Below are positions 1 to 64,000 of a stretch of DNA of 64,000 bases, one piece after another. The stretch is from assembly GCF_000022145.1 (NCBI RefSeq), contig NC_011891.1, positions 2,182,001 to 2,246,000 on the forward strand, written 5' to 3'. Source of the DNA: Anaeromyxobacter dehalogenans 2CP-1 (GTDB lineage Bacteria > Myxococcota > Myxococcia > Myxococcales > Anaeromyxobacteraceae). A program made the translations under genes and the position numbers. The number at the start of each line of letters is the position of its first letter. The first letter of the stretch is position 1. Below the pieces are notes generated by a model. That model did no database searches and was not told where the DNA came from. It worked only from the letters and a program-made list of their open reading frames with translations.

Positions 1-267
1 CGCCAGGTGGCGGTCCAGCTCCGCGACCGCGAGGTCGGTGTCGCCGTTCTGGAGCAGCGCGAGCGCCACGCCGCGCGACGCCTCGCGGCTGCGCGGGTTC
101 TCGGCGAGCGCCTTGCGGTACGCCTCCACCGCGGCGGCGCAGTTGCCGATGCGCAGGTTGGCGCGGCCGCGCGCGAGGTACCAGGCCTCCGAGATCCCGG
201 CGGGCCGGGCGGCGGCGGGAAGCGCGATCGCGGCCGCCAGCGCGGCGGCAAGGAGGGCTCGGATCAT
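1..267 (-). CDS. TPR-repeat secreted protein, N-terminal part (cut by window edge)
   Basis: Only the first 89 codons lie inside the window and the frame is open at base 1. The protein starts with a hydrophobic Ala-rich signal peptide (about residues 1-20) and continues with a tetratricopeptide-like helix pair (motifs AWYLARGRANL, AAVEAYRKALAENP). It starts 30 bases after the stop of the GH8/cellulose synthase fusion on the same strand, so it is probably the next gene of that operon. A periplasmic TPR protein in this place could play the BcsC/PgaA-like export role. That is inferred from position only, because any C-terminal barrel lies outside the window. Confidence 0.7.
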   Translation of the reverse strand, partial: MIRALLAAALAAAIALPAAARPAGISEAWYLARGRANLRIGNCAAAVEAYRKALAENPRSREASRGVALALLQNGDTDLAVAELDRHLA

Positions 268-297
268 CGGGCGGGACTCCCCTCGAGCGTCAGGTCG

Positions 298-3200
298 TCA
301 GGCAGCAAGGTAGGCATGCGGCTCGGCGCCCGGGACGGGCTCCGCCTGGAGCGCCAAGCCCAGCCGCCACAGGCCCGGGAGGATGCGATGCGCGTGGGCC
401 ACGCGAGCCCAGGCGATCCCCTCCGGGGCGAGCAGGGCCAGCGACGTCCCCGGGGCCGGCATGGCATCGCCCGGGCCGGCGGCGACGAGGCCCAGCCCGC
501 CGGGCGACGCGTCCACCGCGATGGCCCGGCAGGCGCGCCCCGCACCGCAGAGCCGGAGCGGCCGCAGCGCCCGGCGCCGCGCCCCGAGGCGGCGCCGCGG
601 GCGGAGCGGCCGGACCGCCCGCCACAGCCCGGCGAGGAGGTGCCAGGCCATGGCCGCCTGCCATCGGCTGCGCCCGTCGTGCGCGCCCGCGTGCGCCCCG
701 TCGGCCGAGAACGCGATCCGGACCAGCGCGCGCGCCTCGGCCGCGGAGACGCCCTGGAACGCGAGCCCGGCGCGAGGCGCCCCGCCCACCGCCTCGAGGT
801 ACGCGACCCGGGCGCGGAGCCGGAGCCGCTCAGGTCCGTCGAACGTCACCTCCACCTCGGCCGGCAGCGCGGCGCCGGCCGGCAGCGCCACCGCGGCGCC
901 GCCGCGGGCGAGGTCGAGCGTGGTCGCGGCGAGGGACAGCCCCGGAGCGTCCAGCCGCACCGGCACGCGCCGCCGGATCCGCTCGTCCTCGCGGCGCTGC
1001 GGGCGCTCCCATGCGACGAGCAGCGCGAGCAGCACCGAGACGAGGTTCGCGGCCGCCCAGGCCAGGTTGAACGCGTACGCCTCGACCTCGATGCCGAACG
1101 CCCACAGCTCCGCCGCGCCCTTGGCGATGGCGAGCAGCCCGACGGCCGCGGCCGCGAGCGTGAACGCCGAGGTGCGCAGGTCGAAGCGGCGCCGCTCGGA
1201 GCGCACGCCCTTGGGGGTCACCTTGAAGCCGAGGCGCTTCGGAAGGAGCAGGTCGAGCGTGGCGCGCGCGAGCGGGAACGCCACCGCGCCCTCGTACAGG
1301 CTGCCCCAGAGCAGCCGCGGCCAGCCCGGCACCAGCGCCGACGCGGCCAGCGGCGCGGCGACCAGGTGCGGGAGGAGGTACGCGAGCAGCACCGGCAGCT
1401 CGGCGAACAGCGGGTGCAGGTGGAACAGGAGGTACGCGAGCGGCGTGGCGAAGAACACCAGCCGGGCCAGCGGGAAGAAGAAGTACCAGAGCGAGGCGAG
1501 GTAGCCGACGCGGTGCCGGAGCGGCAGCCCGCGCTGGAGGAGCGGGTTGTCGCGGAAGAAGATCTGCAGGCAGCCCAGCATCCAGCGCCGCCGCTGCACC
1601 ACGTAGCTCGCGAGGTCCTCGGCGGAGAGCCCGGCGGCGAGGTCCTCGTCCACGAAGCGCGTGCGCCAGCCCCTCGCGTGCAGCTTCTGGCTGGTGTGGA
1701 TGTCCTCGGTGATGGAGAGCAGGTGGAAGCCGCCCACCGAGGCGAGCGCCTCGCGGCGGAACACCGCGCCGCTGCCCACGAAGAACGCGCCGCCCCAGCG
1801 GTCCCGCGCGCCCTGGATGGCGTGGTTGAACAGGTCCGCCTCGTTCGGCACCGAGGCCGGCGCGCCGAGCGCGCGCTGGAAGACGTCGGGGTTGTAGAAG
1901 TGGTGCGGCGTCTGGACCACGCCGAGCCGCGGGTCGCGGAAGCAGGGCACGGTCCGCTCCAGGAACGCGGCGGTGGGCACGTGGTCGGTGTCGAACACCA
2001 CCACCAGCTCGCCGTCGGTGCGCTGGAGCGCCGCGTTCAGGTTGCCGGCCTTGGCGTGCCGGCGCGGGCCGGCCAGGTAGCGGGCGCCGTGCTCGGCCGC
2101 GAGCCGGGCCACCTCCCCGCGGTGCGAGTCGTCGCAGACCACGATGGTCTTCCGCGGGTAGCGCATCGCCGCGCAGGCGGCGAGCGTCTTGTCGAGGATG
2201 TCGAGCGGCTCGGAGTAGATGGGCACCATCACGTCCACCGACGGGTGCGGCTCGCCGGCCTGGAGCGGCGGCTCGGGCGGGCGGGCGCGGTGGCGGAGCC
2301 CGACCTGCACCACGAGGAGCGCGACGGTGGAGAGCGCGTAGGCCTCGGCGGCGAGGAGCGCCAGCGAGAGGGCGGGGCCGAGCGGCTCGACGAAGTTGAG
2401 CGTCGAGCCGGCGCGCCAGGCGAGGTACCGGATCGACAGGCCGAGCGCGAGCGCCACCAGCGCCGCCCGCGCCGGCCAGAGCCGCCGCGCGAGCGGCGCG
2501 AGCCCGAGCGCCAGCGCGACCGGGAGCAGCGGGAAGCGGTCGCGGAACGCGCCCCAGTCGAGCGAGGACAGGAACGCGAGCGGCTCGTCGAAGCGGCGCA
2601 GGAGCCCTGCCTCCAGGGCGCGCCCGAACCAGAGCCAGTTGTGCAGGTAGTACGGCGTCGCCTCGCCGGAGAGGGCCCGGTCGAACAGCGCGTCGAGCTT
2701 CGACGTCCGCATGGCGCGCGCCAGGTCCGGGTCCTCCACCTGCGCGAGCGCCTGCACCGAGGCGAGGTGGGGGAGCCCGTCCAGCCCGGAGAGGGGGCGG
2801 CCCGAGGTCGTGTACCGCTCGCGCAGCCGCCCCTCGTCGCGGAACGCCTCGGCGGGGAAGCGGAGCAGCCGCGCGCGCAGCTCCGCCTCGCCGCGCCGCC
2901 CGAACCAGCGCGCGTCGAGCGCCACGCGCCAGTAGATCGGCACCGCGTCGTAGCCGAACGCGTCGGGCTGCCCGCCCGGGCGCGCCAGCAGCAGCTCGCC
3001 GGTGCGCGGGTCCACCCAGATCCGCTCGGGCGGGAGCGCCAGGCCCTTCTCGATCAGGAGGAACCGCAGCACCTGGTAGCTCGACTCGACCAGCTCGGCC
3101 CAGGGCCGCTCCGGATCCACGTCGGCGAACACCTGGTACGCGTACGGCGCGAGGTAGGCGACGTGGATCGTCGGGTAGCGCTCGGCGGGCGCCCAGTTCC

Positions 3201-3720
3201 CGCCGGTGGGGAGCCAGCGCCCGCCGGCGCGGATCACCTCGCGCGCCCAGAGGTCGGCGAGCAGCGGGCGCGCCGCCTCGAGGTAGCGCGGGTCGCCGAA
3301 GCGGCGCGACGCGAGCACCAGCGCGAGCGCCACGTCCTGGTCCGCGTCGGTGGCGGCGTTCCGGTCCTGGACCTTGCCGCCCAGCCAGCGCCACGCCAGC
3401 AGCCGGTCCTCGCGCACCGCCAGGTTCTCGCGCGTCCAGCGCCAGACCGCGTCGAGCGTGGCGCGGTCGTCCATCCACACCGCGCGGAGCATGGCGTAGC
3501 CCTGGCCCTCGGAGGTGGTGACGCCGCCCTCGTCGAGCGCCGCGACCCGGCCGCCCAGCACGTGGGTGTACCGGTAGTAGCTCCACAGGGCGGAGAGCCC
3601 GTCGCGGTCCTGCGCGGCCGCGCGCGGGCGCGGCTCGGCGTGGCCGCACCCCGCGAGCAGGGCCGGCGGGGCGCACAGGACGGCGAGCAGGGGGGCGAGG
3701 TTCCGGGCGGTCGGCCGCAT
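298..3720 (-). CDS. GH8 endoglucanase-cellulose synthase (BcsA-type GT2) fusion with PilZ-like C-terminus
   Basis: A 1140-residue protein. I start it at the ATG that gives a lipoprotein signal (lipobox LLAGC, about residues 17-21); the frame extends 49 codons further upstream but that part is unlike protein. Residues about 35-400 match the glycoside hydrolase 8/BcsZ layout: TSEGQGYAM with Glu71 as likely acid, and an Asp cluster at 125-129. Membrane helices follow at about 415-480. A processive GT2 domain then shows Asp496, DTD 577-579, TED 671-673 and QRRRW 709-713, followed by more helices. The tail has a PilZ-like RIRRR (914) with DLARGG (936, Ser of DxSxxG replaced by Ala) and a second DASPGG (1070). 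Predicted role: inner-membrane synthesis of a beta-glucan with a built-in periplasmic trimming domain. BcsZ and BcsA are normally separate proteins, so the fusion is the odd point. Confidence 0.88.
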   Translation of the reverse strand: MRPTARNLAPLLAVLCAPPALLAGCGHAEPRPRAAAQDRDGLSALWSYYRYTHVLGGRVAALDEGGVTTSEGQGYAMLRAVWMDDRATLDAVWRWTRENLAVREDRLLAWRWLGGKVQDRNAATDADQDVALALVLASRRFGDPRYLEAARPLLADLWAREVIRAGGRWLPTGGNWAPAERYPTIHVAYLAPYAYQVFADVDPERPWAELVESSYQVLRFLLIEKGLALPPERIWVDPRTGELLLARPGGQPDAFGYDAVPIYWRVALDARWFGRRGEAELRARLLRFPAEAFRDEGRLRERYTTSGRPLSGLDGLPHLASVQALAQVEDPDLARAMRTSKLDALFDRALSGEATPYYLHNWLWFGRALEAGLLRRFDEPLAFLSSLDWGAFRDRFPLLPVALALGLAPLARRLWPARAALVALALGLSIRYLAWRAGSTLNFVEPLGPALSLALLAAEAYALSTVALLVVQVGLRHRARPPEPPLQAGEPHPSVDVMVPIYSEPLDILDKTLAACAAMRYPRKTIVVCDDSHRGEVARLAAEHGARYLAGPRRHAKAGNLNAALQRTDGELVVVFDTDHVPTAAFLERTVPCFRDPRLGVVQTPHHFYNPDVFQRALGAPASVPNEADLFNHAIQGARDRWGGAFFVGSGAVFRREALASVGGFHLLSITEDIHTSQKLHARGWRTRFVDEDLAAGLSAEDLASYVVQRRRWMLGCLQIFFRDNPLLQRGLPLRHRVGYLASLWYFFFPLARLVFFATPLAYLLFHLHPLFAELPVLLAYLLPHLVAAPLAASALVPGWPRLLWGSLYEGAVAFPLARATLDLLLPKRLGFKVTPKGVRSERRRFDLRTSAFTLAAAAVGLLAIAKGAAELWAFGIEVEAYAFNLAWAAANLVSVLLALLVAWERPQRREDERIRRRVPVRLDAPGLSLAATTLDLARGGAAVALPAGAALPAEVEVTFDGPERLRLRARVAYLEAVGGAPRAGLAFQGVSAAEARALVRIAFSADGAHAGAHDGRSRWQAAMAWHLLAGLWRAVRPLRPRRRLGARRRALRPLRLCGAGRACRAIAVDASPGGLGLVAAGPGDAMPAPGTSLALLAPEGIAWARVAHAHRILPGLWRLGLALQAEPVPGAEPHAYLAA

Positions 3721-3824
3721 CGCGGCGCACGGTGGGGGCCGGTGCCGCGCGGGGGAAGCGCCGCGCCGGGGGCGGAACCACGTCGGGGGCGGACGCGGCC
3801 CGGGGGTGACGCAGCCCCCGTGCG

Positions 3825-4640
3825 CTACCGGCGGCGCACGGCCGCGATCACGTTCGGGACCGGCCACGCGTCGCGGTTGTCGGCGGCCGGCGCCGCCTCG
3901 AACGCGCCCACCCGCTCCAGCTCGCGCCCGCCGCCGCGCACGAACAGCTGCGCCTCGGGGCCGCCCTCGACGTACATCGCCTGCCGCAGGTCGAGCGGCA
4001 GCGCCAGCAGCGCGTTCACCAGCTCGTGCACCGGCCAGGGGCTGCGCGCGTGGATGAACAGCACGCGCCCCTTGCCGTCCACGCCCACCGCCGCGGCCGA
4101 GGTCCGGCGCGCCGACGGGGCCCAGACGTTCTTGCGCTGGCAGGAGACCATCCGGATCGACTGCACCGCCGCGCCGTAACCGCGCAGCGCGCCGTCCAGG
4201 TCCTCGCAGTCGCGGTCGATCATCCGCACCGCGGGCAGGCCGCGCTCCAGCGGGTCGAAGGCGAGCACGGTCCGGTCGCGCGAGACGCGCCGCTGGTTCA
4301 CGTGCTCGCGCGTCCGCATGAGCGAGACGCTGGTGCGGAAGTCCTCCTGGTACATGCTCGCGTTGATGGCGGCCGACGCGCCGGCCCGCTCCGCCCAGGC
4401 GCGCGCGGTGAGCAGCCCGCCGTGGCCGGGCGCCGAGGCGTTCAGGAGCCGCAGCTCGAAGCGGGCCGGGTCGATCCGCACCACCACGATCTTGCCGTCG
4501 CCGGCGACGCCGGGCGGACCGTCGAAGTGGCCCAGCTCCAGGCCGGGCTCGAGCGCCTGGAAGCCGGCCGGGGCGGCGGCCGGAGCGGCCCCGGCGAGCG
4601 CGAGGAGGGCGGCGAGGGCGAGCGCGGGCATCCCGCGCAT
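3825..4640 (-). CDS. Secreted phosphodiester glycosidase family protein (NAGPA/DUF2233-like)
   Basis: 271 residues with a clear signal peptide (MRGMPALALAALLALAGA, cleavage after an Ala-rich stretch). The body carries the NAGPA-family pattern: an AINASMY segment, a long loop with FDPLERG, and a C-terminal MYVEGGPEAQLFV segment close to the family's conserved glycine-rich end. Members are periplasmic or secreted hydrolases acting on sugar phosphodiesters, and several sit in exopolysaccharide loci. Here it lies 104 bases upstream of the GH8-BcsA gene on the same strand and back-to-back with phosphoglucomutase, which fits a polysaccharide job. The substrate cannot be read from the sequence. Confidence 0.7.
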   Translation of the reverse strand: MRGMPALALAALLALAGAAPAAAPAGFQALEPGLELGHFDGPPGVAGDGKIVVVRIDPARFELRLLNASAPGHGGLLTARAWAERAGASAAINASMYQEDFRTSVSLMRTREHVNQRRVSRDRTVLAFDPLERGLPAVRMIDRDCEDLDGALRGYGAAVQSIRMVSCQRKNVWAPSARRTSAAAVGVDGKGRVLFIHARSPWPVHELVNALLALPLDLRQAMYVEGGPEAQLFVRGGGRELERVGAFEAAPAADNRDAWPVPNVIAAVRRR

Positions 4641-4694
4641 TGTCGGGCCCGCACGAGGTCGTGACAAGGGCCGGGGGCGTGCCAGGATCCTTCC

Positions 4695-6335
4695 ATGGCC
4701 CATCCTCTCGCCGGAAAGCCCGCGCCGCGGGACGTGCTGGTGGACGTCCCCGACCTGCTCCGCCGCTACGCCGCGGACGCGCCCGACCCGTCCGTCCCCG
4801 CCCAGCGGGTCGCGTTCGGCACCTCCGGCCACCGCGGCTCCTCGCTGCGCCGGAGCTTCAACGAGGCGCACATCCTCGCGGTGGCGCAGGCCGTCTGCGA
4901 GCACCGCGCCCGCGCCGGGGTGACCGGTCCCCTGTTCCTGGGGCGCGACACGCACGCGCTGTCGGAGCCGGCGGAGCGGACCGCGCTGGAGGTGCTCGCC
5001 GCGAACGGCGTCGAGGTGGTGGTCTCGCAGGGCGGGGCGCCCGTCCCCACCCCGGTCGTCTCGCACGCCATCCTCACCGCGAACCGGGGGCGGACCGCGG
5101 GCCTGGCGGACGGGATCGTCATCACGCCCTCGCACAATCCGCCCGAGGACGGCGGCATCAAGTACAACCCGCCCGACGGCGGTCCGGCCGACACCGCCGT
5201 GACCGCGGCCATCGAGGCGCGCGCGAATGCGCTGCTCGCCGGCGGCAACCGCGAGGTGCGGCGCGTCCCGTGGGAGCGGGCGCGGCGGGCCGCCACGGTG
5301 CGCGAGCGCGACTACGTGCGGCCGTACGTGCAGGACCTCGCCGCGGCGGTGGACCTCGACGCCGCGCGGGGCGCGCCGCTCCGGGTGGGCGTGGACCCGC
5401 TGGGCGGCTCGAACGCGCACTACTGGGGCGCCATCGCCGAGGCGTTCGGGCTCGACCTCGAGGTGACGAACCCGGTGGTGGACCCGACGTTCGGCTTCAT
5501 GCCGCTCGACCACGACGGGAAGATCCGCATGGACTGCTCGTCGCCGTACGCGATGGCGAACCTGGTGGCGCTGAAGGACCGGTTCGACCTCGCCTTCGGC
5601 AACGACGCCGACTCCGACCGCCACGGCATCGTGACGCCGTCCGCAGGCCTGATGAACCCGAACCACTACCTGGCGGTCGCGATCGACTGGCTGTTCTCGC
5701 ACCGCGACGGCTGGCCGGCCGCGGCGGCCGTGGGCAAGACGCTGGTCTCGTCGGCGCTCATCGACCGGGTGGCGCGCCGGCTCGGGCGCCGCCTGGTGGA
5801 GGTGCCGGTCGGCTTCAAGTGGTTCGTGCCGGGCCTGCTCGACGGCAGCCTCGGCTTCGGCGGCGAGGAGAGCGCCGGGGCGACGTTCCTGCGGCGCGAC
5901 GGGAGCCCCTGGACCACCGACAAGGACGGGATGGTGATGGACCTGCTCGCGGTGGAGATCCGCGCCCGGAGCGGCCGCGATCCCGCGGAGCGGTACCGCG
6001 CGCTCGCCGCCGACCTGGGCGCGCCGGTCTACGCGCGCGTGGACGCGCCCGCCACGCCCGCCGAGAAGGCGATCCTGGGCAAGCTCGCGCCGGAGGCGGT
6101 CGCGGCCAAGACGCTCGCCGGCGACCCCATCACCGCGCGGCTGACGCGCGCCCCCGGGAACGGCGCCGCCATCGGCGGGCTCAAGGTGACGACGGAGCAG
6201 GGCTGGTTCGCGGCGCGGCCGTCCGGCACCGAGGACGTGTACAAGATCTACGCGGAGAGCTTCCGCGACGCGGCCCACCTGGATCGCATCCTGGGGGAGG
6301 CGAGGGCGATCGTGGCCGCGGCGCTGCGCGCGTGA
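4695..6335 (+). CDS. pgm: Phosphoglucomutase (alpha-D-glucose phosphate-specific)
   Basis: 546 residues, the normal length for the bacterial Pgm subfamily. The N-terminal [12 protein letters not shown] motif and the phosphoserine loop [11 protein letters not shown] (Ser146) are intact. The metal-binding loop [11 protein letters not shown] and the sugar-binding GGEESAG and PSGTED motifs follow in order. It interconverts glucose 1-phosphate and glucose 6-phosphate in the cytoplasm and so feeds UDP-glucose synthesis. It is transcribed away from the polysaccharide genes on the left with only 54 bases between the start codons, so the promoters must overlap in that gap. Confidence 0.96.
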
Positions 6336-6361
6336 GCCGGCCCGCCGCCGCGGAACGCGAT

Positions 6362-7195
6362 CTAGGGCGCGTCGGTGGGATCCCAGCTCGTCCGGTAGCC
6401 CTCGTCGAGCGCGTCGAGCGCGGCCAGGTCCGCGGGCGAGAGCGAGAACCCGAACACGTCGGCGTTCTCGCGGATGCGGTGCTCGTGCACCGACTTCGGG
6501 ATGGTCACCAGGCCGTGCTCGATGCCCCAGCGGATGAGCACCTGCGCGGGCGTGCGCTCGACCCGGTGCGCGATCCGCTGCAGCACCGGGTTCTCCATCT
6601 TGTGCCCGCGGACCAGCGGTCCGTACGCCTCGACCTGGATGCCGTTCGCCTGGCAGTGGTCCACCAGCCCGCGCTGGACCAGGAACGGGTGCAGCTCGAC
6701 CTGGTTCACCGAGGGCGGCTCGTTCGCCGACGCGAGCAGCTCGTCCAGGTGACGGATGGTGTAGTTCGACACGCCGATGGCCCGCGCCTTCCCCTCGGCC
6801 AGGATCCGCTCCATGGCGCGCCAGGTCTCGCCGCGCAGCTTCGGCACCGGCCAGTGGACGAGGTATAGGTCGAGCCGGTCGAGCCCGAGCCGCCGCAGGC
6901 TCTCGTCGCAGGCGCGCAGCGTCGAGTCGTAGCCGTGATCGGAGTTCCAGAGCTTGGTGGTGACGAAGACCTCGTCGCGCGGCACGCCGCTCTCGCGGAT
7001 GGCCGCGCCCACGTCCTCCTCGTTCCGGTAGGCGCGGGCGGTGTCCACCAGCCGGTACCCCAGCCGCAGCGCCGCGAGCACCGCGTTGCGCGTCTCGTCC
7101 CCGGGCGGAGACTGCCACACCCCCAGGCCGAGGATCGGCATGCGCACGCCGCCGCGAAGCTCGACGGTCGATCGGATCGTCCAGGCGCCGGCCAT
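6362..7195 (-). CDS. Aldo/keto reductase
   Basis: 277 residues, a full-length AKR5-like barrel. The catalytic tetrad is readable: Asp51 and Tyr56 in DTARAYRNE, Lys81 in TTKLWN and His114 in LVHWP. The NADPH-binding segment IPKSVHEHRIREN near the C-terminus is also present. It reduces aldehydes or ketones with NADPH in the cytoplasm; the physiological substrate is not evident. It converges with pgm, with stops 27 bases apart and no hairpin between them. Confidence 0.92.
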   Translation of the reverse strand: MAGAWTIRSTVELRGGVRMPILGLGVWQSPPGDETRNAVLAALRLGYRLVDTARAYRNEEDVGAAIRESGVPRDEVFVTTKLWNSDHGYDSTLRACDESLRRLGLDRLDLYLVHWPVPKLRGETWRAMERILAEGKARAIGVSNYTIRHLDELLASANEPPSVNQVELHPFLVQRGLVDHCQANGIQVEAYGPLVRGHKMENPVLQRIAHRVERTPAQVLIRWGIEHGLVTIPKSVHEHRIRENADVFGFSLSPADLAALDALDEGYRTSWDPTDAP

Positions 7196-7332
7196 GACGT
7201 CTCCTCCCCCTCGCGGCGGAACGGCGAACCGAGGGTCGAGACGACATAATGACGCAGGCCGGGCCGCCGCGCACCGCCCGCGTTTCGCGTGGGCGCTGCC
7301 GGCGGTGGGATGATCCCCCGGAGAGGTGACGC

Positions 7333-8184
7333 ATGCACGTGCTGGTGGCGGGGTGCGGCTGGCTGGGCTCGGCGATCGCGAGGCGGTTGCTGTTCGAGGG
7401 GCAGCGCGTCACCGGGATCCGTCGCGACCCGGCGCGGGCGGCGGCGCTGGCCTCGACCGGCATCGCGCCGCTCGCGCTGGACCTCGCCGCGCCGGGCGCC
7501 GAGGCGCGGCTGCCGGCGGTGGACGCGGTGGTCGCCTGTCAGTCGGCGACCTCCGACACGCCGGAGGCCTACCGCGCCGCGTACCTGGACGCGAACCGCG
7601 CGCTGCTCGCGCACGCACGCCGCTGCGGCGCGCGGCTCGTCTACACCGGGTCCACCGGCGTCCTCGGACAGAGCGACGGCCTCGACGTGGACGAGTCGAG
7701 CCCGCCCATGCCGCTCGGCCCGACGGCCGAGGTGCTGGCGGAGGCGGAGCGGGCGATCCAGGCGGCAGGCGCGGCGGGGCTGGGGGCCTGCGTGGTGCGC
7801 CTGTCCGGCCTGTACGGGCCAGGCCGGGCCGGCATCGTGGAGCGGGTGCGGAGCGGCCGGCTCGCGCTCGGGGCGGGGGAGCAGGCCTGGATGAACTTCT
7901 GCCACCTCGACGACGCGGTGTCGTTCGTGCTCGCCGCGATCGCGCGCGGCGCGCCGGGCGCGGTCTACCACGGGAGCGACGCGGCGCCGGCGCGCCGGCG
8001 CGAGGTGGTGCGCTGGATCGCGGACCGGATCGGCGTCGAGCCCGCCCGCGCCACGGTGGCGCCGCCGGGCCCGGACCGCCGCGTCCTCTCCGAGCGGACG
8101 CGCGCCGCGCTGGGCGTGACGCTCGCCTGCCCGAGCTTCCGGGAGGGGCTCATCCCGCTCGTGCCCGAGGTGCGGCGGGCCTGA
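7333..8184 (+). CDS. NAD(P)-dependent epimerase/dehydratase family protein (extended SDR, YeeZ-like)
   Basis: 283 residues with an N-terminal Rossmann fold (GCGWLG, residues 7-12) and an R/D-rich strand typical of extended SDRs. The Ser-Tyr-Lys triad of active epimerases is not visible: after YTGSTGVLG the expected YxxxK helix reads GPTAEVLAEAE. This matches the YeeZ-like branch of atypical SDRs, whose reactions are mostly unknown. A good ribosome site (GGAGAGG) lies 8 bases before the ATG. The downstream HIT gene converges with a gap of only 10 bases. Confidence 0.8.
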   Translation: MHVLVAGCGWLGSAIARRLLFEGQRVTGIRRDPARAAALASTGIAPLALDLAAPGAEARLPAVDAVVACQSATSDTPEAYRAAYLDANRALLAHARRCGARLVYTGSTGVLGQSDGLDVDESSPPMPLGPTAEVLAEAERAIQAAGAAGLGACVVRLSGLYGPGRAGIVERVRSGRLALGAGEQAWMNFCHLDDAVSFVLAAIARGAPGAVYHGSDAAPARRREVVRWIADRIGVEPARATVAPPGPDRRVLSERTRAALGVTLACPSFREGLIPLVPEVRRA

Positions 8185-8194
8185 GGCGCGGGCG

Positions 8195-8629
8195 TCACAG
8201 CGCGGCGGCCACGGCGCGCGCCGCGGCGGCGAGCGCGTCCTCGCCCAGCATGTCCTCCGGCCGGCCCTCGAAGCAGCGGCGGCCGCGCAGGCGCTCCGGG
8301 GTGGCGGCGGTGCGCGGGACGAGGTGCAGGTGGAAGTGGCGGAGCGCGTCGCCGATCGCGAACGCGTAGACGTGCTCGGCGCCGAGCACGGCGCGCTGCG
8401 CGTTCATCACGCGCGCGGCGAGCGGCCCGAGCGCGGCGAGCTCGGCGGGCGCGAGGTCGTACCAGGCGCGCGCGTGGCGCTCGCTGGTGAGCACCAGCCA
8501 GCCGGGGATGGGCGAGGCGTCGGCGAGCGCGTGCAGCGCGAAGCCGCCCTCGCGGCGCAGCAGCCCGCCAGGCACGCGGCCGCGGCCGAGGAGGAGCTCA
8601 CAGGCGGTGCAGGGGTCGGCGATGGACAT
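8195..8629 (-). CDS. HIT-family (histidine triad) protein
   Basis: 144 residues starting at MSIADPC. The open frame continues upstream but without protein-like content. The histidine triad HFHLHLVPR sits at residues 97-105 (His98, His100, His102), the nucleotide-binding and nucleophile motif of HIT hydrolases and transferases. An N-terminal CTAC pair could bind zinc, as in several HIT proteins. Probably a cytoplasmic nucleotide phosphoramidase or diadenosine-polyphosphate-type hydrolase; the exact substrate is unknown. Confidence 0.85.
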   Translation of the reverse strand: MSIADPCTACELLLGRGRVPGGLLRREGGFALHALADASPIPGWLVLTSERHARAWYDLAPAELAALGPLAARVMNAQRAVLGAEHVYAFAIGDALRHFHLHLVPRTAATPERLRGRRCFEGRPEDMLGEDALAAAARAVAAAL

Positions 8630-8885
8630 GGCGACTCCGGTGTGGCGCGAAGCCGCTGGTCGCGCCCGGAGCGAATCCCTGACGGAGCGCGGCGGACCGG
8701 GCGGCGGTTGCAAGCGTCCGTCATAGCAGACCTCGATGGGCGAGGCGTCCGGAGTGCGACCCGGAGGGGGCTTCCCCCGCGTGTGGTCAAGCCTCACGTT
8801 CGGGCTCACACAACGCGCCGAAAGTGGGAATGGCGGCGGCGCTTGCCTGTTTCCGACCCGAGCAGCCACCCGGGAGACCTCCAGC

Positions 8886-9122
8886 GTGCACACCCAGCCC
8901 AATCCGACCCCGCTCGCGACGCTCATCCGCTCCGAGACCACGGTCTCCGGCCATCGGAACCTCTACTGCTTCCACTACGACGCGTGCCTGGACGTCGCGG
9001 TGAAGCTCGACTGGGATAGCTGGTCCTGCGAGAAGTGCCCGCTGTTCCGGGTGCAGGAGGAGCCGCGCGCGTTCGCGGGGAGCTTCGCGAACGACCGCCG
9101 CGGCGGCGGCCAGGCTCACTAG
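8886..9122 (+). CDS. Small four-cysteine protein (CPLF-ending Cys motif), function unknown
   Basis: 78 residues from a GTG start with GGGAGA about 9 bases upstream; a longer reading of the frame lacks a ribosome site. It has four cysteines spaced C-x5-C-x14-C-x2-C, ending in CEKCPLFR, and no signal peptide. The same architecture (four Cys, last one inside CPLFR) appears in the 72-residue protein at 28205-28423, the first gene of the HybA/HybB operon. The pattern suggests a metal or Fe-S site, but no function can be assigned. It stands alone between the HIT gene and the M2 peptidase. Confidence 0.72.
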   Translation: MHTQPNPTPLATLIRSETTVSGHRNLYCFHYDACLDVAVKLDWDSWSCEKCPLFRVQEEPRAFAGSFANDRRGGGQAH

Positions 9123-9240
9123 CCCGTCGCGGGGCGGCCCGCGCGTCCCGCGCGGTCACGTCCGGCGCGCTCGCGTCTCAGGAACGGTCCGGTCCCGCCA
9201 TGCTGGCGGGCCCGTCGACCCCGTCCTAGGATCCGCGCGC

Positions 9241-11085
9241 ATGACGACACTCCCGGTCTTGCAGCTCGCAGCCGTCCTCCTCGCCGCGACGCCCTCCGCG
9301 CCGGCGGCGCCCCCGCAGCCCGCAGCCGCCGCGAAGCCCACCGCCGCCGACGCGAAGGCGTTCGTGGGCGAGGCGAACGCCGAGCTGAAGAAGCTCTGGA
9401 TCCGCTGGTCCACCGCGGAGTGGATCAAGTCCACCTACATCACCGACGACACCGAGCGGAACGCCGCGGCCCTCAACGAGGACCAGATGGCCTACCTGAC
9501 CGACGCGATCCGCGGCGCGGTCCGGTTCCAGGGCGTCGGCGCCGACCCCGACACCGAGCGCATGCTGATGCTGCTGCGCATCGCCTCGCCGCTCCCGGCG
9601 CCGAGCGACGCCGCGCAGCGCGCCGAGCTGGCGCAGCTCGCCGCGAAGCTCGAGGGCATGTACGGCAAGGGCAAGTGGTGCGGCGCGCCCGGCAGCGCGG
9701 CGCGCGGCGCCGAGAAGTGCCGCGACCTGCAGGATCTCGAGCAGGTGATGGCCAAGAGCCGCGACTACGACGCGCTGCTCGACGCCTGGACCGGCTGGCA
9801 CACCATCTCGCGCGACATGCGCCCGCTCTACGAGCGGATGGTGACCATCTCCAACGCGGGCGCGCGCGAGATCGGCTTCCGCGACCTCGGCGACCTGTGG
9901 CGCAGCGGCTACGACATGCCGCCCGACGCGTTCGAGGCCGACACCGACCGGCTCTGGGCGCAGGTGAAGCCGTTCTACGAGGAGCTGCACTGCTACGTCC
10001 GCAGCAAGCTGCAGAAGGCCTACGGCAAGGCGCGGGTGCCGGACGGCAAGCCCATCCCGGCGCACCTGCTCGGCAACATGTGGGCGCAGGACTGGGCCAA
10101 CCTCTACCCGCTGGTCGAGCCGTACCACGGGCAGCCGTCGCTCGACGTGGACGCGGCGCTGCGCCGGCAGAAGACCGATCCCATCAAGATGGTGAAGCTG
10201 GGCGAGGCGTTCTTCACCTCGCTGGGCTTCGAGCCGCTCCCGAAGACGTTCTGGGAGCGCTCGCAGTTCACGAAGCCGCGCGACCGCGACGTGGTGTGCC
10301 ACGCCAGCGCCTGGGACGTGACCTACTCCGCCGACCTGCGCATCAAGATGTGCATCCGGCCGACCGAGGAGGACCTCGTCACCATCCACCACGAGCTGGG
10401 CCACAACTTCTACCAGCGCGCCTACGTGCACCTGCCGGTGCTGTTCCAGAACGGCGCGAACGACGGCTTCCACGAGGCCATCGGCGACGCGATCGCGCTG
10501 TCCATCACCCCCGGGTACCTGAAGCAGGTCGGCCTGATCCAGACCGTGCCGAAGGACGAGAAGGGCGTGGTGAACGTGCAGATGAAGCGCGCGCTCGAGA
10601 AGGTCGCGTTCCTGCCGTTCGGCAAGCTCATCGACCAGTGGCGCTGGGACGTGTTCTCCGGCAAGACGCCGGCGTCGCGCTACAACGCGGCCTGGTGGGA
10701 GCTGCGCCGCAAGTACCAGGGCGTGGACGCGCCGGTCTCGCGCAGCGAGGCGGACTTCGATCCGGGCGCGAAGTACCACGTGCCCGCGAACGTGCCCTAC
10801 ACGCGCTACTTCCTCGCGCACGTGTACCAGTTCCAGTTCCACAAGGCGCTGTGCGAGGCCGCCGGGTGGAAGGGGCCGCTGCACGAGTGCTCGATCTACG
10901 GCTCGAAGGCCGCCGGCAAGAAGCTCGACGCCATGCTGGCCATGGGCGCGTCGAGGCCGTGGCCCGAGGCCTACGCCGCGCTGACCGGCTCGCGCCAGGC
11001 GGACGCGTCCGCCATGCTCGAGTACTTCGCGCCGCTGCGCGCCTGGCTCCGGAAGCAGATCGCCGGCCAGTCCTGCGGCTGGTAG
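9241..11085 (+). CDS. Peptidase M2 family, peptidyl-dipeptidase A (ACE-like)
   Basis: 614 residues with an N-terminal signal peptide followed by an Ala/Pro linker. The gluzincin site is complete: HHELGH with His384, Glu385 and His388, and the third ligand Glu412 in FHEAIGD, at the spacing typical of M2/ACE. The chloride- and substrate-binding region near [15 protein letters not shown] is also recognisable. It should remove C-terminal dipeptides in the periplasm or outside the cell. A 13-bp perfect hairpin downstream separates it from the convergent csbD-like gene. Confidence 0.9.
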
Positions 11086-11143
11086 GCGGCTGGTCGGCGG
11101 GGCCGCGGCCGCGGTGCGGCCCGACGGCCCGTGGACGAGCGCA

Positions 11144-11173
11144 CGCCCCGGCGACCGAGCGGTCGCCGGGGCG
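11144..11173. terminator. Strong hairpin between convergent genes (likely bidirectional terminator)
   Basis: A 13-bp perfect stem with a GAGC loop. It lies 58 bases after the M2 peptidase stop and 23 bases from the stop of the minus-strand csbD-like gene. There is no T-run, as is usual for this GC-rich genome. Confidence 0.65.
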
Positions 11174-11196
11174 CGTCGTCATCGACCGTCGCCTGC

Positions 11197-11403
11197 TCAG
11201 CGGTCCAGGTCGCGGTCCGGGTCGCTCCGCCGCGAGCGCTCGGCGTCTTCCTTCAGATCGCCCACGCCCTTGCGGATCTTCCCCCCCTGCTCCTCCACCC
11301 AGCCCTCTGCCTGCTTGGACGGGTTCTCGGTCGCCCCGCCGATCCGCTTCTTCGCGTTGCCCTTCAGCTCGTCGAGCTTGCCCTTGATCTGGTCGCGGTT
11401 CAC
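11197..11403 (-). CDS. CsbD-like stress protein
   Basis: 68 residues from a GTG start preceded by a strong GGAGGGAGG ribosome site; a longer reading lacks protein character. The sequence ([21 protein letters not shown], then a Lys/Glu-rich amphipathic stretch) is the typical CsbD pattern. CsbD proteins are small cytoplasmic proteins induced under general stress, with unknown biochemistry. No promoter motif was recognised in front of it. Confidence 0.88.
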
Positions 11404-11461
11404 GTGTGCCTCCCTCCGCGGGAAGCCTGGGCACCGCCGCGCGCCGCGGCCAGGCGGGGGG

Positions 11462-14400
11462 TCAGCCCTGCGGCGCGGCCGCCGAGCGCTCCGGCGCGCC
11501 CGCACCCGACGAGCCGCCGCGGCGGCGCAGGTTCCGCAGCCGCTCCATCGCCACGTAGAAGACGGGCGTCACGAACAGCGTGAGCAGCTGCGAGAACACC
11601 AGCCCGCCCACCACCGCGAGGCCGAGCGGCCGGCGCGACTCGGCCCCGGCCCCGAAGCCGAGCGCGATGGGCAGCGTGCCCATGAGCGCGGCCATGGTGG
11701 TCATCATGATGGGGCGGAAGCGGACCAGGCACGCCTCGCGGATGGCCTCCGCCGGCGTGCGCCCGCCGCGCTGCGCCTCCACCGCGAAGTCCACCATCAT
11801 GATGCCGTTCTTCTTCACCAGGCCGACCAGCATGACGATGCCGACGAACGCGTAGAGCGACAGCTCCACCCGGAACAGGAGCAGCGTCACGAGCGCGCCC
11901 AGGCCGGCGAACGGGAGGGCGGTGAGGATGGTGAACGGGTGGGCGAAGCTCTCGTACAGGATGCCGAGCACCACGTAGATGACCAGCACCGCCATGACGA
12001 GCAGCAGGCCCAGGCCGGACAGGGAGGACTGGAACGCCTGCGCCGTGCCCTGGAAGCGCGTGGCGACGGTGGCCGGCAGCATGCGGTCCGCCTCGGCCTT
12101 CACCGCGCTCACCGCCTGGCCCAGCGACGCGCCCTCGCGGAGGTTGAACGCCAGCGTCACCGAGGGGAGCTGCCCGGAGTGGTTCACCGTGAGCGGCCCG
12201 ACGCCGCGCTCCAGCCGCGCCACCGTGTCGAGCGGGACCGCGGCGCCGCTGGCGGAGCGCACCCGCAGGAGCGCCAGCGCCGCGGGCTCGAGCCGGAACG
12301 ACGGCCCGAGCGTGAGGATCACCTGGTACTGGTCCTCCGGCGCGAAGATGGTCGAGACCTGGCGGTCGCCGTAGGCCGTGTAGAGCGCGTCCTCGATCGC
12401 GTCCGGCGTCACCCCGAGCGCCGCGGCGCGATCGCGGTCGATCCGGACCGTGACGCGGGGCGAGGCGAGCCGCAGGTCGCTGGTGACGTCCTGGAGCAGC
12501 GGCATGGCGCGCAGCCGCTCCTCCAGCGCCTGCGCGTGCCGGTACAGCCCCTCGGTGTCGGCGTCCTGCAGCGTGAACTGGTACTGCGCGCGGCTCTGCT
12601 GGCCGCCGATGTTGATGGGCGGCGGGTTCACCAGGAAGACGCGCAGCGCCGGGTACCGGGCCAGCTCCGCGCGGAGCCGGGCGAGCAGCTCGTCCGCGCT
12701 CGCCTCGCGATCGTGCCGGTTGCGCAGCCGCAGGAACATGTTGCCCTGCGTGACGCCGGCGGTGCCGCGCCCGCCGACGCTGGACATGAACATCTCCACC
12801 TCGGGGTGCGTCGCGACCACCTGCGCCGCGCCGCGCTGCGCCCGGACCATGTAGTCCCAGCTCGCGCCCTCCGGGCCCTCGGTGATCACCTGCAGCCGGC
12901 CGGTGTCCTCGCTCGGCAGGAAGCCCTTCTGCACCGCGGCGAACAGCGGGACCATCGCCACGAGCACCACCACCGAGCCGGCCAGCACGGCGCGCGGGTG
13001 CGCCAGCGACCAGACCAGGCCGCGGTCGTAGATCCGCAGGCTCGCCTCGAAGGCGCGCTCGGTCGCGGCGTAGAGCCGGCCGTGGTGGGCCTCCTTGCCG
13101 GGCCGCAGGAAGCGGCTGCACAGCATGGGCGTGAGCGTCAGCGACACGAACCCGGAGACCAGGATGGCCGCGCCGATGGTGACCGCGAACTCGTGGAACA
13201 GCCGGCCCACGATCCCGCCCATGAACAGCACCGGCAGGAACACCGCCGCGAGCGAGATCGTCATCGACACGATGGTGAACGCGATCTCCTTCGAGCCGTT
13301 CAGGGCGGCCTCGAACGGCCGCTCGCCCATCTCCATGTGCCGGACCACGTTCTCGAGCATCACGATGGCGTCGTCCACCACGAAGCCGACCGCGAGCGTG
13401 AGCGCCATGAGCGACAGGTTGTCGAGCGAGTAGCCGAGCTGGAACATGAGCGCGAACGTGCCGATGAGCGACACCGGCAGCGCCAGGCTCGGGATCACGG
13501 TCGCGGGCAGGTTGCGCAGGAAGACGAAGATGACGAGGACCACCAGCGCGAGCGTGAGCAGCAGCGTGAACTTCACGTCGGTGACCGACTCCTCGATGGT
13601 CTCGGAGCGGTCGTAGAGCAGCTCGAGCTGGGCGGCGCCGGGGAGCTGGGCGCGCAGGGTGGGGAGGAGCTGCCGGACCGCCTGCGCCACCGCCACGGTG
13701 TTCGTGCCGGGCTGGCGCTGCACCGCCAGCACGATGGCGCGCTGCTCGCGCCCGTCCTTCCACAGCCACGCGGCGGCGAGCTCGTTCTCCACGCCGGCGC
13801 GCGCCCGGCCCACGTCGGCCACGCGCACCGGCGCGCCGTTCCGGAACGCGAGCACCACGTCGGCGAAGTCCCTGGCGCGCATCAACCCGCCGGTCGCCTC
13901 CACCGTGAACGCGCGCGCGCCGCCCTGCACCAGGCCGGCCGGCAGGTTGGGGTTCGCGGCCGCGATGGCGGCGGTGGCCTCGTCGAGCCCGATGCCGCGC
14001 GCCGCCAGCGCCTGCGGGTCCAGCTCGATTCGGACCGCGTACTTCTGCGGCCCGTACACCAGCACCTGCGCGACCCCGGCGATGGTGGCGACCCGCTGCG
14101 CGACGACGTCCTGCGCGAAGCGGTTCAGGTCGGAGAGCGGCAGGGTGGGGGAGGTGAGCGAGAAGTAGACGATGGGCGCGTCGGCCGGGTTCACCTTCCG
14201 CAAGGTGGGCGGGCTGGGCATGTTCTGCGGGAGCTGCCTGCCCGCCGCCGAGATGGCGGACTGCACGTCCTGCGCGGCCGCGTCGATGTTGCGGTCGAGG
14301 TCGAACTCCAGCGTGATCTGCGTCGTCCCCAGGCCCGAGGAGGAGTTCATCGCGGCCAGGCCGGCGATGGTGGAGAACTGCCGCTCCAGCGGCGTCGCCA

Positions 14401-14587
14401 CCGAGGAGGCCATGGTCTCCGGGCTGGCGCCGGGCAGCGACGCCGAGACGGAGATGGTCGGGAAGTCGACGTTGGGGAGGTCGGAGACCGGCAGCTTCTG
14501 GTAGGCGACCAGGCCGAACGCGATGAAGCTCGCCATGACGAGCGTCGTCATGACCGGCCGGCGGATGAACGGCTCGGAGAGGTTCAT
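11462..14587 (-). CDS. RND-family multidrug efflux transporter (MdtB/MdtC-like inner-membrane pump)
   Basis: 1041 residues, the expected length for an AcrB/MdtB-type pump, with two repeats of six membrane helices and two large periplasmic loops. It begins NLSEPFIRRPVMTTL, typical of the MdtBC branch. The proton-relay region on helix 4 (GFVVDDAIVMLENV, two adjacent Asp) is intact, as is LVGLVKKNGIMMVDFA in the second half. Its ATG overlaps the stop of the upstream adaptor gene by 4 bases, so the two are translationally coupled. Substrates cannot be predicted. Confidence 0.95.
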   Translation of the reverse strand: MNLSEPFIRRPVMTTLVMASFIAFGLVAYQKLPVSDLPNVDFPTISVSASLPGASPETMASSVATPLERQFSTIAGLAAMNSSSGLGTTQITLEFDLDRNIDAAAQDVQSAISAAGRQLPQNMPSPPTLRKVNPADAPIVYFSLTSPTLPLSDLNRFAQDVVAQRVATIAGVAQVLVYGPQKYAVRIELDPQALAARGIGLDEATAAIAAANPNLPAGLVQGGARAFTVEATGGLMRARDFADVVLAFRNGAPVRVADVGRARAGVENELAAAWLWKDGREQRAIVLAVQRQPGTNTVAVAQAVRQLLPTLRAQLPGAAQLELLYDRSETIEESVTDVKFTLLLTLALVVLVIFVFLRNLPATVIPSLALPVSLIGTFALMFQLGYSLDNLSLMALTLAVGFVVDDAIVMLENVVRHMEMGERPFEAALNGSKEIAFTIVSMTISLAAVFLPVLFMGGIVGRLFHEFAVTIGAAILVSGFVSLTLTPMLCSRFLRPGKEAHHGRLYAATERAFEASLRIYDRGLVWSLAHPRAVLAGSVVVLVAMVPLFAAVQKGFLPSEDTGRLQVITEGPEGASWDYMVRAQRGAAQVVATHPEVEMFMSSVGGRGTAGVTQGNMFLRLRNRHDREASADELLARLRAELARYPALRVFLVNPPPINIGGQQSRAQYQFTLQDADTEGLYRHAQALEERLRAMPLLQDVTSDLRLASPRVTVRIDRDRAAALGVTPDAIEDALYTAYGDRQVSTIFAPEDQYQVILTLGPSFRLEPAALALLRVRSASGAAVPLDTVARLERGVGPLTVNHSGQLPSVTLAFNLREGASLGQAVSAVKAEADRMLPATVATRFQGTAQAFQSSLSGLGLLLVMAVLVIYVVLGILYESFAHPFTILTALPFAGLGALVTLLLFRVELSLYAFVGIVMLVGLVKKNGIMMVDFAVEAQRGGRTPAEAIREACLVRFRPIMMTTMAALMGTLPIALGFGAGAESRRPLGLAVVGGLVFSQLLTLFVTPVFYVAMERLRNLRRRGGSSGAGAPERSAAAPQG

Positions 14588-15702
14588 GTGCCCGGCGCCT
14601 TCCGCCCGTCCTCGCGCGGCCCCTGCACCTCCACCGGCGCGCCCGGCCGCAGCTTCAGCTGGCCCTCGATCACCACCCGCTCGCCGGGCGCGATTCCCTT
14701 CGAGAGCACCGCCTCGGCGTCGCCCGCCTGCTCCACCGTCACCCCGCGCAGCTCGGCCTTCCCGTCCGCGCCGACCACGTAGGCGTAATCGCCCTGCTGG
14801 CCCTGCGCGACCGCGGCGGCCGGCACCACCACCGCGCCGCGCCGCTCGCCGATCCGGAGCGCGACGTCCACCACCTGCCCGGGCCAGAGCGCCTCGTCCG
14901 CGTTGGCGAGGCGCGCCTTGAGCAGGATGGTGCCGGTGCCGGCGTCCACCGCGTTGTCCACGAAGTCGAGCACGCCCGCGATCTCGGGCCCGTCGCCTGC
15001 GCGCACGCGCACCGCCGGCGGGTGGGCGCGCCAGCCCTGCAGCGCCGGGAGGTGGCGCTCCGGGATGGAGAAGGCCGCGTACACCGGCTTCACCTGCTCG
15101 ATGGTGAGCAGCGGCGTCTGCGCCGACGCGGTGACGAGGTTGCCGGCGTGCACGAGCAGGCGGCCGGTGCGGCCCGCCGCCGGCGCGCGGACGGTGCAGT
15201 AGGAGAGGTCGAGCGCGGCCCGCTCCACCTGCGCGCGGTCGCCCGCCACCGCCGCCGCGGCGGCCGTCGCGGCCGCCGCCGCCTGCTCGGCCTGCTGCTG
15301 CGTGACGTACTCCTTCTTCACCAGCTCGGCGAACCGGCGCGCGTCGTCCCGGGCGCTCGCGGCGCGCGCCTCGTCCTGCGCGAGGCGAGCCCGCGCCTCG
15401 TCCAGCGCGGCGCGGTACGGGCGCGGGTCGAGCTCGAGCAGCACGTCGCCCTGGCGCACCGCCTGGCCCTCGGTGAAGCGCACCGCGACGATGGGGCCCG
15501 ACACCTGCGCGCGCACCGCCACCGACTGGTTCGCCACGATGCGCCCGACGGCGCGGACCTCCACCGGCACGTCGCGCCGCTCCGCCACGGCGGCGCGAAC
15601 CGCCACCGGGCGCGGGCCCTTCGGTCCGGCGTCGCCCCGCCCGCAGGCGGCGGCGAGCGCGAGGAGGGTGAGCGCGAGCGGCGCGGCGCGGGGGGCGGTC
15701 AT
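14584..15702 (-). CDS. RND efflux periplasmic adaptor (membrane fusion protein)
   Basis: 372 residues with a lipoprotein-type signal (lipobox LAAAC), so probably tethered to the inner membrane. A split biotinyl-lipoyl-like domain (SGPIVAVRFTEGQAVRQGDVLLELD and the matching strand near LSYCTVRAPAAGRTG) flanks an Ala-rich coiled-coil hairpin at about residues 100-165, followed by the beta-barrel domain. It links the RND pump to the outer-membrane channel. It is the middle gene of a three-gene operon with 4-base ATGA overlaps on both sides. Confidence 0.94.
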   Translation of the reverse strand: MTAPRAAPLALTLLALAAACGRGDAGPKGPRPVAVRAAVAERRDVPVEVRAVGRIVANQSVAVRAQVSGPIVAVRFTEGQAVRQGDVLLELDPRPYRAALDEARARLAQDEARAASARDDARRFAELVKKEYVTQQQAEQAAAAATAAAAAVAGDRAQVERAALDLSYCTVRAPAAGRTGRLLVHAGNLVTASAQTPLLTIEQVKPVYAAFSIPERHLPALQGWRAHPPAVRVRAGDGPEIAGVLDFVDNAVDAGTGTILLKARLANADEALWPGQVVDVALRIGERRGAVVVPAAAVAQGQQGDYAYVVGADGKAELRGVTVEQAGDAEAVLSKGIAPGERVVIEGQLKLRPGAPVEVQGPREDGRKAPGT

Positions 15703-17171
15703 GGGTTCCCTTCTGGCGCGGGCGTCGGCGCGGCGGCGGCCTGGGCCGGCGGCGCGAGGCGGCCGGTGGCGCGGGCGAGCTGGGCCAGTGCCACCAGGTA
15801 GTCGGCGCGGGCGCGCACCTCCTCGGCCCGGGCGCCCTCCAGCGCGGCCTGCGCGGTGAGGAGATCGAGGATGGAGCCGACGCCCTCGCGGTACCGCCCG
15901 GCGGCGACGTTGCTCGAGGCCTGGGCCGAGGCGAGCAGGTCGCGCGCGGTCTCGACGCGGAGGCCGGCGGTGCGGAACGCCTGGTAGCCGGTCCAGACCT
16001 GGAGGGCCACCGCCTGCGCGGTCGCGGCGGCGCGCGCCTCGGCGGCGTCGGCGTCGGCGCGGGCGGCGAGCGCGTCGTACGCCGGCCGGAGGAGCCCCTC
16101 GAGCAGCGGGATGCGCAGCGAGAGCCCCACCGTCCAGGCGGTGGAGGGCGGCACGCCGGACGGGTCGAGGTACCAGGAGCGGCTGGCGGTCGCGCCGAGC
16201 GAGAGCAGCGGGAGCCAGGCGCGCTCGGCGGCCCGCGCGCCGGCGGCGGCCGCACCGGCCTGGGCGCGCGCGCGGGCCAGGTCGGGGCTCCGCTGCGCCG
16301 CCTCGTCCAGCAGCGCCTCGACCGCCGGGGCGGTCTCCGGGACGCGGACGTCGGCGGGCAGCGCGCCGAGGTCGAGCGTGGCGGTGGGCGGGAGCCCCGC
16401 GAGCGTGGCGAGCGCGCCGCCGACGGTGAGCGCCTGGCCCTCGAGCTGCTGCAGCCGCAGGCGCGCCTGCGAGCGCGCGGTGCGGGCCTGAAGGACGTCC
16501 GCGACGGTGGCCACCCCGGCGCCGCGCCGTCCCTCGGCGGCGGCGAGGCTCTCCTCGGCCTGCTTCACCGCCGCGGCCTCCGCCTCGACCAGCGCGCGGC
16601 TGCCCAGGTACTGGTAGGCGGTCTCCTGGACGCGCAGCACCAGATCGGCGACCGCCGCGTGCTCGGCGAGCCGCGACGCGAGGAGGAGCTGGTCGGCCTG
16701 TTCCACCCGCGCCGCGCGCGCGCCCAGGTCGAGCAGGATCCAGGTGAGCTCGCCGGATGGCCCGGCGGTGGTGGCGGTGGTGCCGGCGCGCGTCAGCGTC
16801 CGCGCGGTCTCGGCGCGCTGGAGGCCGGCGCCGACCGACACCGAGGGCAGGTACGCGGTGCGCTCGCCGCCGGCGGCTGCAGCGGCGGCGCGCGCGTCGT
16901 GCCAGGCGGCGCGGGTGGCGGGGTCGACCTCCAGCGCGCGGGCGACCAGCTCCGGGATCGAGCGCGGCGCGGCGGGCGCGGGGGAGGGCGGCGACGGGGC
17001 CGGCCCGGCGGCAGCGCGCGCCGGTGCGGGCTCGGTCGCGGCCCGGCGCGCCACCTCCGGCGGCGGCGCGGTGCGTCCGTCCACGAAGCCCGACGGCGCC
17101 AGCGTGGCGCAGCCGCTCGCGGGCAGGAGCAGCGCGAGGACGGCGGCGGTGCGGGCGCGGGGGGCGGCCAT
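15699..17171 (-). CDS. Outer-membrane efflux lipoprotein (TolC/NodT-like)
   Basis: 490 residues. I start at the ATG giving a signal peptide with lipobox ASGC; the frame runs 37 codons upstream without signal features. Two internally similar halves rich in Ala, Arg and Gln helices are typical of the outer-membrane factor family, with the conserved EAYALA-like ends replaced by Ala-rich equivalents. It forms the trimeric exit duct of the pump encoded by the next two genes. An Ala/Pro-rich linker at about residues 35-75 precedes the helical core. First gene of the operon; the promoter must lie in 17172-17295. Confidence 0.88.
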   Translation of the reverse strand: MAAPRARTAAVLALLLPASGCATLAPSGFVDGRTAPPPEVARRAATEPAPARAAAGPAPSPPSPAPAAPRSIPELVARALEVDPATRAAWHDARAAAAAAGGERTAYLPSVSVGAGLQRAETARTLTRAGTTATTAGPSGELTWILLDLGARAARVEQADQLLLASRLAEHAAVADLVLRVQETAYQYLGSRALVEAEAAAVKQAEESLAAAEGRRGAGVATVADVLQARTARSQARLRLQQLEGQALTVGGALATLAGLPPTATLDLGALPADVRVPETAPAVEALLDEAAQRSPDLARARAQAGAAAAGARAAERAWLPLLSLGATASRSWYLDPSGVPPSTAWTVGLSLRIPLLEGLLRPAYDALAARADADAAEARAAATAQAVALQVWTGYQAFRTAGLRVETARDLLASAQASSNVAAGRYREGVGSILDLLTAQAALEGARAEEVRARADYLVALAQLARATGRLAPPAQAAAAPTPAPEGNP

Positions 17172-17295
17172 GCTCTGCCCTATTTGAAGGAGGCCGGCCC
17201 GCGCGTCAACGGCGGAGTGGCCCGGGGCGCGCGGGATTTCCGGAAGGAAGTCGCGCGCGCGACCCATCCGCCGGCATCCCACCCGGCGCGACGCG

Positions 17296-17559
17296 TCACC
17301 CGCCGCGGAGGATCGGATCGAGCTCGCCGCGCTGCTCGAGCGCGTCGAGGTCGGAGAACCCGCCCAGCGAGCGCTCCCCGGCGAAGATCTGCGGGACGGT
17401 GAGCTGCCCGGTCTTCTCGGCCAGCCAGGTGCGCAGCTCGTCCTTGCCCTCGACGGAGATCTCCTCGAACGCGACGCCCTTCTTCTCGAGGAGCCGCTTG
17501 GCGCGGACGCAGTACGGGCAGTTCTGCTTGGTGTAGACGGTGATCCTGGGTGCGCTCAT
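17296..17559 (-). CDS. grxC: Glutaredoxin
   Basis: 87 residues, a classical single-domain dithiol glutaredoxin. The CPYC active site is at residues 14-17, followed by the TVPQIF cis-proline loop and a GG pair for glutathione binding near the end. It reduces disulfides and glutathionylated proteins in the cytoplasm. It stands between the efflux operon and htpX, both on the same strand, with hairpins upstream that should stop htpX transcripts. The ribosome site AGGAGAGC lies just before the ATG. Confidence 0.93.
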   Translation of the reverse strand: MSAPRITVYTKQNCPYCVRAKRLLEKKGVAFEEISVEGKDELRTWLAEKTGQLTVPQIFAGERSLGGFSDLDALEQRGELDPILRGG

Positions 17560-17577
17560 GAGCTCTCCTAGATAACG

Positions 17578-17652
17578 CGGCGCCCGGTCCCCGCCCAGCA
17601 GGACCGGGCGCCGCCCCCGCGGCGGCCGGCGCGGTCCGTGTTCCGCGCCGGC
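17578..17652 (-). terminator. Double hairpin downstream of htpX
   Basis: Two perfect stems lie after the htpX stop: a 10-bp stem (17625-17634 with 17643-17652) and a 13-bp stem (17578-17590 with 17601-17613). Together they form a plausible termination zone that isolates glutaredoxin from htpX transcription. No T-run. Confidence 0.6.
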
Positions 17653-17674
17653 TTCCGATGGAGGAATCCTTCGA

Positions 17675-18574
17675 TCAGCCGCGCACCATCCGCGAGCGCG
17701 GGCCGTACCCGTCGGCGCCGCCGGCCACGCGCGCCAGCTCGCGGAGCCGCCGGATGCGCTCCTCGGCGGGCGGGTGCGTCGAGAACAGGCGGGCCAGGCC
17801 GCCCATCACGGCGCCGGCGCCGAACGGGTTGACGATGAACAGGCTGGCGGTGGCGGGCGCGCCCGCCGCGGCCGGGACCACCTCGGCGCCGCGCTGCAGC
17901 TTCTCGAGCGCGCTCGCCAGCGCGAGCGGGTCGCCGCTGATGCGCGCCCCGGTCTCGTCGGCGAGGTACTCGCGCGAGCGCGAGATGCCGAGCTGCACCA
18001 GCGTGCCGGCGATGGGCGCGACGAGCATCATGAGCAGCCCGCCGCCGCCGCCCTCCTCGTCCTCGCGGCCGCCGCCGAGCAGGCTCGAGAACATGATCAT
18101 GTTGGCGAGGTTCGAGATGGCCGCCGCCATGCCGGCGGCCACGCTCGCCACCAGGATGTCCCGGTTCGCCACGTGCGCGAGCTCGTGCGCGATCACGCCG
18201 CGCAGCTCGCGCTCGTCGAGCAGGTCCACGATGCCCCGCGTCACCGCCACCACCGCGTGCCGCGGGTTGCGCCCGGTCGCGAACGCGTTCGCGTGCGGCT
18301 CGTCGATGACGAACAGCCGCGGCGGGGGGATGCCGGCCCGGCCCGACAGCTCGCGGACGATCTCGTGCAGCCGCGGCGCCTCCCCGGGCGCCAGCTCGCG
18401 GGCGCGGTGCATGCGCAGCACGAGCTTGTCCGAGAAGAAGTACGCGCCGAGGTTCATCAGCACCGCGAGCGCGGTGAACAGCCAGAACGGCCCCGGTCCC
18501 AGGCTGGCGCCGAACGCGACCAGCAGCGCCGAGAGCGTGCCGAGGAGCAGGATGGTCTTCAGCTGGTTCTTCAA
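17675..18574 (-). CDS. htpX: Membrane zinc protease HtpX (M48B)
   Basis: 299 residues with two N-terminal membrane helices, the HELAH zinc motif at residues 130-134 and the third ligand in SREYLADE. Two further hydrophobic stretches flank a Gly/Glu-rich loop at about 168-178. It degrades damaged inner-membrane proteins with the active site in the cytoplasm and is commonly a heat or envelope stress gene. The 339-base gap upstream holds an AT-rich inverted repeat and a repeat element (listed separately). Start chosen at MKNQLKT, the family's usual N-terminus. Confidence 0.95.
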   Translation of the reverse strand: MKNQLKTILLLGTLSALLVAFGASLGPGPFWLFTALAVLMNLGAYFFSDKLVLRMHRARELAPGEAPRLHEIVRELSGRAGIPPPRLFVIDEPHANAFATGRNPRHAVVAVTRGIVDLLDERELRGVIAHELAHVANRDILVASVAAGMAAAISNLANMIMFSSLLGGGREDEEGGGGGLLMMLVAPIAGTLVQLGISRSREYLADETGARISGDPLALASALEKLQRGAEVVPAAAGAPATASLFIVNPFGAGAVMGGLARLFSTHPPAEERIRRLRELARVAGGADGYGPRSRMVRG

Positions 18575-18648
18575 GGTGTGGCCTCCGCCGCGCGACGGTG
18601 CGCGCGCAGGGAGAACCTAGTCGCTGGCCTGACGCAGACAAATAGAAA

Positions 18649-18680
18649 ATGTTGGCGCGAGCCTGCGAGAAAACCAACAT
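18649..18680. promoter_or_regulatory. Inverted repeat in the htpX upstream region
   Basis: A perfect 7-bp dyad (ATGTTGG ... CCAACAT, 18 bases apart) lies in an unusually AT-rich patch about 75 bases upstream of the htpX start. A possible operator; no regulator can be named. Confidence 0.3.
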
Positions 18681-18724
18681 CCGAGCGCCGGCCGCCGGCC
18701 GCCGCTCGCCGCCCGCCGGGGCGC

Positions 18725-18917
18725 GGGAGGGGATGGGTTCACGTGCTCTCAGAGCGCGTGAATCCATCCCCGGACCGAGCCAGGCGGTCGAGACGCGAGC
18801 AGCGCGAGGCGCGACGACCGAGCATGCCCCGAGGCATGTGCAGGGAGGAGCAACGAAGCGATGCGACGCGGATCGGCCGCCGCGGCGACGGGAGGGGATG
18901 GGTTCACGTGCTCTCAG
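18725..18917. repeat. Pair of identical 28-bp direct repeats; one copy inside a longer palindrome
   Basis: The 28 bases at 18725-18752 recur exactly at 18890-18917. In the first copy the sequence continues into a near-complementary arm (18754-18770), giving a stem of about 17 bp with two mismatches. The second copy contains the stop codon of the NhaR-like gene. This looks like an interspersed palindromic repeat family (REP- or MITE-like) or a duplicated terminator. The 137 bases between the copies show no gene. Confidence 0.6.
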
Positions 18918-19822
18918 GCCTGCGGCGCGCCGAAGATCGCGTCGCGCGCCGCCTCGGCCAGGGTGACCACCGCCGGGTGGCGCAGCCGGCGCTCCACGGT
19001 GATCGCGTGGTAGGCCTCGCGCACGTCCTCGGCCCGCCCGATCACGCCCACCTCGAGCTGCGAGCGGATGTCGTCCTCCAGCACGCGCGGGGCGGCGAAC
19101 ACGCCCAGCCCGCGCGCGCCGAACGCCTGCATGAGCGCGCTGTCGTCGAACTCGCCCGCGACCACCGGGCGCACGCCGGTGCGCTCGAGCCAGGTGTCGA
19201 GCCCGCGCCGGAGCGCGGTGCCCTCCGACGGCAGGAGCATGGGCGCGGCCTGGAGCGACCGCGGGAAGCCCTTCTTGAGATGCGCGAGCGGCCGCGCCGC
19301 CAGGAACGAGGTCCCGCAGTCGCCGAGCCGGTGGCTGAACGCCTTCACCTTCACGTCCTCCGGCGCGGGGACGTCGGCGATGACGACGTCGAGCTCGTGC
19401 AGCGCCAGCGCCGCGAGCAGCTGCGGCAGCGGGCCCTCGCGGCAGACCAGCGTCAGGTCCGGGTGCGCGTCCACCGCCGGCTGCAGCAGCAGCGCGGCCA
19501 TGCGCTTCGGGATCACGTCGGCCACGCCGACCACCAGGCGAAGCCGCTGGCCGGTGGGGAGGCCCTTCACCGCCCGCTGCAGCTCGCGCCCGGTCCGGAA
19601 GATGTCGTCCGCGTAGCGGAGCACGGTCCGTCCCACGTCGGTGAGGACGAGCCGCCGCCCCTGCCGCTCCAGGAGCTTCACCCCGAGGTTCGCCTCCAGC
19701 GTCTTGAGCTGGTTCGAGATGGTGGGCTGCGCGAGCCGCAGCTCCTCGCTGGCGCGCGCGATGCTGCCGGCGCGGGCCACCGTCCAGAAGTAGAAGAGGT
19801 GATGGTAGTTCAGCCATTCCAT
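18914..19822 (-). CDS. nhaR: LysR-family transcriptional activator, NhaR-like
   Basis: 302 residues. The N-terminal winged helix-turn-helix (NYHHLFYFWTVARAGSIARAS, TISNQLKTLE) and several effector-domain stretches resemble E. coli NhaR closely from memory: GVADVIPKR, GEFDDSALMQAFGA and AYHAITVERRLRHPAV. NhaR activates nhaA (Na+/H+ antiport) in response to sodium and alkaline pH. Here no antiporter is adjacent; instead the gene diverges from a TerC/Alx membrane protein with 69 bases between the starts, so the likely target has changed. Its stop lies within the second copy of the 28-bp repeat. Confidence 0.85.
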   Translation of the reverse strand: MEWLNYHHLFYFWTVARAGSIARASEELRLAQPTISNQLKTLEANLGVKLLERQGRRLVLTDVGRTVLRYADDIFRTGRELQRAVKGLPTGQRLRLVVGVADVIPKRMAALLLQPAVDAHPDLTLVCREGPLPQLLAALALHELDVVIADVPAPEDVKVKAFSHRLGDCGTSFLAARPLAHLKKGFPRSLQAAPMLLPSEGTALRRGLDTWLERTGVRPVVAGEFDDSALMQAFGARGLGVFAAPRVLEDDIRSQLEVGVIGRAEDVREAYHAITVERRLRHPAVVTLAEAARDAIFGAPQA

Positions 19823-19891
19823 GGAGAAAATCTAACCCGGATCCAGAATTCCCCGGCGCGAACCCGCCGGAAGGTCTAAAAAGGCCGCCTC

Positions 19892-20854
19892 ATGCACCCT
19901 CCCGCCCTCGCGCTCGAGACCGTCGGAAACCCCTGGCTCTGGCTCGGCTTCCTGGTCCTGGTGCTCGTCCTGCTGGCGCTCGACCTGGGCGTGTTCCACC
20001 GGCGCGACGAGGTGATCCGCGCGCGCGAGGCGCTGGGCTGGACCGCGGTGTGGGCGTCGCTGGCGGCGGCGTTCGCCGGGTTGGTGTGGTGGCGCTTCGG
20101 GGCGAACAAGGCCATCGAGTTCGTCACCGGCTACCTCATCGAGCAGTCGCTCTCGGTGGACAACCTGTTCGTCTTCGTGCTCGTGTTCGCGTCGTTCGCG
20201 ATCCCGCCGAAGCTGCAGCACCGCGTGCTGTTCTGGGGCATCACCACCGCGTTCTTCCTGCGCCTGGTGATGATCGTGGGCGGCACCGCGCTGCTCTCGC
20301 GCTTCCACTGGCTCATCTACGTGTTCGGCGGCTTCCTGGTGGTGACCGGGATCCGCATCTTCTTCCACGAGGAGCAGGAGCATCACCCGGAGAAGAGCGT
20401 CGCGTTCCGCGTGCTGCGCCGGCTGGTCCCGTCCACCAGCCGCATGGAGGGGCACCACTTCTTCCTGGTGGAGAACGGGCGCCGGCTGGCGACGCCGCTG
20501 TTCCTGGCGCTGTGCATGATCGAGATCTCCGACGTCGTGTTCGCGCTCGACTCGGTGCCGGCGATCTTCGGCATCACGCTCGACCCGTTCATCGTCTTCA
20601 CCTCGAACATCTTCGCCATCATGGGCCTGCGCTCGCTCTACTTCGCGGTGGCGCAGCTGCTGCGCCGCTTCGAGTACCTGAAGGCCGGCCTCGCCCTGGT
20701 GCTCGTGTTCATCGGCCTGAAGATGGTCGCGTCGAGCTGGGTGCACGTGAACGCGTTCGCGTCGCTCGGGGTGGTGGTGACGCTGCTCGGCGGCGCGATG
20801 GCGTACTCGCTGTGGCGCACGCGCCGCGAGGCGACCGGATCGCCGGAGGCGTAG
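19892..20854 (+). CDS. TerC/Alx-family integral membrane protein
   Basis: 320 residues with about eight to nine membrane helices. The family's acidic membrane motifs are present: EQSLSVDNLFVF in helix 3 and EISDVVFALDSVPA in helix 6, plus a His-rich loop (HEEQEHHPEKS). TerC/Alx proteins are linked to metal (manganese) export, tellurite resistance and alkaline response. It diverges from the NhaR-like gene. No yybP-type riboswitch can be recognised in the 69-base gap, although many alx genes carry one. Confidence 0.9.
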   Translation: MHPPALALETVGNPWLWLGFLVLVLVLLALDLGVFHRRDEVIRAREALGWTAVWASLAAAFAGLVWWRFGANKAIEFVTGYLIEQSLSVDNLFVFVLVFASFAIPPKLQHRVLFWGITTAFFLRLVMIVGGTALLSRFHWLIYVFGGFLVVTGIRIFFHEEQEHHPEKSVAFRVLRRLVPSTSRMEGHHFFLVENGRRLATPLFLALCMIEISDVVFALDSVPAIFGITLDPFIVFTSNIFAIMGLRSLYFAVAQLLRRFEYLKAGLALVLVFIGLKMVASSWVHVNAFASLGVVVTLLGGAMAYSLWRTRREATGSPEA

Positions 20855-20878
20855 CGACGTCGCGGCGCCGGCGCGCCC

Positions 20879-21499
20879 TCACCGCGCCGGGGGCGCGTCG
20901 CGCAGCGTCCGGAACGTCACGGACCAGCGCTCGGCGGGCACCGGCGGGATGGCGTGCTGCCACCGCCAGCGCGCCGCGCCGGCGAGGAGGTAGGCCGAGC
21001 CGGGCTCGAGCAGCACCTCGAGCGCCCGGCCGCCCGGGCCGCCCTCGCGCATCCGGAAGCGCGCCGGCGCGCCGAGCGACACGCCCACCACCTGCCCGAA
21101 CGCCGGCGCGTCGCGGTGCCAGCCGATCCCGGCGCCGGGCGGATAGCGGGTCACCAGCGCCTCCGCGAGCGCAGCGGGCGCCACGCCGGCCAGCGCCGCC
21201 GCGCGCCGGCGCAGCGGCTCGAGCGCCGCCGGAAACGGCGGGCCGGGCTGCACCGCGCGGGCATCGTACGCGTAGGCACGGCCGAAGTGGGCCACCCGCC
21301 GCCGCGCGATCACCCCGTGCATCCGGACCTCGCCGAGCTCCAGGCGGGCGAGCGCGGCCAGGAGCGCCTGCTGCTCCGCCGCGGGGAGCAGCGCGCGCCA
21401 CAGCCGCATGCCCGGCGGCAACGCCGGGACGGGCGAGGGGACCAGCTCGAGCTGCACGCGGGAGAGGTTAACGCGCCCGGCCGCGCCGCTCACGCCCAC
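20879..21499 (-). CDS. AlkB-like 2-oxoglutarate/Fe(II) dioxygenase
   Basis: 206 residues from a GTG that overlaps the stop of hemF by 10 bases; a second GTG 42 bases further in is equally possible and neither has a clear ribosome site. Iron ligands His128 and Asp130 (WHRDAP), His182 (WQHAIPP) and 2OG-binding Arg191/Arg197 (RWSVTFR) are all present. The family repairs alkylated bases or demethylates other substrates. The substrate is uncertain. Probably cotranscribed with hemF. Confidence 0.85.
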   Translation of the reverse strand: MGVSGAAGRVNLSRVQLELVPSPVPALPPGMRLWRALLPAAEQQALLAALARLELGEVRMHGVIARRRVAHFGRAYAYDARAVQPGPPFPAALEPLRRRAAALAGVAPAALAEALVTRYPPGAGIGWHRDAPAFGQVVGVSLGAPARFRMREGGPGGRALEVLLEPGSAYLLAGAARWRWQHAIPPVPAERWSVTFRTLRDAPPAR

Positions 21500-22398
21500 T
21501 CGCGCGGCGCGCGCAGCACGTCGAGGAGCGCCGCCTCGCGGCTGCCGGGCGCCGGCCGGTGGTCGTAGACCCAGCGCACCCGCGGCGGCAGCGACATCAG
21601 GATCGACTCGGTGCGGCCGGAGGTCTCCAGCCCGAACACGGTGCCGCGGTCCCAGACCAGGTTGAACTCCACGTAGCGCCCGCGCCGGATCTCCTGCCAG
21701 CGCCGCTCCGCCTCGCCGAACGGGGTCGCGCGGCGGCGCTCCAGGATGGGCAGGTAGGCCCGCAGGAACGCCCGGCCCATCTCGCCCGCGAACGCGAGCT
21801 CGCGCTCCAGGTCGTCCCCGGCGTCCTCGTAGAAGATCCCGCCCACCCCGCGGTGCTCGCCGCGGTGGCGCAGGTAGAAGTACGCGTCCGCGGCGCGCTT
21901 GTGGCGCGCGTAGCTGCCGGGCGCGTGGCGCTCGCAGGCCTCGCGCAGCACGGCGTGGAAGTGCCGGCAGTCCTCCTCGAAGAGGTAGTAGGGGGTGAGG
22001 TCGGCGCCGCCGCCGAACCAGGCGCCCCCGCCGCGGCTCAGCAGCCGCACGTTCATGTGCGCGGTGGGGGCCATCGGGCTGGCCGGGTGGACCACCACCG
22101 ACAGCCCCGCCGCGGTGAACGCGCCGCCCTCGCCCTGCACCTTGCGCGCGAGCGCGTCGGGCAGCTCCCCGTGCACCTCCGACACGTTCACGCCCGCCTT
22201 CTCCAGCACCGCGCCGTCCTGGAGCACGCGGCTCTCGCCGCCGCCGCCCCCGGGGCGCTCCCAGGGATCCGCGGCGAAGCGGGCGGCGCCGTCGGCGCGC
22301 TCCAGCGCGGCGCAGATCTCCTCCTGCAGCGCGCGGACGGTCTCGGCCATGCCCGCGCGCAGGCGGGCGAGCAGCTCGGGGGACGCGGGCGTGGGCAC
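21490..22398 (-). CDS. hemF: Oxygen-dependent coproporphyrinogen III oxidase
   Basis: 302 residues, full length, from a GTG with AAGGG upstream. The HemF signature regions are present: GVNVSEVHGELP, the AHMNVR strand, WFGGGADLTPYY, a FHAVLREACERH helix, RGVGGIFYED and EFNLVWDRGTVFGL. It converts coproporphyrinogen III to protoporphyrinogen IX with O2 in the cytoplasm. The oxygen-dependent enzyme shows the haem pathway can run under air, which matters for an organism with this many c-type cytochromes. Upstream sits a small membrane protein gene on the same strand. Confidence 0.96.
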   Translation of the reverse strand: MPTPASPELLARLRAGMAETVRALQEEICAALERADGAARFAADPWERPGGGGGESRVLQDGAVLEKAGVNVSEVHGELPDALARKVQGEGGAFTAAGLSVVVHPASPMAPTAHMNVRLLSRGGGAWFGGGADLTPYYLFEEDCRHFHAVLREACERHAPGSYARHKRAADAYFYLRHRGEHRGVGGIFYEDAGDDLERELAFAGEMGRAFLRAYLPILERRRATPFGEAERRWQEIRRGRYVEFNLVWDRGTVFGLETSGRTESILMSLPPRVRWVYDHRPAPGSREAALLDVLRAPREWA

Positions 22399-22454
22399 GG
22401 CGGAACCCTTGCCGCCGGCGCGGCGCCTCCGCACCTCCCGCGCGGGGCCGCGGC

Positions 22455-22781
22455 TCAGGCGCTGGCGGCGGTCGCGCGCCGCGAGGAGTGCATGGTGCCG
22501 GGCACGAGCGCGGTGAGGAACATCGCGAGCGCCACCGCGACGTCGTTCCACCGGGCCGTGGAGGACGGCGCCCGGAGGAGCAGCGCCGCCGCGAGCAGCC
22601 AGGCGGAGAGGGCGACGCCGGCCAGGCGCACGCGCGGGCGCCACATGGCCCAGAGGGCCCCGGCGCACGCGAGCAGGCCCACCGCCGACGCGTTCGCGAA
22701 CGAGGCGGGCGCCCGCCTCCACAGGAACGCGGAGAAGAACAGCCACAGGCCGAGCATCAGCGTGAGCGTCCGGGCCGCCAT
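22455..22781 (-). CDS. Small membrane protein, SPW-repeat-like
   Basis: 108 residues starting at MAARTLTLMLGLW, with GGGAGG just upstream. Four hydrophobic segments are arranged as two similar halves, each with a pattern like GLW-x-x-x-S followed by a short loop and a Trp-Asn pair (ARWNDVAVAL) in the second. This resembles the SPW repeat family of small membrane proteins of unknown role. It lies between purU and hemF on the same strand and may be cotranscribed with either. Confidence 0.6.
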   Translation of the reverse strand: MAARTLTLMLGLWLFFSAFLWRRAPASFANASAVGLLACAGALWAMWRPRVRLAGVALSAWLLAAALLLRAPSSTARWNDVAVALAMFLTALVPGTMHSSRRATAASA

Positions 22782-22868
22782 GGCGCACCTCCCTCGCCGG
22801 AAGGTGTGACCGGCCGCGGCCCGGGGCACGGGCCGGGCGCAGCGGCCGGGCGGGCGCCTCGCCGCGCG

Positions 22869-23729
22869 TCAGCTGAACACGACGGTCTTGTTGCCGTTCA
22901 CGATGACGCGGTCCTCGCAGTGCCAGCGCACCGCGCGCGCCAGCACCCGCCGCTCCAGGTCGCGCCCGAGCCGCTTCAGGTCGTCCACCGCGTCGCGGTG
23001 CGAGACCCGGCCCACGTCCTGGTCGATGATGGGCCCGGCGTCGAGCTCGGCGGTGACGTAGTGGGCGGTGGCGCCGACGATCTTCACCCCGCGGTCGTAC
23101 GCCTGCCGGTACGGGTCGGCGCCCACGAACGCGGGGAGGAAGGAGTGATGGATGTTGATGATGCGGTTCGGCCAGCGCGCCACCAGCTCCGGCGAGACGA
23201 TCTGCATGTAGCGCGCGAGCACCACCAGGTCGGCCTTCCCCTCGAGCAGCTCCAGCATGCGGGCCTCGGCCTGCGCGCGGGTGTCGCGGCTGTTGGGCAC
23301 GTGGACGAACGGGACGCCGAACGACTCCACCGACTCGCGCAGGTCGGGGTGGTTGGAGATCACCGTGGAGACGTCCGCGTGCAGGTCGCCGCGATCCCAG
23401 TTCCACAGCAGCTCCAGGAGCGCGTGGTCGTGCTTCGAGACCAGGATCGCGACCTTCTTGCGCTGCGAGGAGAGGGTGAGCCGCCACTCCATGCCGAACG
23501 GCCTGGCGACGTCGAGGGCGAACGCGCGCTCCAGGTCCTCCACCGGGAGGTCCAGCCGGTCGGTCTGGAACTCGAGGCGGGTGAAGTAGGCGCCGCCGTT
23601 GTCCACCGAGGTGTGCTGGTCGAAGTCGAGGATGTTCGCGCCGTGGCGGTAGAGGAAGCTGGAGATGGCCGCCACGATGCCGGGGCGGTCGGGGCACTGG
23701 ACGAGGAGGATGGCGCGGGGCTGGGTCAC
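22869..23729 (-). CDS. purU: Formyltetrahydrofolate deformylase
   Basis: 286 residues from a GTG. An N-terminal ACT domain (about residues 1-80, CPDRPGIVAAISSFLYRHGANI) precedes a formyltransferase-like domain with the catalytic region INIHHSFLPAF and the AHYVTAELDAGPII stretch holding the catalytic His and Asp. It hydrolyses 10-formyl-THF to formate and THF, supplying formate to purine synthesis and balancing one-carbon units. It shares a 265-base gap with the divergent haem-motif kinase. Confidence 0.95.
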   Translation of the reverse strand: MTQPRAILLVQCPDRPGIVAAISSFLYRHGANILDFDQHTSVDNGGAYFTRLEFQTDRLDLPVEDLERAFALDVARPFGMEWRLTLSSQRKKVAILVSKHDHALLELLWNWDRGDLHADVSTVISNHPDLRESVESFGVPFVHVPNSRDTRAQAEARMLELLEGKADLVVLARYMQIVSPELVARWPNRIINIHHSFLPAFVGADPYRQAYDRGVKIVGATAHYVTAELDAGPIIDQDVGRVSHRDAVDDLKRLGRDLERRVLARAVRWHCEDRVIVNGNKTVVFS

Positions 23730-23881
23730 GGGACCCGACAGGGTAGACGGAGGCGTGCCCGGGATCAAATCCCCTGCGCGCCCGGGCGCACCCGCGGCCG
23801 GGGGCGGCGCGCCGGGGCCGCCGGCGAGGGCGCGAAGCGCCGGGGTGCGGCAGGAGCGCGCAGGCTGCGTCAATTCGCGCG

Positions 23882-23934
23882 CAATTTTGGGCCGTCGACG
23901 ATTGCGTCGGGGCGACGAAAAATTGAACAATCGT
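23882..23934. promoter_or_regulatory. AT-rich nested inverted repeats between purU and the haem-motif kinase
   Basis: Two nested 7-bp perfect dyads (23882-23888 with 23919-23925; 23898-23904 with 23928-23934) lie in the only AT-rich patch of this divergent gap. A plausible shared control site for purU and the sensor kinase. No consensus family could be named. Confidence 0.35.
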
Positions 23935-23994
23935 TGACGGACCGCAAGGCACCCGCCCTTCCTGCGGCGGTACGGGTGAGCGGCCGAGCACGCC

Positions 23995-25749
23995 GTGAGC
24001 GCATCGCCAGGAACCTCGCCCGGGATCTCCCCGGCCCCCGAGCCGCCCCCGCCGGCGGAGCCCGCGGTGCGTACCCCGGAGCCGGACCGCACACCGGAGG
24101 AGGACCGCGCGCTGCAGCGCCTCGCCAGGGCCATCGCGCCCGCGTCGCTCGGCGCGCTCGGCCTGGAGATCCCCTGGCAGCAGCGGCTCTCCACCAAGCT
24201 GTTCGCCATGATCGGCGCGGTGGCGCTCGGCACCGTGGGCCTGTTCTTCCTGGCGGAGATCGCGGTGCAGCGCCACCTGCTCGGCCAGGTGGTGCAGGAG
24301 TCCGACCTCCTCAGCCAGACCGTCCGCAACGCGCTCCACCGCGCCATGCTCCAGGACCGCCGCGGCGACGCCTACCTCATCATGCAGGACGTGGCGCGGC
24401 AGGGAGGCATCGAGCGCGTCCGCATGATGGACGCGAGCGGGCGCGTCACCTTCTCCACCGTGCCGGAGGAGGTGGGCCGGATGGTGGACCGCGACGCGGA
24501 GGCCTGCTCCGGCTGCCACGCGGCCGGCCAGCCGCTGCGCAAGCTCGAGCTGGAGGAGCGGAGCCGCGTCTTCCGCGCGGGCGACCACCGCGTGCTGGGG
24601 ATCATGACCCCGGTCTACAACGAGGCGTCCTGCTCGACCGGCGCCTGCCACGCGCACCCGGCCACGAAGGAGGTCCTGGGCGTCATCGACCTGGACGTCT
24701 CGCTGGCGCGCCTCGACGCGCAGACCCACACGTTCCGCTGGCGCACGCTGGCGGCCGCCGCGCTCGCCTCGGGCCTGCTCGGGCTGTTCGCCTGGCTGTT
24801 CACGCGCCACCACCTGATGCGGCCGGTGGCCGCGCTGGTGCAGGCCACCCGGCGCGTGGCGCGCGAGCAGCTGGAGCTCGAGGTGCCGGTCACCTGGAAC
24901 GGCGAGCTGGGCCTGCTGGCCGCCTCCTTCAACGACATGACGCGCTCGCTGCGCTCGGCGCGCCGGGACCTCGACGCGCTCATGTCGAGCCTCGAGCAGC
25001 AGGTGCAGGAGCGGACCGCCGCGCTCCGGGCCGCGCAGGACCAGCTGGTCCGGTCGGAGAAGCTCTCCTCGCTGGGCAAGCTGTCCGCGTCCATCGCGCA
25101 CGAGATCAACAACCCGCTCGCGGGGATCCTCACCTTCGCGAAGCTCATCGTCCGCACGCTGGACCAGGGCGTGCCCGACGACGCGACGCGCAAGACGCTC
25201 GTGAAGCACCTGCTCCTCGTCCAGCGCGAGACCGAGCGGTGCAGCGCCATCGTGCGCAACCTGCTCGACTTCGCGCGCGAGCGGCCGCTCACGCTCAAGG
25301 ACGTGGACCTGGACGCGGTGGTCGAGGAGGGCCTCCAGCTCCTCTCCAACCAGATCAACATCCAGAACGTGACGCTGGAGAAGCGGCTCGTGCCGCTGCC
25401 GCCGGTGGAGGGCGACTTCGGGCAGCTCCGGCAGGCGTGCGTGAACGTGATCATGAACGCCTGCGAGGCGATGGCGCGCGGCGGGAAGCTGACGGTCGAG
25501 TCGTCGGCGTCGGCGGGCGGCGGCTGGGTGGAGATCGCGTTCACCGACACCGGCCCGGGCATCCCGCCCGACCACCTGTCCAAGATCTTCGACCCGTTCT
25601 TCACCACCAAGGAGCGCGGCACCGGGCTCGGGCTGTCGGTGGTGTACGGCATCGTCGAGCGGCACCACGGGAAGATCGAGATCCAGAGCGAGGTGGGGAA
25701 GGGGACGCGCATCGCCATCCGGCTGCCGCCCCGGAGGGCGGCGGAGTGA
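23995..25749 (+). CDS. Membrane sensor histidine kinase with periplasmic haem-binding motifs
   Basis: 584 residues, GTG start with a Pro-rich cytoplasmic head. Two membrane helices (about 67-90 and 251-270) enclose a periplasmic sensor domain containing CSGCH (171-175) and CSTGACH (213-219), a CX2CH and a CX4CH motif that could hold c-type haem. After a HAMP-like linker and coiled coil come a HisKA box (IAHEINNP, His369) and a complete HATPase domain (NACEA, DTGPGIP, FTTKERGTGLGL). Predicted to sense redox state or a gas through haem and to phosphorylate the NtrC-type regulator two genes downstream. The archaemetzincin gene lies between them. Confidence 0.9.
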   Translation: MSASPGTSPGISPAPEPPPPAEPAVRTPEPDRTPEEDRALQRLARAIAPASLGALGLEIPWQQRLSTKLFAMIGAVALGTVGLFFLAEIAVQRHLLGQVVQESDLLSQTVRNALHRAMLQDRRGDAYLIMQDVARQGGIERVRMMDASGRVTFSTVPEEVGRMVDRDAEACSGCHAAGQPLRKLELEERSRVFRAGDHRVLGIMTPVYNEASCSTGACHAHPATKEVLGVIDLDVSLARLDAQTHTFRWRTLAAAALASGLLGLFAWLFTRHHLMRPVAALVQATRRVAREQLELEVPVTWNGELGLLAASFNDMTRSLRSARRDLDALMSSLEQQVQERTAALRAAQDQLVRSEKLSSLGKLSASIAHEINNPLAGILTFAKLIVRTLDQGVPDDATRKTLVKHLLLVQRETERCSAIVRNLLDFARERPLTLKDVDLDAVVEEGLQLLSNQINIQNVTLEKRLVPLPPVEGDFGQLRQACVNVIMNACEAMARGGKLTVESSASAGGGWVEIAFTDTGPGIPPDHLSKIFDPFFTTKERGTGLGLSVVYGIVERHHGKIEIQSEVGKGTRIAIRLPPRRAAE

Positions 25750-25820
25750 TGCGCGGCGGCGGGCGGACCAGGGCGGGTTCCGGGGGCGCGCGTCGGCGGC
25801 GCGCCCAGGGCATCGAATGA

Positions 25821-26363
25821 ATGGACCCGATCTTCATCTGGTGGATCGGCGAGGCGGCGCCCGACCGGGCGCTGCTGGACCACGCCGCGCTGCACCTGGC
25901 CCGCGCCTTCGGGCGCCCGGTGCAGGAGTGGACCTCGCCGGAGCGCCCGCGCCACGCCTACGACCCGAAGCGCAAGCAGCACCTCTCCGGCGCGATCCTG
26001 AAATGGCTGCTGGAGGCGGGGCCGGGCGCCGGGAAGGTGCTCGGGGTGACCGACCGCGACCTGTTCATCCCCATCCTCACCTACGTGTTCGGGGAGGGGC
26101 AGCTCGGGGGCGGCGCGGCGGTCGTCTCCACCGCGCGGCTGCTGGAGGACGTCGAGCTGATCGGGCCGCAGCTGCTGCTGGAGCGGCTCGCCAAGGAGGC
26201 GGTGCACGAGGTCGGGCACGCGTTCGGCCTGCTGCACTGCGCGACGCCGGTGTGCGTGATGGCGCGCTCGTCGGGCGTTCGCAACGTGGACGAGAAGATG
26301 CCGGAGCTCTGCTCCGAGTGCCGACGCAGGCTCGAGGAGCTGCAGGCCGGAGGTCCCAGGTGA
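25821..26363 (+). CDS. amzA: Archaemetzincin (AmzA-like zinc metalloprotease)
   Basis: 180 residues. The archaemetzincin signature is complete: HEVGHAFGLLH (His129, Glu130, His133, His139) followed by Cys140, CVM at 145-147, and CSEC (164-167), the four-Cys second zinc site of the family. No signal peptide is visible, so it is probably cytoplasmic. Family members are small metallopeptidases of unclear physiological substrate, widespread in archaea and patchy in bacteria. Its stop overlaps the start of the downstream regulator (TGATG), placing it inside a two-component operon, which is unusual. Confidence 0.92.
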   Translation: MDPIFIWWIGEAAPDRALLDHAALHLARAFGRPVQEWTSPERPRHAYDPKRKQHLSGAILKWLLEAGPGAGKVLGVTDRDLFIPILTYVFGEGQLGGGAAVVSTARLLEDVELIGPQLLLERLAKEAVHEVGHAFGLLHCATPVCVMARSSGVRNVDEKMPELCSECRRRLEELQAGGPR

Positions 26364-27757
26364 TGTCCAACGAGAGAACGCGCATCCTGGTGGTGGACGA
26401 CGAGGAGATCGTCCGCGAGTCGCTGGGCGGCTGGCTCGAGAAGGACGGCTACTCCGTCCACGTGGCGGCGGACGGGTTCGCCGCGGTCGAGAAGCTCAAG
26501 GGGGAGCGCTGGTCGATCCTCATCGTCGACCTGAAGATGCCGGGGATGGACGGCCTGCAGGTGCTGGAGGAGGCGAAGAAGCTCCTGCCCGAGCTGGCGG
26601 TCGTGATCATGACCGCCTACGCCACGGTGGACACCGCGGTCGCGGCCATGAAGCTGGGCGCCTACGACTACCTCGTGAAGCCGTTCGATCCCGAGGAGCT
26701 GTCGCTGATGATGCAGAAGATCGTCTCCCAGCAGACGCTGGTGCGGGAGAACGCGGTCCTGCGCCAGGCGCTGAAGCGCGAGTACAAGTTCCGCGACCTG
26801 CTCTCGAAGAGCCCGGCCATGCAGTCGGTGTTCGAGCTGGCGCGCACCGCGGCCCGCTCCAACTCCACCATCCTGGTGCTGGGCGAGTCCGGCAGCGGCA
26901 AGGAGGTCCTGGCGCGCGCCATCCACCAGGAGAGCCCGCGGGCGGAGGGGCCGTTCGTGGCGGTCTCCTGCGCCGCGCTCACCGAGAGCCTGCTCGAGTC
27001 CGAGCTGTTCGGGCACGAGAAGGGCGCGTTCACCGGCGCGATCGCCCGCCGCAAGGGCAAGTTCGAGGCCGCCCACGGCGGCACGCTGTTCCTCGACGAG
27101 GTGGGCGACATCGGGCCCAAGCTGCAGCTCGACCTGCTGCGGGTGCTGGAGGAGCGGCGCTTCCACCGCATCGGCGGCAACGAGAGCGTCGACGTGGACG
27201 TCCGGATCATCGCCGCCACGAACCGCGACCTGAAGCGCGCGGTGGCGGAGGGGAAGTTCCGCGAGGACCTGTTCTACCGGCTCAACGTCATCCCCATCCT
27301 CATCCCCCCGCTGCGGGACCGGCGCGAGGACGTCCCGCTCCTGGTGGAGAGCTTCGTGGAGCGGCTGTCGGTGGAGATGAAGAAGCGGATCGACGGCGTC
27401 TCCTCCGAGGCGATGAGCGCGCTCATGGCGCACGACTGGCCCGGCAACGTGCGCGAGCTCCGGAACATCCTGGAGCGGGGCGCGGTGGTCTGCACCGGCC
27501 CGGTGATCCAGATCGCCGACCTGGGCCTCCCCGGGAAGCCGGAGACCGCGCCGCGGCCCGGCACGCTCGCCTCGCTGGAGGAGGTGGAGCGGCGCCACGT
27601 CTCGGCGGTCCTGGCGCACACCGGCGGCAACGTGAGCCAGTCGGCGCGCATCCTCGGCATCGACCGGGTCACCCTCTACAACAAGATGCGCAAGTGGGGG
27701 CTGCGCCGGGACGGCGAGGACGAGCCGTCCCGCGACGGCGAGACCGGCGCGCGCTGA
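26363..27757 (+). CDS. NtrC-family sigma-54-dependent response regulator
   Basis: 464 residues in three domains: receiver (about 7-120, phosphoacceptor Asp56), AAA+ (about 148-385; Walker A GESGSGKE 174-181, intact GAFTGA 221-226, Walker B LFLDEVGD) and a Fis-type helix-turn-helix at the C-terminus (SQSARILGIDRVTLYNKM). It should be activated by the haem-motif kinase upstream and drive a -24/-12 promoter. Such a promoter, with dyad sites, lies 404 bases downstream in front of the HybA/HybB operon. Start at the ATG overlapping the amzA stop; a GTG one codon upstream is possible. Confidence 0.95.
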   Translation: MSNERTRILVVDDEEIVRESLGGWLEKDGYSVHVAADGFAAVEKLKGERWSILIVDLKMPGMDGLQVLEEAKKLLPELAVVIMTAYATVDTAVAAMKLGAYDYLVKPFDPEELSLMMQKIVSQQTLVRENAVLRQALKREYKFRDLLSKSPAMQSVFELARTAARSNSTILVLGESGSGKEVLARAIHQESPRAEGPFVAVSCAALTESLLESELFGHEKGAFTGAIARRKGKFEAAHGGTLFLDEVGDIGPKLQLDLLRVLEERRFHRIGGNESVDVDVRIIAATNRDLKRAVAEGKFREDLFYRLNVIPILIPPLRDRREDVPLLVESFVERLSVEMKKRIDGVSSEAMSALMAHDWPGNVRELRNILERGAVVCTGPVIQIADLGLPGKPETAPRPGTLASLEEVERRHVSAVLAHTGGNVSQSARILGIDRVTLYNKMRKWGLRRDGEDEPSRDGETGAR

Positions 27758-27945
27758 CCGGCGCGCCGGCCCGCGCCCCCGCGCGCACGCGCCACCCCCG
27801 CCGCTGCCCCGCCGGACCGCCCGCGCCCCCGCGCACGGCGGCGCGACGCCGCGTCCGCGCAGGGTGAAGTCACGATTGGTGAAGCGCCCGCGCGATCCTG
27901 CCGCGCCCCCGCGCCCGCCGCGCACCGGCTGCGACCGGCTGCCAC

Positions 27946-28060
27946 GTCGAGTTCCTCCGCACCGTCGAGGTTCTCTCCACCGGGGCCGCCGGCACCGCAA
28001 GCCCGCGTGATCACGAGCGGTCGCACCCCGTCCCGGTGGAGGGGCGCTGAGGAACTCGAC
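27946..28060. promoter_or_regulatory. Putative enhancer sites (dyad repeats) for an NtrC-type activator
   Basis: GTCGAGTTCCTC at 27946-27957 recurs as its exact reverse complement at 28049-28060, with a related copy GTCGAGGTTCTC at 27964-27975. CTCCACCGG-type arms also lie inside the interval (27974-27982 against 28034-28042). The sites are about 100-215 bases upstream of the -24/-12 element, the usual distance for sigma-54 activator binding. The remainder of the 447-base gap is GC-rich with no gene. Confidence 0.6.
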
Positions 28061-28160
28061 AGCCCGGGGGTCCGCGCCGCGCGCCGGCGCACGCCGCACC
28101 GCGAGCGTAACCCACCGTGAACACGCCGCTCTTCGCGCGCGCGCGCCGCCGCGCCCCGGC

Positions 28161-28176
28161 TGGCGCGCGCCTTGCC
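28161..28176 (+). promoter_or_regulatory. Sigma-54 (-24/-12) promoter of the HybA/HybB/cytochrome operon
   Basis: TGGCGCG-N4-TTGCC with exactly 10 bases between the invariant GG (28162-28163) and GC (28174-28175). This predicts a transcript start near 28187, just ahead of the GGGAGGA ribosome site of the first gene. The adjacent NtrC-type regulator with an intact GAFTGA is the obvious activator. Confidence 0.7.
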
Positions 28177-28204
28177 ATAGGGATCCGCGGGAGGACGGCG
28201 ACAG

Positions 28205-28423
28205 ATGACCTGCCCGTACTTGAAAGAGGTCTCGATGGTGTTCTGCCGGGCCTACCCGGTGAAGAAGCTCGTGCCGATCGACCGGGTCACCACGGCGAGC
28301 ACCTGCGAAGGCGAGGCATTCAAGACCTGCCCGCTCTTCCGCGAGGCGCTCGAGCGTGCGGAACGGTCGGCCGACGCGGACTCCCATCCCTCACCCGCAG
28401 GGCCCAAAGGAGCGACGCCATGA
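28205..28423 (+). CDS. Small four-cysteine protein (CPLF-ending Cys motif), first gene of the cytochrome operon
   Basis: 72 residues, ATG with a strong GGGAGGA site. Four cysteines are spaced C-x9-C-x18-C-x6-C, the last inside CPLFREAL, and there is no signal peptide. It resembles the 78-residue protein at 8886-9122 in cysteine layout and in the CPLFR end. A soluble metal- or Fe-S-binding role is possible but not shown. It directly follows the sigma-54 promoter and its stop overlaps the ATG of the next microprotein. Confidence 0.75.
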   Translation: MTCPYLKEVSMVFCRAYPVKKLVPIDRVTTASTCEGEAFKTCPLFREALERAERSADADSHPSPAGPKGATP

Positions 28424-28497
28424 TGTTCGCATTCGTCGTGATGGTGGTCGGAGTTGCGGTGCTCGGGACCATGAACCTCGTCGCGGCGCACAGCTAG
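28420..28497 (+). CDS. 25-residue single-helix membrane microprotein
   Basis: Reads MMFAFVVMVVGVAVLGTMNL and five more residues: almost entirely one hydrophobic helix. The start (ATGATG) overlaps the stop of the preceding gene and has AAAGGAG 6-12 bases upstream, so translation coupling is likely. It is followed 22 bases later by the HybA-like gene. Such tiny helices are often accessory subunits of membrane redox complexes. Too short for normal gene calling, so its reality rests on the ribosome site, the tight packing and the composition. Confidence 0.6.
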   Translation: MMFAFVVMVVGVAVLGTMNLVAAHS

Positions 28498-28519
28498 CCG
28501 CACCCGCGCGGAGACAACC

Positions 28520-29422
28520 ATGAAGATCGGACGCAGAGGGTTCTTCAAGATCGCGGCAGTGACGGCGGGGGCCGCCGGCGCGTCGGCGGCGACCGCCGCC
28601 GCAGCGGCGCACGGGGCGGCGGAGGACGGGCCAGGCGTGCTCGTCGACACGACCCTCTGCGTCGGCTGCCGCGCGTGCGAGGCGGCGTGCGCCGAGGCCA
28701 ACCACCTCGCGCCGCCGCCCGAGGACGCGAACGTCTTCGACCAGAAGCGCGACATGCACGAGCAGGCCTTCACGGTGGTGAACCGCACCGAGAAGGCCCC
28801 CGGCATCGAGCGCTTCGCGAAGAAGCAGTGCATGCACTGCCTGGCGCCGGGCTGCGCCTCGGCGTGCCCGGTCAAGGCGATGTCCAAGTCGCCCGAGGGG
28901 CCGGTGGTCTACAACCCGAACCGCTGCATGGGCTGCCGGTACTGCATGATCGCCTGCCCGTTCGACGTGCCGAAGTACGAGTACGGCTCGAACGCGCCGC
29001 GCGTGCGCAAGTGCAGCTTCTGCGCAGAGCGGCAGGCGAAGGGCCTCAAGCCGGCGTGCACCGAGGTGTGCCCCTCGGGCGCGCTCACCTTCGGGAAGCG
29101 CAGCGAGCTCCTCGAGGCCGCCAAGACCCGCATCTACACGAACCCCGGCCGTTACGTGCACCACGTGTACGGCGAGCACGAGGCCGGCGGGACGAGCTGG
29201 CTGTACATCACCGACGTCGACATGGAGCAGCTCGCGTTCCGGACCGACGTCCCCGAGCGGCCCATCCCGGACCTCGCCTCCGGCGCGCTGTCGGTGCCGC
29301 CGTTCGTGATGACGCTCTGGCCGCCGCTGCTGATGGGCATCTACGCGTTCTCCAACCGGCGCGAGGAGATCAAGAACGCCGAGTCGGAGCCGTCGAACGG
29401 GAAGGAGGAGCACCATGGCTAA
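28520..29422 (+). CDS. Tat-exported 4x[4Fe-4S] ferredoxin-type subunit with C-terminal membrane anchor (HybA-like)
   Basis: 300 residues. The twin-arginine signal GRRGFFKIAAV with an Ala-rich h-region occupies residues 1-35. Four cysteine clusters follow (CVGCRACEAAC, CMHCLAPGCASAC, CMGCRYCMIAC, CSFCAERQ...CTEVC), the HybA/NrfC arrangement of four cubane clusters. A hydrophobic segment near residues 256-275 is a HybA-style anchor. Predicted periplasmic electron-transfer subunit coupling to the HybB-like quinone protein, with whose gene it overlaps by 8 bases. No hydrogenase or molybdenum catalytic subunit is in the operon, so the partner is probably the cytochrome. Confidence 0.93.
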   Translation: MKIGRRGFFKIAAVTAGAAGASAATAAAAAHGAAEDGPGVLVDTTLCVGCRACEAACAEANHLAPPPEDANVFDQKRDMHEQAFTVVNRTEKAPGIERFAKKQCMHCLAPGCASACPVKAMSKSPEGPVVYNPNRCMGCRYCMIACPFDVPKYEYGSNAPRVRKCSFCAERQAKGLKPACTEVCPSGALTFGKRSELLEAAKTRIYTNPGRYVHHVYGEHEAGGTSWLYITDVDMEQLAFRTDVPERPIPDLASGALSVPPFVMTLWPPLLMGIYAFSNRREEIKNAESEPSNGKEEHHG

Positions 29423-30626
29423 CGCCACCGCGGTCGCCCAGCACTCGTTCGTCCGCGAGAAGATCCTGCTCGGGATGAGCTTGAAGGAGTACCTCCGCGC
29501 CCAGCTCACGCCGACGAACGCCGTCGCGACGTTCATCCTCATCATCGGCGTGCCGCTGCTCGTCTACCGCTTCGCGGCGGGCCTGGGCGCCACCACGAAC
29601 CTGTCGCAGTCGGCGCCGTGGGGCCTCTGGATCGGCTTCGACATGATGACCGGCATCGTGCTCGCCGCCGGCGGGTTCACCATCGGCTCGGCGGTGCAGC
29701 TGTTCGGGCTGAAGGACTACCACGGCATCGAGCGGCCCGCGATCCTCACCGCCTTCCTCGGCTACGTGATGGCGGTCATCGGCCTGCTCGCCGACCTGGG
29801 CCGCCCCTGGAACATCATCATGGCGCTCTTCAACTTCGGGACCGCCTCGGTGCTGTTCGAGGTCGCGTGGTGCGTCATGTGCTACACGACCGTCCTGCTG
29901 CTCGAGTTCACCGTGCCGATGTTCGAGTGGCTCGGCTGGAAGCGCATCCACTCGGTGATGAAGAAGACGCTCATCGCCCTCACGGTGCTCTCGGTCATCT
30001 TCTCGACCATGCACCAGTCGGCGCTCGGCTCGCTCTTCCTGCTCGCGCCGACCAAGCTCCACCCGCTCTGGTACACGCCCTACATCTTCGTGTTCTTCTT
30101 CGTCAGCGCGATCATCGCCGGCCTCAACATGGTGATCTTCGAGAGCGCGCTCTCGCACCGGATCTTCCAGACCCGGGCCGACCACCACGTCGACGTCGAC
30201 AAGCTGACCATCGGCCTCGGGAAGGCGGCGGCGGTGGTGATGTTCGCCTACTTCTTCCTGAAGCTGCAGAGCGTGGTGGACGGGCACAGCTGGGGCTACC
30301 TGGCCACCGGCTACGGCGCCTGGTGGCTGGTCGAGGTCGTCGGCTTCGTGCTGCTGCCTTCGCTGGTGTTCGCCTACGGCGCGCGCAACCGCAAGGTGAA
30401 GCTCATCCGGGCGGCCTCGGTGATCGGCGTCCTCGGGGTGGTGCTGAACCGCCTGAACATCTCGGTCATCGCGTTCAACTGGAACCGGGTCGACCGGTAC
30501 GTGCCGAGCTGGATGGAGATCTGGGTGTCCATCACCCTCGTCACCATCGGCGTGCTGGCGTACCGCTGGATCGTCAACCGCATGCCCATCCTGCGTGGGG
30601 ACCCGGCGTTCCCCGCTGAGCACTGA
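29415..30626 (+). CDS. HybB/NrfD-family integral membrane quinone-interacting subunit
   Basis: 403 residues with about ten membrane helices. The N-terminal part has the HybB-like APWGLWIGFDMMTGI stretch, followed by LADLGRPWNI and a MHQSALGSLFLL segment typical of HybB. This protein class is the menaquinol/menaquinone site of several periplasm-facing oxidoreductases. With the Fe-S subunit it should move electrons between the quinone pool and periplasmic carriers. The ATG lies inside the end of the upstream gene; the next gene starts 12 bases after its stop. Confidence 0.93.
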   Translation: MANATAVAQHSFVREKILLGMSLKEYLRAQLTPTNAVATFILIIGVPLLVYRFAAGLGATTNLSQSAPWGLWIGFDMMTGIVLAAGGFTIGSAVQLFGLKDYHGIERPAILTAFLGYVMAVIGLLADLGRPWNIIMALFNFGTASVLFEVAWCVMCYTTVLLLEFTVPMFEWLGWKRIHSVMKKTLIALTVLSVIFSTMHQSALGSLFLLAPTKLHPLWYTPYIFVFFFVSAIIAGLNMVIFESALSHRIFQTRADHHVDVDKLTIGLGKAAAVVMFAYFFLKLQSVVDGHSWGYLATGYGAWWLVEVVGFVLLPSLVFAYGARNRKVKLIRAASVIGVLGVVLNRLNISVIAFNWNRVDRYVPSWMEIWVSITLVTIGVLAYRWIVNRMPILRGDPAFPAEH

Positions 30627-30638
30627 AAGGAGGAAGCC

Positions 30639-31361
30639 ATGGCCTACGACCTGCTCTCCGTGTATCCGGCCAAGCTCCTCGAGTACGGACTCGGGATCGC
30701 CTACCTGCTGATGTTCATCCCGTTCTGGCGCTACGTCCAGGGCGGCAAGCCGGCGGCGGCCGAGGTCCGCGCCCCCGCCCGCGTCCCCGCGGTGGCGCCC
30801 GCGGCCCACCCGATCGCGGCCCGGCCCGCGGTGGCTGGCTGGTTCCAGGTGCCCGCCGGCGTGCACCTGCACCCCGGCCACACCTGGGCGCGCCTGGAGT
30901 CCGACGGCCTGGTGGCGGTCGGCGTGGACGACTTCGCCCACAAGCTGGTGGGGCCGGCCCGGGTCGAGCTGCCCAGCGTCGGCGCCAAGGTCGCGCAGGG
31001 CGAGCCGGCGCTCGAGCTCGGCGACGGCGAGCGCAGCGTCCCGATGCTCTCGCCCATCGACGGGACCGTGGTGGCGGTGAACGCGGCGGCGCGCGAGCGG
31101 ACGGACGGCGTCGAGGATCCGTACGGCGCCGGCTGGCTGTTCAAGGTGAAGGCGCCCCGCCTCGCCGCGAACCTCCGCCAGCTCTTCACCGACAGCGCCG
31201 CCAACCGGTTCCTGGAGGACGCGTCCGAGCGCCTCGCCATGCGGATGAGCCCCGAGCTCGGCCGCGTGCTGCAGGACGGCGGCGTGCCCATCCACGGCAT
31301 CGGCCGCGCGCTGGCCGGCGACGACTGGGACGAGATGGCGCGCACCTTCTTCCTGACCTGA
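30639..31361 (+). CDS. Membrane-anchored GcvH-like domain protein lacking the lipoyl lysine (copy 1)
   Basis: 240 residues with a strong AAAGGAGG site. One N-terminal membrane helix (about 17-32), an Ala/Pro linker, then a glycine-cleavage-H-like domain (about 76-173: HPGHTWARLE, GVDDFAHKLVG, LSPIDGTVVAVN, DPYGAGWLFKV). The lysine that carries lipoate in true GcvH aligns with Glu131, so lipoylation is not expected. A helical C-terminal tail follows. No glycine-cleavage genes are near. Position in a quinone/cytochrome operon suggests a structural or assembly subunit, possibly periplasmic. Confidence 0.85.
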   Translation: MAYDLLSVYPAKLLEYGLGIAYLLMFIPFWRYVQGGKPAAAEVRAPARVPAVAPAAHPIAARPAVAGWFQVPAGVHLHPGHTWARLESDGLVAVGVDDFAHKLVGPARVELPSVGAKVAQGEPALELGDGERSVPMLSPIDGTVVAVNAAARERTDGVEDPYGAGWLFKVKAPRLAANLRQLFTDSAANRFLEDASERLAMRMSPELGRVLQDGGVPIHGIGRALAGDDWDEMARTFFLT

Positions 31362-31378
31362 GAACGGAGATCACAGCC

Positions 31379-31717
31379 ATGACGCTCAAGCTCTCGTGGT
31401 GCGGTGCGCTGGCCGGGCTGCTGCTGGGCGGCAGCGCGCTCGCGGGCGACCTCCCGAACCTGCCTCCGGAGCTCCCGCTCCCGCAGGGCGGCGACAGCCC
31501 GGGCCAGGTGACGTTCCGGCACGACAGCCACGTGGACTCGGCCAAGCCGGACTGCGTGTCCTGCCACCCGCGCCGGTTCGGGATCCTCGGCCGCTCGGCC
31601 AAGGAGAAGAAGCAGGCGGTGACGCACGCCGCGATGGAGAAGGGCGAGTCGTGCGGGGCGTGCCACGGCAAGCAGGCGTTCGGGTTCGACGACTGCACCA
31701 TGTGCCACGCGCAGTGA
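31379..31717 (+). CDS. Periplasmic triheme c7-type cytochrome
   Basis: 112 residues with a signal peptide (about 1-22). Three CXXCH motifs at 59-63 (CVSCH), 92-96 (CGACH) and 106-110 (CTMCH), plus free histidines (FRHDSH, VTHAAM) that could serve as distal ligands, give bis-His triheme c7 layout. It is the likely electron carrier for the HybA/HybB-like subunits encoded upstream. A 14-bp hairpin directly downstream may set the expression level of the following gene. Confidence 0.93.
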   Translation: MTLKLSWCGALAGLLLGGSALAGDLPNLPPELPLPQGGDSPGQVTFRHDSHVDSAKPDCVSCHPRRFGILGRSAKEKKQAVTHAAMEKGESCGACHGKQAFGFDDCTMCHAQ

Positions 31718-31730
31718 GGGGGGCGCGTCG

Positions 31731-31767
31731 GCGGTCCCCGGCCCACTCGCTCCGGGCCGGGGACCGC
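31731..31767 (+). terminator. 14-bp hairpin within the operon, after the triheme cytochrome
   Basis: Perfect 14-bp stem (31731-31744 with 31754-31767), 9-base loop, no T-run. It could be a partial terminator or an mRNA-stabilising 3' end for the highly needed cytochrome message, with weaker read-through into the second GcvH-like gene. Confidence 0.5.
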
Positions 31768-31826
31768 AGGCGCGGGTCGATGCAGGCGCCCGGTGACGGG
31801 CGCGGGCTCGCAGTCGGGAGGAAGCC

Positions 31827-32531
31827 ATGCAGAGCGTTCTCGAGGTCCTCCAGTCGATCGGCGTCTTCACCCTCGGCATCCTGGCCCGGTTCGGCCTCTT
31901 CCTCGCGATGGTGGCGGTCATCGTCGTCCCGGCGCTGATCATCGCGCTGGTGGTGCGCGGGCGCGCCGAGCGGCGCGAGCGGGCGCTCGGGATCCGCGAC
32001 GTGGACGGCGTGCCGTTCCGCCCGGACCTGTTCTACGCGCCCGGCCACCTCTGGCTGCACCGGCGCCCGGGCGGCCGCGCGGTGGAGCTCGGCCTCGACG
32101 GCATCGCGCAGCGCCTGATGCCGGCGGTCACGGCGGTGGACCTGGCGCGGCCGGGCACGCGCGTGGCCCGCGGCGAGACCATCGCCACGCTGCACGGCGG
32201 CGGGCGCGCCCTGGAGATCCCCGCGCCGGTGGACGGCACGGTGGTGGGCGTGAACGTCTCGGTGGTGCGCGACCCGGCGCTGGTGAAGCGCGACGGCTAC
32301 GGGCGCGGCTGGCTGGTCGCGCTCGCGCCGGCGGACGAGGCCTACGCGTCGATGCCGCGCGCCGGCGCCGCGGAGTCGTGGATGCGGCGCGAGGCGCAGC
32401 GCTGGAACCACTTCGTCGAGCACCAGCTCGGCTTCGCCGCGGCCGACGGCGGGACGCTGGTCGCGCCCGCGCCGTGGCTGGTCGGCGAGGAGGGATGGGC
32501 CGCCCTGACGCAGGCGTTCCTGCGGCCGTGA
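31827..32531 (+). CDS. Membrane-anchored GcvH-like domain protein lacking the lipoyl lysine (copy 2)
   Basis: 234 residues. One long N-terminal membrane helix (about 14-43), then a GcvH-like fold (about 70-170: APGHLWLH, GLDGIAQRLMP, IPAPVDGTVVGVN, DGYGRGWLVAL). The lipoyl-lysine position aligns with Gly126, so it cannot be lipoylated. Architecture and C-terminal tail match the copy at 30639-31361, but sequence identity is low, so the pair is either an old duplication or two separate recruitments. Ribosome site GGGAGGAAG. Last recognisable gene of the sigma-54 operon. Confidence 0.82.
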   Translation: MQSVLEVLQSIGVFTLGILARFGLFLAMVAVIVVPALIIALVVRGRAERRERALGIRDVDGVPFRPDLFYAPGHLWLHRRPGGRAVELGLDGIAQRLMPAVTAVDLARPGTRVARGETIATLHGGGRALEIPAPVDGTVVGVNVSVVRDPALVKRDGYGRGWLVALAPADEAYASMPRAGAAESWMRREAQRWNHFVEHQLGFAAADGGTLVAPAPWLVGEEGWAALTQAFLRP

Positions 32532-32832
32532 GGGCCGCGTTCGCGGCGGGTGCGGCGATCGGCCGCCCCACGCACGACTTTCGCGGGCGCGCGCGGGCGC
32601 GAGCGGGCGTGAGACCGGGTGCGGCGCGCGGCCGCACGGGTCACGGCCGCCCGCGCGGCGCGCGCGCCGGCGTCGGCGGCGAGCGCGCCGCGGGCCGGGG
32701 CGGGGGCGCGCGGCGATCCGATCCCGCCGCAATCTGCGGGATTGCGTCCGAGGTGCGCGCGAGGGCGCAGGCGCGCGGGCGGGCGGTGCGCGATTGCGCG
32801 CAGGCGATCCGGGGGAGGCATTGCGGACCCGG

Positions 32833-32846
32833 TTGATGGACGTCAA
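32833..32846. promoter_or_regulatory. FNR/CRP-like box candidate in the promoter region of the nine-heme cytochrome
   Basis: TTGAT-GGAC-GTCAA matches the FNR-type consensus TTGAT-N4-ATCAA at 9 of 10 positions. It lies 234 bases before the cytochrome start in a 548-base gap (32532-33079) that contains no gene. The gap also holds dyads at 32721-32742, 32866-32920 and 33030-33052. Confidence 0.35.
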
Positions 32847-33029
32847 TCCTCCCCGGGCCCGGCGCAGAATCGTCGGCGGTTGCGCGAGGCGCGGGGGAGG
32901 TGTGCGGACGCCGCGATTCTTGCGCCGCATCTCGACCGGATGAATCCAGATCAATTCGTGCTGAATTCACGCGTGCTTATCCGGCCGGAGGCGTTGGACA
33001 ATCCGCCCGCCCCCTGGTAGGAAGTGGCG

Positions 33030-33052
33030 CAATCCGTGGCTGTCACGGATTG
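33030..33052. promoter_or_regulatory. Inverted repeat just upstream of the nine-heme cytochrome gene
   Basis: Perfect 9-bp dyad (CAATCCGTG / CACGGATTG, 5-base gap) ending 27 bases before the ATG at 33080. It could be an operator or a 5'-UTR hairpin. Confidence 0.4.
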
Positions 33053-33079
33053 ACGCACCGACTCCTCCAGGGTGTGCAA

Positions 33080-34120
33080 ATGATCCGACGCCTGTTGCCC
33101 CTCCTCCTCGCGTTCGCCGCGAACCCAGCCTGGGCGGGTATCCCGGCCGAGCAGGAGGACTGCCTCGGCTGTCACAGCGACCCGAGCCAGACCTTCGACC
33201 TCCCGAGCGGCGAGAAGCTCTCGCTGTACGTCGACCAGGACGCGTTCGCGAAGTCGGTCCACGGCGAGGCGCTCCGCTGCACGGAGTGCCACACCGACAA
33301 GACCAGCGACCACGCCACCGGCGAGCTGAAGTTCAAGACCCGCCGCGACGTGACCCGCGCCTACTACGAGCAGTGCAAGGGCTGCCACTTCGCGAACTAC
33401 ACCAAGACGCTCGACGGCGTTCACTACGCGGTGATGGCCAAGGGCAACGACAAGGCCGCGCTCTGCGTGGACTGCCACGGCGCCCACGACATCTCCCGGC
33501 CGGGCCAGCCGCGCACGCGCATCTCGAAGATGTGCTCGGGCTGCCACGCGGAGGAGGCGGACGTCTACGCGAAGAGCGTGCACGGCCGCGCGGCGGAGAG
33601 CAGCCCCGACGTGCCGGTGTGCACCGACTGCCACCGCGCCCACGACACCACCGACCCGCGCGACGGCCAGCTCGCCATGCGCACCCCGGAGATCTGCGGG
33701 CGCTGCCACACCGACGAGAAGCTGATGTCGAAGTACGGCCTCTCCAGCAAGGTGGTGTCGACCTACCTCTCCGACTTCCACGGCATGGCCGCGACGCTCC
33801 AGCGCAAGCAGAAGAACGCGCCGGACGCGCGCCTCGCCGCGGTCTGCACCGACTGCCATGGCGTCCACGACATCCAGTCGTCCAAGGACCCGTCGTCCAC
33901 GGTGATGGCGGCCAACCTGCAGAAGACCTGCGCGAAGTGCCACGAGGGCGCCAGCGCGAGCTTCCCGAAGGCCTGGCTCTCGCACTACGAGCCCACGCCG
34001 CAGAAGGCGCCGCTCGTGTGGGGCGTGCAGGTCTTCTACAAGATGCTGATCCCGTTCATGGTGGGCGGGCTCGTGCTCCAGATCGCGCTGCACCTCTGGC
34101 GCGTGGTGGTGAACCGATGA
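33080..34120 (+). CDS. Nine-heme c-type cytochrome with C-terminal membrane anchor
   Basis: 346 residues. A signal peptide ends at AWA (about residue 19). Nine CXXCH motifs follow (first CLGCH at 28-32, then CTECH, CKGCH, CVDCH, CSGCH, CTDCH, CGRCH, CTDCH, CAKCH). One membrane helix near residues 316-338 closes the chain. Its stop overlaps the ATG of the cytochrome b gene by 4 bases. Together the two proteins have the parts that Geobacter CbcL carries in one chain (nine-heme domain plus b-type membrane domain), so a menaquinol-oxidising inner-membrane module is the best guess. From memory of CbcL; not verified by search. Confidence 0.92.
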   Translation: MIRRLLPLLLAFAANPAWAGIPAEQEDCLGCHSDPSQTFDLPSGEKLSLYVDQDAFAKSVHGEALRCTECHTDKTSDHATGELKFKTRRDVTRAYYEQCKGCHFANYTKTLDGVHYAVMAKGNDKAALCVDCHGAHDISRPGQPRTRISKMCSGCHAEEADVYAKSVHGRAAESSPDVPVCTDCHRAHDTTDPRDGQLAMRTPEICGRCHTDEKLMSKYGLSSKVVSTYLSDFHGMAATLQRKQKNAPDARLAAVCTDCHGVHDIQSSKDPSSTVMAANLQKTCAKCHEGASASFPKAWLSHYEPTPQKAPLVWGVQVFYKMLIPFMVGGLVLQIALHLWRVVVNR

Positions 34121-34842
34121 GCGCTTACATCGTCCGCTTCAACCTGCAGCAGCGGATCGAGCACTTCATCACGATGCTCGTGTTCGTGCTGCTCTGCCTC
34201 ACCGGCCTGCCGCAGAAGTTCTACACGGCCGGCTGGTCGCAGGCGGTGGTCGGCGTGTTCGGCGGCATCGACGTGGCGCGCTGGGTCCACCGCGTGTGCG
34301 GCCTGATCCTGGCGGCGTCCACGGTGATCCACTTCGCGAACGCGATCGCCGCGATGCTCTCGAAGAAGATCGGCTTCACGATGGTGCCGTCGAAGAAGGA
34401 CTTCGAGGACGCCATCCTCCAGCTCAAGTACTACCTGGGCGTGACCGACAAGCACCCGATGTACGATCGGTACACGTACAAGGAGAAGTTCGAGTACTGG
34501 GGCCTGGTGTTCGGCAACGTCATCATGGTGCTCACCGGCTTCATCCTGTTCTTCCCGGTGACCGTCGCGTCGCTGCTCCCGGGCGAGGTGATCCCCGCCG
34601 CCAAGGTGGCCCACTCGAACGAGGGCCTGATGGCGTTCCTGGTGATCACCATCTGGCACGTGTTCAACGCGCACCTGAGCCCCGACGTGTTCCCGTTCGA
34701 CACGTCGATGTTCACCGGCAAGGTCAGCCGCGAGCGCTACGAGCACGAGCACCCGCTCGAGCTCGCGCGCATCGAGGGGCGGGCGCCGCCCGCGGAGCAC
34801 GGCGGCCACGCCTCGTCGCATGACGAGCGCCACGTGGGCTGA
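34117..34842 (+). CDS. Cytochrome b membrane subunit (formate-dehydrogenase-gamma/CbcL-like)
   Basis: 241 residues with four main membrane helices. Histidines suited for two b haems are present: RIEHFITM in helix 1, VHRVCG in helix 2, VIHF and AHSNEG in the middle, and IWHVFNAH in the last helix. The C-terminal cytoplasmic tail is charged and His-rich. It should take electrons from menaquinol and pass them to the nine-heme subunit encoded by the overlapping upstream gene. The last 23 bases overlap the start of the M56 protease gene. Confidence 0.9.
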   Translation: MSAYIVRFNLQQRIEHFITMLVFVLLCLTGLPQKFYTAGWSQAVVGVFGGIDVARWVHRVCGLILAASTVIHFANAIAAMLSKKIGFTMVPSKKDFEDAILQLKYYLGVTDKHPMYDRYTYKEKFEYWGLVFGNVIMVLTGFILFFPVTVASLLPGEVIPAAKVAHSNEGLMAFLVITIWHVFNAHLSPDVFPFDTSMFTGKVSRERYEHEHPLELARIEGRAPPAEHGGHASSHDERHVG

Positions 34843-35812
34843 CGTCCTCGCGCAGGCCATCTTCCACACCCTGGTCGCCTCGCTGTTCGTGGAGGCGCTG
34901 GTGCGGACCTGGCGAGTGCGCGACCCCGGCCAGCGGATCGCCCTGCGGCTCACCGCCCTGGGCTATCCGCTGGTCCTGTTTCCGGCCCTGGTGCTGCTGT
35001 TCCCGGTGCGGGCCGGCGACGCGTTCCGCGAGGGCGGCGCGCTGCTCGTCGGCCGCCGCTGGGCCGACGTGCGGCTGCTCGGGACCGGGATGTACCAGTG
35101 GTTCGTGGGCGGGCTGGCGACCATCGGGCTGGCGCTGCTGCTCATGGACCTGGTGCCGTTCCTGTGCCGCAGGCGGCGCGCGCGGCCGCCGCCGCGCGCG
35201 GTGCCGGACCCGGAGACCGCCGCGCGCCTCGGCGCCACGCTGGCCGAGCTGGCCGCCCGCCTCGGCACGCGCGTGCCCTCGCTGCTGTGGATCGAGCGCG
35301 GCGCGCCGGTCCTGTTCTGCACCGGCATCCGCAGGCCGGCGGTGGTGCTCTCGCGCGGGGCGCTGCGCCTGCTCGACGCGGCCGAGCTGCGCGCGGCGCT
35401 GGCCCACGAGCTCGCCCACCTGGCCCGCCGCGATCCCGCCGCGAGCTGGGTGGTGCTGCTGGCGCGCGTGGTGATGGGCTTCAACCCGGCGTTCCAGGTG
35501 GTCTCGCGCGCGCTGGCCCGCGACGCCGAGTGGCTCGCGGACGAGAGCGCCGCGGAGGCGTGCGGCGATCGCCTCGCGCTCGCCAGCGGCCTGCTCAAGC
35601 TCCACCGCGCCACCGCCGGGCCGCCGCCGGTGCGCCGGACGCTGCCGCTCGCCGCCGCGCTGTCCGAGCCGCTCGCGCGCGTGCGCTCACGCGACATCGA
35701 GCTGCGCTGCCGTCGCCTGCTCCAGCCGCCGGCGCCGCGCCTGCCGTTCGGGGCGGCGCGCGTCGCGCTGGCGGCCCTCACCCTGACGGCCCTGCTGTTC
35801 TTCGTGGTATGA
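34820..35812 (+). CDS. M56/M48-type membrane metalloprotease (BlaR1-like domain)
   Basis: 330 residues. Several N-terminal membrane helices precede a zinc protease domain with HELAHLARRD and the third-ligand motif EWLADESAAEACGD; a C-terminal helix ends the protein. No penicillin-binding sensor domain is attached, so it is not a BlaR1 receptor in the strict sense. It overlaps the cytochrome b gene by 23 bases and the next gene by 4, so it belongs to the redox operon. A role in processing a membrane or regulatory protein of this system is possible. Confidence 0.82.
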   Translation: MTSATWADVLAQAIFHTLVASLFVEALVRTWRVRDPGQRIALRLTALGYPLVLFPALVLLFPVRAGDAFREGGALLVGRRWADVRLLGTGMYQWFVGGLATIGLALLLMDLVPFLCRRRRARPPPRAVPDPETAARLGATLAELAARLGTRVPSLLWIERGAPVLFCTGIRRPAVVLSRGALRLLDAAELRAALAHELAHLARRDPAASWVVLLARVVMGFNPAFQVVSRALARDAEWLADESAAEACGDRLALASGLLKLHRATAGPPPVRRTLPLAAALSEPLARVRSRDIELRCRRLLQPPAPRLPFGAARVALAALTLTALLFFVV

Positions 35813-36381
35813 CCGGGAGCGTGACGCGCGCGCGCGAGGCGGGGCTCGAGCTCGCGCGGATGCTCGCGGCGCTGGTGTGGGTGGCCGCGACCTCCGCGCT
35901 GGTGATCGCCGCCCTCGGCGCGCTGCCCGGGTGGATCGCCGGGGAGGGCAGCGCGGTCCGCCACGCCGCGACCGTGCAGGAGGCCGAGCGCCGGCTCGGC
36001 GCGATGCTGATGCTGCCCGGCTACTTCCCGCAGCGGCTCGCCTGGCCGCCCTCGGAGATCCGGCTCGCCGGTGGCCGCCGCGGGTCCGCGGCCATCACGG
36101 TCGTCGATCGCAGCGGCGCGCCCGCCGTCCAGATCCTGCAGTCCACCGCGGAGGGCGCCGAGATCGCGGCGCCGCTGCTCGCCGATCGCAACGTGCTCCG
36201 CGTCCAGCGCACCACGGTGGGCTCGTACCCGGCGACGCTCTCCGCGGTGCTGGTGGCGGGGCAGCCCTGGCAGGAGCTGGCCTGGGAGCAGCGCGGCCGG
36301 ACGGTGCTGCTCCGCACGCGCGGCGACCTCGACGAGCTGTACCACATGGCCCACAGCACGCACCCCGGAGGCGGCCGATGA
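35809..36381 (+). CDS. Membrane-anchored hypothetical protein between M56 protease and haem-motif kinase
   Basis: 190 residues with one N-terminal hydrophobic helix (about 19-40) and a beta-rich remainder (MLPGYFPQRLAWPPSEIRL, strand-turn repeats). It faintly resembles DUF4367-type periplasmic domains, but I cannot assign it. Both ends overlap neighbours by 4 bases (ATGA), so it is tightly coupled to the protease and the sensor kinase. A substrate of the protease or an accessory sensor subunit are possible readings from context only. Confidence 0.6.
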   Translation: MTGSVTRAREAGLELARMLAALVWVAATSALVIAALGALPGWIAGEGSAVRHAATVQEAERRLGAMLMLPGYFPQRLAWPPSEIRLAGGRRGSAAITVVDRSGAPAVQILQSTAEGAEIAAPLLADRNVLRVQRTTVGSYPATLSAVLVAGQPWQELAWEQRGRTVLLRTRGDLDELYHMAHSTHPGGGR

Positions 36382-38366
36382 GGCCCGGGCCCGAGGCCGG
36401 CGCGCCGCCCGCGCTGCCGGTGCCGCCCGCGCCCCCGCCTGCCCCGGCGGCGTACCGGACCGCGCCGCACCCGGCCATGCCGGGCGGCATCCGCCGGCGC
36501 GTCTATCTGCTGATGGCCACCGGCATCGCCGTCCCGCTCGTCATCATGGGCGCGACCGGGATCCACTGGGCGCGCACCCTCGACGAACGGGTGGTGGCGG
36601 GCCGCATGTCCGCCGCGGCCATGGCGGCGACGCACTTCGACGGCGTGCTGACCGAGGACCTCGAGGTGCTGCAGCGGCTCGCCTCCGGCGTGGCCCAGAC
36701 CATGGGCAACGCGGACCTCGAGGAGGAGCGGCGCGTGGTGGCCGACACGTACCACCAGTTCCGCCACCGCGAGGGCGTCTACCTGCTGGACGCCGAGCGC
36801 AACGTGCTCGCGGAGGCGCCGGGCGGCCCGCGGTCGGCGGCGCCGGCCGACGACCTCACGGTGGTGGACGAGGTGCTGCGCACCGGGCTGCCGCGCCTCT
36901 CCGGCGCGGAGCAGGGCGCGCGCGGGCGGGTGGTGCACGAGCTCGTCCCGGTGCGGAGCTGGCAGAACCAGATCATCGGGATCGCCGGCGGCACGTTCGA
37001 CCCGTCGCGGCGCGGCTTCGATCGCGTGCTGCAGCACCTGCGCCGCGGGGAGAGCGGCTTCGCCGAGCTGATCGACGCGGGCGGCACCATCATCGCGAGC
37101 ACCGTGCCGGCCCGGGTCGGGCGCCGCACCGAGTGCCGGGCGCACCTCGGCGAGCTGGTGAAGGACAAGCGGGCGCAGGCGGCGCGCTGCGACGGGTGCC
37201 ACGGCGACTGGGGCGTGAAGGCGGCGGCGCCGGCCGAGCTGATGGTGTTCGCGCCGCTGGCCGCGGCGCCGTGGGGCGTGGTGGTGCGGCAGCGCACCGC
37301 CGAGGCGCTGCCGACCGAGGGCGACGTGCCCTGGTGGCTGGTCGCGGCCGGCCTGGCGGCGCACCTCGGCATCGCGGCGGCGTTCGCCTGGGGCGCGGCG
37401 CGCAGCGTGACCCGGCCCATCGGCGTCCTCACCGGCGAGGCGGAGCGCATCGCCGGGGGCGAGCTGGACTGGTCCATCCCCGACCTCGGCACCGACGAGG
37501 TGGGGCGGCTGGGGCGCTCGCTGGATCGCATGCGCCTGGCGCTCCGGCGCCTGCTCGACGACGTGGCGCGGGTGAACGCCGAGCTGGAGCAGCGGGTGGA
37601 GGAGCGCACGCACGCGCTCAACGAGGCCTACGCCCAGCTCGCCGCGCGCGACGAGGCCCGCGCGCAGCTCCTCCGCAAGCTCATCTCTGCGCAGGAGGAC
37701 GAGCGCAAGCGCATCGCCCGCGAGCTGCACGACGAGACCAGCCAGAGCCTGGCGGTGCTGGCCATGGGGCTCGAGGCGGCCCAGGACGCGATGCGCGGCG
37801 GCAAGGCGCCGCGCCTCGAGGAGGTGAAGGCGGTGGCGGTGCGCACGCTGGAGGACGTGCACCGCATCATCCTGGACCTCCGCCCGTCGGTGCTCGACGA
37901 CCTCGGGCTGCTGTCCGCGATCCGCTGGTACGCGGAGCGCCAGCTCGGCACGCGCGGCATGTCGGTGCGCTGCGAGTTCGGGGAGCTGGACCGGCGGCTG
38001 CCGCCCGAGATGGAGACGGCGCTGTTCCGCATCTGCCAGGAGGCGATGAGCAACATCGCCCGCCACGCCCAGGCGACCGCGGTGCTGGTGGAGGTCGCGC
38101 TGGAGGACGACGTGTTCCGCATCGACATCGAGGACGACGGGCGAGGCTTCGACGCGGAGGCCGTCGCGCGCCGCGAGGGGCGGCGCTCCTGGGGCCTCAT
38201 GGGCATCCGCGAGCGCGCCGAGATCCTGGGCGGCAGCGCCACGGTGGAGTCCGCGCCGGGGAAGGGCACCCGCGTCGAGGTGCGCATCCCGGTGCCGCGC
38301 GCCACGACCGAGCCGGGCCCCGCCGCCGCCGGAGCGGACGCGGACGCCGAGGGGAGGGGAACGTGA
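36378..38366 (+). CDS. NarX-like sensor histidine kinase with CXXCH haem motif
   Basis: 662 residues: Pro-rich head, membrane helix (about 45-65), a long double-Cache-like periplasmic domain with CDGCH at 271-275, second helix (about 320-340), HAMP, coiled coil, and a HisKA_3-type kinase (RKRIARELHDETSQ, His451; HATPase with SNIARHA, DDGRGF and GLMGIRERAEIL). A single covalent haem would allow redox or gas sensing. It belongs to the NarX/DegS kinase branch, unlike the other two haem-motif kinases in the window, and is paired with the overlapping NarL-type regulator. It is the distal part of the nine-heme cytochrome operon. Confidence 0.9.
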   Translation: MRPGPEAGAPPALPVPPAPPPAPAAYRTAPHPAMPGGIRRRVYLLMATGIAVPLVIMGATGIHWARTLDERVVAGRMSAAAMAATHFDGVLTEDLEVLQRLASGVAQTMGNADLEEERRVVADTYHQFRHREGVYLLDAERNVLAEAPGGPRSAAPADDLTVVDEVLRTGLPRLSGAEQGARGRVVHELVPVRSWQNQIIGIAGGTFDPSRRGFDRVLQHLRRGESGFAELIDAGGTIIASTVPARVGRRTECRAHLGELVKDKRAQAARCDGCHGDWGVKAAAPAELMVFAPLAAAPWGVVVRQRTAEALPTEGDVPWWLVAAGLAAHLGIAAAFAWGAARSVTRPIGVLTGEAERIAGGELDWSIPDLGTDEVGRLGRSLDRMRLALRRLLDDVARVNAELEQRVEERTHALNEAYAQLAARDEARAQLLRKLISAQEDERKRIARELHDETSQSLAVLAMGLEAAQDAMRGGKAPRLEEVKAVAVRTLEDVHRIILDLRPSVLDDLGLLSAIRWYAERQLGTRGMSVRCEFGELDRRLPPEMETALFRICQEAMSNIARHAQATAVLVEVALEDDVFRIDIEDDGRGFDAEAVARREGRRSWGLMGIRERAEILGGSATVESAPGKGTRVEVRIPVPRATTEPGPAAAGADADAEGRGT

Positions 38367-39019
38367 GCGACAAGATCCGGGTGGTCATCGTGGACGACCA
38401 CGCCATCCTGCGCGAGGGCGTGCGTGCGCTGCTCCAGCTCCAGCCCGACATCGAGGTGGTCGGCGAGGGCGCCGACGGGATGCAGGCGCTGGAGCAGGTG
38501 GAGCGGCTCGATCCGGACGTGGTGCTGATGGACATCGCCATGCCCGGGCTGGGCGGCATCGAGGCCAGCCTCCAGCTGAAGAAGCTGGGGCGGCGCGCGC
38601 GCATCCTGATCCTCTCGCAGTACGAGGATCGCGAGTACGTCCGCCGCCTGCTCAAGGCCGGCGTGTCGGGCTACGTGCTCAAGAAGTCCGCCGGCGCCGA
38701 GCTCGCGAACGCCGTCCGCGCGGTCCACCGGGGAGGCCTGGTGCTCGACCCCGAGGTCGCGCGCACCGCCATGGAGGAGGCCGGCCCGGCGGCGCCCGGC
38801 GAGGCGGATCCCTACGAGTCGCTCACCGACCGCGAGAAGCAGGTGCTGAAGCTGGTGGCCGAGGGGCGGAGCAACAAGGAGGTGGCGGACGTCCTCGGCA
38901 TCAGCGTGAAGACCGCCATGAGCCACCGCGAGCACGTGATGGAGAAGCTCGGGGTCCACAACCGCACCGAGCTCGTCCGCTTCGCGATCCGCAAGGGCGT
39001 GATCCGCGTGGACGAGTAG
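38363..39019 (+). CDS. NarL/FixJ-family response regulator
   Basis: 218 residues from a GTG that overlaps the kinase stop by 4 bases, with GGGGAGGGGA upstream. The receiver has VVIVDDH and the phosphoacceptor in DVVLMDIAMPG. The LuxR-type helix-turn-helix (LTDREKQVLKLVAEGRSNKEVA, followed by VKTAMSHREHVMEKL) is intact. It is the partner of the NarX-like haem-motif kinase; targets unknown, the upstream cytochrome promoter being the first candidate. Confidence 0.94.
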   Translation: MSDKIRVVIVDDHAILREGVRALLQLQPDIEVVGEGADGMQALEQVERLDPDVVLMDIAMPGLGGIEASLQLKKLGRRARILILSQYEDREYVRRLLKAGVSGYVLKKSAGAELANAVRAVHRGGLVLDPEVARTAMEEAGPAAPGEADPYESLTDREKQVLKLVAEGRSNKEVADVLGISVKTAMSHREHVMEKLGVHNRTELVRFAIRKGVIRVDE

Positions 39020-39302
39020 CGCGTCGCGGGCCGCAACGAAGAGATGCGGCGCAGCCGCCGGCCCCCACCGGAAGCTGCCCGCATCGGGTGAAGAACCGCA
39101 GCCCCCCTCCCAGAGTGCTGCCGTTCTCCAGCCACGGCAGGTAGCACGTGCCGTGCCCGCGCCGGTGCACCTGGCGCAGGCCTCGACCCCCGGAAGATCC
39201 GTGGGTTAAGCGACAGGCGCCCCGGCGCTCCTGGGTGGGTTCACCCATCCCGTCGGCCGCGTGGGGGAATGGCCCCACCCGACCCACACTCCCAAAGGAA
39301 GA

Positions 39303-39325
39303 GGCCGGCGGCAATGCCGCCGGCC
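39303..39325. terminator. Hairpin terminator in a convergent gap
   Basis: Perfect 10-bp stem with an AAT loop, 22 bases from the minus-strand stop at 39347 and 284 bases after the regulator stop. The rest of the gap 39020-39346 has no gene. It holds further short dyads (39133-39155, 39233-39246), so a small RNA cannot be excluded. Confidence 0.55.
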
Positions 39326-39346
39326 CCGGTCCCCACCCCGCCGCCG

Positions 39347-39766
39347 CTACTCGTCGCCGCGCTTGCGGGCGATCTCGTCCTCGAGCGCCTTCAGCTCCTT
39401 CGTCGGCGCGGCGCCCGGCGCCTTCTCCTCCTCCTCGCCGGGCTTGCCGGTGAAGTGCGCCTCGCCGGGCCGCCACCCGGGGTGGACGGTGGCGGCGAGG
39501 TCGGCCGCGCCCTCCTTCACCCCGCCGGTCACCTTCTTCACCACCGCGTGCACCAGGAGCGCGAACCCGATCACCGGCATGAACATCAGGAACAGCGCCC
39601 CGAGCACCGGCACCACGACCAGGAGCAGGGGGAACGGCACCTTCACGAACCGTGCGCCGCTGCCCGGGAGGCGCCCGCCCTCCGACGGGACCACCTCGAC
39701 CGCCCACGCCCTCGGGTTCCAGTAGTAGCCGCCCTTCACGTTCGCTCCGCCCGTGTACTTGGCCAT
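39347..39766 (-). CDS. Single-helix membrane protein, tandem paralogue A (function unknown)
   Basis: 139 residues, ATG with AAGGAG upstream. The N-terminal part reads KGGYYWNPRAWAVEVVP; one long membrane helix (about 47-75, with [13 protein letters not shown]) and a charged C-terminus with the conserved stretch [17 protein letters not shown] follow. The next gene upstream encodes a clear paralogue sharing all three blocks, so the pair arose by tandem duplication. No known family recognised. Conserved Tyr/Trp blocks on both sides of the helix suggest a membrane-interface or complex-assembly role. Confidence 0.75.
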   Translation of the reverse strand: MAKYTGGANVKGGYYWNPRAWAVEVVPSEGGRLPGSGARFVKVPFPLLLVVVPVLGALFLMFMPVIGFALLVHAVVKKVTGGVKEGAADLAATVHPGWRPGEAHFTGKPGEEEEKAPGAAPTKELKALEDEIARKRGDE

Positions 39767-39822
39767 GACCGTCTCCTTCCGTGCCGCTCCGTCGACCGTG
39801 GGACCGCGGTGGACCGCGCCGC

Positions 39823-40251
39823 TCAGCTCTGGCGCCGCTTCTCCTCGATCTCCTTCTCGAGCGCCTCGAGCTTCTCGTCGCGCGCCGACGGCCCCTTCTC
39901 CTCGACGCCGCCGTTCTCCGGGGACTTGCCGGTGAAGTGCGCCTCGCCGGGCTGCCAGCCGGGGCTCATGGTGGCGGCCAGCTCCTCGGCGGGGCCGCGG
40001 AAGGTGCGGACCGCGCGCATCGCCACCGCCTGCGCCAGCAGCACGAAGCCGATGACCGGCATGAACATCAGGAACGTCGCGCCGAGCACCGGGGTGAGCA
40101 CCAGCGCCAGGGCCACCGGGATCCGCCGCCACTCGCCCTTGCCCTGCGGGAGGCGCTCGCCGTCCTTCGCGACCGGCTCGATCGCCCACCGGGAGAGGTT
40201 GAGGTAGTAACCGCTCTGCACCGCGCTGCCGCTCTTGAACGTGTTGGCCAT
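39823..40251 (-). CDS. Single-helix membrane protein, tandem paralogue B (function unknown)
   Basis: 142 residues, start with AAAGGAGC upstream. Same layout as the neighbour at 39347-39766: [15 protein letters not shown], a membrane helix with [13 protein letters not shown], then [15 protein letters not shown] and a Glu/Lys-rich tail. The two genes are 56 bases apart on the same strand and likely cotranscribed. The upstream side carries a perfect 8-bp dyad (40266-40289). Function not recognised. Confidence 0.75.
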
Positions 40252-40265
40252 TGATTGGCTCCTTT

Positions 40266-40289
40266 CGATTGGCAATGTCTCGCCAATCG
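40266..40289. promoter_or_regulatory. Inverted repeat upstream of the tandem membrane-protein genes
   Basis: Perfect 8-bp dyad CGATTGGC-N8-GCCAATCG, 15 bases before the start codon at 40251 (minus strand). Either an operator or a 5'-UTR hairpin covering the ribosome site region. Confidence 0.4.
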
Positions 40290-40760
40290 AGCGGCGAAGA
40301 AATTGGGACGATGCCCGAGCCGCGCGGGAAAGAGTCCGGGGCGGGGACCGGCGCGGCGCCGGAGCGGGCGGGGGCGCGAGGCCGGGGACGGGCCGGCGCG
40401 GGCACCGGGGCCGGCGGCCGCGCGGGCCCGAGCGCCGCGGGCGCGGACACCGGAGACGGGGTCGGGCGGATTCCCGATGTGCGCCGGCGCGCGGGCCGGC
40501 GCGCCGGAGGCGGCGCCGCGCCGGGTGGCGGCGCACGCCCAGCCGTGAACCAATGCGGACCTGGGGAGGCGGTGCGGCGCGGTGGCGCGAGGAGGTCCAC
40601 TCGAGGAGCTAACCCTGCGACGTTGCGCGCAGGATCGAGGGATCCCCCGGGCTCCCGGCGGGCCCGCAGCGGTTTCGCCGGCGGGGACCCATGCCCTGGT
40701 CCGGCGCAACCCTTGCGCGCTCCGGGGCGCGCCGATGCTGAAATCCTGCACGATCTCGTG

Positions 40761-40776
40761 GGGCACGCCGCTTGCT
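40761..40776 (+). promoter_or_regulatory. Candidate sigma-54 promoter of hemA
   Basis: GGCAC-N5-TTGCT with 10 bases between GG (40762-40763) and GC (40774-40775); only the T before GG is missing from the consensus. The predicted start near 40787 leaves a 22-base leader containing AAAGGAG before the hemA GTG. The remaining gap upstream (40290-40760) is GC-rich and shows no gene. Confidence 0.5.
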
Positions 40777-40808
40777 CGCATGCCGCCCGTTCCCGAAAGG
40801 AGCGCCTC

Positions 40809-42077
40809 GTGCTCGTCGCAGTCGGGCTGAACCAGAAGGGCGCCACCGTCGCAGACCGCGAGGTCCTCGCGCTGCCGTCGGAGGAGCTGCTGGACGCGCT
40901 CACCGCCTTCCAGGCGCTCGACGGCGTGGACGAGGTCGCGATCGTCTCCACCTGCTACCGCGTGGAGATCTTCGCGGCCGCCCGCTGCCCCGCCGCCGCG
41001 GAGCTGTCGCTGCGCCACGCGATGGAGGCGCGCGCCGGCCGCCCGCTCCCGCTGTTCGAGCTCCAGGGCGAGGAGGCGTTCCGGCACCTCGTCCGCGTCG
41101 CCTCCAGCCTCGAGTCCGCCATCCTGGGCGAGCCGCAGATCCTGGGCCAGGTGAAGGACGCGTTCCACCGCGCCGCCGAGGCGGGCGCCGCCGGCAAGGA
41201 GCTCGCCTCGGTGCTCTCCCGCGCGCTCGCGGCCGCGAAGCGCGTCCGCACCGAGACGGCGGTGGGCCGCGCCGGCGTGTCCTGGGGCAACGCCGCGGCC
41301 GCGCTCGCCAGCAAGGTGCTCGGCCCGCTCGCCGGGCGCCGCGTGGCGGTGATCGGCGCCGGCGAGATGGCCCGCCTCACCGCCCAGCACATGCGCGACG
41401 AGCGCGCCTCGGTGGTGGTGCTGAACCGCACGCTCGCGAACGCGGAGGCGCTGGCCGCCGAGGTGGGCGGCGAGGCCCGACCGCTCGAGGCGCTGGAGCA
41501 GGAGCTGCTGCGCGCCGACGTGGTGGTGTCCGCCGCGCCGGCCGCGCCGCCGGCGCTGGCCCCGGCCGTCATGCAGCGCATCCTGCACGCCCGCCGCAAG
41601 CGGATCGTCATGGTCGACCTGGCCGTCCCCCGCGCCATCCCCGCCGAGACCGGGGCGCTGCCGGACGTCTACCTGTGCGACGTCGACGACCTCGATCGCG
41701 TGATGAAGGCCGCCATGGCCGAGCGCGCCCAGGCGGCCCAGCACGCCGAGCGGATCGCCGACGAGGAGGTGCAGAAGTTCGCGCGCGCCGAGGCCGAGCG
41801 CCGCGCCGCGCCGCTCATCCAGGAGATGCGCAGCCGCGCCAGCGCCATCGCGCGCGAGGAGGTGGAGCGCACGCTCCGCCGCCTCGGCGAGGACCCGGAG
41901 CTCGCGAAGCGGCTCGACGCCATGGCGGGCTCGATCGTCTCCAAGATCCTGCACGCGCCCAGCACGCGCCTGCGCCAGGCGGTGTGCGACGGCGGGGCCA
42001 ACGACCCGCTGGTCGCGGCCGCCGTCCAGATCTTCGACCTGTCCGCGGCGCCGGCCGCCCGGGGCGACGCCGCCTAG
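40809..42077 (+). CDS. hemA: Glutamyl-tRNA reductase
   Basis: 422 residues from a GTG with AAAGGAG 6 bases upstream. The catalytic domain has Cys49 in STCYRVE, where the family usually reads STCNR, so Asn is replaced by Tyr50. [18 protein letters not shown] and the NADPH fold (IGAGEMA) are normal, and the helical dimerisation tail is complete. It makes glutamate-1-semialdehyde, the first committed step of tetrapyrrole synthesis in this C5 pathway. Its place next to haem-motif sensor genes and the sigma-54-like promoter suggests that haem supply is linked to respiratory signals. Confidence 0.95.
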
Positions 42078-42086
42078 CGGGGAGGT

Positions 42087-42105
42087 CGGGCCTTCCCCAG
42101 GCCCG
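42087..42105 (+). terminator. Short hairpin after hemA
   Basis: 7-bp perfect stem with a 5-base loop, 9 bases after the hemA stop and before the third haem-motif kinase gene. Weak; partial read-through is likely. Confidence 0.4.
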
Positions 42106-42149
42106 GAATTCCTGAGATATTGGCGCGCGTTGTCTCACGGGCCGACCGC

Positions 42150-43658
42150 ATGAACCTGCTCGAGCGCAGCTACCGGAGCCTGGACTCCAGCATGCGCGCG
42201 CGCGTGCTGGTGCCGACGGCGCTGCTGTTCGCGGTGACGCTCTCCGCGATGGTGGCCGCCGCCGTGCACTTCTACGGCGCCGACATCGAGAGCGGCCGGC
42301 AGGACCGGGCCGAGCTGTTCGCGACCATGGTCTCCTCGGGCGTGTCGAACGTGATGCTCTCGGGGAAGCCGCGCGAGGTGAGCACGCTGCTGGAGGCCCT
42401 GGTGGCCCACCGCAGCGACCTGCTCTCCGCCAGCCTGATCGCGCCGAACGGCTACATCTCGATCTCTACCAGCCCGGCGCTGCTGGGGCGGGTGCCGTGG
42501 TCCGAGGTGAACCGGGTCGAGGGCACCACCGTGGTGGTGGGGCCGGGCGGCAACGACGCCGAGTACGCGGTGCTCCAGCCCATCGTCAACGCCGAGTCCT
42601 GCGCGCGCTGTCACGGCACCCAGAGCCACGTGAACGGCTGGCTCGACCTGCGCTTCACCCGCGAGCCGGTGCTGGAGGCGCAGGCGCAGCTCGCCAAGAC
42701 GCTGTCGCTGTCCGCCGGGGCCGCGCTGGTGTGCCTGCTCGGGATCCTGCTCTGGCTGCTGGGCCGCGAGGCGGTGACCCCGCTGCAGCGGCTGGTGACG
42801 GTGATGCGCCGGGCCGAGGCGGGCGAGCTCTCGGTGCGGGCCGACGAGGGGCGCCCGGACGAGCTGGGCGTGGCGGCGCGCGGCTTCGACGCCACGCTGG
42901 CGGCGCTGCGGCGCAGCCAGGCCGAGCTGGAGGCGTTCTACCGCGAGCGCATGGTGCGGGCCGACCGGTTCGCCGCGGTGGGCGAGATCGCCACCGGCCT
43001 GGCGCACGAGATCAAGAACCCGCTGGCGGGGCTGTCCGGCGCGCTGGAGCTGCTCGCCGAGGACTTCTCCGACGACGCGCGCCACTCCGACATCGTCACC
43101 GAGATGCAGCACCAGGTGCGGCGGCTCACGCACACCATGGAGAGCCTGCTCAGCTTCGCCCGCCCGGCCAAGGCGAAGCTCCGCTCCACCGACGTGAACG
43201 CCACGCTCGAGAAGGTGCTGTTCCTCATCCGCCAGCAGTCGCGCGACGGCACGCTCGAGCTGGTCCCCGAGCTCTCGCCCGGGCTCCCCGCGGTGCTGGC
43301 CGACCCGTCGCAGCTCGAGCAGGTGTTCCTCAACATCTGCCTGAACGCCTGCCAGGCGATGATCGCGACCCGCCGCGGCGGGCGCCTCACCGTCCGCTCC
43401 CGCGCCGGCGACGGCACCGTGAGCGTCGAGGTGGAGGACACCGGCCCGGGCATCCCGGCCGACCTCCGCGCCCAGATCTTCAAGCCGTTCTTCACGACCA
43501 AGCGCGAGGGGAACGGGCTCGGGCTCGCCATCTCCGCGCGCATCGTGGCGGAGCACGGGGGCCACATCGGCTACCGCTGCCCGCCCGAGGGCGGCACCAC
43601 CTTCACCGTGACGCTGCAACAGGCGCGGCCCCAGCGCGCCCCGGAGCACGCCGCATGA
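42150..43658 (+). CDS. Sensor histidine kinase with CXXCH haem motif
   Basis: 502 residues starting at MNLLERSYRS; a TTG ten codons upstream is less likely. Two membrane helices (about 18-40 and 183-206) bracket a periplasmic domain with CARCHG at 151-156, a single c-type haem site. HAMP, then HisKA (GLAHEIKNPLAGL, His286) and full HATPase motifs (NACQA, DTGPGIP, FTTKREGNGLGL). Probably the sensor for the NtrC-type regulator encoded by the overlapping, frame-interrupted gene behind it. Same general design as the kinase at 23995 but with only one haem motif. Confidence 0.9.
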   Translation: MNLLERSYRSLDSSMRARVLVPTALLFAVTLSAMVAAAVHFYGADIESGRQDRAELFATMVSSGVSNVMLSGKPREVSTLLEALVAHRSDLLSASLIAPNGYISISTSPALLGRVPWSEVNRVEGTTVVVGPGGNDAEYAVLQPIVNAESCARCHGTQSHVNGWLDLRFTREPVLEAQAQLAKTLSLSAGAALVCLLGILLWLLGREAVTPLQRLVTVMRRAEAGELSVRADEGRPDELGVAARGFDATLAALRRSQAELEAFYRERMVRADRFAAVGEIATGLAHEIKNPLAGLSGALELLAEDFSDDARHSDIVTEMQHQVRRLTHTMESLLSFARPAKAKLRSTDVNATLEKVLFLIRQQSRDGTLELVPELSPGLPAVLADPSQLEQVFLNICLNACQAMIATRRGGRLTVRSRAGDGTVSVEVEDTGPGIPADLRAQIFKPFFTTKREGNGLGLAISARIVAEHGGHIGYRCPPEGGTTFTVTLQQARPQRAPEHAA

Positions 43659-43897
43659 ACAGCACCCCGGCCCGCATCCTCGTCGTGGACGACGAGAAGC
43701 TCATCCGCTGGTCGGTGGCGGAGCGGCTGCAGCGCGGCGGCTACGAGGTCCTCTCGGCGGAGTCGGGCGAGCAGGCGCTGGAGATGGTCGCCGCCACCCC
43801 GCCCGACGTGATGCTGCTCGACGTGCGCCTCCCGGGGATCGACGGCGTCCAGACGCTGCAGCGCGCGCTGTCGCTCCACCCCGAGGTGGCGGGCTGA
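43655..43897 (+). CDS. NtrC-type response regulator, N-terminal receiver fragment (frame broken)
   Basis: 80 residues: RILVVDDEKLIR and the phosphoacceptor Asp56 in VMLLDVRLPG are intact, but the frame stops (TGA 43895-43897) in the middle of the receiver fold, after HPEVAG. The remaining half of the receiver and the AAA+ and HTH domains continue without gap in the -1 frame from 43897. The combined reading has exactly the family's expected length, pointing to loss of one base around 43891-43894 or a sequencing error. It overlaps the kinase gene by 4 bases. Confidence 0.75.
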   Translation: MNSTPARILVVDDEKLIRWSVAERLQRGGYEVLSAESGEQALEMVAATPPDVMLLDVRLPGIDGVQTLQRALSLHPEVAG

Positions 43898-45039
43898 TGA
43901 TGTCGGCGCACTCCACCGTGGACATCGCGGTGGAGGCCATGAAGCACGGCGCCATCGACTTCCTGGTGAAGCCGTTCCCGTTCCAGCAGCTCGACGAGGC
44001 GGTGGAGCGCGCGCTCGCGAACGTGCGCACCCGCCGGCAGATCGCCACGCTCACCAGCGACAAGCGCGGCGCGAGCGCGCTCGAGGTGGTGGTGGGCTCG
44101 TCGGCGGCGATGGAGCAGGTGCGCTCGATGATCTCGCGCCTGGCCGGCAGCGACACGACCACCGTGCTGATCGAGGGCGAGAGCGGCTCCGGCAAGGAGG
44201 TGGTGGCGCGCGCCATCCACTTCCGCAGCGCGCGCGCGGACAAGCCCATCCTCCAGGTGAACTGCGCCGCGCTCCCCGAGCACCTGCTCGAGTCGGAGCT
44301 GTTCGGCCACGAGCGCGGCGCGTTCACCGACGCGCACGCCCAGAAGCGCGGCCTGTTCGAGACCGCGGAGGGCGGCTCGGTGATGCTGGACGAGATCGGC
44401 GACCTGCCGCCCGGCGGCCAGGCCAAGCTCCTCCGGCTCCTCGAGAACAAGACCTTCCGCCGGGTGGGCGGGGTGCAGGAGCTCCGCGCCGACGTGCGCG
44501 TGATCGCGGCCACCAACGTGAACCTGGAGGAGCGGGTGGCGGAGGGGCGCTTCCGCGCCGACCTGTTCTTCCGCCTCAACGTGGTGCGCATCGTGGTGCC
44601 GCCGCTCCGCGAGCACCTCGACGACGTGCCCATCCTCACCGCCCACTTCGTCGCGCGCTTCGACCAGGAGATGAAGCGGCAGGTGAAGGGCGTGGCGCCG
44701 GCGGCGATGGAGCTGCTCAAGGCGTACCACTGGCCCGGCAACGTCCGCGAGCTGCGCAACGTGATCGAGCGCGCCTTCATCCTGCACGCCGGCGCCGACG
44801 AGATTCGGCCCGAGCACCTGCCGCCCGAGCTGCGCAAGGCGGCCGCCCCCGGCGGGAAGCGCCCGGAGAAGCTGGTGCCGCAGGTCACGGGGGAGGGGCT
44901 GGTGCTCGACGACGTGGAGCGCAAGCTCATCGCAGAGGCGATGGAGCGCGCCAGCGGCAATCAGTCCAAGGCGGCGCGCCTGCTGGGCGTGTCGCGCGAC
45001 ACGCTCCGCTACCGCCTCAAGAAGCACGGCATGGCGTAG
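43897..45039 (+). CDS. NtrC-type sigma-54 activator, C-terminal part (rest of receiver, AAA+, Fis HTH)
   Basis: 380 residues starting at an ATG that overlaps the upstream TGA (TGATG), so reinitiation is possible. It has the second half of a receiver (SAHSTVDIAVEAMKHGA, FLVKPF), Walker A GESGSGKE, Walker B VMLDEIGD and a Fis-type HTH (SKAARLLGVSRDTLRYRL). The sigma-54 contact loop reads GAFTDA instead of GAFTGA. The split separates the phosphoacceptor Asp from the output domain. Either a damaged gene, an assembly error, or a two-chain regulator. Confidence 0.8.
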   Translation: MMSAHSTVDIAVEAMKHGAIDFLVKPFPFQQLDEAVERALANVRTRRQIATLTSDKRGASALEVVVGSSAAMEQVRSMISRLAGSDTTTVLIEGESGSGKEVVARAIHFRSARADKPILQVNCAALPEHLLESELFGHERGAFTDAHAQKRGLFETAEGGSVMLDEIGDLPPGGQAKLLRLLENKTFRRVGGVQELRADVRVIAATNVNLEERVAEGRFRADLFFRLNVVRIVVPPLREHLDDVPILTAHFVARFDQEMKRQVKGVAPAAMELLKAYHWPGNVRELRNVIERAFILHAGADEIRPEHLPPELRKAAAPGGKRPEKLVPQVTGEGLVLDDVERKLIAEAMERASGNQSKAARLLGVSRDTLRYRLKKHGMA

Positions 45040-45041
45040 CG

Positions 45042-45066
45042 CCGGCCCTGGGCGGCCCAGGGCCGG
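45042..45066. terminator. Bidirectional hairpin between convergent genes
   Basis: 11-bp perfect stem, CGG loop, placed 2 bases after the regulator stop and 12 bases from the rpoH stop on the other strand. Confidence 0.65.
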
Positions 45067-45078
45067 GCGAGCCCGCGG

Positions 45079-46002
<924 letters not shown>

Positions 46003-46138
46003 CGGACCTCCATGGTGCGTGGCGGTGGCAGCAAGTAGGCCCCTAAGCAACCCATGTGCCGTCTGGGGTCAAGCGCCTTTCGGCCGTGATCCTGAGTGGT
46101 TGCCTGGAGGGCTGCGGCTCGCCAGCCCGGCCGGAGCC

Positions 46139-46200
46139 TATAATTCTTACATGGTCACCACGAGAAGCCTGCCCTGTTGGGTTTTTCGGCTGTAAGAATT
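46139..46200 (+). promoter_or_regulatory. TATAAT box inside a 10-bp inverted repeat upstream of the degenerate kinase gene
   Basis: A perfect TATAAT (46139-46144) runs into the left arm of a perfect 10-bp dyad (46142-46151 with 46191-46200, 39 bases between). No good -35 lies 17 bases upstream. It could be an activator-dependent promoter with an operator, or a leader RNA stem. Confidence 0.45.
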
Positions 46201-46265
46201 GCAAGCACCCGATCCAGGGTGCCTGCGACCCCCTTGCGGATGGGCGGTACCCTCCGCAACCTGTG

Positions 46266-47030
46266 ATGGCTATCCCCAGGGGGCGGCCAGGCGGCCAGGC
46301 GGACGCGCGAATGTCGGCGAAGAACGGAACGGAACGGACGGCGAGCGAGGGTGCGTCGGCGGATGCCGAGGAGCGCTCGGGCTACCTCGGCTTCGTCGCG
46401 CACGAGGTCCGCAACCCGCTCTCGACTGCGCTCTGGTCGGCCGAGCTGCTGGCGCGCATGAGCGCCGCCGAGCGCGGCGGGGCGCGGGGCGAGAAGCTGA
46501 CCGCGATGTGCCTGCGCTCGCTGGGGCGGGTGCGCCAGCTCGTCGAGGATCACTTCCTGTGCGAGCGGCTGGAGGTGGGCGGCCTCCCGGTGCGGCCCGA
46601 GGCCATCGCGCTTCGCGACGCGCTGGAGCACGCCGCGGGCCACCGGCCGGCGGACGTCGGCGAGGTGTCGCTGGACGGCGTCGAGGCGGCGCTGGCGGTG
46701 AGCGCCGATCGCGGGCTCCTTGAGCGGGTGCTCGACGCGCTGGTGTCGGCGGCGGGGCGCGACGGCGAGCCGGTGCGGGTGAGCGCCCGCCTGGACGGGG
46801 GCCGGGCGATGCTGCGGGTGAGCGGCGCCGAGGCCGGTCCGGGCGCGCTCGAAGACCCGAGAAAGGGCGCTGCCGGGGATCCCAAGGGCAGGGCGCTCGC
46901 GCTGCCCGCAGCGCGCAGGGCGGCGGCGGCGCTGGGCGGGACGCTCTCGGTGGAGGAGGGAGCATTCGTGCTCACCCTTCCCGGAGCCGGAGCGTATACT
47001 GCGCGCCCCGCATCGCCGCCGTTGCCATGA
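46266..47030 (+). CDS. Degenerate histidine-kinase-like protein
   Basis: 254 residues from ATG 46266 (ATG 46311 is an alternative). A HisKA-type dimerisation box is clear (YLGFVAHEVRNPLSTALWSAELL, His46). The ATPase half is worn: the N-box lacks its Asn (LERVLDALVSAAGR), no DxGxG G1 box is found, and only the final GGTLSVEEG strand is recognisable. No membrane helices or sensor domain. It may act as a phosphotransfer or scaffold partner of the receiver protein whose gene overlaps its stop by 4 bases, rather than as an active kinase. Confidence 0.75.
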   Translation: MAIPRGRPGGQADARMSAKNGTERTASEGASADAEERSGYLGFVAHEVRNPLSTALWSAELLARMSAAERGGARGEKLTAMCLRSLGRVRQLVEDHFLCERLEVGGLPVRPEAIALRDALEHAAGHRPADVGEVSLDGVEAALAVSADRGLLERVLDALVSAAGRDGEPVRVSARLDGGRAMLRVSGAEAGPGALEDPRKGAAGDPKGRALALPAARRAAAALGGTLSVEEGAFVLTLPGAGAYTARPASPPLP

Positions 47031-47407
47031 ACGAACATCCGCTGGTCCTCGTCGTCGACGACGATCCCGACATCCTCGACGCCATCTGCGACATCCTCGA
47101 GGGCGAGGGGTATCGCGTGGCGCGCGCACGGCACGGCCTCGAGGCGCTGGACCGCGTGGCCGAGGAGGAGCCGTCGATCATCCTCCTCGACCTGATGATG
47201 CCGGTGATGGACGGGCTCGCGTTCGCGCAGGCGCTCCGCCAGCGGCGGAACGGGGCCGCGCGCATCCCGATCGTCGTCATCTCGGCCGACGGGAACCCGC
47301 AGAAGGCGGCGTCGGTGGGCGCCCAGGGCTACCTGGCGAAGCCCTTCGACATCGACGCGCTGCTGGCGCAGGTCACCGACATGGCCGGCCAGGCGATGCC
47401 AGGGTAG
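47027..47407 (+). CDS. Single-domain response regulator (CheY-like receiver)
   Basis: 126 residues, receiver only: [14 protein letters not shown] (acid pocket), phosphoacceptor Asp in [15 protein letters not shown] and the KPF lysine are intact. Its ATG overlaps the stop of the degenerate kinase gene. No output domain, so it works by protein contact or in a phosphorelay. Followed by 42 bases without a gene before the rplC promoter. Confidence 0.93.
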
Positions 47408-47449
47408 CCGCGCCGGCGGCCAAAACCCCCCGCGCCACGCGGGCTTCGC

Positions 47450-47478
47450 TTGACAGCACGCGCGCCGGCGGGTAGAAA
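47450..47478 (+). promoter_or_regulatory. Sigma-70-type promoter of rplC
   Basis: TTGACA (47450-47455), 17-base spacer, TAGAAA (47473-47478). A near-ideal -35 and a 4/6 -10 element, giving a leader of about 60 bases before the rplC ATG. One of the clearest housekeeping promoters in the window. Confidence 0.7.
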
Positions 47479-47544
47479 GCCCACCCTTTCCAAGGCACGT
47501 CCTCCGCGGCCATCCGACGCGCGGCGGACCAATGCGAGGTGCTC

Positions 47545-48255
47545 ATGTCGACGGGACTGCTGGCGAAGAAGGTTGGGATGACGCAGATCTTCACCCCCGA
47601 GGGTGACTGCGTCCCGGTGACGGTGCTCGAGGCGGGCCCGTGCACGGTGGTGCGGCGCAAGACGGCGGAGAAGGACGGCTACGACGCCGTCGTGATCGGC
47701 TTCGGCGTGGTGGACGAGAAGCACGCCCACCGCCTCTCCAAGCCCGAGGTCGGCGTCTTCAAGAAGGCCGGCACGCCCATCTTCCGCCACGTGAAGGAGA
47801 TCCGCGTGAAGGACGCCAAGCAGCTCGGCGACCTCAAGGCGGGCGACGTCCTCACCGTGGACAAGGTCTTCAAGGCGAACCAGCGGATCGACGTCGCCGG
47901 CGTCACGAAGGGCCGCGGCTTCACCGGCGTCATGAAGCGCTGGAACATGAAGGGCGCCGCGCGCGACAGCTCCACCGCGCACGAGCACCACCGCCACGTC
48001 GGCGCGATCGGCCAGCGCAAGACGCCGGGCAAGGTGTGGAAGGGCAAGCACCTCCCCGGCCACTACGGCGTGGACAACGTCACCATCCAGAACCTGACCG
48101 TGGTCGGCATCGAGGCCGAGCAGAACGTGCTGCTCGTGTCCGGCGCGGTCCCCGGCCACGCCGACGGCTTGCTGTTCGTGAACACCGCGGCGAAGGGCCA
48201 GCCGCGGATCAAGCAGAAGCAGGAGGTCCGCGAGCGCGCCAAGCCGAAGGTGTAG
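47545..48255 (+). CDS. rplC: 50S ribosomal protein L3, stand-alone gene
   Basis: 236 residues from ATG 47545 (GAGGTG in front; a GTG two codons upstream is possible). Typical bacterial L3: [13 protein letters not shown] at the start, [14 protein letters not shown] in the centre, and a long loop with [23 protein letters not shown] that reaches the peptidyl-transferase centre. L3 is normally second in the S10 operon between rpsJ and rplD; here neither is present. It has its own promoter and terminator. Whether the genome has another copy cannot be seen from this window. Confidence 0.94.
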
Positions 48256-48285
48256 CCGGCTTCGCGGCAGCGCCGCAGGACACGA

Positions 48286-48322
48286 CGCGCCGTCCGGGAG
48301 ACCGGGCGGCGCGTTTCGCTTT
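48286..48322 (+). terminator. Intrinsic terminator of rplC
   Basis: 12-bp stem (one G-T pair), GAGA loop, followed by TTTCGCTTT; 30 bases after the rplC stop. One of the few hairpins here with a T-rich tail. Confidence 0.75.
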
Positions 48323-48418
48323 CCGGGCCGCCGTCCGGCGCGCCGCGCCGGGAGGATCGCGGGGCCGGCGCCGCGCGGACGGCGGGCCGCCGGGGCGAGC
48401 GCGGGCCCGGAACGACGA

Positions 48419-48443
48419 ACGCCGCCCGGGGGCCGGGCGGCGT
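48419..48443 (-). terminator. Hairpin terminator of typA
   Basis: 11-bp perfect stem with a GGG loop, 32 bases after the typA stop on the minus strand; the following minus-strand bases (CGTCGTTCC) are mildly T-rich. Confidence 0.6.
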
Positions 48444-48475
48444 CGGTGCTGCGGGGAGGGGAGGAGGGCGGCCGG

Positions 48476-50323
<1,848 letters not shown>

Positions 50324-50329
50324 TGGGCT

Positions 50330-50406
50330 CCGGCCTGGAAAGGGCCGGTACGGACGCCGGCCTGCAAAGGGCCGGAACTTATAGTCCTTTGATGCCGCGC
50401 GGGCAA
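50330..50406 (-). promoter_or_regulatory. typA promoter and leader with a tandem 19-bp palindromic repeat
   Basis: On the minus strand TTGCCC (50401-50406), 17 bases, TATAAG (50378-50383). The leader then carries two 19-bp copies (50357-50375 and 50330-50348) differing at one base, each with CCGGCC/GGCCGG ends able to fold. The last copy ends 7 bases from the start codon and could influence translation. Confidence 0.5.
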
Positions 50407-50446
50407 GGGGAAGCGCGGCGCGCCGCGGACGAGGCCGGCGCGGGCG

Positions 50447-51775
50447 CTACATGAAGCCGATCCGGCGGGTCGACGCGAGCACGCGCTCCACCTCGTCGAG
50501 CACGCGGAGCGTGCGGCAGGCGGCCAGGAACGCGCGCGCGTCGCGCGCCGGCAGCTCGGTGAGCCGCAGCAGGTCGTCCACGCTCTTGGTGCCGTCGGCG
50601 AGCGCGAGGAGCCGCGCCTCCTCCGGCCGCAGCCGCAGCGCGTACAGCTCGAAGGCGGGATCCGGGACCGGGGCGAGGTGCGCCGCGCCGGGCAGGTCCT
50701 CGCGCAGCCGCTCGGGGGAGGCGGTGCGGCGGATGCCGTCGAGGATCACCTCGGCCGGATCCAGCCGGAGCGGCACCCGCCCGGCCGGCGGGCGGCCGTG
50801 CTGGAACGCGTAGGTGCCGTCGCGCCACTCGAAGGTGGACCAGGCCACGGCGCGCACCAGGCCGGTGAGCAGCTCCACCCGCTGGTCGGGGGTGATGACG
50901 CCCGCCTCGACCAGCAGGTCCGAGGTGCGCGCGCCGGGCGGGGCGGCGCGCCGGAGCGCCTCCAGCCGCTCGGCGGTCACGGCGCCGCGGCGCACCGCCA
51001 CCGCGCCGAAGCGCTCCGCCGCCACATTCGAGGCCGCGTACACCGGCGCGCCGCGCTCGACCACCACGATGCGGCGCACCGGCCCGCGCGCGAGCGTGAG
51101 CGCGCCGCTGGCCTGGCCGACGTGCAGGGCCACCAGGAGGCGCGGCACCCGCGTGGCGGAGAGCTCGCCGGCAGACGCCGGCGCCGCCTCGGGCGCGGTG
51201 GCGCGGGCGTGCCGCGTCTCGGGCAGCGGGGTGAGGAACGCGTCGTGCGCCGCCGGCGGGGCCGGGCGCGCGGCGGCCGGCGGCAGGTCGAGCGCGGGCA
51301 GCGGCGGCGCCGCGAGCGGCGCGGGATCGCCCTCGCCGGGCGGGAGCGGCAGCGCCCCGGTGACCTCGTCGGGCGCCTCCTCCGGCGCGGGCGACGGGCC
51401 GTGCTTCCCGAGCCGCCGCGCCACCGCGGCCGCCAGCGCGTCCACGTCGAACGGCTTCTCGAACACCTCGCGCGCGCCGAGCCGGCGCAGCGCCGCCTCG
51501 CCCTGCCGCCCCCGGTACACGCCGGACACCACCAGCGCCGGCACGCCCGCGCGCCCGAACGCCGCGAGCAGCTCGCCCGCGCCCACGTCGGCAACCGGCA
51601 GGTCCAGCACCGCCGCGCGCGCGCCGCCGCGGGCCAGCGCCTGCAGCGCGGCCCGGCCGCTGCCGACCGCCTCGGCGGCCGCGCCCAGCCGCACCGCCGC
51701 GCCCGCGACGAGCCCCGCCAGCGCGGCGTCCTCGGAGAGCACCAGCAGTCGCCTGGGGAAGGGGGAGGGGTTCAC
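50447..51775 (-). CDS. Receiver-like protein with DUF4388/PATAN domain
   Basis: 442 residues. The N-terminal receiver fold (about 8-125) has Glu15/Asp16, phosphoacceptor Asp58 and the KPF lysine. A Pro/Ala linker follows. A PATAN (DUF4388) domain then occupies about 205-350 (SGALTLARGPVRRIVVVERG, APVYAASN, FGAVAVRRG, WSTFEWRDGTYAF), ending in a helical segment like other myxobacterial DUF4388 proteins. PATAN domains mediate protein contacts in signalling, often with gliding or polarity systems. No kinase is adjacent. Confidence 0.82.
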   Translation of the reverse strand: MNPSPFPRRLLVLSEDAALAGLVAGAAVRLGAAAEAVGSGRAALQALARGGARAAVLDLPVADVGAGELLAAFGRAGVPALVVSGVYRGRQGEAALRRLGAREVFEKPFDVDALAAAVARRLGKHGPSPAPEEAPDEVTGALPLPPGEGDPAPLAAPPLPALDLPPAAARPAPPAAHDAFLTPLPETRHARATAPEAAPASAGELSATRVPRLLVALHVGQASGALTLARGPVRRIVVVERGAPVYAASNVAAERFGAVAVRRGAVTAERLEALRRAAPPGARTSDLLVEAGVITPDQRVELLTGLVRAVAWSTFEWRDGTYAFQHGRPPAGRVPLRLDPAEVILDGIRRTASPERLREDLPGAAHLAPVPDPAFELYALRLRPEEARLLALADGTKSVDDLLRLTELPARDARAFLAACRTLRVLDEVERVLASTRRIGFM

Positions 51776-51838
51776 GGCCCGCCGAGGCTATCACGGGTGT
51801 GGTGGCGTCCGGCCAGGGCGAGGGGTTACCCTCCGCGC

Positions 51839-52246
51839 GTGCCGCCCGCGCTCCACCACCTCGCCATCCAGTGCGCCGACCTGTCCCGCTGCGAGCGGTT
51901 CTACCGGGAGGTGCTGGGCCTGGAGGTGCTGAGGCGCTGGCCGCGCGAGGAGGGCGGGGGCGACCGGAGCGTGTGGCTCGCGCTCGGGGAGGGGCAGTTC
52001 CTGGCGCTGGAGCGCGCCGAGGAGGCGCCGGCCCCGCGCCCCTGGCGCGACGGCAAGCCGGGGCTGCACCTGGTGGCGCTGCGCATCGGGCCGGACGAGC
52101 GGTGGGCCTGGGAGGACCGGCTGGAGGAGGCGGGCGTGCAGGTGGTCCACCGGACCCGCTGGACCATCTACGTGCTCGACCCCGAGGGGAACCGCATCGG
52201 GCTCAGCCACCACCCGCACGACGCCGCGGGTGGGGAGCGGCCGTGA
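51839..52246 (+). CDS. Glyoxalase/VOC-superfamily protein
   Basis: 135 residues from a GTG. One full VOC module: LHHLAIQCADLSRCERFYREVLGLEV at the start, GLHLVALRI in the middle, and YVLDPEGNRIGLSHHP at the end. Metal-ligand positions (His near residue 6, His in GLHL, Glu/Asp in DPEGN) are plausible. Its stop overlaps the GTG of the metallo-hydrolase next door, so the pair may work on the same thioester or aldehyde. Substrate unknown. Confidence 0.85.
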   Translation: MPPALHHLAIQCADLSRCERFYREVLGLEVLRRWPREEGGGDRSVWLALGEGQFLALERAEEAPAPRPWRDGKPGLHLVALRIGPDERWAWEDRLEEAGVQVVHRTRWTIYVLDPEGNRIGLSHHPHDAAGGERP

Positions 52247-53010
52247 CCTTCGACCGCCGCCGGTACGGGAAGGACAACTACACCTACCTGCTCGCCGCGG
52301 GCGGGGACGCGGCGCTGGTGGATCCCGGCGATCCGGACGCCGCGCTCGCGCTCGCCGCCGCGCACGGCGTCCGCCCGCGCTGGATCCTCCACACGCACGG
52401 CCACGCCGACCACACCGGCGGCACCGCCGCGGTGGCGCGCGCGCTCGGGGCTCGGGTGCTCGGGCACGGCGGCGACGCGGAGCGCTTCCGGCCCGACGTG
52501 GACCTGGCCGGCCGCGCCGAGGTGGCGCTCGGGGCGCTCGCGCTGCGGGTGCACCCGGTCCCGGGCCACACGCCGGGCTCGGTGCTGCTGGAGTGGGAGG
52601 GGCGGCTGCTGACCGGCGACACGCTGTTCTGGGCCGGGTGCGGCAACTGCCGGCACGGCGGCGATCCCGCCCGGCTGGCGGAGAGCTTCCTCGGCCCCAT
52701 CGCGCGGCTCGACGGCGCGCTGGAGGTCCACCCCGGCCACGACTACGCCGCGCCCAACCTCGCGTTCGCGCTCGCGCTGGAGCCGGACGGCGCGGCGGCG
52801 CGCGCGCGGCTGGCGGAGGTGGAGGCGGCGCACGCCGCCGGGCGCGAGCCCGCGCCCGGCACGCTCGCCGGCGAGCGCGCGGTCAACCCGTTCCTGCGGC
52901 TCGACGCGCCCGGCGTGGCCGCCGCGGTGGCGCGCGCCGACCCGGCCGCCGCGGCCGCCGGCCCGGTGCGGCGCTTCGTGGCGCTGCGCGCGCTGCGCGA
53001 CCGGGCGTGA
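52243..53010 (+). CDS. MBL-fold hydrolase, glyoxalase II-like
   Basis: 255 residues from a GTG overlapping the VOC gene. The zinc motif HTHGHADHTGG (His52, His54, Asp56, His57) is followed by HPVPGHTPGS, GDTLFWAGCGNC and HPGHDY, the order seen in hydroxyacylglutathione hydrolases. The C-terminal helical part (NPFLRLD) is also like GloB. With the upstream VOC protein it makes a glyoxalase I/II-like pair for methylglyoxal or a related thioester; glutathione use is not certain. Confidence 0.88.
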   Translation: MTFDRRRYGKDNYTYLLAAGGDAALVDPGDPDAALALAAAHGVRPRWILHTHGHADHTGGTAAVARALGARVLGHGGDAERFRPDVDLAGRAEVALGALALRVHPVPGHTPGSVLLEWEGRLLTGDTLFWAGCGNCRHGGDPARLAESFLGPIARLDGALEVHPGHDYAAPNLAFALALEPDGAAARARLAEVEAAHAAGREPAPGTLAGERAVNPFLRLDAPGVAAAVARADPAAAAAGPVRRFVALRALRDRA

Positions 53011-53016
53011 GGCGTC

Positions 53017-53631
53017 GTGAGCGTCCCGCCCCCGCGCCCGCTCGACGACGAGCCCCGCCCGGCCGAGGACGAGGGCTCGCCGGTGAACCTCGCGAACGCG
53101 CTCACCGCGCTGCGCATCGCGCTCGCGCCCGCGTTCCTGGTCCTCTACGTGGGCGGCGACCGGCCCCGCGCGCTGGCCGCGTTCGCGGCGGCGGCGGCGA
53201 CCGACGTGCTCGACGGGCTGGTGGCGCGCGCGCTCCGGCAGCGCACCCGGCTCGGCGCGTTCCTCGATCCCATCGCCGACAAGTTCCTGGCCGCGTGCGC
53301 GCTGGTGGCGCTGGCCGCCACCGGCCGGCTGCCGGCGTGGCTCCCGGCGCTGGTGGTGGCCCGCGACCTGGCGCAGCTCGCCGGCGCGGCGTTCCTGCGC
53401 ACCGTCCACCGGGTCATCCCGGTCGCCCCCACCCGCATCGGCAAGTACGCCACCTTCGCGCTCGCCGCGACCGTGCTCACCGCGCTCGCCGGCGACTACG
53501 GCGGCTACCCGCGCCGCGCCGTCGAGCCGTACGTGGCCGCCCTGGGGCTGCTGGCGGCGCTGTGCGTGACGGTCTCGTTCGCGCAGTACTTCCTGTTCTT
53601 CCTGCGCGCCGCGCGCGCGCCCGGCCGTTGA
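53017..53631 (+). CDS. CDP-alcohol phosphatidyltransferase (PgsA-like)
   Basis: 204 residues from a GTG 6 bases after the preceding stop. The family signature D-x2-DG-x2-AR-x8-G-x3-D-x3-D is complete (Asp63, Asp66, Gly67, Ala70, Arg71, Gly80, Asp84, Asp88) within about six membrane helices. It transfers a phosphatidyl group from CDP-diacylglycerol to an alcohol; glycerol 3-phosphate is likely by similarity but not proven. The tRNA promoter overlaps its stop codon. Confidence 0.88.
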
Positions 53632-53655
53632 CACCGATTCCCGTTCGGCTATAAC
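53628..53655 (+). promoter_or_regulatory. Promoter of tRNA-Val
   Basis: TTGACA (53628-53633), 16-base spacer, TATAAC (53650-53655): close to the sigma-70 consensus. The expected start is a few bases before the tRNA 5' end at 53670. The -35 overlaps the stop of the upstream gene. Confidence 0.75.
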
Positions 53656-53669
53656 CGCGCCTCATCGAA

Positions 53670-53741
53670 GGGCGCGTGGCTCAGTGGTAGAGCACCTGCT
53701 TGACACGCAGGGGGTCGCTGGTTCGATCCCAGCCGTGCCCA
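53670..53741 (+). tRNA. tRNA-Val (anticodon GAC)
   Basis: A 72-base cloverleaf: acceptor arms GGGCGCG/CGTGCCC (one G-T pair), D arm with GGCTCAGTGGTAGAGC, anticodon stem CCTGC/GCAGG with loop TTGACAC (anticodon GAC), and T arm GCTGGTTCGATCCCAGC. Discriminator A at 53741. No encoded CCA. Confidence 0.95.
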
Positions 53742-53767
53742 CATCGCGGGCGTCCCCCGCCACCGAG

Positions 53768-53795
53768 GGCCAGCCGCCAGGCTGGCCTTTTTTTT
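53768..53795 (+). terminator. Intrinsic terminator after tRNA-Val
   Basis: 8-bp GGCCAGCC/GGCTGGCC stem, GCCA loop, then eight T residues: a textbook rho-independent terminator and the only one of that quality in the window. It lies 24 bases before the thrS start, so thrS needs its own promoter or read-through. Confidence 0.92.
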
Positions 53796-53818
53796 CGACC
53801 GCAGATAGGCATACCGAC

Positions 53819-55771
53819 ATGTCCGACCTCGTGAAGGTGACGCTCCCGGATGGCAGCCAGAAGGAGGCGCCGCGGGGCACCCCGGTGATCGACTTCGTGA
53901 AGGGGCAGATCGGCCCGGGCCTCGCGAAGGCGGCCTACTTCGCCAGGCTGGACGGCGAGCCGGTGGACCTCTCCCGCGCCATCGAGCGCGACGCGCGGCT
54001 GGAGATCGTCACCACGAGGAACCCGGAGGCGCTCGAGGTCGCGCGCCACGACGCGGCGCACGTGATGGCGAGCGTGGTGCAGAAGCTCTACCCCGGCACC
54101 CAGGTCACCATCGGCCCGGCCATCGAGGACGGCTTCTACTACGACTTCGCGCGCGAGACCCCGTTCACGCCCGAGGATCTCGAGCGGATCGAGAAGGCGA
54201 CCAACGAGGCGATCAAGGCCGACCTGCCGTTCGTCCGCTCCGAGATCTCGATGGAGGCCGCGCTGGCGCTCTTCGAGGGCATGGGCGAGCGCTACAAGGT
54301 CGAGATCGTGAAGGACATCGCCGCGAAGGGCGCGAAGACGCTCACGCTCTACAAGCACGGCGACTGGGTGGACTTCTGCCTCGGGCCGCACGGGCCGTCC
54401 ACCGGGCGCATCGGCGTCGTGAAGCTGCTGAACGTGGCCGGCGCGTACTGGCGCGGCGACGCGAAGAACGCGATGCTCCAGCGCATCTACGGCACCGCCT
54501 TCTTCGACAAGAAGGAGCTGGACGCGCACCTCGCGAAGCTCGAGGAGGTGAAGAAGCGCGACCACCGCCGCCTCGGCCCGCAGCTCGGGCTGTTCACGTT
54601 CCACGAGTTCGCGCCCGGCGCGCCGTTCTGGCTGCCCGCCGGCACCGTCCTCTACAACGTGCTCGAGGACGCGATGCGCCGCCTGGTGCTGAAGAACGGC
54701 TACCAGGAGGTGAAGACGCCGCTGCTGTTCAACAAGCGGCTGTGGGAGACCTCCGGGCACTGGGGCAAGTACCGGGAGAACATGTTCCTGGTGGTCGACA
54801 GCGAGTCGGATCCGGCGCTCCCGCTGGAGGACCGGTGCAGCTTCTCGCTGAAGCCCATGAACTGCCCGTCGCACCACCTCATCTACAGGATGGACAAGCG
54901 CTCGTACCGCGAGCTGCCGGTCCGCTACTTCACCACCGACGCGCTCCACCGCAACGAGGCGTCCGGCTCGCTGGGTGGCCTCACCCGCGTGCGCCAGTTC
55001 GAGCAGGACGACGCGCACATCTACCTGCGCGAGGAGCAGGTCACCGACGAGGTGCTGCGGATCTTCGAGCTGATGAAGGTCGTCTACGGCGCGTTCGGCC
55101 TGGGCTTCGAGGCCACCTTCTCCACCCGGCCCGAGCAGCGCATCGGCGACGACGCGCTCTGGGACCGCGCCGAGGCGCTGCTGCGGAAGTCGCTCGACGC
55201 GACCGGGCTGAAGTGGACGCTCAACGCGGGCGACGGCGCGTTCTACGGCCCGAAGATCGACATGCTGGTGACGGACTCGCTGGGCCGGAAGTGGCAGACC
55301 TGCACCATCCAGCTCGACTACGCCGCGCCCGAGCGCTTCGACCTCACCTTCGTGGGCGAGGACAACAAGGAGCACCGGCCGGTGGTGATCCACCGCGCCA
55401 TCTACGGCTCCTTCGAGCGCTTCGTCGCGATCCTGGTCGAGCACTACGCCGGCGCGTTCCCGGCCTGGCTCGCGCCGGTGCAGGCGCGGGTGGTGACCGT
55501 CTCGGATCGCTTCGAGGCGTGGGCGCGCGAGGCGGGGGAGGCGCTGCAGGCGCGCGGCTGGCGCGTCGAGGTGGACGCGTCGTCGGACAAGCTCGGCGCG
55601 AAGATCCGCAACGCGCAGCTCGCCAAGATCCCGTTCACGCTGGTGGTCGGCGAGAAGGAGGTCGAGGCGAAGGGCGTCTCGCCGCGCCGGCACGGCGGCG
55701 AGGACCTGAAGACGATGCCGCTCGAGACGTTCGCCGAGCTGATGGCGCGCGAGGCGACGGCGCCCTTCTGA
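53819..55771 (+). CDS. thrS: Threonyl-tRNA synthetase
   Basis: 650 residues. An N-terminal TGS domain (about 1-60) and the editing domain with [11 protein letters not shown] and the zinc/editing [12 protein letters not shown] region come first. The class II core has its zinc-binding KPMNCPSHH block, motif 2 ([23 protein letters not shown]) and motif 3 ([15 protein letters not shown]), and an anticodon-binding domain closes the chain. It charges tRNA-Thr and removes mischarged Ser. Start placed at MSDLVKVTL; the frame runs upstream through the tRNA but that cannot be coding. The 47 bases between the tRNA terminator and the start hold no recognised T-box. Confidence 0.97.
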
Positions 55772-55776
55772 TCCGA

Positions 55777-55905
55777 CGAGGGCTGCGCCCTCGCCCGCCG
55801 AGCGGAGCTCGGTGGGGCCCACTGCTGCTGCGCGGGGCCCGTGACCTCGCGCGCCCGCGTTCGCGGGCACGCGCGAGGTCCCCGCGGAGAGGGGTTGCAC
55901 CCCTC
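55777..55905 (+). terminator. Cluster of hairpins between thrS and leuA
   Basis: Four stems follow the thrS stop: 7 bp (55777-55793), 6 bp (55798-55812), an 11+6-bp stem (55843-55880) and 7 bp (55889-55905). The first is the likely thrS terminator. The rest of the 321-base gap (to 56092) has no gene and could hold a leader for the leu genes, with another imperfect dyad at 55969-55993. Confidence 0.5.
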
Positions 55906-56092
55906 CCCAGCCTGCGGCGGGGGCCCTCCCGCTGCGCGTGTCGATGGGCGACGCCCGCCAGGGTGCGGTCGAACGCCCATTTACGGGTGTTCGATGGGTA
56001 CACATCGCCGGACGTTTCTGGTACCCTTCGCGGTTCCCGTTTCAGCCGAGCCGGTCAGACCGAGTCAAGGTCCCGGAAGGAGAGACGAAACC

Positions 56093-57664
56093 GTGAGCGA
56101 CGCAGGCCAAAGGGTCACCATCTTCGACACCACCCTCCGCGACGGGGAGCAGTCGCCGGGGGCGTCGATGAACCTGGGGCAGAAGCTCCAGGTGGCGCGG
56201 GCCCTTCGGGATCTGGGCGTGGACGTGATCGAGGCCGGCTTCGCGGCCGCCTCCCCCGGCGATCTGGAGGCGATCCAGGCGGTCGGCCGGCAGGTCGAGG
56301 GGCCGATCGTCGCGAGCCTGTCGCGCTGCAACAAGGGCGACATCGAGGCGTCCTGGAAGGCGCTCGCCGACGCGCCGCGGCGCCGCTGCCACGTCTTCCT
56401 CGCCACCTCGCCCATCCACCGCGACTTCAAGCTGAAGCTCGCGAAGGACGAGATCATCAAGCGCTCCGTGGACGGCGTGAAGCTCGCCCGCGAGAAGTTC
56501 GACGACGTCGAGTTCTCCGCCGAGGACTCCGCCCGCACCGAGCTCGAGTTCCTGGCCGAGGTGGTCGAGCGGGTCATCGAGGCGGGCGTCGGCACCGTGA
56601 ACATCCCGGACACGGTCGGCTACGCGCTCCCCTCGACCTACGCCGAGACCATCCGCTACCTGCGCAAGCACGTCCGCGGCATCGAGAAGGCGGTGATCTC
56701 GGTGCACTGCCACAACGACCTGGGCATGGCGGTCGCGAACAGCCTGGCCGGCGTGCTCGAGGGCGCGCGCCAGGTCGAGTGCACCATCAACGGCATCGGC
56801 GAGCGCGCCGGGAACGCCTCCCTCGAGGAGATCGTCATGGCGTTCAAGACGCGCCACGACGTCCTCGGGGTGACCACCGGCGTCCAGACCGAGCGGCTCT
56901 TCCCCACCAGCCGCCTGGTGTCGCAGGTGACCGGGCTGCACGTGCAGCGGAACAAGGCCATCGTGGGCCAGAACGCGTTCGCGCACGAGGCCGGCATCCA
57001 CCAGCACGGGATGCTCACCAACCGCGAGACCTACGAGATCATGCGGCCCGAGGAGGTCGGCTTCGCCCGCAGCCAGCTCGTGCTCGGCAAGCACTCCGGG
57101 CGCCACGCGCTGAAGGACCGGCTGCTCGCGCTCGGCTACCAGCTCGACGAGGCGCAGATCGACAAGGTCTTCGCCGACTTCAAGGTGCTGGCCGACAAGA
57201 AGAAGGACATCTACGACGCCGACATCGAGGCGCTCGTGGTCCACGGGCAGATCCTGGGGAAGGGGAGCGTGGCCTGGGAGCTGGAGGCGCTCTCCACCAC
57301 CTCCGGCACCGGCACGCTGCCCTGCGCCTCCGTGGCGCTCCGCTCCGCCGCCGGCGAGCGGATCCAGGAGGCCGCGGCCGGCGACGGCCCGGTGGACGCG
57401 GTGTACCGCGCCATCGAGAAGGTCACCGGCATCAGCCTCAAGCTCCGCGACTACCAGATCGCGAGCGTGTCCCGCGGAGAGGACGCGCAGGGCGAGGTCT
57501 CCATCGAGGTCGAGCACCCGACCGGCGTGTACCGCGGCCGCGCGCTCTCCACCGACATCATCGAGGGCAGCGCGCGGGCGTTCCTCGACGTGGTCAACCG
57601 GATCGCCCTGAAGATGCCACCGCCCACCGAGAGCGAGGCCCGCGCGGAGATGGGGACGCCCTGA
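56093..57664 (+). CDS. leuA: 2-isopropylmalate synthase
   Basis: 523 residues from a GTG with AAGGAGA upstream (an in-frame ATG 33 codons earlier lacks such a site). The HMGL-like domain has [24 protein letters not shown] and the metal ligands [22 protein letters not shown] and the HQHGM loop follow. The C-terminal regulatory domain (about 385-510) is present, so leucine feedback is expected. It condenses 2-oxoisovalerate with acetyl-CoA, the first leucine-specific step. Start of a coupled leuA-leuC-leuD run. Confidence 0.96.
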
Positions 57665-59106
57665 TGTCGAAGCGCAGCGACGGCAGCCAGCCGAGGACCA
57701 TCGTCGACAAGGTCTGGGACGCGCACGTGGTCCGCGCGGAGACCCCGGACGCGCCCGCGATCCTCTACATCGACCTGCACCTCGTGCACGAGGTGACGAG
57801 CCCGCAGGCGTTCACGGTGCTCCGGGAGCGCGGCCTGAAGCTCCGCCGCCCCGAGCGCACGCTCGCCACCATGGACCACTCCATCCCGACGCTGCCCCGC
57901 GGCGCGGATGGGCGGTGGCCGTTCGTGGACGCGCAGGCGGCGGCGCAGGTCTCGCAGATGGAGCGCAACTGCGCCGACTTCGGCGTCGAGCTTCACGGGC
58001 TCGGCGACGACGCGCAGGGCGTGGTCCACGTGTTCGGCCCGGAGATGGGCGCCACCCAGCCCGGCATGACGGTGGTGTGCGGCGACAGCCACACCGCCAC
58101 GCACGGCGCGTTCGGCGCCCTCGCGTTCGGCATCGGCACCTCCGAGGTCGGCCACGTGCTCGCCTCGCAGTGCCTGCTGCAGCGCCGCCCCCGCACGCTG
58201 GCGGTGCGGGTGGACGGGGAGCTCGGCCCCGGCCTCTCCGCCAAGGACCTGATCCTCGCGATCATCGCGAAGCTCGGGGTCGGCGGCGGCACCGGCCACG
58301 TCATCGAGTATCTCGGCCCCGCGGTCCGCGCGCTCTCGATGGAGGGCCGCATGACCCTCTGCAACATGTCGATCGAGGCGGGCGCCCGCGCCGGCCTGGT
58401 CGCGCCGGACGACACCACCTTCGAGTGGCTGGCCGGCCGGCCCCGCGCGCCGAAGGGCGCCGCGTGGGACGAGGCGGTGGCCCGCTGGCGCGCGCTGCCG
58501 TCGGACGACGGCGCCACCTACGATCGCGAGCTCCGCCTGGACGCCGCCGCGCTCGAGCCGATGATCACGTTCGGCACGAACCCGGGGCAGGGCATCGCCG
58601 TCACCGGCCTGGTGCCGGACCCGGTCGCCGAGCGGGACGCCTCCGCGCGCGCCACCCTCGAGGCCGCGCTCCGCTACATGGGGCTCGTCCCCGGCAAGCC
58701 CATCGCCGGCCAGAAGGTGGACGTGGTGTTCATCGGCTCCTGCACGAACGGCCGCATCGAGGACATGCGCGAGGCGGCCCGGGTGCTGAAGGGGCGCAAG
58801 GTGCGGACCCGCACGCTGGTGGTGCCCGGCTCGCACCGGGTGAAGAAGGACGCCGAGGCCGAGGGCATCGACCGCATCGTGCGCGAGGCCGGCGCCGAGT
58901 GGCGCGAGCCGGGCTGCTCGATGTGCATCGCCATGAACGGCGACAACCTCCAGGCCGGCCAGTACTGCGTCTCGACGTCGAACCGCAACTTCGAGGGGCG
59001 CCAGGGCCCCGGCGGGCGGACGCTCCTCGCCAGCCCGCTCACCGCCGCGGCCGCCGCGGTGACGGGCGCCGTCGCCGATCCCCGCCGCGTGCTGGAGGGC
59101 CGGTGA
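57664..59106 (+). CDS. leuC: 3-isopropylmalate dehydratase large subunit
   Basis: 480 residues. Aconitase-family [4Fe-4S] cysteines are seen in [13 protein letters not shown] and [11 protein letters not shown], with the [14 protein letters not shown] block and HSIPT near the N-terminus. It isomerises 2- to 3-isopropylmalate together with LeuD. Its ATG overlaps the leuA stop by one base (TGATG), and its stop overlaps leuD in the same way. Length is normal for the bacterial LeuC type. Confidence 0.97.
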
Positions 59107-59681
59107 TGGAACCGATCCGCGTCATCGAGAGCCGCACCGTCGTCCTCCCCCGCGAGAACGTCGACACCGACCAGATCATCCCGGCCCGCTTCCTCAAGGT
59201 CACCGACAAGAAGGGGCTCGGCAAGGCGCTGTTCTCCGACTGGCGCTACGCCGCCGACGGCGCGCCCAGGCCCGACTTCGTCATGAACCGGCCGGAGGCC
59301 CAGGGCTGCTCGATCCTGGTGGCCGGCGACAACTTCGGCTGCGGCTCGTCGCGCGAGCACGCGCCCTGGGCGCTGGTGGACGCCGGCGTCCGCGCGGTGA
59401 TCTCCACCCGCATCGCGGACATCTTCCGCAACAACGCGCTCAAGAACGGCCTCGTCCCGGTGGTGCTCGACGCGGCCAGCCACGCGAAGCTGCTCGCCGC
59501 CCCCGGCGCCAGCGTCCGCGTGGACGTCGAGGCGCAGACCGTCACGCTGCCCGACGGGTCCACCGCGCAGTTCCCGCTGGACGGGTTCGCGCGCTACTGC
59601 CTGCTGAACGGCGTGGACGAGCTCGGCTTCCTGCTCGCGCAGGAGGCGGACATCGCCGCGTTCGAAGGGGGCCGCCGGTGA
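59106..59681 (+). CDS. leuD: 3-isopropylmalate dehydratase small subunit
   Basis: 191 residues, full-length swivel domain: [13 protein letters not shown], then [17 protein letters not shown] and [10 protein letters not shown]. It partners with LeuC. The ATG overlaps the leuC stop. No leuB (3-isopropylmalate dehydrogenase) follows, so it is elsewhere in the genome. Confidence 0.97.
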
Positions 59682-59796
59682 GCGAGGGCGCCAAGCGCCT
59701 CGCCGTTCCCGGCGGCGCCGCCGCGTCCGCGCCGTCGCGCGGCTCCGCGGGCCGCGGCATCCGCGCCGTGGCCGTATGACGCGCACGGTCCGCGCC

Positions 59797-59820
59797 GTCG
59801 CCGCCCCCCCGGGCGGCGAC
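59797..59820 (+). promoter_or_regulatory. Hairpin in the leuD-ilvB gap
   Basis: Perfect 10-bp stem with a CCCC loop, 76 bases before ilvB. The 214-base gap also has two tiny overlapping open frames (59678-59779, 59776-59880) with some Val and Ile codons at the end of the first. It may be a terminator or an attenuator; the evidence is thin. Confidence 0.35.
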
Positions 59821-59895
59821 GCCGGGTCGTGCGTCGGCGTTCCGCTTCGACGACAGCGCAGCTCCCTCGAACACTCGTGAATCGAAGGTGACGGC

Positions 59896-61602
59896 ATGGC
59901 CAAGGAGAAGATGACGGGCGCGAAGGCGGTCCTGCGCGCCCTGGACGCGGAGGGGGTCGAGGTCCTCTTCGGCATCCCGGGCGGCGCGATCCTCCCGCTC
60001 TACGACGCGCTGTACGGGGTCGAGCGGCCCAAGCACGTGCTGGTGCGCCACGAGCAGGTGGGCGGGCACGCCGCGGAGGGCTACGCCCACGCCACCGGCA
60101 AGGTGGGCGTGTGCATGGGCACCTCCGGCCCCGGCGCGACCAACCTCGTGACCGCGATCGCCGACGCGTACATGGACTCGGTGCCCATGGTCGCGATCAC
60201 CGCGAACGTGTCCTCGAGCCTCATCGGCACCGACGCGTTCCAGGAGGCGGACATCACCGGCATCACCATGCCGATCACCAAGCACAACTGGCTGGTGACC
60301 GACGTGCGCGAGCTGCCCCGCATCCTCAAGGAGGCGTTCTACGTGGCCCGCACCGGCCGGCCCGGCCCGGTGCTGGTGGACATCCCCAAGGACGTCCTCA
60401 ACGCCGAGCTCGAGTTCGAGTGGCCGGAGACGGTGGAGATCCCCGGCTACCACCCGCCGGTCCGCGAGGAGCCGCGGCTCAAGGACGCCGCGCAGCTCAT
60501 GCGCGCGTCCAGCCGGCCGGTGGTGTACCTGGGCGGCGGCGTCCGTACCGCCGACGCGCACAAGGAGGTCTTCGCCTTCGCCGAGTTCCTCGGCGCGCCG
60601 GTGGTGACGACGCTCCACGGCAAGGGCGCGTTCCCGGAGACCAGCCCGCTGTGCCTGGGCATGTTCGGCATGCACGGCTCGCGGTTCGCGAACTACACGG
60701 TGCAGGCGTCCGACCTGATCATCGCGCTCGGCGCCCGCTTCGACGACCGCGTCACCGGCAAGCTCTCCACGTTCGCCCCCGAGGCGAAGGTGATCCACCT
60801 CGACGTGGACCCGGCGGAGATCTCGAAGCTGGTGACCGCGACGGTGCCGCTGGTGGGCGACCTGAAGCGCCTGCTGCCGCAGCTCCACGAGGAGGCGCGG
60901 CGCGCGTTCGCCGACCACGGGCGCCCGGACCTCGCGCCCTGGCGGAAGCGGGTGAACGACTGGCGCGAGAAGCACCCGCTCCGCTACCGCCAGGATCCCA
61001 AGCAGCCGCTGCTCCCGCAGTACGTCATCGACACGCTCTGGAAGAAGACCGGCGGCAAGGCCATCGTCACCACCGGCGTGGGCGAGCACCAGATGTTCGC
61101 GGCGCAGTGGTGGAAGACCGCCGAGCCCCGGACGTTCGTCACCTCCGGCGGCCTCGGGACCATGGGCTTCTGCCTCCCGTCCGCGATCGGCATCCAGCTC
61201 GGCCGCCCGGACGCGCTGGTGATCGGCATCGACGGCGACGGCTCGTTCCAGATGACGCTGCAGGATCTCGCCACCGCGTCGGAGCTCCGGCTGCCCATCA
61301 AGATCTTCGTCCTGAACAACCTGTTCCTGGGGATGGTCCGCCAGTGGCAGGAGCTGTTCTACGAGGAGAAGTACGCGGAGACGCCGCTCGCCGACCTCCC
61401 GGACCTGGTGAAGCTCGCCGACGCCTACGGGTGCCTCGGCCTGCGCGCCCGGACCCCGGAGGAGCTGGACCAGGTCATCGACCGCGCGCTCGCGAACCAG
61501 GACGGCCCCACCATCGTGGACGTCCGGATCCGGCGCGAGGAGAAGGTGTACCCGATGGTGCCGGCCGGTGCCCCCCTCAACGACATGATCGACGGTGAGT
61601 GA
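59896..61602 (+). CDS. ilvB: Acetolactate synthase, large (catalytic) subunit
   Basis: 568 residues with the three ThDP-enzyme domains: N-terminal PYR part with catalytic Glu53 (RHEQVGGHAAEGYA), a central FAD-binding part (GARFDDRVTGKL) and the C-terminal ThDP/Mg site (GDGSFQM ... NN). FGIPGGAILPLYDAL near the N-terminus is typical of AHAS. It forms acetolactate or acetohydroxybutyrate for Val, Leu and Ile. First gene of ilvB-ilvN-ilvC, with GGTGA as a weak ribosome site. Confidence 0.97.
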   Translation: MAKEKMTGAKAVLRALDAEGVEVLFGIPGGAILPLYDALYGVERPKHVLVRHEQVGGHAAEGYAHATGKVGVCMGTSGPGATNLVTAIADAYMDSVPMVAITANVSSSLIGTDAFQEADITGITMPITKHNWLVTDVRELPRILKEAFYVARTGRPGPVLVDIPKDVLNAELEFEWPETVEIPGYHPPVREEPRLKDAAQLMRASSRPVVYLGGGVRTADAHKEVFAFAEFLGAPVVTTLHGKGAFPETSPLCLGMFGMHGSRFANYTVQASDLIIALGARFDDRVTGKLSTFAPEAKVIHLDVDPAEISKLVTATVPLVGDLKRLLPQLHEEARRAFADHGRPDLAPWRKRVNDWREKHPLRYRQDPKQPLLPQYVIDTLWKKTGGKAIVTTGVGEHQMFAAQWWKTAEPRTFVTSGGLGTMGFCLPSAIGIQLGRPDALVIGIDGDGSFQMTLQDLATASELRLPIKIFVLNNLFLGMVRQWQELFYEEKYAETPLADLPDLVKLADAYGCLGLRARTPEELDQVIDRALANQDGPTIVDVRIRREEKVYPMVPAGAPLNDMIDGE

Positions 61603-61603
61603 C

Positions 61604-62140
61604 ATGGAACGGACCGAGACCCCGCAGCCGAACGGCTCCACCCACACCATCAGCCTCCTCGTCGAGAACAAGCCGGGCGTGCTGCACCGGATCGCCGGGC
61701 TGTTCTCGCGGCGCGGCTACAACATCGCGAGCCTCACCGTGGGCCCGACCGAGCGGGCCGAGTACTCGCGCATGACCATCGTGGTCCGGCTCTCCTCGAG
61801 CCCGGTGGACCAGGTGGTCCGGCAGGTCCAGAAGCTGGTCCCGGTGGTGGAGGTGCGCGAGCTCTCGCCCCAGGACCTGATCGAGCGCGAGCTGCTGCTC
61901 GCGAAGATCCGCACGCCGGAGCGGAACCACGCCGAGCTCCGGGCGCTGGCCGAGACCTACGAGGCGGTGATCGTGGACGTCTCTCCCGACGCGCTGGTGG
62001 TGGAGGCGAGCGGCACCGCCGGCAAGCTCGACGCGCTGGAGGAGCGGCTCCGCCCCTTCGGCATCCAGGAACTCTGCCGCTCGGGGCGCATCGCGCTCGA
62101 GCGGGGCTTCAAGACGCTGGCTCCCCCCTCACTGAAGTAG
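61604..62140 (+). CDS. ilvN: Acetolactate synthase, small (regulatory) subunit
   Basis: 178 residues from ATG 61604, one base after the ilvB stop (a GTG at 61595 is an alternative). The ACT domain reads [20 protein letters not shown] and [11 protein letters not shown], the valine-sensing region; the C-terminal AHAS small-subunit domain follows. It raises activity and confers valine feedback inhibition on IlvB. The gene for ilvC starts 10 bases later. Confidence 0.96.
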
Positions 62141-62150
62141 AGGAACGAAC

Positions 62151-63176
62151 ATGGCGACCATCTATTACGACAAGGACGCGAACCTCGACCTCCTGAAGAA
62201 GCGGAAGGTCGCGATCATCGGCTACGGCTCGCAGGGCCACGCCCACGCGCTCAACCTGCGCGACTCCGGCGTGGACGTGCGGGTGGGCCTGGCGGCCGGC
62301 TCGAAGTCGAAGGCCAAGGCCGAGGGCGCCGGGCTGCGCGTCCTCTCGGTCGCGGAGGCCTCGAAGGAGGCCGACGTGATCATGGTCCTCATCCCGGACC
62401 AGACGCAGAAGAAGGTCTACGACGAGGAGATCGCGCCGCACCTGTCCAAGGGCAAGGCGCTGCTCTTCGCGCACGGCTTCAACATCCACTTCGTGCAGGT
62501 TCGCCCGCCGCCCGACGTGGACGTGCTCCTGGTCGCGCCGAAGGGCCCGGGCCACATGGTCCGCCGCCAGTACCAGGACGGCCGCGGCATCCCCGGCCTC
62601 GTCGCGGTCCACCAGGACGCGACCGGCCAGGCCAAGGCCGTCGGCCTCGCCTACGCCCGCGGCATCGGCTGCACCCGCGCCGGCGTGCTCGAGACCACGT
62701 TCAAGGAGGAGACCGAGACCGACCTGTTCGGCGAGCAGGCCGTGCTGTGCGGCGGCGCGGCGGCGCTGGTGAAGAACGGGTTCGAGGTGCTGGTCGAGGC
62801 CGGCTACCAGCCGGAGAGCGCCTACTTCGAGTGCCTCCACGAGCTGAAGCTCATCGTGGACCTCATGTACGAGGGCGGCCTGGCCTGGATGCGCCACTCC
62901 ATCTCCGACACGGCGGAGTACGGCGACTACACCCGCGGTCCGCGGGTGGTGGACGGCCGTTCCAAGGACGAGATGCGGAAGATCCTCAAGGAGATCCAGG
63001 GCGGCCACTTCGCCAAGGAGTTCATCCTCGAGAACCAGGCGGGCGGTCCCACCATGGCCCGCTACCGCGCCGCCGAGGCCGCTCATCCCATCGAGGAGGT
63101 GGGCAAGCGCCTCCGCGACATGATGAGCTGGATCCGCGAGGCGAAGAAGGACTCGTCGGACCCGGGCAGCCGCTAG
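62151..63176 (+). CDS. ilvC: Ketol-acid reductoisomerase (class I)
   Basis: 341 residues, the short class I form. [10 protein letters not shown] (24-33) is the NADPH loop, followed by [13 protein letters not shown], and the acidic metal ligands lie in [12 protein letters not shown] and the [14 protein letters not shown] helix. It converts acetolactate to dihydroxyisovalerate, and the analogous isoleucine intermediate. Last gene of the ilv operon. A tail of charged residues ([10 protein letters not shown]) extends the usual C-terminus slightly. Confidence 0.97.
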
Positions 63177-63189
63177 GACCCGTCGCGCC

Positions 63190-63218
63190 GTCCCCTTCCC
63201 GCACGAGGGGAAGGGGAC
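63190..63218 (+). terminator. Terminator of the ilv operon
   Basis: 11-bp perfect stem with a 7-base loop, 13 bases after the ilvC stop. No T-run. Confidence 0.65.
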
Positions 63219-63243
63219 GCGCGCGCACGGGCGCACGGCCGCG

Positions 63244-63271
63244 TTGACATTGCGGCCGAAATCCTTATTCT
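63244..63271 (+). promoter_or_regulatory. Promoter of infC
   Basis: TTGACA (63244-63249), 16-base spacer, TATTCT (63266-63271). It gives a short leader of about 25 bases with GGAGGAG before the infC ATG. Confidence 0.65.
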
Positions 63272-63301
63272 ACAGCGTCTTTTTCCGAGGGCCGGAGGAG
63301 C

Positions 63302-63994
63302 ATGGCGATCCAGCACAGAGATCCGCGGGGCGGCGGCGGCAGCCGCGATGCGCGCACCAACCGCCGCATCAAGGCCCGCGAGGTACGCGTCATCGGGGCC
63401 GAGGGCGAGCAGCTCGGCGTGCTCCCGATCGACCAGGCGCTGGCGCGCGCGCAGGAGCTGGGCATGGACCTCGTCGAGGTCAGCCCGATGGCGAAGCCGC
63501 CCGTCTGCAAGATCATGGACTACGGCCGCTTCAAGTACCTCGAGAAGAAGAAGCAGAACGAGGCCAAGAAGAAGCAGGTCGTGGTGCAGCTCAAGGAAGT
63601 GAAGCTCCGCCCGCGCACGGAGGAGCACGACTACGACACCAAGATCAAGAAGGTGCGCGCGTTCCTCGGCGAGGCGAACAAGGCGCGCATCACCGTGATG
63701 TTCCGCGGGCGCGAGATGTCCCACCGCGAGCTGGGCCAGAAGGTCCTGCAGCGGGTGATCGAGGATCTGCGCGACGTGGCGGTCATCGAGTCGGCGCCCC
63801 GCATGGAAGGGCGCCAGATGTTCATGATCCTCGCGCCGAACCCGAAGATGCTCCAGTCCCAGCGCGACAAGGCCAAGGCCGCGGCCGCCGCGGCGCCCGC
63901 CGCTGCCCCCGCCGCCGGCGCGCCCGCGCCGGCCCCGGCTCCCGCCGCCCCGGCGCCCGCGCCGACCGCCGCGGACCCGGCGGCACAGAGATAG
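63302..63994 (+). CDS. infC: Translation initiation factor IF-3 with Ala/Pro-rich C-terminal extension
   Basis: 230 residues. Both IF3 domains are complete: N-domain with TNRRIKAREVRVIG and PPVCKIMDYGRFKYLEKKK, C-domain with KLRPRTEEHDYDTKI and RGREMSHRELG. The last 43 or so residues are an Ala/Pro tail that most bacteria lack. From memory, Myxococcus Dsg (IF3) has a similar extension that matters for development. The start codon is ATG, not the rare ATT/ATC used for self-control in many bacteria, and GGAGGAGC is a strong ribosome site. rpmI and rplT would be expected next, beyond the window. Confidence 0.96.
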   Translation: MAIQHRDPRGGGGSRDARTNRRIKAREVRVIGAEGEQLGVLPIDQALARAQELGMDLVEVSPMAKPPVCKIMDYGRFKYLEKKKQNEAKKKQVVVQLKEVKLRPRTEEHDYDTKIKKVRAFLGEANKARITVMFRGREMSHRELGQKVLQRVIEDLRDVAVIESAPRMEGRQMFMILAPNPKMLQSQRDKAKAAAAAAPAAAPAAGAPAPAPAPAAPAPAPTAADPAAQR

Positions 63995-64000
63995 ACAGCA

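Follow-up and report, generated by a model that had tools for sequence, protein, structure and literature searches.

Our best reading of the respiratory operon which we have studied in Anaeromyxobacter dehalogenans 2CP-1 is that it encodes a new variant of an Hmc-like complex, one that carries GcvH docking domains without the lipoyl lysine and lies within a conserved cluster of a histidine kinase, a sigma-54 regulator and an archaemetzincin. The window analysed is a stretch of 64,000 nucleotides, and positions given without a locus number refer to it. Two proteins are central here, G1 (30639-31361, + strand; 240 aa) and G2 (31827-32531, +; 234 aa). Both consist of an N-terminal membrane segment, which is HmcD-like in G1, a lysine-less GcvH domain (residues ~70-195 and ~63-190, respectively) and a C-terminal extension with a DGG motif followed by W and F. 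The first-pass annotation of this DNA had ascribed to each of them one N-terminal helix and a GcvH fold, and we found the same: the helix of G1 spans residues 8-33 and that of G2 residues 2-54, GCV_H is the sole Pfam family over its cut-off of 22.2 bits for either protein (65.7 for G1, 63.0 for G2), and their top sequence matches in the PDB are H-proteins (E 3e-16 and 2e-14). Structure prediction, run on each protein alone, gave AlphaFold models with a mean pLDDT of 85 for G1 (56 homologues) and 90 for G2 (27 homologues). The model of G1 matches H-proteins with Z 19.6 and an rmsd of 1.7 Å over 129 residues, and that of G2 with Z 18.9 and 1.3 Å over 125 residues; a complete H-protein fold is thus shown by the predicted structures of both. 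In a gapless alignment of the hairpin, the column of the lipoyl lysine holds Glu131 in G1 and Gly126 in G2, the very residues that had been named earlier. It had also been stated that the operon contains no glycine-cleavage genes, and indeed the true gcvH is a separate gene between gcvT and gcvP, ~0.78 Mb away (L010) in the genome of 5,029,329 bp. With 71.5 and 61.2 bits for G1 and 64.5 and 48.6 for G2, both proteins score below the cut-offs of the NCBIfam GcvH models (117 and 115.85), and we rejected their membership in these families. G1 shares 96% identity with its counterpart in Anaeromyxobacter strain PSR-1. Both proteins also have stand-alone paralogues elsewhere in the 2CP-1 genome, where hmc genes are absent (L009:7951-8697, +, and L008:8249-9037, -).

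Are G1 and G2 just two odd proteins, as they had appeared at first? This part of the first-pass annotation did not stand, since they belong to a family with its own C-terminal signature, of which we sampled 199 members from about ten phyla. Scanning the genomes of bacteria and archaea yielded 79 loci, which are distributed over Myxococcota, Acidobacteriota, Rokubacteria, Nitrospinota, Nitrospirota and Gemmatimonadota, with further ones in Desulfobacterota-type 'Deltaproteobacteria', Ignavibacteria/Bacteroidota, Neomarinimicrobiota and 'Abyssobacteria'. The members were gathered by patterns and a profile derived from G1-like proteins, so that divergent branches are under-sampled in these numbers. 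Of 297 genomes from the phylum to which a Syntrophobacteraceae MAG belongs, 77 have the family at E 1e-40 or better. A cluster may hold up to three copies; in one Ignavibacteriales genome (G196; locus L178 and others) we counted about eight GcvH-like copies across several clusters, one of which has a cysP-GcvH fusion, a pentahaem cytochrome and an NrfD-like gene. The residues in the lipoyl column of the 199 aligned members are most often Gly (73), followed by Ser (25), Asp (22), Lys (17) and Glu (16), and the structural residues common to GcvH are near-invariant across the family. The extension carries D-G-G in 170 members and G-G in 185, with a conserved Trp and Phe after it; true GcvH stops short of this extension and does not have the motif. 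The comparison with GcvH in a tree, which had been suggested earlier, was made without the motif columns (117 columns), and it placed Lys-bearing and Lys-less sequences on opposite sides of one branch with an SH-aLRT of 85. The loss of the lipoyl lysine is a trait of the family, and it is not due to chance or decay: the site is lysine-less throughout the family in about ten phyla. There is no NCBIfam model for the family, whose members stay well under the GcvH cut-offs of ~116 bits. Membership in two named groups of GcvH relatives was rejected as well, with scores of 21-44 bits against a cut-off of 150 for NF045810 and of 26-36 bits against 144 for TIGR03077.

Two other explanations of these proteins bear directly on the missing lysine. 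G1 and G2 exceed the Pfam cut-off for GCV_H and are therefore named H-proteins, and one might take them for recent gcvH duplicates in decay, named after a domain match and without a selected function; however, structural residues which are near-invariant over such a range of phyla, together with a new C-terminal motif and a gene order that are both conserved, make this hardly credible. Could the domain still be a covalent carrier of lipoate or another group, attached through the basic residue that follows the site of the lost lysine or through a Cys of a fused Cys-rich module? The residue next to the lipoyl column is basic in 68% of the members (R in 53%, K in 15%), 17 of the 199 keep a Lys at the site itself, and the GcvH relatives called LbpA serve as lipoate carriers with Hdr-like complexes (PMC6067878). 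However, most members have Arg as the neighbouring residue, and near-identical G1 orthologues have either R or K there; we therefore rejected a lysine shifted by one residue as the attachment site. The motif E-S-x-K-A occurs in none of the 199 aligned members, and neither the dedicated lipoate ligase nor the LipS1/S2 genes that accompany LbpA are among the recurrent neighbours of the family loci. We consider a carrier function improbable. Despite their naming as 'glycine cleavage system H' by domain match, the members are probably not lipoate carriers, so that this annotation misleads, and so do metabolic models that rely on it.

The order of the operon is cysP, membrane peptide, HmcB, HmcC, G1, c7 and G2. 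The first gene, cysP (28205-28423, +), encodes 72 aa with four conserved Cys (C-x10-C-x19-C-x7-C) and overlaps by four bases with that of a membrane peptide of 25 aa (28420-28497, +); neither product matched a family, which for cysP means Pfam or NCBIfam. They are followed by an HmcB/HybA-like 4Fe-4S protein (28520-29422, +; NF045715, 342.5 bits, E 2e-102) with a Tat-like signal (RRGFFK) and a C-terminal anchor, and by an HmcC/HybB-like quinone-binding membrane subunit of the NrfD family (29415-30626, +; NF045714, 481.8 bits, E 2e-144; PF03916). The triheme cytochrome which G1 and G2 had been reported to flank is a periplasmic protein of the c7 type with three CxxCH motifs (31379-31717, +; TIGR04257, 67 bits). 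The next unit consists of a multihaem cytochrome c (33080-34120, +), with a homologue in 9-10 of the 79 loci, and the cytochrome b561-type subunit paired with it (34117-34842, +; PF01292, 48 bits), found in 8-9 of them; this pair (33080-34842) may be an optional electron partner of the operon. Further downstream, at approximately 39347-39772 and 39823-40251 (-), a family of small membrane proteins is represented by two copies in tandem; it recurs near GcvH-like clusters at L056, L061, L048, L065 and L180.

G1 lies directly behind hmcC, and in Hmc operons this is where hmcD comes. The first ~38 residues of G1-type proteins resemble HmcD: 18 of 56 match NF045712 (best E 8.7e-11), and with a profile of stand-alone HmcD proteins 36 of the 56 N-termini beat the best of 1093 shuffles. 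A profile-profile comparison with HmcD over 26 rows gave a probability of 88% and E 3e-6, and a genome search revealed an HmcD match over the curated cut-off within a GcvH-like frame of 247 aa (G214:C18). The match of the G1 protein of the window is weak (6.8 bits, a score that 2 of 1120 shuffles reach), so that its homology to HmcD rests on its relatives. G2, whose N-terminus gave no HmcD match, was rejected as a second HmcD-like protein. The best reading of G1, from its sequence and those of its relatives, is that of an HmcD-GcvH fusion which serves as a subunit in an Hmc-like complex, and the HmcD homology is the strongest evidence for this place. The first-pass annotation had proposed that the GcvH fold was reused as a structural or assembly subunit of a redox complex. 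Membership of G1 in such a complex is well supported, as its HmcD-like N-terminus, its position behind hmcC and the synteny across phyla argue for it. The support does not extend to a purely structural or assembly role; the domain also occurs without HmcBC or fused to HdrA, receiver and Cys-rich modules, and its most specific companions are an archaemetzincin and a sigma-54 two-component system. Frames of ~650 aa that end in G1 had the appearance of an NrfD-GcvH (HmcC-GcvH) fusion; this candidate was dismissed, since their upstream part is an open high-GC frame and not HmcC sequence.

On which side of the membrane would the GcvH domain lie? An N-terminal membrane helix was found in 121 of 143 members, and in 103 of these 121 there are more K/R residues after the helix than before it (means 2.8 vs 0.8). 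By the positive-inside rule, this surplus predicts a cytoplasmic GcvH domain in most members. In 16 members the helix is replaced by a Cys-rich module (C-[VI]-W...C...C..C), and in Desulfobacterota-type genomes the domain forms the C-terminus of HdrA-like proteins. Two examples of the latter are encoded at L169:7705-11109 (-), with 845 bits to HdrA2 and with genes of M54 and of a sigma-54 regulator nearby, and at L170:7267-10179 (-). Judging from sequence, the domain stands behind a receiver domain at the myxococcotal locus L034, where fusions of receiver and GcvH-like domains lie at 652-1935 and 1826-2692 (both -), and behind ferredoxin-like domains at L032 and L035. At L081 and L178, cysP is fused to the domain. 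The HdrA and Cys-module fusions point to candidate partners of the domain. A separate observation concerns HmcB: the HmcB-like proteins at L103:6484-7242, L111:4499-5263 and L112:7592-8356 (Ignavibacteria, some Deltaproteobacteria, Acidobacteriota) have no Tat signal, so that a cytoplasmic location of the Fe-S subunit is possible in these cases.

The H-protein has two tasks in glycine cleavage: it has to bind the enzymes of the system and to offer them the lipoate arm. With the arm gone, binding is what remains of this role, and we infer from the fold, the fusions and the loss of the arm that the lysine-less domain docks in the cytoplasm. The reading we favour, and which we hold to be somewhat probable, is that G1 is the HmcD-type subunit of an Hmc-like complex extended by a GcvH docking domain and that G2 is a second membrane-anchored copy. 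According to this model, G1 would be a small membrane subunit of a complex of HmcB, HmcC and c7, with the GcvH domain at its C-terminus, and G2 would add another membrane-anchored copy of this domain. The domain would act as a fixed docking module, which has kept the protein-binding surface of the H-protein and lost the swinging arm, and would bring a partner from the cytoplasm to the quinone-reactive HmcC, while HmcB, with its Tat-like signal, and c7 would exchange electrons on the periplasmic side. Activation of the operon would fall to the haem-sensor kinase and the sigma-54 regulator, and the archaemetzincin would most likely process or degrade some member of the set. A role tied to Hmc only would be too narrow, because the family is also found without HmcBC.

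The genes for these regulators lie upstream of the operon. The membrane histidine kinase (23995-25749, +; 584 aa; HisKA, HATPase_c and HAMP) carries two c-type haem motifs, CSGCH and CSTGACH, within the sensor part, and the response regulator is of the NtrC sigma-54 type (26363-27757, +; 464 aa; Response_reg, Sigma54_activat and HTH_8), its gene overlapping by one base with the stop of the M54 gene. Over the 79 loci, HmcC is encoded in 60, HmcB in 59, a homologue of the haem-motif kinase in 48, archaemetzincin in 42, c7 in 27 and cysP in 25; the sigma-54 regulator, counted by an independent clustering, is present in 49. A site resembling a sigma-54 -24/-12 promoter, TGGCGCGCGCCTTGCC (28161-28176, +), agrees with the consensus in 10 of 12 positions and lies 44 bp before the first gene of the operon. 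Of 71 family operons, 18 are preceded by such a site, compared with 1.4% of random segments. It is most likely that the haem-sensor kinase and the sigma-54 regulator switch the operon on. A sigma-54-like site also lies 202 bp upstream of the stand-alone G1 paralogue in the same genome, which suggests that the operon and this paralogue might form one regulon.

More questions are raised by the archaemetzincin. The peptidase M54 of the window (25821-26363, +; PF07998, 76.8 bits) has the complete motif HExxHxxGxxHC...CxM...CxxC, and the active-site motif is complete in 38 of 39 M54 proteins. Among the 297 genomes of one phylum mentioned above, M54 is encoded in 72 of 77 family-positive and 36 of 220 family-negative genomes (Fisher p 3e-35, a value that overstates independence because the genomes are related), and in 63 of the 72 genomes carrying both, its gene is within 8 kb of the family. 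The association is weaker in Myxococcota (p 0.006), where other reasons make M54 common: 136 of 195 genomes have it, 113 of them without the family. The occurrence of M54 goes with that of the GcvH-like protein rather than with that of Hmc; at L106, L118, L169, L173, L175 and L177, where HmcBC is absent, M54 follows the GcvH-like gene. This association is the part of our data which a purely structural role explains least. Is it possible, then, that the GcvH-like proteins are elements of signalling and proteolysis, with M54 cleaving or binding their flexible D-G-G tail under the control of the haem-sensor kinase, so that the redox state of the membrane leads to regulated proteolysis or maturation? 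The co-occurrence and proximity of the genes, the M54 genes behind GcvH-like genes at loci without HmcBC, the intact active site and the receiver domains fused at L034 all favour this. So does the position of D-G-G in a linker that both models predict with low confidence (blocks at pLDDT 71 and 64-70), which fits a putative processing or binding site. However, the frequent occurrence of M54 without the family in Myxococcota speaks against it, and the sigma-54 sites suggest that the kinase and regulator may do no more than control transcription. We regard this explanation as possible and rather unlikely. Perhaps, and we put this forward tentatively and with doubt, the lysine-less GcvH domain with its D-G-G tail, the archaemetzincin and the pair of diheme sensor and sigma-54 regulator would make up one conserved, undescribed redox-control system which plugs into HmcBC at the membrane or into HdrA in the cytoplasm, D-G-G being the substrate or docking site of M54. 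If true, this would be the first natural role for bacterial archaemetzincins. A passage of one paper on this group calls its biological importance little known (PMC3427221). The protease of the cluster resembles the described M54 proteins in its full motif and differs from them in its association with GcvH-like proteins, which was not found for any of them in the literature searched.

Returning to the variant of the Hmc-like complex with docking domains, the family of lysine-less GcvH-like proteins is apparently undescribed: neither the family nor its link to M54 came up in our literature search, which left most subscription papers outside, so that an earlier account may exist, and a review of NrfD-like complexes mentions neither glycine cleavage nor lipoyl proteins (PMC8076601). 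The gene order over many phyla ties together three poorly understood things, the Hmc-like quinone complexes of anaerobes, HdrA-type flavoproteins and archaemetzincins. After LbpA, the family gives a second case of an H-protein fold in a respiratory redox system, here without the cofactor. How do these proteins compare with systems already known? With GcvH (PF01597), G1 and G2 share the complete H-protein fold, and they differ from it in the absent lipoyl lysine, the location outside a gcv operon, the membrane anchor, the DGG extension and scores under the NCBIfam cut-offs. NF045810, a GcvH-related protein of the Desulfo-group, and TIGR03077 are likewise named GcvH relatives that are not called GcvH, whereas our family scores far under both cut-offs. 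LbpA of sHdr sulfur oxidation (PMC6067878, PMC10332631) is also a GcvH relative which goes with an Hdr-like redox system, and our family includes HdrA-GcvH fusions; however, all 95 LbpA proteins examined have kept the lipoyl lysine (PMC6067878), whereas the family described here has lost it and has gained a membrane anchor or Cys module and the DGG extension. The Hmc complex of sulfate reducers (HmcABCDEF) is the counterpart of the operon in having HmcB- and HmcC-like proteins and an HmcD-like segment behind HmcC. It differs in that the 16-haem HmcA, HmcE and HmcF are not among the genes of the operon and in that HmcB and HmcC of the window stay under the NCBIfam equivalog cut-offs of 420 and 550 bits; in our variant a triheme c7 stands in place of HmcA, and HmcD bears a GcvH domain.
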